Source of the DNA: Artemia franciscana
Lineage: Eukaryota; Arthropoda; Branchiopoda; Anostraca; Artemiidae
Direction of reading: 5' to 3'
Length of the DNA: 64,000 bases
Assembly (NCBI RefSeq): GCF_032884065.1
Contig: NC_088867.1
Coordinates: forward strand, 60,478,466-60,542,465
A program made the translations under genes and the position numbers. Under the pieces are notes generated by a model. The model was given only the letters and a program-made list of their open reading frames with translations. It searched no databases and was not told the DNA's origin. Positions 1 to 64,000 of this stretch are shown here, piece by piece. Position 1 is the first letter of the stretch, and every line of letters begins with the position of its first letter.

Positions 1-79
1 GAAAAACGATATGACTTGAAACATCTGGCATTACTTATTCATAAAGATAATTATTCTATAATAATAATTCATAAGAACA

Positions 80-262
80 ATATGATATCCTAAAAGTTTG
101 ATCGAACGACTTTGGTGAAAAAGGATTGTGGGAGGAGAGCTAGATGCCCTCCAATCCTTTTGAGTACTTAAAAGGGAGACTGGAACTTGTAGCGTCCGTT
201 GGAAAAAGCCCTCTCAGATATTATAGGATCATTGATTCGATACAATTATCCTGGAAACTAGT
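80..262 (+). repeat. Element X fragment (diverged)
   Basis: Diverged internal piece of element X. It keeps the recognisable order 'gtgggagg..agctagatgccctccaat', then 'acttaaaaggg', then 'ccctctcagatattataggatc', which matches the inner part of the copies at 14.4 kb and 33.5 kb. Both ends are missing. Strand is given so that plus reads from the long palindrome toward the small terminal hairpin. Confidence 0.6.
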
Positions 263-411
263 AGATACTAGGAAACCCCATTAAGAAAACTAATCGTTCA
301 GGGGTTATCTCATTACTTGATCTCGAGGCACTGTTTATTCTTTCATGAGCATGTTTTACTTTTTCTCAGCTTCATGGTGACCTCCCGCGTCCCCTAAATG
401 TTCCGCAATTA

Positions 412-666
412 GTGTTATGTTTTTTTGTGGAGTTTTATCTCTCATTGTTCTTTATTCTAAATGTTCCACCATCTTTTACCACTGATCATAGTAATTATAA
501 TCCTTGCAATACCAAAAATCCTATTCAAGTTCCTTTTACTCCTTGTGTAAGGCCAGATTTTAATCCTTTAATTGCGAGTCAGACTGTGTGGAATAAGTTA
601 CCCGAATCAGCTCAAAGGTGCCATTCATTTGGTTTTTTTTCAATAAAATTGTTAACAATGATTTAG
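412..666 (+). pseudogene. C-terminal fragment of a non-LTR retrotransposon reverse transcriptase
   Basis: An 84-codon open stretch ending in a natural stop. It contains HSNYNPCNTKNPIQVPFT followed by NPLIASQTVWNKLPES and FFSIKLL. This is the usual order at the C-terminal end of CR1/L2/Jockey-type reverse transcriptases: a Tyr/Asn-rich stretch, then 'G..hWN.LP..i', then 'S...FK..L'. No endonuclease or RT catalytic motif is present upstream, so this is a 5'-truncated copy. The clade is not assigned. The CT and TA microsatellites begin directly after it. Confidence 0.65.
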
Positions 667-683
667 CTTCTTAGAAGTTATTT

Positions 684-1395
<712 letters not shown>

Positions 1396-1778
1396 CTAAT
1401 CATTACTGATGAGTGAAGGTTTTTCAAAAAGTATCATGTGAGAGGGATTATTAAATATATGCAAACCTAAAGCAGAATCGAAGGAGTTGTTGGAACTATT
1501 TGAAATTAATGCCTTGTCTATGCCATTTTTTTTATAGACCCCTCTTTGGCGAGTAACTGGGGTCTTATCTTTACTGGATTTTAAGAAATTAATGATTTTA
1601 AAATTATTATTAAAAACTACATACAGATTATTTTTTGTGCGAATATTTTTATTTTTGTTGTGATTTTTGGGATTCACGGAAGATAGACGATAATTGAGGC
1701 TTATCAGTATCCTCACATTGTGAAATATCTTCTTTGATTTTACAAGAATGTCTTTTTTGTCTACGTTTAATTATCTTA
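1396..1778 (-). pseudogene. Penelope-like element C-terminal half, GIY-YIG core deleted
   Basis: On the minus strand KIIKRRQKRHSCK, then RTKNNLYVVFNNNFKI, then KDKTPVTRQRGVY align with the intact copy at 50.93-51.63 kb (INNIINRRGKRHSHK, KTPVTRQRGVYQIP). Directly after GVY the sequence jumps to a stretch matching DDIIKALNSN of the intact copy. About 30 residues holding the CDCGKFYVG part of the GIY-YIG nuclease are therefore lost. The remainder (SFDSALGLHIFNNPSHMILF) aligns again. The reading frame is also shifted near 1690. The N-terminal side is cut by the element X copy; the other half of the same element continues at 3383. Confidence 0.8.
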
Positions 1779-3382
1779 TCAAACAGTTCGTGGTAACGAA
1801 CTGTAGTAAGGCTCAATAGTAACCAAAACTCTAAAAAATGGAATTTTGGTACCAATAGCTACATCAAAAGAATCGCATTTTCAAGCATAATTTTAAAAAT
1901 ATAAGTTTCATCAAGTTTAGTCTTACCCATCAAACGTTACGAGCCTGAGAAAATTTGCGTTATTTTGGAAAATAGGGGAAAAAAACCCCTATAAGTCATA
2001 GAATCTTAACGAAAATCACACCATCAGATTCAGCGTATCAGAGAACCCTACTGTAGAAGTTTCAAGCTCCTATCTGCAAAAATGTGGAATTTTATATTTT
2101 TTGCCAGAAGGCAGATCACGGATGCGTGTTTATTTGTTTGTTTGTTTTTTTTTTCCAGGGGTGATCGTATCGACCCAGTTATCTTAGAATGTTGCGAGAG
2201 GGCTCATTCTAACGGAAATGAAAAGTTCTAGTGCCCTTTTTACGTGACCAAAAAATTGGAGGGCACCTAGGCCCCCTCCCACGCTAATTATTCTCCCAAA
2301 GTCAACGGATCAAAATTCTGAGATAGCCATTTTATTCAGCGTAGTCGAAAAACCTTATAACTATGTCTTTGGGGACGACTTACTCCCCCGCAGTCCCCGT
2401 GGGGGGGACTCGATGACTTTTCATCGATGGGACCTCGATAACTTTTTCATCGAGGAATTTGTCATGGGGGAAGAAAATTTCCATGAAGGGAGCGCAGGAT
2501 TTACTAGCATTACTTAAAAAAAAACATGAAAAAATAAATATGAAAAAGCTTTTTTTTCAGTTGGAAGTAAGCAGCAGCATTAAAACTTAAAACGAACAGA
2601 AATTGTTACCCATATGAGGGGCTCACCTACTCCTAATACCTTGCTCTTTACGCTAAAGTATTTTTAGTAATTTCAACTATTTATTCTGCGGCTTTTGTGA
2701 TTCAGGGGTCATTCTTAATGAATTGGGACAAAATTTAAGCTTTAGTGTACAGAGTGAGGTACTGACGAGGGGGCGAACCCCCTCATATATGTAATAAAAA
2801 CATGAGAATACAAAAGTTCTTTACGTAAGCTAATTTGTAAGTTACGTATATCTTTTACTTATAAAAAGATTCGTAAAAAATTAAAAGTTCTAGTTGCCTT
2901 TTTAATTAACCGAAAATCGGAGAGCAACTCGGCTTCCTCCCCCCTCTTTTTTCTCAAAATCATTCGATCAAAATTATGAGAAAGCCATTAAGCCAAAAAA
3001 AATTAATATACAAATTTCGTTTTAATTATTCCTCTGCGGAAAGCCAAAATCAAAACATGCATTGATTCAAAAACGTTCAGAAATTAAATAAAAAAACACA
3101 TTTTTTTAAATGAAAGTAAGGGGCGACATTAAAACTTAAAACAAACAGAAATTACTCCGTATATGAAAGGGGCTTTTCCTTCTCATTGCCCCACTCTTTA
3201 CGCTAAAGGTTTTTACTGTTTTAAAATGTAGAGTTAAGAGAAAGAATCAAACTTTAGCGTAAAGAGCGGGGCGTTGAGAAGGAAAAGCCCCTTTCATATA
3301 CGGAGTAATTTTTGTTCGTTTTAAGTTTTAATGTCGCTCCTTACTTTTATTTAAAAAAAACTTGTCTTTTTTTAGATTTAAT
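1779..3382 (-). mobile_element. Element X, near full length (1604 bp), inserted in a Penelope-like element
   Basis: Non-coding dispersed element. The left edge is TCAAACAG followed by the hairpin ACAGTTCG-6 nt-CGAACTGT. The right edge is a palindrome (3088-3382) whose arms carry 'tatgaaaggggcttttcctt' and its complement. A second imperfect palindrome with a ~100-bp loop lies around 2610-2830. The ends are fixed by the interrupted host. Joining the base at 3383 to the base at 1778 (minus sense GTCAA + TAAG) gives in-frame FVNKIIKRRQKRHS, matching FINNIINRRGKRHS of the intact Penelope-like copy. There is no target duplication and insertion is between A and T. Confidence 0.85.
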
Positions 3383-4570
3383 TTGACAAAAGGAATGGGG
3401 TATCCATTATCATAAACAATATCTCTGATAAAGTTTATTTCTGCATTTATATACGAATCGAACCAAATTTTCAGGGCACGACCAATGAGAGTAGTTACAA
3501 CTGCTCTTATAACTTGTTGGGGGTGATTTGAATTAAAGTGAAGATATCTATTGTCTTGTGTTGGTTTTTGATAGATAGTAAAATCCAGTCTATCAGAATT
3601 ACGAATAATTAACATATCTAAAAACGGTAGTTTATTTTCAATTTCAATTTCTAGGGTGAATAGCAAATTTCGGTCATAAGTGTTAAGATGATCTAAGAAG
3701 CCCTGAAGTTCAGCTTCCCCTTAATTTCAAAGTGAAATTACGTCATCCATATTACGATCCCAAGAGACGTGTTCCTAAAAAATAAGAATTTAATGCCCAA
3801 TTTTCAAGGTTCTCGACATAAATATTTGCCAGTAGCCCGGATAAAGGGGCCCCCATGGATAACCCATTTTTTTGCTGATAAAAAGAATCGCTAAATTGAA
3901 AATACACTGAAAACTTATTATAAATTTTAACGAGAGTCATTAAAACTTCATAATCAATGCCCGTCGCTGAAACCCCGATTAAGTGGTATTTTTCTTCTAT
4001 TTTGTTTTTTAATAATTCCTCAGAAATAGTCACATCTATATTTGTATACATCGAAACAATGTCAAAACTACTAACTATTGTGTTTTCTGAAATACTTGTG
4101 TTACAAGTTTTTTAACTAAATCTGCGGAATTACAAATATAGGAATTTTGGGAATACAATAAAGGTTTGAAAGCTGTGCAAAGCCATTTCCTAATATTTTG
4201 ACAGCGGGGGCTTTAGTACATGCTACGATAGGTCTTAAGGGAATACCTTGTTTATGTATTTTTGGTAAACCGTAGAGTTTGGGATAGAAACTACCACGGG
4301 GAAAAATTTGTTGTATAATTGTGGGGTGATTTTACCATTTTGTTTTAGCTGCTTTATTTTGTTTAAACTGATCAGTAGGATCATGAGTTATTGTTTTATA
4401 TGTGATTGTGTCATTTAAATGCGAAAGAATTTTGTTGTCACAATCTGTTGTATTCATGACAACAAGTGAATTGCTTTTGTCTGCTTTAGTTATTATAATA
4501 GACGGGTCTTTGCGTAGATTAGAGAGTATTTTTATGTCGTGCAAATTTTTCGGTGTGGAAGTGGTAGGAG
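3383..4570 (-). pseudogene. Penelope-like element reverse transcriptase, frameshifted
   Basis: Read on the minus strand the motifs come in the order expected for Penelope-like reverse transcriptase. They are HDIKILSNLRKD and IIITKADKSNSLVVMN (about 4330-4545), GLPKIHKQGIPLRPIV (about 4210-4260), SFDIVSMYTNID (about 4035-4070), QQKNGLSMGAPLSGLLANIY (about 3810-3870), the YxDD-equivalent DRNMDDVISL (about 3725-3755), then PFLDMLIIRNSD, FTIYQKPTQDNRYLHFNS and IRDIVYDNGYPIPFV down to 3383. At least three frameshifts or stops separate the blocks, so it is dead. The GIY-YIG half continues beyond the element X insertion at 1778. Confidence 0.88.
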
Positions 4571-4699
4571 TTTCTAACCCTGATGAAGTTAAATCTGGTC
4601 TTATAAATACCCTTTATAACAGCCAAAAAAAGGTTAAGCCTCCTATTCAATTTTCTAATTTTCGTATTTTAATGTAAGTTTATTTATATATACATTTTT

Positions 4700-4813
4700 T
4701 TTTACTCTCTTATTGTACTGATAATGGCCCTTGGACATAGGGCCGAAATATTCACTGAATTGATTTCCACTGTCTTGAAAAGATTTTCCCTATTGTTTTT
4801 ACCTTGTATTGTT

Positions 4814-4815
<2 letters not shown>
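4700..4815 (+). mobile_element. Terminal segment of a Penelope-like element in inverted orientation
   Basis: This matches the 3' tail of the element at 832-965, but lies on the opposite strand and on the 5' side of the minus-strand RT fragment. The layout resembles the inverted terminal copies (pseudo-LTRs) reported for Penelope-like elements. It runs straight into a (TA)n tract, as the copy at 832 does. Confidence 0.6.
4718..4748 (+). ncRNA. Hammerhead-ribozyme-like motif
   Basis: CTGATAA, one extra T, stem GGCCCT, loop TGGACAT, stem AGGGCC, then GAAA. The CUGANGA box here has A where G8 is expected (CUGAUAA), so this copy is probably inactive. It has the same one-base offset between core box and stem II as the other two copies. 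The call rests on the order of core boxes and on the family context; flanking stems were not established. Confidence 0.35.

Positions 4816-4889
<74 letters not shown>
4816..4889. repeat. (TA)n microsatellite
   Basis: About 72 bp of TA dinucleotide at the outer end of the Penelope-like terminal segment. Confidence 0.97.
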
Positions 4890-4894
<5 letters not shown>

Positions 4895-5190
4895 TTATTA
4901 TTATTTCAATGGAGTCTTTTCAATCTACTAATCTACTTAAATTAATTTAGTATATTCAATCTATTTATTTTTGTTTTTATTGTTTTTATTTATTTACGTT
5001 TTCTTTTCTTCTCCTTTTTGTTCTTCTCTCTGTGAGTAAGTGATTATTTTAATTTTATTATTTTTTCTTATCTGAGTAAGTGACTCGTTTGTCTTCCCCC
5101 TTCTTTATAGACCAAAGGACCCGCGGGGGAATAGTAAAGTGTAATATTGTATGCGTATTCCGTGATGAATAAATCCTATCTTATCTAATT
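4890..5190 (+). other. AT-rich stretch, possible non-LTR 3' tail
   Basis: No gene is seen. The last part ends with 'gatgaataaatcctatc' and 'ttatcta', which resembles the A-rich, short-repeat 3' end of a non-LTR retrotransposon. No coding match connects to it, so this is a weak inference. Confidence 0.3.
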
Positions 5191-5900
5191 ATGGAGAATT
5201 ATGGGATGGCCACCAACATTTCGAGAACGAAAGCCCTACGCTGCTTGCACAAGCCTGAATCACAGGTAAATCTCAGCTTTCAACTCAGTGGAGATATCAT
5301 TGATTGGGTGGAAGACTTCACCTACCTAGGGAGCTTAATTACTTCTCATAACAACCAACACAAAGACATCAAGAGACGCCTGACACTTGCGAGCTCCAAT
5401 TTTAAAGCCCTGATGCCCGTCTGATTTATCAACTATTCTCAAAACGAGACTTTTCTACTCCCTCATTATTCCGATTGCCATCCATGCCTTTGAATCCTGG
5501 ATGCTTAAAGAAGACAACCAGTGTCGCCTAGCTGCCAAAACCCAAATCCCAACCGCAGGGTTGAAACCAAAACCCGGCGATGCATCGCTGGTATCACCTA
5601 CCACCAAAGAGTCTCCAACTCCAAGCTTCTCCATAATCTGAAAGTCAAACTTACATTACTCGATGAAACAAAACTACAACAACTCAAACGGCTAGCGTAT
5701 ACTCATCGTATGGCTAGCACATGTCTCCCAAAGATAGCTTTCGATGAACGAGTACACAATTCTTGCCCCAGGAGTCGCCCCCCGAAAAGACGCAAAGAAA
5801 AATTTTCACCCTAAGACATACCACAACCCCTCTACCTGGCCGACAACGGAAGCACCTACAGGAGGCATATCAATGAACTGGTTAAAGAAGAGGTTCTAAA
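5191..5900 (+). pseudogene. RTE-like/endonuclease-RT retrotransposon fragment, C-terminal part of RT
   Basis: The first open block (5191-5424) holds ISRTKALRC, then LSGDIIDWVEDFTYLGSLI and DIKRRLTLASSNFKAL. This is the 'K(T/S)..M......L.g..ie.V..F.YLGs.i....DI..Ri..A...f..L' signature downstream of the catalytic motif in RTE-like and related non-LTR elements. After a frameshift the second block (5521-5814) has RRCIAGITYHQRVSN, then LKRLAYTHRMAST.LPKIAFDERV, matching the usual 'R.i.gI...d...N..l......i...I...RL.w.GHv.RM....PK.a' tail. The catalytic YxDD region is absent, so it is a dead, 5'-truncated copy. Confidence 0.75.
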
Positions 5901-6004
5901 ACCACCTTCGAGGAGGTTTGACTTGAATTTCAGTCAGGTCAAGTTATTACTCTGAAGAATAAAAATATTCCAACAAAATTATATAGATCAAATGTTGGTG
6001 AAAA

Positions 6005-6455
6005 AAAAATAGAAAGGGGTCATTCAGTCACAAATAAAAAATCATATTAACCAAATTAAGGGTCAAAACCTTATGCAAGACCAACAATGGGTCAACACAC
6101 ACTCTTTTAAAATTAGTTTATAGTTTCTGATTTCCAGGGGGCTTGGTCGTCTTGTACTCTCCCCCTCCTTCCTCCTCATTTCGCGTGATTAATGACTTTA
6201 AAACAAGCTTTTTAAATTAACACTTGAAGTTTCAAAAATAAATATCGCCAGGAACTTCTAATGTCTCATTCAAGGTCGTATCCAGGATTTTGTTTGGGGT
6301 GATGGAGGTTTGGAGGAAAATTTAAAACGGATCAAAAACTTATTTTTATTACGTTTTCCCAAGTCGGTTAAATCTTATTTTATTTTTTTTTTGGGGGGGG
6401 AGGTACACCCCCCCCTTTCCTCGAGGACACGGTCGTGGCCTCATTTCTTTATTTC
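6005..6455 (+). repeat. Two adjoining low-copy dispersed repeats
   Basis: The part at 6005-6160 ('ggggtcattcagtcacaaa'...'tttctgatttccagggggc') resembles 10135-10325. The part at 6180-6455 ('cgccaggaacttctaatgt', 'tcattcaaggtcgtatccag', 'gtcgtggcctcatttcttta') resembles the reverse complement of 48537-48775. Neither has a recognised coding part. The class is unknown. Confidence 0.5.
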
Positions 6456-6574
6456 ATAAACCACACTTAAAAATTACCTTACCTCTGTTTGAGACCATAC
6501 GAAAAAAACACTACATAATATGTCAAAATCACGCAATAACCTAGGTCAGCTTTCCACCAAATTCTTCAATCATT

Positions 6575-8130
6575 TCAAACAGTTCGAGGTAACAAACTGT
6601 ATAAAGGAATGACCTGGCTCAATAGTAACTGAAACTCTAAAAACGAAATTTTGATACCAATACATACAACAACATAATTGAATTTTTATGCTGATTTTAC
6701 ATATATAGGTTTCATTAAGTTTAGTCTTACAAATCAAAAGCTAGGAGCCTGAGAAAATTTACCTTATTTTTTTTTAAAGGGCAAAACGCCCCCCAAAAGT
6801 CATAGAATCTTAATGAAAATCACACCTTCAGATTCAGCGTATTATAGAAACCTACTGTGCAACAATGTGGAATTTTGTATTTTTTGTCTGAGGAAAGATC
6901 ACAGATGCGTTTTTATTTGTTTTTTTTTTTGTTTTGCATTTTTTTTTTCTAGGGATGATCGTACCGATCCAGTGGTCCTAGAATTTCGCAGAGGGCTCAC
7001 TCTGACGGAAATAAAAGTTCTAGTGCCCTTTTGAAGTGACAGATAAAATTGGAAGGCTATTAGGCTCCCTTCCACCCAAACCGTCGAAAAATCTACTAAG
7101 TATGTCTTTGAGGATGGCTTAATCCCCCACAGTTCCATGGAGAAGGTCTGTAAGTTATGAACTTTGCCCAATGTTTACATATAGTATTGGTTATTGGGAA
7201 GTATACAGACGTTTTCATGGAGGATTTTTTCTGGTGGTGGGGGTGGTTACGTGAGAGGATCTTTCTATGGAGGAATTTATCATAGGGGAAAAGAATTTCC
7301 ATGAAAGGGGCGCTGGATTTTTCAGCAATATCTTAGACAGAGAAAATAAATAAAAAAAAACAATTTTTTTCAACTGAAAGTAAGGAGCGTTATTAAAACT
7401 TAAAACGAACAAAAATTATCCCGTACCCGAGGGGATTTGTTGCCTCCTTCATACACAGCTCTTTACGCTATAGTATTTTTAATAATTTCAAAAGAGCTAT
7501 TTATTCTAATTAAACAGCCTTTGTGATTCAGGAGTCATTCTTAAAAAATTGGAACAAAATTCAAACTTTAGTGTAAAGAACGAGGTATTGACGAGGGGCG
7601 AACCCGCTCATACACGTAATAAAAATATACGAATATAGATGTTTGTTACCTAAGTGAATTTGTAAGTTACGTATATTTATTACTAATAAAACTTTTGTAA
7701 ATAAAATTAAAAGTTCTAGTGGCCTTCTTAAGTAATTAAAAAAATTGGAGGGCAACTAGGTCTTCTCTCCCACCCCTTTTTTCTCCAAAATCGTCCAATC
7801 AAAAATTTTAGAAGGCCATTTCGCCAAAAAAATTAAATTAATATGTAAATTCCGTTTTAACTATTCATGTACGGTGAGCCAAAATCAAAACCTGCGTTAA
7901 TTCAAAAATGTTCAGAAATTAAATAAAATACAAGTTTTTCAAGTGAAAGTAAGGAGCAACATTAAAACTGAATAGGAATAGAACTTATTTCGTGTATGAG
8001 GGGGTTAGTTCCCTCCTCAAGACCTCCTTCTTTACGCTAAAGTATTTTTAGTAATTTTAAAAGAGCTATTTATTCTAATTAAACGACCTATGTGATTCAG
8101 AGGTTATTCTTAAAGAATTGACGTATGGAA
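6575..8130 (-). mobile_element. Element X, nearly full length, hairpin end at 6575
   Basis: Starts TCAAACAGTTCGAGGTAACA, a hairpin with one arm mutated. It continues through the shared internal blocks ('aaaatcacaccttcagattc', 'aatgtggaattttgta', 'agtgcccttttgaagtgac'), the inner palindrome region (about 7400-7620) and a left arm at 7930-8040. The far arm of the terminal palindrome is missing and the last 90 bp read like a second copy of the inner palindrome loop. Confidence 0.8.
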
Positions 8131-8257
8131 CTGACGTATGAAAAATAAAAAGAAAAAATTCAAATACAAACAATACAATAGCCTACAAAAACAATACAAT
8201 ACAAAAAACAATAGCCTACTTACAAAAGCTAAGATATAAACCCCCAGCATTCAGTTA

Positions 8258-9279
8258 TCAAACAGTTTTTGGTAACGAAAAGGAGCGACCCGGCTTAATA
8301 GTAACCGATTTACCCATCAAAAGCTACGAGCCTGATAAAATTTGCCTTGTTTTAGAAAATAGGGGGAAACAACCCCTGAAAGTCATGGAATCTCAACGAA
8401 AACCACACCATCAAAGTCAGCATATCAGAGAACCCTTCTGTAGAACTTTTCGGCTCCCATCTACAAAAATGTGGAATTTTGAATTTTTGCCAGAAGACAG
8501 ATCACGGATCATGTTTAATTTTTTTTTTCCAGAGGTGATCATATTGATCCAGTGATCATGCAATGTTACAAGAGAGCTCATTTTAACCGAAGTTAAAAGT
8601 TCTAGTACCCTTTTTAAGTGACCAAAAAAATTGGAGGATACCTAGGCCCCCCCAGGCTCATTTTTTCCCAAAGTCACCGGACCGAAATTCTGAGATAGGC
8701 ATTTTGTTCAGCATAGTCGAAAAACCTAATAATTATGTCTTTTGGGACGACTTCATCCCCCCCAGTCCCCGAGGGAGAGGCTGCAAGTTACAAACTTTGA
8801 CCATTGTTTACATATAGCAATAGTTATTGGGAAGTGTACATATGATTTCAGGAGAATTTTTCGTGTTGAAGGGGGGAGAGGTTGGTCGGGGGAGTGAGAT
8901 TCTTTGGAGAATCTTTGCATGGAGGAATTTATCATGAGGGAAGAGAATTTCCTTGAAGGGACTGCAGGATTTTCTAGCATTATTTATCATTATTCTTATT
9001 TAGCATTATTTCTATCATTATTTATTTGTTTTTTTAAATTACTCCGTATGTGAAAGGGGTAGTTCCCTTTTCAATGCCTCGCTCTTTACGCTAAGGTTTT
9101 TTTTTTTTATTTTTTTAATAAGTGGAGTTGTGAGAAAGAGTTAAACTTTAGCGTAAAGAGCCAGCTGTTGAGGATGGGACAATCCCCTTTAATATACGAA
9201 ATAATTTCTGTTCGTTTTAAGTTTTAATGTCGCTTTAACTGCTTAACTTGCAGTTAAAAAGCTTGTTTTTTATTTAATG
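8258..9279 (-). mobile_element. Element X with an internal deletion
   Basis: Starts TCAAACAGTTTTTGGTAACG and ends in the terminal palindrome (9038-9279), finishing with 'ttttttatttaat' as in other copies. The arms carry 'ggggtagttccc' versus 'gggacaatcccc', so they still pair. The inner palindrome and about 500 bp between 8990 and 9035 are missing compared with the copy at 32.4 kb. Confidence 0.8.
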
Positions 9280-9419
9280 TTGAGCAAGGCTGAAGCGTTG
9301 GACGGGTATTCTTTAACAATGTCGACAGTTTTGAACTTGGTTATCAAACACCAAATATTTAATGCCTTTAGACTGAATTGTTTATTAAAAGTAACGCATT
9401 ATCAAAGTAGTTTGTTAAA

Positions 9420-9572
9420 AGTAAAACATTAGAATTACTAGAAAATAGGGGTATACACCCCTTAAAAGTCATACGATCTTAAAGAAAATCACACCGTCAG
9501 ATTCAGCGTATCAGAGAACCTTAATGTAGAAGTTTCAAGCCCCTATCCACAAAATTGTGGAAATTAAGAAAA
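9420..9572 (-). repeat. Element X internal fragment
   Basis: Short piece with 'gtcatacgatcttaaagaaa', 'gattcagcgtatcagagaac' and 'gaagtttcaagcccctatc'. No ends are present. Confidence 0.7.
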
Positions 9573-10344
9573 TCGAAGATTTTTTTTTTAATTGAATATT
9601 TTTATTCTAATTTTGAATACCGAAAACCAATATATTCGACGCGTTTATACTTGATAACTGTAAAAAAATTAAATCTTTTTCTAAGTAACAACTTGATAAA
9701 TACAATTACTCCTGGAAAAGAATGATAATAAAACCAAAAAAGCAAAAAAACGTATCCGTTTAGAATGAAAATACAAAAATTCCCAGCGTTCCGTTCAGGA
9801 GAAACATTTCTGATTATAGTGGCTTCATATATCAGCTCATGGGTACTCCTACAATGCAAGCAAAAGTTGGCGGCATATTTTTACCGAAATCATCCCTTAT
9901 TAAGTTGTTTCCTTGTGTTTTCTATAATTATACGGACTTTCTTGTGAACTAATTACTAATAAACAAACACATATTTAGGATCACCTTAAAAAGCTGATTC
10001 TTTGATTGAATGTTGTCAATAGTTAGGCTCTTATACTTCCGCTATTGACAAGGATCTGTATTTACTGACCATCCATTTCTACAATTTTTTTTTGGCTCCA
10101 ACCATATCATATAAAACAAATGTTTGTGCCAAACTGGAAAGGAGTCACTCAGTCACAAACTAGAACTTATATGTTCCTTATTATGGATAAAAGTCTATTA
10201 GCAGGCAGCCAAAAAGGGAGCACACATTTTTTCGATGGTTTTTCCCTATTCAGTTCTTTTTCCTTTCGTTTCCTTATATTTACTTAATAGTCTCAAATTT
10301 CTAGGGGGCCGATGATCAGCCCAGCCCCTGCCGGTACCCATGGT
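9573..10344. other. Intergenic, no gene recognised
   Basis: AT-rich sequence with no coding match on either strand. The segment 10135-10325 is a diverged copy of the dispersed repeat at 6005-6160. Confidence 0.5.
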
Positions 10345-11777
10345 ACTGAGAAGGGGGCAACCCCCTCATATTTGCAATAATTTCTGTTTGTTTTAAGTTT
10401 TAATGCTGTTCCTTACTTTCAGTTGGAAAAAAACTTTTTTTTTTACTAACAACCACAAGCCGAAGACATACGATATCTATCATTTTTTATCACGTAAAAT
10501 CATAATTAAGAAGCTGCTTATGATAATTATAAATGCTAGGATTGGCCGAAAAATAACATAAACAAATTACTGTTTATATCGGCCATTACTCAACGAAATT
10601 CTACCTTTAGCGTAAAGAACGAGGTATTGACGAGGGGAAGAAACTCCCTCATATAGGTAATAAGAAGGGGGCTCAACCCCTGGTCAATACTTTGCTCCTT
10701 ATGCTAAAGTTCGAATTTTGTTCCAATTCTTTAAGAATGCCCCCTGAACCCCAAAAGCCTTTAATTAGAATATATAGCTCTTTTGAAATTACTAAAATAC
10801 TTTAGCGCAAAGAGCGAGGTATTTTCGAGGGGGTTAAACACCTCATACACTTAATAATTTATGTTCGTTTTGACTTTTAATTTTGCTCTTTACTTTCAGT
10901 TGAAAAAACTTTTATTTTTAATTTAATTTCTGATTATTTTTAAATAATGCTGGGAAATCCATTGCCCCCTTCATGGAAATTCTCTTTCCCCATGAAAAAA
11001 TTTCCCCTGCCAAGATCCTCCGAGGTAATCCTCTCCCCCCGACCCCTCACCAGAAAAAATCCACCCTAAAAATGTCTGTATACTTCGCAGTAATCAATAC
11101 TATATGTGAGCAATGGTTTAAGTTCATAACTTGCACTCCTTCCACCGGGGACTTTAGGGAATTCTGTCGTCCTCAAAGACGTAGTTATTGGATTTTTCGA
11201 CTATGCTGAAAAAATGGCTGTCTCACAATTTTTGACCCAGTGAATTTGGGACAAAATGAGCGTGGGAGGGGGCCTAGTTGCCCTCCAATTTTTTGGGTTC
11301 TTTAAAAGGGGCACTAGAACTTTTAATTTCCATTCAAATGAGCCCTATTACGACATTTTAGGACCATTGAGTCAATACAAACACCCCCTAGAAAAAGAAA
11401 AAAAAAACAAATTAAACACGCACCAGTGATCTTTCTTGTGGCAAAAAATACAAAATTCCACTTTTTTGCAAACAGGAGTTTGAAACCTGTGTAGTAGGGT
11501 TTTCTGATACGCTGAATCTGATGATAATATTTTCATTAAGATTATATAGCCTTTAAGGCATGTTTCACCCTTTTTTCGAAAATAAATCAATTTTTCCTAG
11601 CATGTAACTTTTGATGAGTAAGACTAAAATTGATGAAACTTGTATATTTAAAATTGCCATAAAAATATAATTCTTTTGATGTATCTATTCGTATCAAAAT
11701 TTCGTTTTTTTTTGAGTTTCGGTTACTATTGAGCTGAGTCGCTCCTTAGTTACAATTCGTTACCACGCACTGTTTGA
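10345..11777 (+). mobile_element. Element X, rearranged copy
   Basis: Begins inside palindrome arms (10355-10440). A stretch of foreign DNA follows at about 10445-10590, then a fused double set of inner-palindrome arms ('agcgtaaagaacgaggtatt' and complements, 10600-10850). The conserved block follows ('catggaaattctctttcccc', 'aaagacgtagttattgg', 'tgccctccaattttttgg'). It ends with 'gttcgttaccacgcactg' and TTTGA at 11777; one hairpin arm has a substitution. Confidence 0.8.
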
Positions 11778-12230
11778 AACGCAAGTTAAATAGATTTTGG
11801 CTTCCTAGGTCGATTTTAGACACAGTTTTTAACAAGTTTTAATAGCAGTTTTTCATTATGGAATTTTGTTTAGTTGAGGATGTGAATCTTACTCAAACAA
11901 ATGAAACGGAAATTTCCTTTTATCTATAGAGCTGAAGACAATCTGACCCCCCCTTCTGTTCAAACTGTGAAAAGAGACGAATATTAATTCATCATCTTAT
12001 TACAGAAGATTTATTGGCTTATACTCTTTTTTACTGCTAGTTTATTTAAATAATTATATCTTGGTCTTACTGAATCAAATTCTATATTCTTGGCAAAAGC
12101 ATTTTAATTACCCATGGTGGGGGGGGAGTCTAAGTATGTTCCCCTTGATAAGGGTGTTATTTTCATTTCAAAAATATACTACCACTACTAACAACAACTC
12201 AACGCAGCACCATGCCACCTGAGGTCAACA
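11778..12230. other. Intergenic, no gene recognised
   Basis: No recognisable coding, RNA or repeat signal apart from short homopolymers. Confidence 0.5.
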
Positions 12231-12434
12231 CTACTGCCCATATTCGTCCTCCATCCCAATCTCAAAGCCTCCCTTCCAGAAAGTTCCCGTTTCCTTTAAA
12301 TCTTTCCTTATGATATCCTCCCACCCAAGCCACGGATAGCCTGCTCTCTTTTTAACCCTAGACGGTTGGCCAAAATGGACGATCTTCGGCAATCTGTCAA
12401 CCTTCATCTGCAGAGCTTGCCCTATCCATTTCAA
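12231..12434 (-). pseudogene. Non-LTR retrotransposon RT tail fragment
   Basis: The 67-residue open stretch MKWIGQALQMKVDRLPKIVH, then FGQPSRVKKRAGYP, then GWEDIIRKDLKETGTFW is the C-terminal 'W.GH..RM...RLPK....G....R..G.P...W.D.i..Dl' signature of RTE-like or similar retrotransposons. No upstream RT domain is present, so it is an isolated tail fragment. Confidence 0.7.
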
Positions 12435-12509
12435 CCTTTCTGTGATTATAGCGCTAGAAAGCGGGATTAAACCACATTTTACGCCTGAATAATTAGTCTT
12501 ATAGACATG

Positions 12510-12665
12510 CAGATATTTTCGGGGGAGGGGTTTACAAAGAACTCTAAAAACGCATCAAAGTTTTTTTCTTATATTCATTTTTGTTACATTTCTACGAGTC
12601 GGACAGTCTCTTCGAGGGGTTCAAACCCTCTACCTACCCCTTTGGATACGGTCTTGAGTATGTTG
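12510..12665 (+). repeat. Low-copy dispersed repeat of unknown class
   Basis: 'ggggaggggtttacaaaga', 'acgcatcaaagttt' and 'ggatacggtcttgag' resemble 47535-47700 ('aaaacgtatcaaaatttc', 'ggataaggccttgag') in the same orientation. It is non-coding. The surrounding 12435-12868 holds nothing else I recognise. Confidence 0.4.
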
Positions 12666-12868
12666 TTCAATTTCAGTTTTTTCAGCTCAATTGGCTAAAA
12701 TTAATGTACAAGAGGAACGGCTTGCCAGTTTATATATCAACTTCAAATTCAGTTTTCTAAGCTCACTTGTCTATTTTTGCGTTTCAACTGAAAAGAAATT
12801 TAAATTAATCACCCCCATGCTCTTTTGTATCTGAAACATTCATACCATATGAGTGTCTCTTATTGGGA

Positions 12869-14896
12869 TTAAATAAGAAATCTAGTTTTTTTAACTTAAA
12901 GTAAGGAGCGACATTAAAACTTAACATGAACAGAAATTACTCCGGATATAAAATGGGTTGTCCCCTCCACAATCCTTTGCTCTTTACGGTAAAGTTTTTA
13001 ATTGTTTTAAAAAGTAGAATTGTGGCAAAGAGTCAAACTTTAGCGTAAAGAGCGAGGGATTGTGGAGGGGACAGCCCATTTCATATACGGAGTAATTTCC
13101 GTTCGTTTTAAGTTTTAATGTCGCTCCTTACTTTCAGTTAAAAAAACTATATTTTTTTATTTAATTTCTGAACATTTTTGAATTAATGCAAGTTTGATTT
13201 TGCTCTCCGCACATAAATTATTAAAATGAAATTTGCATATTAATTCTTTTTTGGCTAAATGGTTTTTTCTTAGTTTTGATCAGACGATTTTGAGAAATAA
13301 GGGGTGGGGAAGGAGGCCTAGTTGCCCTCCAATTTTTCGGTCACTTAAAAAGGCAACTAGAACTTTTAATTTTTAACGAACGTTTTTATTAGTAAAAAAT
13401 ATACGTTACTTAAGAATTAACTTACGTAACAAACTTTTATATTCTTATATTTTATTATGTATATGAGGGGTTTTATCCCCTCGTTAATACCTCGCGCTTT
13501 ACACTAAATCTTAAGTTTTATCCCAATTCTTTAAGAATGATCCCTAAATCAGAAAGGCCTTAGAATAAATAGTTGAAATTAGAAAAAATACTTTTGCATA
13601 AAGAGCGAGGTATTTATCTCCTCCTAAATACCTCGCTCTTTATGCTGAAGTATTTTTAGAACCCCTCATATGCGTAACAATCTCTGTTCGTTTTAAGTTT
13701 TAATGCTACTAAGCAAAAAAGCAAACTTTCGCATGCAAACCGATTAGGGTTCGCGTAGCGCAGGTGCCGATCTCCTGATTCTCAGCCCTCGGCCGGGGTG
13801 CAATGCGTGGTTGGGGGCAAGCCATCCGACGCTTTCCCGTGCTTTTCCCTAGATTTCTCTAGGTACCCATTTGAAGCTGGGTGGACTTTTGGCTTGTCTT
13901 ACGGGGAAACGCCACTAACCCTCGTCCTAAACCAAACGGTCGGCACCACCGAGATTCGAACCAGCGACCCTTCGCTTGTGAGTTCGGCGCGTTAACCACT
14001 CGGCCATGGACGGACAGTCCATGCTACTCCTTACTTTCAATTGAAAAAACTTTTTCCTGTTTATTTTTTCATTGTTTTTTTTTATAGTAATGCTAGAAAA
14101 TCCAGCGTCATTTTCATTGAATTTCTCTTCCCCCCTGACATATTCCTCCAAGGAAAGATCCTCCCACATATCCCCCTCCCCTCAACCCCACCCTCAAATC
14201 AAAAAATCCCCCTGAAAACGTCTGTACACTTCCCAATAACCATTACTATATGCAAACACTGGTCAAAGTTTGTAACTTGCAGCCCCTCCCCCAGGGAATT
14301 GTGGGGGAGTAAGACATCCCCAAAGACATAGTTATTATGGTTTTCGACTATGTTGAACAAAATGGCGATCTCAAAATTTTGATCCGTTGACTTTGAGAAA
14401 AAATGAGCGTGGGAGGGGGCCTAGATGCCCTCCAATTTTAAAAAGGGCACTAGAACTTTTCATTTCCGTTAGAATGAGCCCTCTTGCGACATTCTAGGAC
14501 CACTTGGTCGATGCGATGACCCCTGGGAAAAAAAACAAAAAAACAAATAAACACGCACCCGTGATTTGTCTTCTGGCAAAAAATACAAAATTCCACATTT
14601 TTACAGATAGGAGCTTGAAACTTCTACAGTAGGGTTCTCTGATGGTGTCATTTTCGTTAAGATCCTACGACTTTTAGGGGGTGTTTCCCCTTATTTTCCT
14701 AAATAAGGCAAATTTTCTCAGGCTCGTAACTTTTTATGGGTAGGACTAAACTTGATGAAACTTATATATTTGAAATCAGCATTAAAATACGATTCTTTTG
14801 ATGTAGCTATTGATATCAAAATTCATTTTTTTAGAGTTTTGGTTACTATTGAGCCGGGTCGCTCCTTACTACAGTTCGTAGCCACGAACTGTTTGA
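12869..14896 (+). mobile_element. Element X, full length, with a SINE inserted
   Basis: Begins ATTAAATAAG, then the ~300-bp terminal palindrome (12869-13175) whose arms carry 'gttgtcccctccacaatcc' and its complement. The 'tagttgccctccaatttttc' block follows, then the inner palindrome (13455-13705), the SINE (13711-14020), and the conserved block to 'gttcgtagccacgaactg' and TTTGA. Without the SINE and one target copy it is about 1710 bp, matching the 1728 bp of the copy at 32.4 kb. Confidence 0.9.
13711..14020 (-). mobile_element. tRNA-derived SINE with 8-bp target duplication
   Basis: ATGCTACT occurs at 13703-13710 and again at 14021-14028, flanking a 310-bp insert exactly. On the minus strand the insert begins with a tRNA-like head. 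Its A box is TGGCCGAGTGGTTAACGCGC (14006-13987) and its B box is GGTTCGAATCTC (13962-13951). A ~200-bp body with 'caaatgggtacctaga' follows, then a T-rich tail 'gtttgcttttttgctt'. The head resembles Ser/Leu- or Val-type tRNAs but the anticodon stem is imperfect, so the parent tRNA is not assigned. It inserted after the host copy of element X. Confidence 0.88.
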
Positions 14897-16422
14897 TTAC
14901 AAGGGGCTTAAACAGCCAAACAGGGGCTTAAACTCTTTCATATACGGGGTAATTTCTGTTCGTTTTAAGTTTAGATCTTTCTCCTTACTTTGAGTTAAAA
15001 AAAAAGCTTTTTTTTATTTAATTTCTGAACATTTTTTGAATTTAAGCAAATTTTGATTTTGGCCCTCCGCACATGAATACTTAGAACGAAATTTGCATAT
15101 TTTTTTTGGCTAAATAGCTTTTTCTTAGTTTTGATCGGACGATTTTGAGAAAAATGAATAGGGGAGGGGGCTTAGTTGTCTTTCAATCTGTTGGTTACTT
15201 AAAAGGGCAACTAGAACTTTTAATTTTTTACGAACGTTTTTATTAATAAAAAACATTCGCAACTTCCGAATTAAGTTTCGTAACGAACTTCTATATTCGT
15301 ATATTTTTATCACGTGTATGAGGGGGTTTGGACTCTCTTTAAGACCTTGTTCTTTGCACCAAAGCTTAAATTTTGTCCCAATTCTTTAAGAATGACCCCT
15401 GAATCACAAAGGCCGTAGAAGAAATAGTTGAAATTACTAAAAGTACTTTAGCGTAAAGAGCAGGTATTTAGGAGGAGATGAACCCCTCATATGCGTAAAA
15501 ATTTCTGTTCGTTTTGTTTTAATGCTACTTCTTACTTTCAGTTGAAAAAACTTTTTCATATTTATCTTTTCATTGTTTTAAATAATATTAGAAAACCCTG
15601 CGCCCCCTTCAAGGAAATTCTCTCCTCCCATGAAAAATTCCTCCATGGAAAGATCCTCCCAACTAAGCCCTCCTCTCAACCCCCTCCCCTATCCAAGAAA
15701 AAATTCCCCTGAATAACCATTCCTATATGTAAACACTGCTAAAAGTTTGTAACTTGTAGCCTCTCCCCCGGGGACTTTGAGGGAGTAAGTCATCCCCAAA
15801 GACATAGTTGTAAGGTTTTTCGACTACGTTGAATAAAATGGCTCTCTCAGAATTTTGATCCGGTGACTTTGGGAAAATAATTAGCGTGGGAGGGGGCCTA
15901 GGTGCCCTCCAATTTTTTTGGTCACTTAAAAAGGGCACTAGAACTTTTGATTTCTGTTAGAATGAGCCCTCTCGCAATATTCTAGGGCCAATCGGACGAT
16001 ACAATCACCCCTGGGGACAAGAAAAAAACCAAATAAACACGCACCCGTTATCAGTCTTCTGGCATAAAATATGAAATTCCACATTTTTGTAGATAGGAGC
16101 TCGAAAATTCTACAGTAGGATTCTCTAATACGCTGAATGTGATGGTGTTATTTTCGTCAAGATTCTATGACTTTTATGGGGTGTTTCTCCCTATTTTCCA
16201 AAATAACGCAAATTTTCTCAGGCAGGGAACTTTTGATAAGTAACACTAAATTTGATGAAACTTATATATTTTAAATCAGCGTAAAAATCCGATTCTTTTG
16301 ACGTATCTATTAGTATCAAAATCCCATTTTTAAAGTTTCGTTTACTATTGAGCCGGATCGCTCCTTACTACAGTTCGTAACCACGAACTGTTTGATTACA
16401 AGGGGCTTAAACAGCCAAACAG
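14892..16422 (+). mobile_element. Second element X copy in a tandem arrangement sharing a 32-bp flank
   Basis: The flank 'tttgattacaaggggcttaa' plus 'acagccaaacag' occurs at 14892-14923 and again, identical, at 16391-16422. Between them lies an element X copy lacking the left palindrome arm. It starts inside the right arm at about 14930 ('ctctttcatatacgggg') and ends with the hairpin and TTTGA at 16395. Sharing 32 bp of non-element flank indicates tandem duplication of about 1.5 kb or recombination between copies, not two independent insertions. Confidence 0.8.
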
Positions 16423-17828
16423 TTTTCTTGACTACATTATGGTACTTTATGAACAGAGAAAAGAATTTGTGAACAATGACAGAGCCTACTAAATTTTTGT
16501 GTTCCAGTTGGGCCCTTATTTCGTAGCCCAAACAAAACTTTAAAGATACATTTCAAACAATTTGCCGAAGCGAACTAGCAGCGAGTAGTAACCGAAAGTC
16601 TAAAAAACTGAACTTTGACATCAATAGGATGTCAAACTCAATGTATTGAGTCAATTGTCAGTGTATGTCAATTGTATGTCATTGTATGTCATTGACAGAG
16701 TCATTGTATGTCAAGATGCAAGCTCTTTTTAAGGTAAAACGGAAGATTTTTTTTATAATATGGACTTTAACCAGCCTGATACTGAAAAACATGAAAACTC
16801 ATTTAAAACCTCAAGTTTAGCAGGCTTTGAATAGATTGGGTTGGAGGAAGAGCGTTCGTAGCTGTGTTGGTCTCAGGCAGCTTAATGCTGCAGTGTATTG
16901 TGAGTAGTATTTCCTGAATCGATTTAAATGAGTTAAGTGAATACTCAGCAATATCTTGCTTCTTAATCGTTTGTATCTATTTTTCAATCAGTGCTCGCAT
17001 TTTGACATCCCAAGAAACCATAAGATCTTTCTCACATTGTTAAGATTACCTGCTTATGATCCCCAGTGCCCATAGCACAGTTTTATTGTGACACCATTCC
17101 CAGTCGATTGCTTACTCCTTTCCAATTTACATTCGTTTATAGATAGAATACCCCCCCCCCCCCAAAAAAAAAGCTATAGACGAAATCAAAACGAAGATTC
17201 TTGCAAAAGAGTGCCCTTAAAGTCTTAAACAATTGAACAAGGGACAAAGATTCAGACCTACACGATTTAAACCAATGACACTTTATCCCTTAGTATCACA
17301 AGCTTTAAACAGAAAACACATGATATTGCCTGGCTAAACTGCAATGAAACCAGAAGTTGAGAGCGCACAACATGCGCAAATGTAATCAGAGAAGATAGGG
17401 GGATCCATTCAGCCAACTTCATCATATAATGCAATGGAAAATATCTATTCATAGTTAAACACAGAGTCCCCCCCCCAAAAAAAATGAGTTGGACCCTCCT
17501 TGAATGGAATTCTTGATACATACCTATAACCTCTTCTACAATACAAAACTGATGAATTATTTTGCTGATTGAGCGGGTCGTACAGCATTACATTTGGACA
17601 ACCCAGATGGGTTGGTCTTGGGCCTAGAAGGTCAATTACGGTCAATTGTCAACATCCTATACCAACCAAAATAAAGAAAGGTGAATTTGAAAAGGGTATA
17701 TTTGTCAAAACAATGGAAAAATGCGGCAACAAAACGATGGACAAACAAATCAGAAAAAAGAGATAAAAAGATACAGTTAGAGTTACCAACTAAAGGAGGT
17801 CACCAACTTAAAACACTGGAACACTTAC
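16423..17828. other. Downstream side of the poly(A) polymerase gene; no exon recognised
   Basis: The last exon found (17829-17909) ends in a good donor, so at least one more exon should lie here or further left. I could not identify it. At 16620-16720 there is a short array of 'attgtatgtc' type units. The rest is unremarkable. Confidence 0.5.
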
Positions 17829-31951
<14,123 letters not shown>

Positions 31952-32139
31952 CTATAAAAACAAATATGACAATAAACAGCTTTAAAATTTTGAAGCAAAT
32001 AATGGAGTCCAAGATTATAAAAAAATCACACTTCTAACTTTTGGTTTCCGAAAATACTTCATACACAAATTTAATTCACGAAGATGAATTAAGGAAAATA
32101 TGATGGTTTGAAAACATTAATTTAGACTTGGAGATCGTT

Positions 32140-32371
32140 TTTGTGATGTAATGTTTTAGCGTTTCCCGAATTCTTAAGTTCTGCTGTCTATTTTCAATCT
32201 TAGAAGATTATACATAGTTTTAGTTTTTAACTTTTATATCCTTTACTTTACTATTTATTGTTTACCTGTATGAATATCCACGAGCAATTTTTTTCAGAGA
32301 GATAAGGTCAAAAACTGTTATATGTGTTTCATCAAGAGATCCATTGAGCTTGAGGGTCGTGTTTGATTGAT
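32140..32371 (+). repeat. Left part of a duplicated segment interrupted by element X
   Basis: Matches 34265-34510 ('tcagagagataaggtcaaaa' versus 'tcagagaaacaaagtcaata', 'catcaagagatccattgag' versus 'catcaagaaatccattgag'). The copy continues beyond the element X insertion at 34100-34150. Non-coding. The gene's first coding exon may lie in or beyond here. Confidence 0.75.
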
Positions 32372-34099
32372 ATTAAATAAAAAAAAAACAAGTTTTTTCA
32401 ACTGAAAGTAAGGAGTGACATCAAAACTTAAAACGCACAGAAATTACTTCGTATATGAAAGAGGCTGCTTCCTCATCAACGCCCCGCTCTTTACGCTAAA
32501 GTTTGACTCTTTCTCTCAATTCTTCTTTCTAAAACAGTAAAAAACTTTAGCGTAAAGAGCGGGGCGTTGATGAGGAAGCAGCCTCTTTCATATACGAAGT
32601 AATTTCTGTGCGTTTTAAGTTTTGATGTCACTCCTTACTTTCAGTTGAAAAAACTTGTTTTTTTTTATTTAATTTCTGAACGTTTTTGAATCAATGCATG
32701 TTTTGATTTTGGCTCTCCGCAGAGGAATGATCAAAACGAAATTTGCATATTTTTTTTGGCTCAATAGCTTTCTCATAATTTTGATCGAATGATTTTGAGA
32801 AAAAAAGAGCGGGGGACGAAGCCTAGTTGCCCCCCGATTTTTTGGTTAATTAAAAAGGCAACTAGAACTTTTAATTTTTTACGAATCTTTTTATTGGTAA
32901 AAGATTTACGTAACTTATAAATTAGCTTACGTAAAGAACTTTTGTATTCTCATGTTTTTATTACTTACATGAGGGGATTCGCCCCATCGTCAGTACCTCG
33001 CTCTTTACACTAAAGCTTAAATTTTATCCCATTTCATTAAGAATGACCCCCTGAATCACAAAAGCCGTAGAATAAGTAGTTGAAATTACCGAAAATACTT
33101 TAGCGTAAAGAGCGAGGTATTAGAAGGAGGTGAGCCCCTCATATGGGTAATAATTTCTGTTTGTTTTCAGTTTTATTGCTGTTCCTTACTTCCAGCTGAA
33201 AAAGCTTTTTCACTTTTATTTTTAATTGTTTTTTTTTTAATAATGCTAGTAAATCCTGCTCTCCCTTCATGGAAATTTTCTTCTCCCATTACAAATTCTC
33301 GAAGGAAAGTTCCCCCAGCATATCCCCCTCTTCTCAACCCCTCCCCCAAACAAAAAAAAATCCTCCTGAAAACGCCTGTATACTTCCCAATAACCATTAC
33401 TATATGTAAGCACAGGTCAAAGTTTGTAACTTGTTGCCCCTCCCACGGGGACTGTGGGGGAGTAAGTCGTCCCCAAAGACATAGTTATAAGGTTTTTCGA
33501 CTACGATGAATAAAATGGCTATCTCAGAATTTTGATCCGTTGACTTTGGGAAAATAATTAGCGTGGGAGGGGGCCTAGGTGCCCTCCAATTTTTTTGGTC
33601 ACTTAAAAAGGGCACTAGAACTTTTCATTTCCGTTAGAATGAGCCCTCTTGCAACATTCTAGGACAACTGGGTCGATACGATCACCCCTGGGGAAAAGAA
33701 AAAAAAAACAAAAAAACAAAAAAACAAAAAAACAAATAAACACGCATCCGTGATCTGCCTTCTGGCAAAAAATGCAAAATTCCACATTTTTGTAGATAGG
33801 AGCTCGAAACTTCTACAGTAGGGTTATCTGATACGCTGAATCTGATGGTGTGATTTTCGTTAAGATTCTATGACTTTTAGGGGGCGTTTCCCCCTATTTT
33901 CTAAAATAACGCAAATTTTCTCAGGCTCGTAACTTTTGATGGGTAAGACTAAACTTGATGAAACTTATATATTTAAAACCAACATTAAAATGCGATTCTT
34001 TTGATGTAGCTATTGGTATCAAAATTCCATTTTTTAGAGTTTTGGTTACTATTGAGCCGGGTCGCTCCTTACTACAGTTCGTTACCACGAACTGTTTGA
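32372..34099 (+). mobile_element. Element X, full length (1728 bp)
   Basis: Reference-quality copy. The terminal palindrome at 32372-32672 has arms that pair perfectly for at least 41 bp around 'gaggctgcttcctcatcaac' and 'gccccgctctttacgctaaa'. Then come the 'agttgccccccgatttttt' block, the inner palindrome (about 32960-33160, loop ~100 bp) and the conserved block with 'ccattactatatgtaagcac' and 'ggtgccctccaatttttttg'. An (A6-7C)n run follows at 33690-33735. It ends with 'gttcgttaccacgaactg' and TTTGA. It begins ATTAAAT, as do copies at 3382 (complement) and 12869. Confidence 0.93.
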
Positions 34100-34547
34100 T
34101 AATAAGATTAAACGTGTCGCGGATTTTAATATTAGTATATCTGGTTATTGTTTAAAGGACCATATTATTTTTTCGCTTTAATTGTAAGGATAATAAGAAT
34201 AATATTCATTAAGTGGTAATTTAGAACCGAGAAAAGGCGATTCGTAATTACTTTAGGATACAAATAATTATTGTTAATTTTTTTAGCGTTTTCCGAGTTT
34301 AAGTTCTGCTGCCTTTTAAATTTTTCAAGATTAAATAGAGTTCTAGTTTTTAACTATTTATATCCATGTCTTTACGATTTATTATATACTTTTTATTAAT
34401 ATCCAGAAACAATTTTTTTCAGAGAAACAAAGTCAATAATTATTATGTGCGTTCCATCAAGAAATCCATTGAGTTTGAGTTTCGTGTGTAACTGAGAGAT
34501 GATAAGCTTAAACCTGTAGGGCGTTTTAATATTAGCGTATCTGGTTA
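34100..34547 (+). repeat. Remainder of the interrupted segment and its uninterrupted duplicate
   Basis: 34100-34150 is the right part of the interrupted copy. 34265-34547 is the uninterrupted duplicate, with 'gatgataagcttaaac' and 'ttttaatattagcgtatctg' where the first copy reads 'aataagattaaac' and 'ttttaatattagtatatctg'. It therefore shows the empty site for the insertion at 32372. Confidence 0.75.
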
Positions 34548-36031
34548 TCAAACAGTTCGTGGTAACCAACTGTAGTAAGGAGCGACTTGGCTCAATAGTA
34601 ACCGAAACTAAAAGATGGAAGTTTGATACCAATAGTTACATCAAAAGAGTCACAATTCAATGCTAATTTTAAATATATAAGTTTCATCAAGATCAGTTAT
34701 ACCCATCGAAAGTTATGAGCCTGAGAAAATTTTGCCTCATTTTAGCAAATAGGGAAAAACACCCTTTAAAAGTCATACAAACTTAACAAAATCACGCCAT
34801 CAGATTCAGTGTATGAGAGAACCATATTGTAGACGTTTCAAGCGCCTATCTACAAAAATTTGGAATTTCACATTTTTTGCCAGAAGCACAGGTCACGGAT
34901 GCATGTTTATTTGTTTTTTGTTTGTTTGTTTGTTTTTTCCCTAGGGGTGATCGTATCGACTGAGTGGTCCTAGAATGTCGCAAGAGGGCTCGTTCTTATG
35001 GAAAGGAAAGGTTATAGTGCCCTTTTTAAGTGACCTAAAAAATTGAAGGGCACCTAGGCCCCCTCCCACGCTCATTTTTCCCAAAAGTCACCTGATCCAA
35101 ATTCTGAGATAGCCATTTTTTCACCATAGTCGAAAAACCTAGTAAATATATCTTTCAGGACGACTTAATACTTGCTTGCTTGTTCAAATTTGTTAATACT
35201 TGCTTGTTCACTCCCCACAGTCCCCGTGGGAGGGGCTGGAAGTTACAAACTTTGACCTGTATTAACATATAGTAATGGTTACTGGCAAGTGTACAGACGT
35301 TTTCAGGGATATTTTTGTGGTTTAGGGGAAAGAGTTGGGAAGGGGGGTTACGTGGGAGGGTATTTCCATGGAGGAACTTTTCATGGGGGAAGAGAATTCC
35401 AATGAAGAGTGCGCGGCACTTTCTAGCATTATTTAAAAAAACAGTGAAAAAATAAATATGAAAAGTTTTTTCTACTGAAAGTCAGGAGCAGCATTAAAAC
35501 TTAAACGAACAAAAATTGCTACGCATATGAGGGGTTTACCTCCTCGTTATACCTCACTCTTTACGCTAAAGTATTTTTAGTAATTTCAACTATTTATTCT
35601 ATGGCCTTTGTGATTCAAAGGTCATTCTTGAATTGGGACATTTAAGCTTTAGTGTAAAGAGCGAGGTATCGACGAGGGTTGAACCTTCTCATATACGCAA
35701 TAAAAACATACGAATATAGAAGTTCATTACGTAAGTTACGTATAATTTTTTACCAATGGAAAAGTTTGTAAAAAATTAAAAGTTCTAGTTGCCTTTTTAA
35801 GTAATCAAAAAATTGGAGGGGAACTAGGCCTCCTCCTTCACTCTTTTTTCAAAGTCTTCCGATTAATTGCAATTAATTAATATGCAAATTTTGCTTTAAT
35901 TATTTATGTGCGGAGAGCCAAGATCAAAACATGCATTAATTCAAAAATGTCCAGAAATTAAATAAAAAAAAGTTTTTTAAAATGAAAGTAAGGAGCAACA
36001 TTAAAACTTAAAACGAACAGAAATTATTCCT
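34548..36031 (-). mobile_element. Element X, truncated inside the terminal palindrome
   Basis: Starts TCAAACAGTTCGTGGTAACC and runs through all internal blocks, including the inner palindrome (35500-35710). It stops after the first ~50 bp of the long palindrome arm ('gaacagaaattattcc'), so the loop and second arm are missing. A short 'cttgcttg' duplication interrupts it near 35170-35210. Confidence 0.85.
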
Positions 36032-36495
36032 TCATAGGATCTCATGGATATTTTTAACTAGAATGTTTTACTTTTATTAATAGAAACCTCAGGGAACCAA
36101 CTTAAACTTAAGGAAATGAATAAATTTATCAACAGCTTGCATTTAAAAACATGAAAATGATGCACTTTGTTTACATTTGAGTCAGGATGTCGAGGAGGCG
36201 GGGACAAATATTCTTTTTGATTGTTTAATGTAGACACAAAATTGAACACTATTGTGTAAATGTAATGTCTTAAGTTTTTTTACCTCTTTTTTTTCCACGG
36301 CCATAATCATAAAGTCACAGAGTCTATCATTTTCCATTTTCAATCACACATTACCCTACACACTCCCTAATTCTGAAAAAGTGGGTTCATTGCTTATACT
36401 GGTCACACGCAAAGTAGAGACTAGATTCATTTGTTTTAGCACTGCAGAATAAGCAATTGGAATGTCAGATAAAATTTCGGTAATTTGGAGAAGAT

Positions 36496-36541
<46 letters not shown>

Positions 36542-37114
36542 GCATTTTTGCAAGAGAAAGATGGAACTCTATAGCACCGTCGTCGACACCAATAACGCCT
36601 CGATAATGACACTCAACCCTTTCCACTTTCAAAAATTCAAGAAAATCCAACAGTAAGGGATCAAAGTCAGTCAAAGCGTTGAGTATAGGCATACTCTGTC
36701 AAATCAAAATTTGGTGGGTCAAGTCCAGGCAAAGTGGCTATTACCCTGAAGTACTGAAGTTTATCGGACTGTGACAGCACTCTAAAATGCAATCAGTAAA
36801 GCACTAGATGAACCCTGTTGGCAAAGGGAGGAGGGAGGGGGTTGGAAATCAGATGAAACTAATCCAAAGGAAGAAAATAAGATGTCCTCAATAGATGCGT
36901 AACTAATGGTTTGTGGTTAACGTTAAAAAGCATCAACATTGCTGTATTTTGAAGCATTTGAAAAGTTAAGAAAAAAGATGAAAAAGTAAATATTCAACCA
37001 TCAAAACAACAGGGAAAATGTTGGTGAATGAAATTAAGCGTAAAGACTGTAACAAACTACAAAAATCAGCTTAATCTTGAATGTAATTTAACTTACTTTA
37101 AAACAAATCATCCT
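36032..37114. other. Intergenic, poly(T) tract at 36481-36534
   Basis: No gene is recognised. There is a ~54-bp T homopolymer at 36481-36534. The rest is AT-rich unique sequence. Confidence 0.5.
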
Positions 37115-38600
37115 ATAGGAGTGATTATGTACGTTTTAATCACTTTAATTCTTATTGAAGTATTGAACAAAACGCTTACGTCTAGAGTAGCCTATTAAAA
37201 CAAATTGTTTTTGAAGCATAGAAATAGGCTTAATAGATCTGTTTATGGAAGGCGATTACAAAGATAAAAACATACAAATGTTATTTAGAATATAGATTAC
37301 TGGACATGAGTGGTCCTTTGACAAGGGTCCCATCCCCAAGCCCACTTTCTTCAGGGATGATTTTTCGCCTTTCTACTGATAACACCTATGAAGATGTTGA
37401 ACTCGTGTGAAATATGTGCTCAAGGTGTTTTAGCGAATTTTTGCCACCCTCAACTTTGTAAGATGAGGCAAAAAAGGAATATGCAAGGGAGTTCCATCCC
37501 TAAGTTCTAAAGAGGTCAATTTACAAAAACATAGGGAATTGGGATCTTTCAATATTTAATGAACGTGGTAGTTCATTTGTTTTTTCTTCAGAATAACTAA
37601 AAAGAGAGCGGTTTTTCAGTGAAACTTAAAACGGACAATTTTAAAATCTAGTTGGGGGATTACCCTCGTCCAGTTGACGTACCTGCTTTGTATACATAAT
37701 CTGAATACTTAGCTATACTTATACTATTGTTTGATTTCGGAAAAATCCAGTTTTGGAGGAGGAAGTAACAAGGGGACAAGTTCTTTTTAGCCATAATATA
37801 TATTCAGGAGATAAATTTTTACATAGATCATTATAAGTTTCTGGGGAGGGAGATCTCCCAAGATCTCTTTTTATTCTCTGGACACTTAGGGCTTAAACAC
37901 TGTTCAAACAACAATCTCTTTTGGCATTTTCTGGATTAGTAACTGCAGCTTTAGACAGTGTACTAAATAGACATTTTAGAGGGTGCAATAAATAAGTGAG
38001 CAAAACTTACTCATCATTATAAACAAATTGCTTGCTTGTTCACTGTCAGGAAGACTTTGACACTAAAAACTGAAAAAGTAGCAAATTGTTGAATGGCTTT
38101 ACTAGCCTGTTCTGACAGATTCAAAATCTAAATCCAAACTGTTATTTATTATATGAAGACACAGCAATTACCCCAATTTAAAGCGGAAATTGAATTAGCA
38201 AAAAGTCTTATTACCCTACCGGGTAATGGAGGTCAATCAAAAATTCAGATGGCCTTAGTCAAATTATCCACATTCTTTGCATTTAAATAGGGTTCAATTA
38301 ACATGATATGGTTTATTTTTTGGGGCTATCATATTGTAATTATGAGCGCTACAGAACTTATTGCATAATTAGCATAAAGGAAGTGATCAAATGACATATT
38401 ATTTAGCATAATTTAAAACAGGGAAAAAAGGAAGAATTATTTAAAAATATTGGGAATCCTGACAAAAAATCTAAAGTGCCCGATTCTGTCTCAGATTATC
38501 GTACCCCCTTGAGGTACCACTGACGGGACCGTATCGAGATTTTTCTTAGGGGAGGGACTTAAAAAACGCATGAAAATTTGATTAGCTGTGTTTTCGTATA
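37115..38600 (+). repeat. Duplicated segment, copy 1
   Basis: Patchily similar, in direct orientation, to 41195-43170. Shared stretches include 'gggtaatggaggtcaatcaa', 'aatttaaagcggaa', 'aaaggaagtgatcaa', 'agtgtactaaata' and 'gattatgt.c.ttttaatca'. No coding match was found. The second copy carries an element X insertion that this one lacks. Confidence 0.75.
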
Positions 38601-38715
38601 CGACTCAGGCATACTCCAAACAGCGTAAAAAGCGGAGTTGAAGTGAAAAATATAAGAAATTATGACATGGATCTAAAAATAATGAGAATTCAGGGGCATA
38701 CTCCTGGATTCGAAA

Positions 38716-38954
38716 CAGAGGCGGATACAAAAAAAGTTGGGGTGGAAAGCACCGACAGTAATTTGGCTCTACCATTGGTGCATTTTGCCCTTTCAAACCT
38801 TTTAATGCAACTTTATACCTTTTTTGGGGGGAGAGGGTGGAGCAAGTGCCCGAATACCACTCCCTGCTAACATACCCAACCCAAACTAGAGCAAGTGGTC
38901 TCAAGCAAAAATCCACCATTACGTCAGGGGGGTGCCCCACTAGATCCGCCACTG
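38716..38954. mobile_element. Candidate MITE with CAG(A/T)GGCGGAT inverted ends
   Basis: The left end reads CAGAGGCGGATAC and the right end is the complement of CAGTGGCGGATCTAG, giving a 239-bp unit with about 11-bp imperfect terminal inverted repeats. CAGTGGCGGAT-type ends are frequent among DNA transposon MITEs. The interior is non-coding and contains 'tgcccgaatacc' and 'tgccccactag'. A target duplication is not obvious, so the superfamily is not assigned. Confidence 0.5.
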
Positions 38955-39461
38955 GTATGGGAGACACAAAAAAGTTTGTCTAATTCTTGCTTATGTTAAA
39001 AATTAGTCATAATCTTCATTATTTTTATTCCTATTTATTACAAAGGCCATGCATGTATCCGCACTGGCATGCGTAAAAGTATTACCTGGTACTCACACAC
39101 TTTTGAGCAGGGTAACCACCAGACACAAGGTGAAAAATAAAACCCTGAAATCTTGACAAAAATCAACAGATTTGCAAAAAAGACTAATTGTAAAATTTGC
39201 CTGCTTTCTTCTTGAATACGATAGAAAAGTGTAGTTTTTCAACAATTTTTGTCTTTAAGAAAAGATTAAGGCACAATTGTATTGGATATACGATACAAGA
39301 CCATATCTACAGAAGAAGAGAAAATATACAGCTGACTTTCCTCCCTCCCCCCCAAAAAAAGTTCGAGTGGATCATAAGTAACAAAAATACATATACTTCT
39401 GCTCCCCTCTCCGGAGCAAAATTCTGGATACCCTCCTTCGACTAATAGATACATAAAAAGA
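38955..39461. other. Intergenic, no gene recognised
   Basis: Nothing recognised on either strand. Confidence 0.45.
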
Positions 39462-40520
39462 ATTGGATTCTATGCTGATTTTAAATATATTTATCAAATT
39501 AAGCCTTACCAACAAAAGTTACGAGCCTGAGAAAATTCGCCTTATCTTAAAAAATAGGAGGTAGTACCCCATAAAAGTCATGGAATCTTAACAAAAATCC
39601 TACAATCACGTTCAGCGTATCAGAGAATTATATTTAATAGTTTCAAGCTCCTATCTACAAAAATGTGGAACTTCGTTTTTTTTTGCCAGAAGACCGATCA
39701 CGGGTGCGTATTTCTTAGTTTTTTTTTCCAGGGGTGATCATATGGGACCAATGGTCCTAGAATGTCGAATGTCAAAATTTTGAAATAGCCATTCTTTTCA
39801 GCGTAGTCGAAAACCTTATTAACATGTCTTTAGGGATGACTTACTCCCCCAGTCCCCGGGAGAGGGGCTAGAAGTTACAAACTTTGACCAGTGTTTACTC
39901 ACAGTAAGGGTTATTGGGAACTTAAATGAACAGAAATTATTACGCATATGAGGGATCCTTCTCCTCCTAAATACCTCGCTCTTTACGTTTAAAGTATTTT
40001 TAGTAATTTCAACTATTTATTCGACGGCCTTTGTGATTCAGGGGTCATTCTTAAAGAATTGGGACAAAATTTCAGCTTTAGTGTAAAGAGCGAGGTATTA
40101 ACGAGGGGGCAAACCTCCCTCATATATGTAATAAAAATATACAAATATAGAAGTTCGTTACGTAAGTTCTAGTTGCCTTTTTAAGTAACTAACAAATTGG
40201 GTGGAAACTAGGGCTCCTCCCCCCACCCCTTTTTTCTCAAATTCGTCCAATCACAACTAAAAGTAAGTCATTTAGCCAAAAAAATATGCAAATTCAGTTT
40301 TGATAATTCATTTCCGGAGAGCCAAAAATCAAACATGCATTAATTCAAAAACGTTCAGAAATAAACTAAAAAACAAGTTTTCAACTGAAATTAAGGAGTG
40401 ACCTTAAACTTAAAACGAACAAAAATTATTCCGTGCATGAAATGGGATTTCCCCTCCTCAACTCCCCGCTCTTTAAGATATAATTTTTTACTGTTAAAAA
40501 AATTAGAATAGAGAAATAGA
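39462..40520 (-). mobile_element. Element X, lacking the hairpin end and the far palindrome arm
   Basis: Starts inside the block next to the hairpin ('aatatatttatcaaattaag'), retains the inner palindrome (39930-40135), and ends in the loop of the terminal palindrome after the 'gatttcccctcctcaactc' arm. There is an internal deletion near 39770 and another near 39915. Confidence 0.8.
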
Positions 40521-40539
40521 GTACCATAGTCTACCTCTC

Positions 40540-40769
40540 AAGTACCATAGTCTACTTCTTAGTTGCATCAACTAAATCAGTAAATCTTCCGTAGACCCCA
40601 AAGCCGTGCCGAAATAAAGTTTGGTGTTGGTGGACCCTCTGCAGCTTGTGGTGCCAGTGGCGTCGAAGAATGATCGGTGGTGTACCGTCAACTGTTGGTC
40701 GTTTATTACATTTTTTGAATTTTTTGGCCACTTTTAAAAAGTTTTGAAAACTAAATTTGTAATAAAAAA
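40540..40769. other. Unclassified segment with a small internal duplication
   Basis: 'accatagtctac' occurs twice within 30 bp, followed by an unusually GC-balanced stretch ('gtgccagtggcgtcgaagaa') unlike its surroundings. No coding or RNA identity is recognised. Confidence 0.35.
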
Positions 40770-41060
40770 AAGTTTTTTTTTAATGAAAGTAAGGAGCAGC
40801 TTTGTAACTTAAATGAAAAGAAATTATCCTGCATATGAGGAGGTTGACCTCTCCATAATAGCGCTCCATGCGCTAAAGTGTGACATTTTGTCCCAGCTCT
40901 GTAAGGATGAATAAGGGTCCAGGACACACAAGAGTCGTTTAATTAGTATCGGAACCTTTTTTAAGAGTCCCGAAAAAGATTAACATGAAAAGAATGGCAT
41001 TGAGGAGGGGGTAACCCCCCTCATATGCAGAATAATTTATGTTGGTTTGTATTTTATTTT
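40770..41060. repeat. Diverged relative of the element X palindrome
   Basis: Has 'gaaagtaaggagcagc', 'tatgaggaggttgacctc', 'gcgctaaagt', and toward the other end 'gaggagggggtaaccccc' and 'tcatatgcagaataattta'. It keeps the same layout of arm, loop and complementary arm, but the sequence is well diverged. Confidence 0.65.
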
Positions 41061-41194
41061 TTCAATCCTATTTCTGCTCTATAGAAATCCGACATGAAAC
41101 TTTTTTGGGTCTATGCGATAAGTTGCTGTACTAGTTCTTTGTCGCCATCCATCTAAGGAAATAGAGACCTTATGTAAAGAGGGAAAAAGAAAAT

Positions 41195-43170
41195 CTTGAG
41201 AATGATTATGTGCTTTTTAATCAATTTAATTCCTATTGAACTAATGAAAATTTGTTGGGCTGGTTTAATCTTATCTTGACAAAATATGTCAGGTATAACA
41301 TATTAATATAATGTATTATATACACAGGAATATATTTTAGTTTATCTGTAGGCTATATAAATTTGTAAAAAATTTGTCAGATAAAAAAAAAATAGTAAAA
41401 TTTGCATGCAAAATGATACAAGTAATTTACTCAGCTAATTTAAAATGAGAAATTGAGTAAATGAAAGTAAAATGAAAGTAAATGAGTAAAATGAAAAATT
41501 TGCATGAGTAATTTATTTGTGTTTTCTTCAAAATTTCCATAAACAGAATGTCTTTTACCTAAAAAGGACATTTCCAAAACCTAATCGGAGGTTTGACCTC
41601 CTCCAATTGATGTGCCTAATTGGTATACATAGGTCAAAAACTGAGCTTTGAGCACAATCAAACAGTTCGTGGTAACAAACTGTAGTAAGGAGCGACCCCG
41701 CTCAACAGTAAACAAAACTCTAAAAAACTGAATTTTGTTGCTAAAAGATACATCAAAAGAATGTGATTTTCATGCTGATTCTAAATATATAAGTTTAATC
41801 AAATTTAGTCTTTGTCATCAAAAGTTACGAACCTGAGAAAATTTGCCTGATTTTGGAAAATAGGAGGAAACACCCCTAATTGTCTCTAGAATCTTAACAA
41901 AAATCACACCATCGCATTCGGCGTATCAGAAAATCCTATAGCAAAAAGTTCAAGCTCCTATCTACAAAAATGTGGAATTTCGTATTTTTTGCCAGAAGAC
42001 AAATCACGGGTGCGTGTTTATTTTTTTCTTATTTTTTTTCCAGGCGTCATCGTATCGACCAAGTGGCCCTAGAATGTCATGGGTGATGAATTAATATGCC
42101 ATGGGTGAAGAAAAATTCAATGAAAGGGCGCAGGATTTTCTAGCATTACTATAAAAAAAAACAATGAAAAAATAAACATGGAAACTTTTTTTCAGTTGAA
42201 AGTAAGGAGCAGCATTGAATCTTAAAACGAACAGAGATTATTACGCATATGAAGGGTTCTAAAAATACTTTAGCATAAAGAGCGAGGTATTTAGGAGGAG
42301 ATAAAAACCTCACTCTTTATGCTAAAGTATTTTTAGTAATTTTTGACCCTTTCCCACAATTCTACTTTTTAAAACAATTAAAAGCTTTAGCATAAAGAGC
42401 GAGGTATTGCGGAGGGTACAACCCATTTCATATACGGAGTAATTTCTGTTCGTTTTAAGTTTTAATGTCGCTCCTTACTTTCAGTTAAAAAACTTTTTTT
42501 TTTAGTGTACTAAATAATTGAACAAAACTTACTCATGATTCAAAAGCAAATCGATTCTTTAAGCTCAAGAAAACCTTGATACTAAAAACTTATGATGAAT
42601 AACTAGTAAATTGCAGGGTGACTTTCTTAGCCTGTCCTGACACATATAACATCTAAATCCAGACTGTCTTTTATTATATGAGCCAACAGCAATAACCCTA
42701 ATTTAAAGCGGAACTTGAATTAGTGAAAACTCTTATTAATTACCTACCGGGTAATGGAGGTCAATCAAAAATTCAGCTGATCTCGGTCAAATGATCCACA
42801 TTCCTTGTTTTTAAATAGGATTTAATTTACATGATAGAGTTTATTCTTTGGGGGTTGACATTGTAAAATCGATTATCACAAAGCTTATTCCATAATTAGC
42901 AAAAGGAAGTGATCAAGTGCCATATTATTATTATAAGCATAATTTAAAACAAAAACAGAAGACCTGTAAAAAAAAAATGTCGGTAATCCTGACAAAAATC
43001 TAAAAAAACTTCTTAAGAATCTTAGAGAAGTCTTAAGTCTCTTAGCGTGTGTGCCTGATTCCATCTACCATGACTACTATTGATTGTAATGGTGTCACTG
43101 GCAGGACCGTAACCAGGATTTTTTCTTTGGAGGGTGACTTTAAAAAATATATCAAAGTCTGATTATATGC
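41195..43170 (+). repeat. Duplicated segment, copy 2 (with element X inserted)
   Basis: Counterpart of 37115-38600; see that entry. The best-conserved part is 42505-43170. Element X occupies 41658-42502 and replaces about 240 bp that are present in copy 1. Confidence 0.75.
41658..42502 (-). mobile_element. Element X with a large internal deletion
   Basis: Starts TCAAACAGTTCGTGGTAACA and passes through the conserved block. It is deleted after 'ggccctagaatgtcat', resumes at the inner palindrome (42240-42330), and ends with only the second arm of the terminal palindrome (42395-42502). Confidence 0.85.
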
Positions 43171-43341
43171 TTTGCCCTATCTGTACGGATCTTCCAGCGG
43201 AACAGCTCCTATAAATGGTTAAGATTTTTTTAGTACTTTCAAAAGCAGCACTTAGAAATTAACCTCAAATCAGAACATTCAAAAACAAATCAGGGACAGA
43301 TTGAGTAAATATATATATATACATATATATATATATATGGT

Positions 43342-43360
43342 GGGGGCGCTTCGCGCCCCC
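43342..43360 (-). mobile_element. GC-rich terminal hairpin of a Helitron
   Basis: Perfect 8-bp stem GGGGGCGC / GCGCCCCC with a 3-nt loop, in an otherwise AT-rich region. On the minus strand it lies about 190 bp after the stop codon of the Helitron helicase tail. Helitron 3' ends carry such a hairpin just inside the terminus. The expected CTRR end is not visible because a (TA)n run begins right after 'cccccacc'. Confidence 0.7.
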
Positions 43361-43450
43361 CCCCCAAGCCCCCCCGCGCGCGTAAGTCGTTACGCGCCAT
43401 ATTAGTTACGCGCCATTGTAGTTGTGTCCCTATGTCCCACCTGTGAATAT

Positions 43451-43551
<101 letters not shown>

Positions 43552-43552
43552 T

Positions 43553-43775
43553 TTAACTACGTAAAACTTGCGAATATACAACATTTTTTGCTGTCCCATT
43601 GTCTGTGCATATAAATAGATTGTCAGGTTTACCGACTCTTGAACATGTAACATATAATGGTCCATGGGAAAACAATCCGTATTCAGATCTATACCTCATG
43701 ATTCTAATGATTGCCCTTGAGCTTTGTTGATGGTGATTGCTAATTGACCATTCCCTGAGTCGCCATCGTCATTTA
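43553..43775 (-). pseudogene. C-terminal fragment of a Helitron RepHel helicase (Pif1-like)
   Basis: On the minus strand GNGQLAITINKAQGQSLE is followed, after a small frameshift, by [33 protein letters not shown] and SQVLRS-stop. This is the signature end of Helitron helicase: motif V/VI 'TINKAQGQ(S/T)L...G.LYVACSRV', then 'TKNVVY..VL'. The stop position matches a natural C-terminus. Only about 70 codons remain; further upstream (above 43775) the coding sequence is replaced by minisatellite. It would have unwound DNA for rolling-circle transposition; this copy is dead. Confidence 0.85.
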
Positions 43776-44140
43776 TATATCCCCCTGTGCACCCCGGCGT
43801 CCCCTTTGTAGTTATGTCCCTGTGTCCCGGTCGTCATTTATATTCCCTGTGTCCCGGTCGTCATTTGTGTCCCGGTGTTCCAGTCTGTGATTTCTCTTTG
43901 AGTGTCCCGGGCGTCATTTATATTCCTTGTGTCCCGGTGTCCCGGTCGTCATTTATATCCCCCTGTGCCCCCCGGCGTCCCCATTGTAGTTGTGTCCCTG
44001 TGTCCCGGTCGTCATTTATATTCCCTGTGTCCCGGTCGTCATTTGTATCCCGGTGTCCCGGTCTGTATATACATTCGTTTTTTAGTTTTGTTTTTCTCCT
44101 TTATTTTTTTCCTTTTTTCTTTTTTTCTTTTTTAGTTTAT
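43776..44140. repeat. Minisatellite of 'tgtcccggtcgtcattt' units (block A)
   Basis: Irregular tandem array built on 'cctgtgtcccggtcgtcatt' with variants such as 'ccccctgtgcaccccggcgt'. The last ~220 bp (43930-44160) are almost identical to 45131-45362. GC-rich relative to surroundings. Confidence 0.9.
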
Positions 44141-45130
44141 TTAGATTTTTAGATTTTTTAGTTTTTTTATTAGTTTTTAGTTTTTTTGTAGTTTTTACCA
44201 TTTTTTTAGTTTTTTTAGTTTTTTTTTTTTACTTATGTCCTGGTCGTCATTTATACTCCCTGTGTCCCGGTCGTCATTTGTGTCTCGGTGCTTTGTTGAT
44301 TGCTAATTTATATTATATTTATATTTATATTTTTTATATTTATTAATATTTTTTTAGTTTTCTTTTTCTCTTATTTTTCAGTTTTTTCCTTTTTTTTAGT
44401 TTTTTCTTTTTTAGTTTTTAGTTTTTTTTTGTTTTTTACCTTTTTTTAGTTTTTTTAGTTTTTTAGCTTTTTTAGTTTTTTTATTAGTTTTTAGTTTTTT
44501 TTTAGTTTTTGCCTTTTTTTAGTTTTTTCAGTTTTTTTTAGTTTTTAGTTTTTTACCTTTTTTTAGTTTTTTTTTAGTTTTTTAGCTTTTTTAGTTTTTT
44601 TTTCTTTTTAGTTTTTTTTGTAGTTTTTACCTTTTTTAGTTTTTTTTCTTCTTTTGTATTAGTGTGAAATAATTCAGACGTCATATGCGGACAAACACGA
44701 CGTCACTCGACAGACAGACAGACAGACATAACCCACAAACAACTTATTTTTATATATATTTATTCATTTTTTTTAGTTTTCTTTTTCTCTTTTATTTTTC
44801 AGTTTTTTCCTTTTTTTTAGTTTTTTTCTTTTTTAGTTTTTAGTTTTTTTTAGTTTTTTACCTTTTTTTAGTTTTTTTTTAGTTTTTTTAGTTTTTTAGC
44901 TTTTTTAGTTTTTTTATTAGTTTTTATTTTTTTTGTAGTTTTTGCCTTTTTTAATTTTTTTCAGTTTTTTTTTAGTTATTAGATTTTTACCTTTTTTTAG
45001 TTTTTTTTAGTTTTTTTGCTTTTTTAGTTTTTTTTTTCTTTTTAGTTTTTTTTGTAGTTTTTACCTTTTTTAGTTTTTTTCTTCTTTTGTATTAGTGTGA
45101 AATAATTCAGACGTCATATGCGGACAAACA
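44141..45130. repeat. T-rich array of 'ttttttag' units with a Helitron-associated spacer (blocks T and B)
   Basis: Long runs of T6-8 separated by AG, AGC or ACC. Within them lie 'gaaataattcagacgtcata' and 'tgcggacaaacacgacgtca' (44665-44740) followed by a GACA run and 'cttatttttatatatattt'. The spacer recurs at 45100-45135 and 45735-45800. No coding content. Confidence 0.85.
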
Positions 45131-45798
45131 TGACGTGTTCCGGTGTCCCGGTCGTCATTTATATCCCCCTGTGCCCCCCGGCGTCCCCATTGTAGTTGTG
45201 TCCCTGTGTCCCGGTCGTCATTTATATTCCCTGTGTCCCGGTCGTCATTTGTATCCCGGTGTCCCGGTCTGTATATACATTCGTTTTTTAGTTTTGTTTT
45301 TCTCCTTTATTTTTTTCCTTTTTTCTTTTTTTTCTTTTTTAGTTTATTTAGATTTTTAGATTTTTTAGTTTTTTTATTAGTTTTTAGTTTTTTTGTAGTT
45401 TTTTTAGTTTTCTTTTTCTCTTTTATTTTTCAGTTTTTTCCTTTTTTTTAGTTTTTTTCTTTTTTACTTTTTAGTTTTTTTTAGTTTTTTACCTTTTTTT
45501 AGTTTTTTTTAGTTTTTTTTAGTTTTTTAGCTTTTTTAGTTTTTTTATTAGTTTTTATTTTTTTTGTAGTTTTTGCCTTTTTTTATTTTTTTCAGTTTTT
45601 TTTTAGTTATTAGATTTTTACCTTTTTTTAGTTTTTTTTTAGTTTTTTAGCTTTTTTAGTTTTTTTTTCTTTTTAGTTTTTTTTGTAGTTTTTACCTTTT
45701 TTAGTTTTTTTCTTCTTGTGTATTAGTGTGAAATAATTCAGACGTCATATGCGGACAAACATGACGTCACCTGATCCACACACAGACAACTTATTTTT
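45131..45798. repeat. Second copy of blocks A, T and B
   Basis: 45131-45362 repeats block A; 45398-45760 repeats 44762-45122. It ends with the 'gacgtcatatgcggac' spacer and 'ttatttttatatatatag' at the next TA tract. Confidence 0.88.
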
Positions 45799-45956
<158 letters not shown>

Positions 45957-46009
45957 AGTGAAAAAAGGAATCATCAATGCAAAAGCACAGAAACAAATAC
46001 AAACAACAT

Positions 46010-46240
46010 ATCCGGAAAGTCAAACTTTGGCGTAAACAGCTAAAGTTCAAGAAGGGTGCCCCCTCACATAGGTTACGCAAATAATTTTAGTTGGCTTTCA
46101 GTTTTAGACCAATAAGAATTTTCTTTTGAAGTACTAAAAAAAAACTTTAGCGCAAAGAGTGAGGTGTTGAAGAGGGGGCAATCCCCTTAAAATACTTAAT
46201 AAATTTCTGCTCGTTTTAAGTTTTAATGTTGCTCCTTGTT
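46010..46240. repeat. Element X palindrome remnant
   Basis: 'gtcaaactttggcgtaaaca', 'gggtgccccctcacatagg', then 'aaactttagcgcaaagagtg', 'gagggggcaatccccttaa' and 'aagttttaatgttgctcctt'. Two diverged arms are visible in direct rather than inverted order. Confidence 0.65.
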
Positions 46241-48536
46241 GGATCTAATTAGACCTTGTTGGACATAAAAGCTAGAGGGAAAAGTTTTCTCTCCCGACTT
46301 AACTGTACGCAGGGTTAAATAGAACTTCTGTCATTCTATTAATGTGATTTGAAACAACTGAACGATATATACATTCAGAAATTTGATTTTTGCATGGATT
46401 TAATGTTTTTTTTTAATTTGGTCAATTATTGGCAGATCAATACTAATTACTCATTCAATTAGGCCATTCAAATATATTCCTAAGTTATTCAATCATTATC
46501 TTCAAGACATTTTTTGGTATCTGTGTATTATTCAGAACACATTCGACAAAATTATTTTTGTGGTTCAGGTTAGGTTAAACATGGGAACAGAAGGAACAAA
46601 AATGCCCCATCTCGTAAGAGTATAAAGTCATGTTGTATCCATTTACGCACTGTTTTATTGTTGGAAAGAATCCCTTATCCTGGAAAAATATAACTGCCTC
46701 TTTTTTAGTCTTTGCAAATCCCAAATCTTCATTTCAAAATCAGACACTCATCTTCAGATAGTGTTCAGACACTATCTTCTATCGCTGTACGTAGCGAACT
46801 AAATTGAGTTTTGTCTTTGTGGCTATGAAACCGGTTTTTCTCATAAAATGTACCTGCAACGTAGTTTGTTTCACGAAAGAACCTAACTTATTGATTGTGT
46901 TCTGAATAATACACAAATACCTTATTTTTTTTAGCTCTTTTTCTGTCATTTTATTTTTCTTTTTGATAGAAATGAATTTAAAAAAAACATAGACTAAATA
47001 TAAAATAAAAATTATTTTCAAAAGCAAAGAGGAAAGGTAGTAGAGAGTAAAACTAACAGAAGTTTTAATGAACAAGGAAAAAGTTAAAAAAAATCTTTAT
47101 TAGACTAAACAGATCAACAATGAACTTATAATGTTCTTTTTAAATACGTATATGTTCATTCTTGATTTTTTTCGTGATCTTGATTGCTGTTGCAATTTTA
47201 GTTTTGAATTGTTAAATTTTCTTTTATGCTTAATTAAAAAATGTATTTGGTTTTGTTTGTATTGACATCAATAACAACGTAACAAAGAAAAAAGACATCC
47301 AATTGGCTAATCAATGATTACATAAAAATGACACTCTCTTTCACTTTTATTTGGCTATACGAATTTTAAGTTATATTTTATTAAAAATATATGTATTATA
47401 TTCTTATATGTATCCTCATATATATTTTTATATATCTTATATTATATTATTTCTTACATTTATTTCTAATATGTATTTCTAAGCTGTTAATGTATTTTGA
47501 ACGGATTACTTTTATAGGTTCATAAATAGGATTTTTTTTGGGGAGGAGTATGATGTTTCCAGGGGTATTTACAAAAAATCCAAAACGTATCAAAATTTCT
47601 TTATGTAAATTTTTATTGCTTTTTTTCACATGTCAGACTTTGCTATTGCAGGAGAGAGGGTAAATCCAGTCGCCCCTTTCCTCTGGATAAGGCCTTGAGA
47701 TTTTATTTGGCAAAACATCAACAAGAAGAAAAAAGGACATAACCTATAAAACATACATTACTAAAAATTACCCATGGGATTGGGAAAACCATTTAATTTC
47801 TTAACCAAAATTATTCAACAACGCCCCCTCCAAATAGGTGAGTATAAATTGTCAAAGAAAATAAAGCGCCAGATTTATTTCTCAGTATTTTTAATCCATG
47901 TTGACTAAAACAGTGAAGAAGATGATGCATTTTTTCGTTTGAGATCCAAACAGTATTTAATTGAAAGCAATATGCATTTAAAAGGTTCAGTTCTTATAGG
48001 GCTATACCTTGGACTTTTTTTTTCAAGGAAGCGGTTTGTTTTGTTTGAGGGGGTTACAAAAAATTGTGATTTTTGTTTTTATAGCCTTTCTACGAGTAAA
48101 GTTTAACCTGCGGGTGAAGGGGGGGGGAGCTGATACACAGTAATAGGCTTCACTTTGGGATGATGCCTCAAGTTTTTATTTGAGAAAATATCGATTTTGC
48201 AGTGGGCTTTTTCTAGATGGCCCTAAAACCCGTGTTTTTATATTAAGCCCTGTCGTTTAATTGGTGGTATCAAATAGAAGTGGGCGGGTGTCACACTCAT
48301 TTAGTTGCAGCATCATTCCTATTGGCTAATATTGTAAGTAGAACTAGACATGGCGATAAACCCACCTTTTTATTGTTTAAAGGAGAAATGGGCGCGTCTA
48401 CACACAATTTATTGCAAAATGTATTTTTATTGGCTAATTACTGGAAGAATCGGGTGGACAATATTTTTTTTCGTGTTTTTGATCTCAAGCTCAGTAACAG
48501 AGGAATAAGGATTCTAAAGCATAGTTGAAGAAAGAA
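46241..48536. other. Intergenic, no gene recognised
   Basis: AT-rich. The segment 47535-47700 resembles the dispersed repeat at 12510-12665. At 48270-48440 two diverged ~107-bp units each end in 'attggctaat'. No coding match is seen on either strand. Confidence 0.45.
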
Positions 48537-48775
48537 AGAAATGAGGCCAAGGCCGTATCCAGGAGGAGGAAGGAGTTAATCATCCCCTCCGCAAATTGTT
48601 TTTGTCGGACTCGGAAAAACAAAGCAAAACTGCATATAAAAAACTTTGATCTATTACAAAGTTTCCTCCAAACCTCCCCAAATCAAAAGTAAAATCCTAG
48701 ATATCCCCTTGAATGAGACATCAGAAGTTCCTGGCGCTCAGTATTTTTAAAACTTTAGGTATTAATTTAAATTGC
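48537..48775 (-). repeat. Low-copy dispersed repeat, inverted relative to 6180-6455
   Basis: 'gaaatgaggccaaggccgta', 'tttcctccaaacctccccaa' and 'gacatcagaagttcctggcg' match the reverse complement of the 6.2-6.45 kb copy. Confidence 0.55.
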
Positions 48776-50480
48776 TTGTTTCATTGTCATTAATACTCCG
48801 CAAGGAGAGGAGGGGGTTGCAAGAGGGCCAAGCTCCCCAAAAAATCAGGAAATATAGACTAATTATGAGAAAAGAAAACAAATACAGCAGAACAGGAAAA
48901 AAATATGGAAACAATAGCAAACTGAAATAAAATGTGTTTTGGCCCATCGTTGGCCTTCCATTAGGTTTTGACGCTTAATAGGGGCAATATCAGTTTTTAT
49001 TTGGGACTGAATAACCCATTTCCATTCTTTGAAAAACATTTGATCTGTATGATTTGAGTGGAGTATTTTTATTTTAATTCTTCACAGCAATGAATTGTAC
49101 GTAAATAGCAATTCTTATCAAAAGCATAACAACCAAAACACAGTTAAAATTAAAACCAAAAAATATGCTGTTAATATAAATGCATTAAATGTATCCGTCT
49201 TTAACTGCCAAATCTAAAAGTATTGATGTTAGAAAAGATTGAAGAGTCCAGGGTTAAAGAGGGCACAGCCACGCTTTGTTAGCAAATAATTTCTGTTAAT
49301 TTTAAGTTTAAAAGCTGTTCCTTCCTTAGTTGAAATAAAACTTTAGTTTTTTTATTCAGTTTCTGATTGTTTTCCAAACCATGCAAGATATAATGTTGAG
49401 TACCGACCCCTTGAATATCTAGTTTCTCGCCTTTTCCACTCAGTAGGCATGGGAATATTCCCCTGAAATATAATTTTATGCTATATAGAGAAATGTGGTA
49501 ATCAATTCCTACTCCCCCTTCCTACGTCTTACTACATTTATCTGAGGGCAAGTGGGAAGTTAGTAGTTAGGGAATTTAAATGTGCTCTCCTAGGCATTGA
49601 ACCCACTCCTATCTACACAATAATTCCTCTCCCCCCTTGTGATAGCTGATACGCAATTTTGCATCACAAAACGGAGCTTTCAAAATAAAGTGAATAAACG
49701 TAGTTAAGTCCAGTACTACCACTATATGCTATTACTTCCTCCGCAACTGGGAAAATAAGATATATTTCGGTACTTGTGTCTTATAGCCACCACACCCAAG
49801 TTCTGTCTAGAAGTGAAGTTTGATCAATGCTAGTGAAATAAAGCAAAAAAATAATACTTTATCAACAAAATTATGAAAACTACAACAAAGAACTATAGGA
49901 GGGGCCGCCCATGCCGCATTATGTTAAATACGTGACCTAAACTACCCTAACAAAATAACAACTAAATATTTCATTAAAATATAGGTAAACTGTAGTTTCC
50001 CCCGAGCCGAACCTGAAATCGGTTATTGACCATGAAAACCGGTTATTGTCTCATGTTCGCGGTAAAAGATCTTCAGTGTGATGACTATAAGATAAAAGTA
50101 CCTATGTTTCTTTTATACTGTCAAATTGATTAGCTTTTCAGAATTTTCAATTGATTGCATTCTTATCCTCTTTGGGGCAAAATTGTAGCTCTCCTAAGTA
50201 AATTGTTTTCATTTCTCAGTCGGTACTTACGTCATATCCCGACCACACTCAAGAAGTTTGATCTGTTTAAAAACGATTTCTCTGTGTGCACTTTCAGATA
50301 ATCAACTTAGCCTGAGTGTGACTAATAATCGTATAGGTGTATTTGAAATAAATGTTTAATATTTAGTGTTGGTTAGGTTTTTTAACATATTGAATCTAAA
50401 TGAAACTAACTTGAATGCAGTTACTTGAAAAAAGGTGGGGATTGTAGGTTGGCTGCAGGTACCTGGATGCAGGTAGAAAT
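48776..50480. other. Intergenic, no gene recognised
   Basis: A short diverged element X arm lies at 49283-49370 ('aaataatttctgttaatttt', 'aagctgttccttcc'). Nothing else is recognised. Confidence 0.45.
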
Positions 50481-50489
50481 TGACTGGCT

Positions 50490-50888
50490 GTTCTGTTGGC
50501 TTGTCTCTCTTACTGCACCTGTGTATTTCAGCAGGTGTTTGCTTATTCCAGTTTCTGTCTTTGCCTGAGTTTGTGTGTGTGTATGTGCTTTCGTCTCTCT
50601 TACTCTCTGTGCCTGTCTGTCTGTGCGTGTGTTGGCATTTCCCAGTGTCTGTTTGTATATCTGAATGTGTGTGTTTGTATGTGTTTTTGTATCTCTCATT
50701 CTCTGCACCTGTGTCTCTAGGCTGGATGTTTGCTTGTCCCTGTGTCTGTCTTTGTTTTTTAGGTTTGAATATGTGGGTTTGTATATGTCTTTATTTCTTT
50801 CACTCTATGTGCCTGTGTTTCTAGGTGGATAGTTTCTTATCTTAGTGCCTATCTTTATCTCTCTCTGTCACACACACACACTCTACCT
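50490..50888 (+). repeat. Degenerate GT/CT-rich minisatellite, left of the Penelope-like insert
   Basis: Imperfect units such as 'ctctgtgcctgtctgtctgt' and 'ctgcacctgtgtctctagg'. Open frames on both strands are low-complexity. Similar units resume at 51990, so the Penelope-like fragment seems to have landed inside this array. Confidence 0.75.
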
Positions 50889-50924
50889 ATGTATCTGAAC
50901 AGCTGTTTGATTGTCTCTCACTAT

Positions 50925-51632
50925 GCCGCTATAAGAGGTGTCGTAAAATCTCTCGTCGATCGTGCCCTAAACATTTGTTCTGATTCCTACATCACAGCTG
51001 AACTAGACTTTATCAGGGACATACTTTTTGGAAATGGGTATCCTCTTTTATTTATTAATAATATAATTAACCGTAGAGGGAAAAGACACTCCCATAAAAT
51101 CAACGATAATTTACCATGTGAGAATCCCGATAAGCCCCAAAACATAATTTACCTCCCATATATCCCAAAAATCACTAGAAATCTTAAAAAAGTATGCACA
51201 CAAAATAATCTGTATGTTGTATTTACTAATAATTTGAAAATCATAAATCTCCTAAATTCTGGTAAAGATAAGACTCCAGTTACTCGCCAAAGAGGTGTCT
51301 ATCAAATACCATGCGACTGTGGCAAATTCTATGTAGGGAGAACCCAGCAGAATTTCGAGAAACGCCTACAACAACATAAAGATGATATCATTAAAGCTCT
51401 GAATTCTAATGTTACTTCTGTTTCTTTTGATTCTGCTTTAAGCAGTCATTTTTTCGAAAATCCTTGTCACAAAATACTTTTTGAAGAATCCGCCATTATT
51501 AGCAATGATCTAGGCATAAAGCAAGTAGTTCGAGAAGTAATTGAAATCAGACTTGAGATTAATAATAATGTCTCCTTAAATAGGGATTTAGGAGAATATT
51601 CACTGAATGCTCTATACACAAATTTAATTTAA
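50925..51632 (+). CDS. Penelope-like element C-terminal part with intact GIY-YIG endonuclease
   Basis: Open frame of about 235 codons with a natural stop. It begins within the RT thumb/linker (IRGVVKSLVDRALNICSDSY, then IRDILFGNGYPLLF), which aligns with IRAVVTTLIGRALKIW and IRDIVYDNGYP of the copy at 3.4 kb. The linker NRRGKRHSHK and LNSGKDKTPVTRQRGVYQIP follow. The GIY-YIG core is GVYQIPCDCGKFYVGRTQQ with the downstream KRLQQHKDDI helix, then SHFFENPCHKILFEESAI and IEIRLEINNNVSLN. The nuclease makes the nick that primes target-primed reverse transcription. The RT catalytic part is absent, so the copy is 5'-truncated. Of the Penelope-like copies here it is the least damaged. Confidence 0.87.
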   Translation, partial: AAIRGVVKSLVDRALNICSDSYITAELDFIRDILFGNGYPLLFINNIINRRGKRHSHKINDNLPCENPDKPQNIIYLPYIPKITRNLKKVCTQNNLYVVFTNNLKIINLLNSGKDKTPVTRQRGVYQIPCDCGKFYVGRTQQNFEKRLQQHKDDIIKALNSNVTSVSFDSALSSHFFENPCHKILFEESAIISNDLGIKQVVREVIEIRLEINNNVSLNRDLGEYSLNALYTNLI

Positions 51633-51990
51633 CATGACCTTACGAAATATTATAAAAACACAATAGATATCAACACAGAACCTGTCACAAATAGACCTAT
51701 GAGATCAGCAGTGAAAAAAGCTAGGCTGGCGTTAAAAGCCTGATTTTTAATCATTTTCTTTCATTTCAATGAATTGCCTCGATTCATCACAATTTATTTA
51801 TCAGTCCTGGTTGAACTTCGCTGAGGTAAGGATACTGGGACTGTTTCGAAAAACTGTTCATTTTAGTTTTATTGATTTTATCCTTTTTTAAGTTGTTTTT
51901 TCTTATTTGTATTGCTGAGGACGGCCCTTGGACATAGGGCCGAAATATTCATTTGTTTTCCACTGTCTTGAGATTTTTCCTATTGTTCTT
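51633..51990 (+). mobile_element. 3' tail of the Penelope-like element
   Basis: Non-coding sequence from the stop codon to the minisatellite. The last 80 bp match 832-965 (complement) and 4718-4815. Confidence 0.7.
51915..51945 (+). ncRNA. Hammerhead-ribozyme-like motif (best core of three)
   Basis: CTGAGGA, one extra C, stem GGCCCT, loop TGGACAT, stem AGGGCC, then GAAA. Both core boxes match the hammerhead consensus CUGANGA and GAAA. As in the other two copies, one extra base separates CUGANGA from stem II, and stems I and III were not established. It lies on the coding strand about 280 bp after the GIY-YIG stop. Confidence 0.4.
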
Positions 51991-52275
51991 CTTGTTTTTG
52001 GTGTTTGCTCACTATGCCTGTGTGTCTGAGTGGGTGTTTGCATGTTTCCGTGTCTGTCTTTAGGTGTTTGCTTGTGTTTCCTCTCTCTCTCTCTCTCTCT
52101 CTCCCTATGCCTGTGTTTCTGATCGGTTGTTTACTTGTCTCTTTCACTAACCCTGTGTGTCTGAGTGGGTGTTTTGCATGTTTCTGTGTTTATCTTTGTG
52201 TGTTTTTGTGTCTGACCCTGTGTTCTTTTCTCTCTCTCCCTCTCTCAATATGCCTGTGTGTCTAAGTGACACTAG
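51990..52275 (+). repeat. Degenerate GT/CT-rich minisatellite, right of the Penelope-like insert
   Basis: Units such as 'ctatgcctgtgtgtctgagt' and 'gggtgtttgcatgtttc', with a short (CT)n run at 52081-52105. Same family as 50490-50888. Confidence 0.8.
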
Positions 52276-52794
52276 ACATGTTTATACTTTCTGTGTATGT
52301 CCAACTTTGTTCTGATGGCCGTGATCTTTTGGGCTTGTGCATTAGTCAATAATGACTTTTAACTTTTTATGGTAGCATACTTTTATGCTTTTCTGAGTTT
52401 TTGTGGAGTCAGCGTCGTCTAGCAATATCAGAGCATCCTTCTTCTTCTTCATTGTTTGGAAACTTATGGAGACGGTTTCAGATAATCTTGTAACTGGAAT
52501 CGAATTCCGGATCTTTCAGCAGGTTCCACAAAGCTTCCTATTTAAAAAGCGACTTTATTTGTATCTTCTTTAGTTTTACCGAATCAAATGTGGGGCTGCG
52601 GGCTCCCCTTTACCTTCTTATTTCTATTCAGTCTAAGGTGGAACTTTATAGGAGGTGAAGTATAATTCCTTTTATCAGTCTGGGGTCCGAACTAGTATCA
52701 GCTCCTCTTTAGAAGTGGACGTCTATCAAAAGAAAATACCATTTTCTATGAATAGGCAATTCGATTTTGAGTTAGCCTTCCAGATAAGTTTTTA

Positions 52795-53635
52795 CCTTCC
52801 AGAAAGTGCTCTTTTTATTTATTTATTATCATTATCATATTATTTATTATTTATTTATTTATTATTTATATCATATTATTTATTATTTATTTATTTATTA
52901 TCATTTATGGGTTGTAGTGCATATGTCCGCTGCTCAGCAACAGAAATTTAACGAAGAGATGAAAATAGATGTCAAATATATAAAGAGGAAAGAGTTGGTA
53001 AAGTATCCACCCATATCCGTGCTACTAAGGCATAAAAGCTGGTAGGTACTCAACTAGTCTAGTACATCACTTCTGACTTCATAATTCTGTTTTTTTTAAG
53101 ATTGATAAAGTTAGGCTTTTCAACATCTATTTGGGAAATTAGGCTGGGAAATACTAAGCTGTAATATTCATTTGATGCTAAATAGCTGAACCAGGACAAT
53201 AACTGTCTAACCTGCAATAATTTCTAACGTACAACTAGAAGTCTGTTTTAGTTAATTTATCATTCTCATTAGCTAAAAGAAATACTTCAGTTAGCAACAT
53301 TTTATCTTAGCAATTACATGTAGGCGGTTTCCCAAATATTATCCTTGTCTTTGCGCATAGATACACAATACCATAAAATCTTATTTTGTACTATGTATTT
53401 TGAAGATAACATACCAATGTTAGAACACAAAATGAAAGCCTATGGTGGCCCTGTGGAATGATCTGTGCTCGGCAAATAAGGGTCTGAAGTTCACTTCCGA
53501 CTTCTATAGGGCCGATGCAGGAGTTATTTCAGTCAAGAAACGTTTTGGGGCCATAAAGGAGGACACAAATTGGAATATCTATACGAAACCAAAAACTAAG
53601 AGAAAAGATTCTTTTTCGCGATATTGCTAAATAAT
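52795..53635 (+). pseudogene. Inverted duplicate of a poly(A) polymerase exon and its introns
   Basis: Reverse-complement match to 20145-20945. The exon part (52918-53041) reads SAAQQQKFNEEMKIDV, KYIKRKELVKYPPISVL, then a stop. It keeps an AG acceptor ('gttgtag') and a GT donor ('gtaggtac'), but has lost one base near its end (ATAAAAGCTG for ATAAAAAACTG region), shifting the frame. No other exon accompanies it, so it is a genomic (not reverse-transcribed) duplicate and non-functional as a gene. An expanded 'tttatttatta' run (52815-52905) replaces the polypyrimidine region of the original intron. Confidence 0.88.
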
Positions 53636-53776
53636 AGGAGTGGATCTAGAGCAAAATCTTGGGAGAGGCCCAATGTCACAAAGGTGCCAATTAGCAAAAT
53701 ATTGAGGGAGGTGGTACGAAATAAAGGTGGCAATAATTGACCGAAGTGACATATCTATTCTAAAAAAGAGTTTTTA

Positions 53777-55021
53777 TCAAACAGTTCGTGGTAACGAACT
53801 GTAGTAAGGAGCGACCCGGCTCAATAGTAACCAAAACTCTAAAAAATAGAATTTGGATACCAATACCTACATCAAAAGAATCGCATTTTAATGCTGATTT
53901 TAAATATATAAGTTTCATCAAGTTTAGTCTTACCCATCAAAAGTTAAGAGCCTCAGAAAATTTGCGTTATTTTAGAAAATAGGGGGAAACGCCCCCTAGA
54001 AGTCATAGAACATTAACGAAAATCACACCATCAGATTCAGCATATTAGAGAACCGTACTGTAGAAGTTTCAAGCTCCTATCTACAAAAATGTGGAATTTT
54101 GTATTTTTTGCCAGAAGGCAGATCACGGATGCGTGTTTATTTGTTTTTTTTCCCAGGGGTGATCGTATCGACCCAGTTGTCCTAGAATGTTGCAAGAGGG
54201 CTCATTCTAACGGAAATGAAAAGTTCTAGTGCCCTTTTTAAGTGACCAAAAAATTGGAGGGCACCTAGGCCCCCTCCCACGCTAATTATTTTACCAAAGT
54301 CAACGAAACAAAATTCCGAGATAGCCATTTTATTCAGCGTAGTCGAAAAACCTTATAACTATGTCTTTGGGGATGACTTACTCCCCCACAGTCCCCATGG
54401 GAGGGGCAACAAGTTACAAATTTTGACCAATGCTTACATATAGTAATGGTTATTGGGAAGTATACAGGCGTTTTCAGGAGGATTTTTTGGTTGGGGAGGG
54501 GTTGAGAAGAGGGGGATATGCTGGGGGAACTCTCCATCGATAATTTGTCATGGGGGAAGAAAATCTCCATGAAGGGAGCGCAGGACTTACTAGCATTATT
54601 TAAAAACACAATGAAAAAATAAATATGAAAAAATCTTTCAGCTGGAAGTAAGGAACAGCATTAAAACTTAAAACAAACAGAAATTATTACCCATTTGAGG
54701 GGCTCACCTCCTCCTAATACCTCGCTCTGTTAAAAAAACAAGTTTTTTTTAACTGAAAGTAAGGAGCGACATTAAAACTTAAAACGAACAGAAATTACTT
54801 CGTATATGAAAGAGGCTGCTTCCTCATCAACGCCCCGCTCTTTACGCTACAGTTTTTTACTGTTTTAAAAAGAAGAATTGAGAGACAGAGTCAAACTTTA
54901 GCATAAAGAGCGGGGCGTTGATGAGGAAGCAGCCTCTTTCATATACGAAGTAATTTCTGTTCGTTTTAAGTTTTAATGTCGCTCCTTACTTTCAGTTAAA
55001 AAAACTTGTTTTTTTATTTAA
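53777..55021 (-). mobile_element. Element X with the inner palindrome deleted
   Basis: Starts TCAAACAGTTCGTGGTAACG and runs through the conserved block to 'acctcctcctaatacctcgc' (54720). It then jumps to the terminal palindrome (54726-55021), whose arms 'ggctgcttcctcatcaacgc' pair and share the subtype of the copy at 32.4 kb. It ends ATTTAAT. Confidence 0.9.
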
Positions 55022-55307
55022 TAAATACAAGAGGGCATCAGAAAAACCTTGGCGAGGAAGGGGGTTCGGGTTCCTCTCTCCCCCATGAATCCACCAGTGC
55101 TCATTAGGACGAATTTTGTTTGAAATATAAGTATATTTAACAACAGTTTTCATATTTTTTCATAAGAGAATATTCTCATTATTTTGTTCTTGAAAATAAA
55201 CGTCAAATACAATTGGAATTTTCAATATTTCACTTCTTTTAGAGTTTTGTGTATGTCGTCTATAATGCGATTAAAAAAAAAAAAAATCTATTGAAACATT
55301 AAGAGCT
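55022..55307. other. Intergenic, no gene recognised
   Basis: AT-rich; nothing recognised. Confidence 0.45.
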
Positions 55308-55502
55308 AAAAAAAGGATAAAAAAAGGATAAAGATCCTCCAGAGCCATTGCTGGCGCATAGGGCGTCGAATCGACGTTTCAGTTGCTGAGTGTTTTTACA
55401 GGAACAAGTAGCAAGCTTGTCGCTCAAACTTGCTGCGGCGGGGATCGAACCCTGGGCCCCGTATTGCCAAGCAGAGCACCAATCCACTGTGCTACAACAG
55501 GT
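55308..55502 (-). mobile_element. Second tRNA-derived SINE
   Basis: On the minus strand CCTGTTGTAGCACAGTGG is followed by a tRNA-like fold. Its A box is TAGCACAGTGGATTGGTGCT (55494-55475) and its B box is GGTTCGATCCC (55451-55441). After a ~100-bp body with 'gtcgattcgacgcc', the tail is tandem 'tttatcc' units (55308-55335). It is unrelated in sequence to the SINE at 13.7 kb. Its outer end abuts an element X copy; no target duplication is evident. Confidence 0.7.
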
Positions 55503-56120
55503 TAGAGCTAAAACCAACACAAATTATTATGTACATGAGGGGGTTGTCCTTTCTCAATAGCACACTCTTTGCGCTAAAGTTTGACTTTTTGTTCCAATTA
55601 ATTAAGAAAGACTCATGATATACAAGGACCGTTTAATTAGAATAATAAACTTTTTACAAATTCAAAAACACATTAGCGTAAAGAAGTACTGTCGGTAAAA
55701 GAACGGGGTGGAAGGGGGACTGACTGTCCTCCATTATTTTTGGTCACTTAAAAAGGGCAGTGGAACTTTTTGTTTCCAATCAAATGAGTCTTCTCCCGGT
55801 CCTTTAGGATCACTGGTTTGATGCGATCAGCCATAGGGAAAAAAAAAAACACCTTTCCGTCATCTTCTCCATTTTCGTATAGAGCAGCTTCAAACCTCCA
55901 CAGTAGGGTTTTCTGATATTCTGTATTTCATGGTGTGATTTTCATTAAGATCACTTGATTTCATAGGGGTGTTCCCCCTTTTTTAAAAACTAGGCATAAA
56001 TAAGCATCAAAATTCGATTCTTTTGATGTATCTATTAATATCAAGATTACGCTTCTTATAGCTTTGGTTACTACTGAGCCATGTCATTTCTTAATTTACA
56101 GTTCGTTACCACGAACTGTT
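55503..56120 (+). mobile_element. Element X, diverged and internally deleted
   Basis: Starts in a diverged inner palindrome arm ('tatgtacatgagggggttgt'), passes 'ctgtcctccattatttttgg', and ends 'gttcgttaccacgaactgtt' with TTGGA in place of TTTGA. Older-looking than the other copies. Confidence 0.8.
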
Positions 56121-56264
56121 GGAATATGTGGTTGGAATGAACGGTACTTCTACTGAACGTATCTTTCTTTTTTCTTTCATTGTTCATGTGAAAATGCGGA
56201 AACAAGAAACTTGGATTAATATTATTACAATTACTTCCCTGCTATCTAACAGTTCATGGGAAAT

Positions 56265-56293
56265 CAATGTGGCAGTGGTCAGCTGCCACATTG
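56265..56293. other. Perfect 11-bp inverted repeat between two element X ends
   Basis: CAATGTGGCAG, 7-nt spacer, CTGCCACATTG. It sits in the 190-bp spacer between two element X copies whose hairpin ends face each other. Function unknown. Confidence 0.8.
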
Positions 56294-56308
56294 GCTTTTT
56301 GTGCGTTT

Positions 56309-57783
56309 TCAAACTGTTCGTGGTAACGAACTGTAGTAAGGAGCGACCCGGCTCAATAGTAAACGAAACTATAAAAAACGGAAAATCGATACTAAAAGAT
56401 ACATCAAAATAATTGGATTTTCATGCTGATTTTAAATACTATAAGTTTCATCGAATTTAGTTCTTTTTCATCAAAAGTTACAAGCCTGAGAAAATTTGCC
56501 CTATTTTCGAAAATAGGGGAAAACATCCCCAAGAAGTCATAGAATCCTAACGAAAATCACACCATCGCATTCAGCGTATCAGAGAACCCTACTGCAAAAC
56601 TTTCAATTTCGTATTTTTTGTCAGAAGACAGGTCACGGGTGCGTGTTTATTTGTTTGTTTTTTTCTCCAGGGGTCATCATATCGACCAAGCGGTTCTAGA
56701 ATGTCGCAAGAGGGCTCATTGTAACGGAAATGAAAAGTTCTAGTTCCCCTTTTAAGAGACCAAAAAATTGTAGGGCACCTAGGCCCCCTCCCACGCTCAT
56801 TTTTTACCCAAATTCAACGGATCAAAATTTTGAGATAGCCATTTTGTTCAACATAGTCAAAAACCTTAATAACTCTATCTTTGGGGATGAATCACTACAC
56901 CACAGTCCCCTAGGGAGGGGCTGCAAGTTACAAACTTTGACCATTGTTTACATACAGTAATGGTTATTGGGACGTGTACAGACGTTTTCAGGTTTTTTTT
57001 TGGTTGGGGAATAGAGGGGAGGGGGCTATGTGGGAGGATCTCTCCTTGGAGGAATATATCATGGGGGAAGAGAAATTCAATGAAAAGGGCGCAGGATTTT
57101 CTAGCATAACTATAAAAAAAACAATGAAAAAATGAACATGAAAAAGTCTTTTCAATTGAAAGTAAGGAGTAGTACTAAAACTTAAAACTAAAAGAGATTA
57201 TTACGCATATGACGGGTTCTTCTCCTCCTAAACACCTCGCTCTTTATGCTAAAGTATCTTTAGTAATTTCAATTATTTATTCTACGGATTTTCTGATTCA
57301 GGGGTGGGTCATTCTTAAAGAATTGGGACAAAACTTAAGCTTTAGTGTAAAGAGCGAGGCCTTAACTAGGGGACAAACCCCCTTATATACATAATAAAGA
57401 TATAAGAATGTACAAGTTTGTTACGTAAGTTAATTCTTAAGTTACGTATATTTTTTACTAATAAAAACGTTCGTTAAAAATTAAATGTTCTAGTTGCCTT
57501 TTTAAGTTACCAAAAAATTGGAGGGCAACTAGGCCTCCTTCTTCAACCCTTATTTCTCAGAATCGTCTGATCTAAACTAAGAGAACCTTTTTTGTGCAGA
57601 GAGCCAAAATAAAATATCCATTAATTCAAAAACGTTTAGAAATTAAATATTAAAAAACTAGTTTTTCTAACTGAAAGTAAGGAGCGACATTAAAACTTAA
57701 AACGAACAGAAATTACTCCGTATATGAAATGGGTTTTCCCCTCCGCAATCCCTCGCTCTTTACGCTAAAGTTTTTGTAATTAA
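56309..57783 (-). mobile_element. Element X, truncated in the loop of the terminal palindrome
   Basis: Starts TCAAACTGTTCGTGGTAACG and has all internal blocks, including the inner palindrome (57195-57400). It stops after the first arm of the terminal palindrome ('ggttttcccctccgcaatcc', 'tttacgctaaag'). Confidence 0.87.
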
Positions 57784-57809
57784 CCTGTTGTAATTAAAAT
57801 TTAAAGGTA

Positions 57810-60700
57810 TCAAATAAAACTTTCAAAAATATTCCTCAATTTCTTCTTCCAAGAATTTAGATGAGGCAAGGTCAGACTCCCTGCATACCCCCCTCGTTCC
57901 ACGGCAGGAGCAAAAGCTGCATCATCCCTTCGTTTTTGAGCAGCTACAGTCTTTGCAGCATCTTCCACTTTTGCATCTGCAGTAAACTTCCAAGATTGAT
58001 TCTCTTTGCAGCTTGAGACGACCGCATCTACTCCCCCTTCAGCCATCTTCCATCCATGGAGGAGTGGATCTGGTATGCTCGGCCGAGGCTGTACTGACGA
58101 CAAGATTGAGAATGTGGCGAATATGGCTCTTTGTATTTATTGCTCGAAGGTGGCAGTCTTCTCACATCTTTTTTTTGGCACCAAATGTAAGCCCTTACAC
58201 TGGCCAGTGAATTGAATCCGGCCTGTTTACCGTACATTTCAATGACCAGCAATTTTGATAGGTCGTAAACTTCTCTAAACGCGTCGACTGAAAGCTGCCC
58301 TTCTGCATCCTTGATCCGCTACGTCACAGACACCATTTTTGAGGCAAAAGTTGGAGACATCGTGGTGTTTAAGAAAGAAGCTTTCCCGACGCCGAAGAAA
58401 AAGTTCGTTTTGTCATACCCTGACAGACAGTGCACGAACAGTAACATAAAATGCTCCTCTTTGGACAAGTGGACTCCATCCGCCAGCTCCTGTACTGGGA
58501 TAATGTAAGTCAGGAACTTCAAGAAAATTTCGCTCAGTCCTTCAGCTTTAAGCTCTTCAAAAAATTAACACAGGCTACTGCCACGTCTGTGTCGTAGGCA
58601 TGCACAGCGGTGCTACAAGCATAACGGCTAGCGTACATGGCATGTGTCATAAGGCGTTGGTCCACCTCTTCGTGGCTGGAGGACAAGCATTCCTCGTAGT
58701 CACAGTGTTCTGGTAAAATTGGACTGTAGCCACACTTGACCAGAGACACTTTGAATCTCTCATCGAACCCACCTGAGAGAAAAAGGTTGAGTGCGTTCGG
58801 AAGCTGATCACCCATCTGCTCCCAGGTTTCACACAAAATTTCGAGGAGCCGGCTGTTAGACTCTGAGCTTGCAAGTAAGGCATCCCATTCTTTAATTGTG
58901 CTAAGAGCGGAAATCTGGAGGTTTTTCCCTTTCCCTCGTCGGAGTCTGCATGCTGATTTCAAGGAGATCGACTCTCAGGTGTCCGTGAGCTTCACAAAAA
59001 TCCTGTTGTACTGATCTGCGACAATGTGGACTTCAGGAATACCCACTGGATGATCATTCAGCCATGATAGAAGCAATCTTTCCACGAATGATTTGACTGT
59101 TTCAAACCTATCAGGCCGACATAACCTTATCTTGGACATTAGATCAATGATGTGCACTGTAGCTGATGTTGTTTCTTTGGATTTCAAGGTCACTGGCCAA
59201 GCTGAAAGTTTTCCTTGTTTCTTAGCCAGTTCAACAGCAGAGCTTTGTTCCTCGTCCTCATTTTCCAGCCAGAGGATGTCTTGGTTGATTGTTGCAGAAG
59301 ATGTTTAAAAACAGACGGAGGGAAAGGAAAATCTCATTTGTGAGGATCTTTAAAACGGATTTCTCCTATTATTCGCCGTAGCTCAACTGAGCAGTAATGA
59401 TTCTCTTCAAGGTTGATACTTCACAGCTCAGGAGATCGGTTCTAGGGACACACTTCACTTTCTCAGTTTTTCTCTATGAAGGGAAAGTTCGGGGTGCAAT
59501 CTTTTTCACATCGTCTTTCCTTTTACACAGAAAGTCCTCAACCACCTCTTTTCCTTTTGTGGCTACGCAATTAATATCAGAAAAAAATATTCTCATCGTC
59601 CACACTTCTGACGTCACAATATTCACTAGGTCGAAGTCCAATCTGCTGAACGGATTGCCAAAAGTTGAGAGAATGTCTCGAACTCTATTTCGCAAAAGTT
59701 GTAATCGCGTCGTCGTCGACTGATTGTCTTCGTGATGTTTCAATGTCTCTGTGGATACGTTAACTACTTGCAGGAAACCATTGCTGATGGCAGCGGAAAT
59801 TGGTAAGGTAAGAATCCAAGCTTCAGTCTGTCTCTCATCCATTTGTTCTCCTATTATTCTGGTCGTCGCCTTTGCATCCTTGTTCACTGTACATTCCAGT
59901 ATCTGATCGGAACATGTGGGGGTGAACCTTGTGTGTGTTCTTCACTGTGAAGTATCATTTCATGAGTCTTCTGTGTACGTCAGGAAAGGTTTGTGACTTC
60001 GCATGTCTGATAGGTACTGTATGAGACATATTGTATACTGAGGATGGTCAGCCGCCGCCAAGTATGGCAACATTTGAGCAGTTGCTGTCAAATGAGACTC
60101 CCAGTCATACTCTCGTTCAGCATGAATGAATTGCATCGCTATTTCAAGTATTTCCAAGAACTGCCACCAGAAAGCAAACGTGGGCGATGCATTTCGCAGG
60201 GTATCGAAGGCATTCATTATGGAAGCCAAAGTGATTAAGGCATCGTTTGCCTCCTGAAGTGCAGTTCCCGCGTTAGCAACGTTTGCCAATGAAGTCCTGA
60301 ACAACTCAATGGCACTACCCAGCTGGTCCAGGCGGGATAAGTCTTCTTGTACTTCGGAGTAATACTCTTCCAAGAACTCCCAGTAGAGGGCTAGCAAGAC
60401 ATCGTACAGTAAACAGTAGGCATTGATAGCTTGGTAGTAGCCTTTCCCTTGAAATACCTTTTTGAAAGTACCAGGAAGCAACAGCTTTGCCTGCACTATA
60501 ATCTCTTTGAGTCCGGAGCTGTCCATTATCTTACCAATTGCCTTGAGATAGTTGAGCAGGAGGTGGAAGCCTCCCATCCGTAGGATTCCGTTTTTGAAGT
60601 GATCCGGGTATTTACTTTTCACTCCCTGTGCTAGCTGATAAATGGAGAGATCTTTCGTGACTACCGTATCGCCACAACTGACAGCTTTAATTATCGCCAT
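57810..60700 (-). pseudogene. Decayed member of a large uncharacterised transposon-like protein family
   Basis: Five collinear blocks on the minus strand. Block 1 (60700-59960) has GGFHLLLNYLKAIG, LLLPGTFKKVFQGKGYYQAI, then FWWQFLEILEIAMQFI, DWESHLTATAQMLPYLAAAD and HPQYTICLIQYLSDM. Two in-frame TGA follow. Block 2 (to 59474) has ECTVNKDAK, TEAWILTLPISAAIS and SRLDFDLVNIVTSE, then TAG. After a frameshift, block 3 (59300-58534) has HIIDLMSKIR, HIVADQYNRIFVKL, TGA, then LPEHCDYEECLSSSHEEVDQ, RLMTHAMYA and VHAYDTDVAVACVNF. After another shift, block 4 (to 58028) has LLFVHCLSGYDKTNFFFGVG and YIWCQKKDVRRLPPSS. Block 5 has IPDPLLHGWKM. I recognise the order W..HL..ireMlPyf.a.DH..Y, EE.D.R...HA, DTDV, hal.G.D.t..FfG.GK, LPP, hGW from many multi-copy proteins of cnidarians, arthropods and fishes. 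Their function is not established. Confidence 0.78.
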
Positions 60701-60800
60701 GAACGGTCGCAGAGATTTTTCGATTGTTGCATGGTTGTTTTTTGTACTTCGCGAAGGAAAGGCAAGATATTAGATTAAATATTGACAAATCAATTTCAAA

Positions 60801-61166
60801 TCAAAGATGTTCCATTTGAAAAGCAGTCCCACAGGTTTTCACTAGAACTGGAAGTTCTAATACTAAATCTGATTGATCAATGTAACATGCCTTTTTATCA
60901 GTCCTTACAAATCTAAAGGAGTCAGTATCACCTAGTTTCTTGTGATATTTAATTTTGTAAACTGCTTTCATTAAGTCTCTTACTTCCGTAAAAAAGATTT
61001 TTGCACTCATTTTTCCAGTCAAATTTACTCCACCTAAAGTGCTTTTAAAAATTCTATATCTTTTAATTTTTTTTTGATATTCCAAATTTGTGTCATATTC
61101 TTCATTACCATGCATCAGCAAATCAGTATTTGCGTTAGAATCACGTGTCAAATCAACCTGAAGTAA
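60801..61166 (-). CDS. Hypothetical 121-codon terminal exon, unrecognised
   Basis: Open from an acceptor-like A-rich 'aaaaaacag' boundary at 61166 to a stop at 60801, with non-repetitive sequence: LLQVDLTRDSNANTDLLMHG, KKIKRYRIFKSTLGGVNLTG, KMSAKIFFTEVRDLMKAVYK, FVRTDKKACYIDQSDLVLEL. No transmembrane segment or known motif was seen. It lies 100 bp upstream of the transposon-like pseudogene on the same strand and could be its 5' exon or an independent fragment. Confidence 0.35.
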   Translation of the reverse strand, partial: LLQVDLTRDSNANTDLLMHGNEEYDTNLEYQKKIKRYRIFKSTLGGVNLTGKMSAKIFFTEVRDLMKAVYKIKYHKKLGDTDSFRFVRTDKKACYIDQSDLVLELPVLVKTCGTAFQMEHL

Positions 61167-61600
61167 CTGTTTTTTTTTTGTTTTGGCCTACCTGACTCAC
61201 TTTTCTTTTTCATCTTCTGCTTAGCTTATCAATCAACTTCCCGCTAGGTAGCAGGTTACTAAACAAAATTCCTATTATCGGGTTCACTTGCTAAAAAAGT
61301 TGCAGAACCCCCAGATACAATAATTTAAACTTCTTTTCTTAGCTGAATGTGTTTGGAATTAAACGGGCTTTCTTTTTTAATATAAAAAAGTATTATTTTA
61401 TAACTTTATCTTGAAAAGTTTCGAGTTTTTAGCTTTTCTGTTAGAAATTTTTTAACAAAAATCTGATTTTTTTTTAAATTGCAGTAAAAACTGTACTTTT
61501 TTTTATTTTTTTTTTTTTACAAACAAAAATCATATTCGTGTAGCCCCAAGTCTTTCCTCTCTATTGATGTAAGAGCACACTAGATTTGACCAATCTCATC
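61167..61600. other. AT-rich intergenic sequence
   Basis: Homopolymer-rich, no gene recognised. Confidence 0.5.

Positions 61601-61661
<61 letters not shown>
61601..61661 (+). repeat. Poly(A) tract of about 60 bp
   Basis: A-homopolymer after 'ccaatctcatctgt'. It could be the tail of a retroposed sequence or a simple repeat; no upstream gene body was recognised. Confidence 0.95.
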
Positions 61662-61664
<3 letters not shown>

Positions 61665-63304
61665 GAATCGTCGAACCCCATTATAGGCCAAATTTGGTGT
61701 TTTTGGCCAATATTTCAGAAACGCCCCAACGGCGAACATGCGCCCTTCGATATTAGTTTTCAGCATGGTCGACTACCATGGGATCCCCCCGTAACAATTT
61801 TGTACCTTCCGGTAAGTGTACTAATCGAAATAAGCGAGATATAGAATCTGGCGCTCTGACTATAATTATCTGCATGTCTATAAGACTAATGATAAGCAAA
61901 CGATAAGAAAACTATCTCTGAAATAATAATAGCATTGAAAACATGCAAAGATACCTCTTCCCTCCTGGCTAAAGATTACAGAGGTTTTTTAATGAAGCTG
62001 CTCAAATGGAATTATTTATATATTATTGTTTATTGTTTATTTATTTATATATGTATAAATAATTAATATATAAATTATAATGTATAAAGAATTATTTATT
62101 CATATTATTTATTTCAACAGTCAAATCACATCTCATGAAAAAAAATCCTGTAACAAAATGATATATCTAATGTTCGTCTCTGATCACAGTATGGAAAAAT
62201 TATATTGGCTACAGCTCTGTAGAAGACATAAAATTATGCAGATTTTCCATCACCTCATTTCATTAATATTAACGCAAAAATTCTACCGCCCAAATTTCTA
62301 TAACGAAACTTGTTTTGAAAACTGGTCGAAACTGTGGCTAAAATCAAAATAGCAAACCAGAATCAATTGCAATTCACCTTGGAATTCTTGATAAGAGACC
62401 CTCAAATGGGACCAATATTTTATATACGAAGTATGGGCGCGATTAATTTAAATTTTCTTTCAATTAAAATATCAAATTGAGATGAGCCAATTAAAATCGG
62501 ATGAAGTATTTATTGATGAAATTAAAAAAAAACTACTTCCAAGGCCATATTGCCCAGGAGAGGGCAGTTAAGTGTTATAGCCCCTCCCCCTGCCAAAGTG
62601 TTTTTCCAAATCTCAAAAACGTAAAAAGTGAATATAAACAAATATCACGTGTTTTTTGTAGTTATTTTTTAAAAAAGAATGGAAAAAATCCTTTGGTGAA
62701 ACACCCCCGGGAAAAAATCCAGGATATGGCCCTGACAATGCATTTAATGAAAAAATTAAACTTAATTGAAACTAAATACTCAACAGATGGAACATAAATT
62801 TAAGCTCTAAGCAATGAAAACTATCTTCTTATGTGTCAGCCATTTTTTCCACCTTTTGTCCCCCAATTCCTGAATACACCTCACGGCCATAAAATTTGCT
62901 GACTTAAAGCAAAACACGTTTTGAAAATACGCTGGCCAAGTGTAAAAAAGAAACAGTTTTACATTTCCTAAACCCGCATAAAGCTTCATTACTTTTGTGT
63001 CACAGCTCTGATGAGTAATCACTAATGTGAAAAAAAACTGCCAATAATCTGATTCAATGATTAATAGATTACCTGATTTTAATCCATCTGGTGATACATA
63101 CTATACTTCAGATTAAAATGAATTAATATACTGTAACTATCCTCATGTCTGTAAGACTGATCATACATAAAATACAAGGCATTTTGTTTCTGAAATAAAC
63201 AAATTGACTTCAGCACGGGAAACATTCTTATACTCTCCCCCCACCATGGTAAATAAAACACTTCTGTCTAAGAATATATAATCCTTTTTAAAATTACATA
63301 AAAA
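61662..63304. other. Intergenic, no gene recognised
   Basis: AT-rich. There is a 'tttatttatatatg' low-complexity run at 62015-62110. 62540-62745 has 'agggcagttaagtgttatag' and 'aatccaggatatggccctga', loosely like the dispersed repeat at 6.2 and 48.6 kb. Nothing coding. Confidence 0.45.
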
Positions 63305-64000
63305 AAACTAATTTTTTTAGCTGAAAGTAAGGAGCGACATTAAAACTTAAAACGAACAGAAATTACTCCGTATATGATATGAGTTGTCCCCTCCGCAATC
63401 CCTCGCTCTTTACGCTAAAGCTTTTAATTGTTTTAAAAAGTAGAATTGTGGCAAAGAGTCAAACTTTAGCGTAAAGAGCGAGTGATTGCGGAGGGGACAA
63501 CTCATTTCATATACGGAGTAATTTCTGTTCGTTTTAAGTTTTAATGTCGCTCCTTATTTTCAGCTAAAAAAAATAGTTTTTTCATTTAATTTCCGAACGT
63601 TTTTGAATTAATGCATGTTTGGTTTTGGCTCTCTGCACATAAATTATTAAAATGAAATTTGTATATTAATTCTTTTTTTGGCTAAATGGCTTTCTCTTAG
63701 TTTTGATTAGACGATTTTGAGAAATAAGGGGTGGAGAAGGAGGCCTAGTTGCCCTCCAATTTTTCGGTTACTTATAAAGGCAACTAGAACTTTTAATTTT
63801 TAACGAACGTTTATATTAGTAAAAAATATACGCAACTTAAGAGTTAACTTACGTAACAAACTTTCATAACCTTATATTTTTATTATGTATACGAGGGGGT
63901 TTGTACCCTCTTTAATACCTTGCTCTTTACACTAAATCGTAAGTTTTATCCCAATTCTTTAAGAATGATCCCTGAATCAGAAAGGCCGTAGAATAAATAG
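63305..64000 (+). mobile_element. Element X, runs off the right edge of the window
   Basis: The terminal palindrome (63305-63600) has arms 'gagttgtcccctccgcaatc' and complement, loop 'ttgttttaaaaagtagaatt'. Then come the 'tagttgccctccaatttttc' block and the start of the inner palindrome (63890 onward). The palindrome subtype is private to this copy and shared by both arms. Confidence 0.9.

Follow-up and report, generated by a model that had tools for sequence, protein, structure and literature searches.

An abundant, putatively rolling-circle element of Artemia franciscana with features of both canonical Helitrons and Helentrons

What kind of element interrupts a Penelope-like element near one end of a 64,000 bp stretch of the Artemia franciscana genome, and how might it have moved there? 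The stretch as a whole, referred to here as the window (G000:C5:60478466-60542465), belongs to an assembly of 1,270,528,402 bp (1.27 Gb) in 6,468 contigs, for which the published genome description gives 67.26% repeats and 8.81% Helitrons (PMC11492255). We designate the insert element X.

The interrupted Penelope-like element and the limits of the insert

Removal of window positions 1779-3382 rejoins the broken Penelope-like frame without a gap, as had been claimed from inspection of the DNA alone. The minus-strand frame across the join reads FVNKIIKRRQKRHS, and the join is ungapped with respect to a second Penelope-like copy at about 51.06 kb of the window, with 135 of 184 aligned bp identical and the single 3 bp gap of that alignment lying downstream of the join. 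This second copy (window 50769-51629) has a longer frame with a GIY-YIG domain, which is typical of Penelope-like elements. Because the frame runs through the join and the alignment with the second copy is ungapped there, a net insert of 1604 bp is the simplest reading for the window copy. The original prediction that the frame fixes both ends of the insert thus holds for its net length but not for the exact join, which is ambiguous by one base: with T at both 1779 and 3383, the window copy alone does not discriminate between A^T and T^T. The features of the locus are as follows.

1778..1778, plus strand: host A of the A^T target, from the flanks of 31 paired copies
1779..3382, plus strand: element X, one copy, 94.9% identical to a 26-copy consensus, placed by the join and by alignment; the T at 3382 is host-like in most other copies
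1779..1780, plus strand: TC, the proposed 5′ terminus, from end listings and paired copies
1783..1804, plus strand: terminal hairpin ACAGTTCG-TGGTAA-CGAACTGT, from a motif scan against shuffles and the fold of the consensus end
1805..1811, plus strand: 5′ subterminal inverted repeat AGTAAGGAGCGAC, of which the remnant AGTAAGG is left, most of the 13 bp word (about 10 bp relative to the consensus) being deleted in this copy
2128..2155, plus strand: T-rich stretch with GTTT tetranucleotide repeats, identified by eye
3081..3379, no strand assigned: palindrome with 131 bp arms, the outer arm being the 3′ end, optional in the family, from an inverted-repeat search and copy L009b
3333..3345, plus strand: 3′ subterminal inverted repeat GTCGCTCCTTACT, from the consensus ends
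3353..3373, plus strand: A/T hairpin near the 3′ end, with a fold not better than shuffles
3376..3381, plus strand: 3′ terminus ATTTAA, followed by T, from end listings and paired copies
3383..4830 (outer limit approximate), minus strand: upstream part of the interrupted Penelope-like element, from the frame join and alignment; the other part lies below 1778

A first DNA search for X scored 40 out of 14,030 first-look candidates. A consensus of 1,708 bp was derived from 26 copies with both ends, comprising 25 fetched loci (the best matches) and the window copy, and the identity of the individual copies to this consensus is 94.9-98.5%. Many other copies are better read as TCAAAC...ATTTAA, the usual form of the element, with the final T of ATTTAAT belonging to the host. 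Because the base after ATTTAAT is T in only 17 of 34 cases, we placed the end of the element at ATTTAA and counted the T as host; the frame of the window copy agrees with an element of 1604 bp that includes this T.

Terminal structure, transposed strand and target site

Read on the plus strand, the left end of X consists of TCAA, the hairpin (ACAGTTCG, six bases, CGAACTGT) and then AGTAAGGAGCGAC, and the left-end word is TCAAACAGTTCGTGGTAACGAACTGTAGTAAGGAGCGAC. The right end consists of GTCGCTCCTTACT, approximately 32 bases that hold the A/T hairpin, and ATTTAA, with CTCCTTAC...ATTTAA as the right-end word. The terminal hairpin proposed earlier is present at 1783-1804: its 20 bp core, allowing up to 3 mismatches, is matched 14 times in the window, at 13 sites, and never in 100 shuffles. 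Folded as DNA, the hairpin of the consensus TC end reaches −11.6 kcal/mol, a value equalled by none of 200 shuffles, and the fold of the plus-strand A/T hairpin near the TTAA end does not go beyond chance (42 of 200 shuffles fold as well). The two subterminal words of the consensus match each other in inverted orientation over 13 bp; on the plus strand they lie 26 nt inside the TC end and 32 nt inside the 3′ end. None of 2000 shuffles reached 13 bp. The longest open frame of the consensus has 86 codons, and the absence of coding capacity bears out the view that X is non-autonomous.

A palindrome of about 300 bp had been put forward as one end of the element. The palindrome is real (3081-3211 against 3249-3379; 131 bp, 88% complementary) and duplicates the right end of X in reverse, but it is not an essential end, being absent from the 745 bp copy L009b, which contains only consensus positions 1-693 and the last 50 bp. 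A comparison of the palindrome with Rfam gave 14 rows at E 0.5 or better, 13 of them microRNA families and none at gathering score; these were set aside as long-hairpin noise.

X had initially been read on the minus strand, as an element with a nearly CTRR-like end and no TC start. The minus-strand TTTGA does lie one base from CTRR and is accompanied by the strong hairpin, but TTAA on the plus strand is also one base away, so that a true CTRR terminus is found on neither strand (TTAA on plus, TTGA on minus). The TC start that is lacking there is present on the other strand: the first two plus-strand bases are TC in 29 of 31 paired copies, with CC in L002 and L017. The TC start, the TTAA end near CTRR, and a hairpin that follows a TC 5′ end immediately, an arrangement shared with FoHeli1/2, together favour the plus strand as the one transposed; we consider this probable, not proven. 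The minus-strand reading, with TTTGA and its strong hairpin as the 3′ end and TTAAAT with the palindrome as the 5′ end, is unlikely but deserves serious consideration. It would place a strong hairpin by the 3′ end with a subterminal repeat before it, which is the 3′ layout described for HINEs (PMC4067079), and the hairpin also folds well on that strand (−10.2 kcal/mol, with 2 of 200 shuffles as good). However, the element would then have no TC start, its hairpin would lie just 4 nt from the end, and the 7 of 14 window left ends without a recognizable right end, as detected by a noisy script, would have to be explained by 5′ loss, although right-end pieces without left ends also exist (10445 and 20004). 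Such pieces, together with spurious pairs produced by the script (8258 and 56123), led us to reject the polarity of truncation as proof of strand.

The same 7 of 14 left ends could be accommodated if X were a minus-strand, retro-type element copied by target-primed reverse transcription, its hairpin being the 3′ end and the lost right ends representing 5′ truncation. We judge this very unlikely, as it stands against precise full-length ends at A^T without a duplication, exact head-to-tail arrays (below), and a hairpin end that carries no poly(A) or microsatellite tail.

The proposal that X inserts between A and T stood when flanking bases were scored in the 31 copies with both ends. Immediately upstream of TC there is an A in 29 copies and a G in 2, and ATTTAA is followed by T in all 31 (L027 was counted out of register and has T in register too), a figure biased towards T by the selection of right ends with a query ending in ATTTAAT. 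Over 45 left ends the preceding base is A in 38, T in 5 and G in 2. Of the 26,035 exact left ends in the assembly, 18,390 (70.6%) have an A in this place.

A target duplication was sought in the 31 paired copies by offset tests and rejected, the best of 63 tests giving p=0.018, uncorrected and resting on single matches; this agrees with the earlier claim of insertion without duplication. Joined flanks could be compared with uninterrupted sequence across the junction for 10 of the 31 copies, the empty sites being ambiguous by one base. Four of these sites fit the reading with T as host sequence (L012, L016, L018 and L030), three do not (the window copy, L010 and W_34099), and three were unusable through self-match or simple repeats (L008, L028 and L009_974). 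The inverted repeats near both ends might suggest a MITE-like element descended from a cut-and-paste (DDE) transposon, but the termini of X themselves are not inverted repeats, and no duplication was found in the 31 paired copies or at the 7 usable joined sites, which makes a cut-and-paste origin hardly credible.

The 3′ flank carries a further, offset signal. At positions 8-11 past ATTTAAT, 107 of 124 bases over 31 flanks, all from best-matching copies, are purines, and position 8 is A in 25 of the 31. The background in 90 control windows further out had a mean of 51.5% purine, a standard deviation of 4.6 points and a maximum of 62.9%. The right end CTTGTTTTTTTTATTTAAT followed by N7 and RRRR occurs 2,203 times in the assembly, a count that carries no weight alone. 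The offset purine motif represents a specific and testable statement on target choice.

Family size and head-to-tail arrays

The exact 27 bp left (hairpin) end was found 12,985 + 13,050 = 26,035 times in the assembly, against none for the reversed control, which places X among the most numerous repeats of this genome. By extrapolation from one window, in which 3 of 14 left ends are exact, the family may number around 1e5 copies. Within the window 33.4% of the bases belong to X, compared with none of the 114,402 bases of loci L031-L061 or of the 57,706 bases of L062-L071, all of which are Helitron-gene loci. This difference between the window and 172 kb of Helitron-gene loci indicates that the density of X varies strongly; the window is not typical, and we therefore claim no genome fraction. 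A literature search found no paper describing the family, although subscription papers were sparsely covered and X may be described there or in Repbase.

Several local arrangements were seen in passing. The first 100 exact X ends listed all fall in the initial 2.8 Mb of G000:C1, a higher density than the genome average of about 20 per Mb. The L016 copy sits at A^T inside another X copy, and in L072 a full-size X right end directly precedes a partial array unit. In the window itself, 12868-16395 holds two tandem copies (16395 and 14896), the inner one truncated on its right side. The same 27 bp flank precedes both, and as they are only about 80-83% alike the duplication is an old one; this tandem was considered as strand evidence, on which it says little.

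Exact head-to-tail joints, in which TTTTTATTTAA runs directly into TCAAACAGTTCG (ATTTAA into TCAAAC), occur 92 + 109 = 201 times in the assembly, and head-to-head joints at 7 sites; the reversed controls gave none in either case. We did not retain the 201:7 ratio as proof of concatemers or circles, because re-insertion in the same direction at a boundary A^T could also produce it and because inverted repeats without a spacer are unstable. A new copy that inserts at the boundary A^T of an older one, a site that retains its favoured 3′ flank, can give a head-to-tail pair. By rough arithmetic, about 1e5 copies over about 1-2e7 favourable A^T sites would give a head-to-tail number of this order, with head-to-head joints at about a tenth of that or less. 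The two copies of the L028 head-to-tail pair, the single pair of this kind inspected beforehand, differ by approximately 14% over their last 150 bp (derived from 93.0% identity including the shared flank), and look to be of different age, which supports the re-insertion route.

Of the first 100 head-to-tail joints listed, three pairs are separated by less than 1 kb, and L072-L074 were chosen for that spacing. In L072 there are three exact joints and units of 510 and 515 bp, with 94% identity across a 756-column overlap. The L073 array has a 752 bp unit with neighbours 99.0% identical over 588, and the L074 array an 886 bp unit with neighbours 99.7% identical over 678. Arrays of such near-identical units are evidence for concatemers or circles; unequal crossing-over is the other explanation. 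Precise head-to-tail joints have been reported for the circles of Helraiser (PMC4778049).

Relation to known rolling-circle elements and their enzymes

Our data are consistent with a model in which X is an abundant non-autonomous element similar to the Helitron superfamily, moved by rolling-circle replication and read on the plus strand, and we think that this is probably its nature. We infer the enzyme, the strand and the circle and, because no autonomous partner was found, the rolling-circle movement itself. The element would be laid out on the plus strand as host A, TC, hairpin, 13 bp repeat, interior, 13 bp repeat, ATTTAA and host T. A RepHel-type enzyme acting in trans would nick before the TC; rolling-circle replication would then copy one strand as far as the TTAA end; and the product, which might be circular, would integrate at an A^T flanked 3′ by a purine-rich stretch. 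The original prediction of a non-autonomous rolling-circle element is upheld by the A^T target, the lack of a duplication, the hairpin and the absence of coding capacity, but it is weakened by the doubtful orientation and by the absence of a RepHel partner in L031-L071. Several points speak against a rolling-circle element: the end is TTAA and not CTRR, the A/T hairpin near it folds no better than shuffles, no RepHel element sharing the ends was found in L031-L071, A precedes only 70.6% of exact left ends, and the head-to-tail joints and arrays have the other possible origins given above.

Like the canonical Helitrons (Helitron1; Helraiser/Helibat), X has a 5′ TC, an A^T target without duplication, AT-rich surroundings with a stronger bias on the 3′ side, and exact head-to-tail joints (PMC4778049); a TC start and A^T insertion are described as canonical features (PMC4067079, PMC4778049). 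X departs from them in ending with TTAA and not CTRR, and in carrying a strong TC-end hairpin, subterminal inverted repeats and the purine motif. The canonical hairpin lies approximately 11 nt before the 3′ end; near that end X has, on the plus strand, the A/T hairpin that 42 of 200 shuffles match.

With the HINE/DINE-1 elements, which are non-autonomous Helentrons, X shares subterminal inverted repeats (12-15 bp there, 13 bp in X), a hairpin near one end, a tetranucleotide microsatellite, a modular interior, the lack of a target duplication and a high copy number (PMC4067079, PMC7492417). In the same descriptions, however, the target is TT rather than A^T, and the repeats lie 2-4 nt from the 5′ end and 38-60 nt from the 3′ end, compared with 26 and 32 nt on the plus strand of X and the reverse on its minus strand; moreover, the 5′ repeat of X is behind the hairpin and is not palindromic. 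The Helitron2-like FoHeli1/2 of Fusarium resemble X in a TC start that leads straight into a hairpin, in the position of the 3′ inverted repeat (20-40 bp from the terminus there, 32 nt in X) and in an AT-rich 3′ terminus, but they are described as ending in ATTTT rather than ATTTAA, as having the inverted repeat within the hairpin rather than behind it, and as targeting TNAT rather than A^T (PMC5148889). Helitron2 has an asymmetric terminal inverted repeat and hairpins at both ends; in X the inverted repeat is subterminal on both sides, and a hairpin is clear at the TC end, the other being matched by 42 of 200 shuffles.

X is therefore neither a canonical Helitron, as it has no CTRR, nor a strict Helentron or HINE, as its target is A^T rather than TT and its repeats are displaced; it works most like both canonical Helitrons and HINEs. 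Finders based on TC...CTRR and searches for TT-target Helentrons would miss such a mixture of A^T target, TC start, TTAA end and subterminal repeats. It is also conceivable, though doubtful, that X represents a distinct rolling-circle lineage, with an enzyme that would read the TC-end hairpin, end at TTAA and choose A^T with A R R R about 8-11 bases to the 3′ side, forming exact head-to-tail concatemers, and with a palindrome that would be a self-primed inverted copy of the 3′ end. X is a tractable system in which to study what ends replication and whether circles or concatemers integrate naturally, since many of its copies are young, its ends are defined and head-to-tail joints occur.

No RepHel partner sharing the ends of X was found in L031-L071 at the thresholds used, where the outer ends of the elements are mostly uncovered, and the only match resembling an X end is a 15 bp A/T-rich one in L068. 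Viral contigs, which were also searched for a partner, gave no exact matches. A search with PF14214 produced 7,435 first-look candidates, of which 150 were scored and 30 fetched, and all 30 match one young canonical Helitron family, the 29 loci other than L061 having flanks of just 1.5 kb. The full copy in L061 has a 1,684 aa open frame with clear relatives among canonical Helitron proteins. L061 was rejected as the partner of X, as its ends differ, with a GC-rich hairpin and a CTAG end unrelated to X. The family (497-5551 in L061) is very numerous and young, with open frames of 1,500-1,690 aa and an N-terminal tandem repeat, AEELPEQRxSRLAAKRE..., whose length varies between copies; in L061 a long (TA)n run comes after the element.

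A search with PF20209 gave 47 matches from 59 candidates. The L070 protein has Rep, PIF1 and a C-terminal endonuclease match (PF14214, PF05970, PF14529 and PF03372, plus DUF6570 and UCH), and by this predicted domain content is Helentron-type; the L068 protein has Rep, PIF1 and a UCH domain. The presence of a Rep-PIF1-endonuclease protein in this genome would suit X as a strict HINE moved by an endonuclease-bearing Helentron, as would the 13 bp subterminal repeats, the hairpin, the GTTT microsatellite and the lack of a target duplication. We nevertheless think it improbable that X is a strict HINE, as the target is A^T rather than TT, the repeats lie 26 nt rather than 2-4 nt from the TC end, a search of L062-L071, where most outer ends are uncovered, showed no X end, and the sequence on the 3′ side where the L070 and L071 copies stop matching is not an X end. 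The UCH (ubiquitin carboxyl-terminal hydrolase) domain of these Helentron-type proteins lies on the N side in L070 (308-7645) and on the C side in L068 (3-7547).

Elsewhere in the window, the minus strand of 59474-60769 contains adjacent open frames of 155 and 269 codons with no Pfam match, and a long (TA)n run at 21100-21816 gives open frames of more than 200 codons in several frames, which are a repeat artefact.
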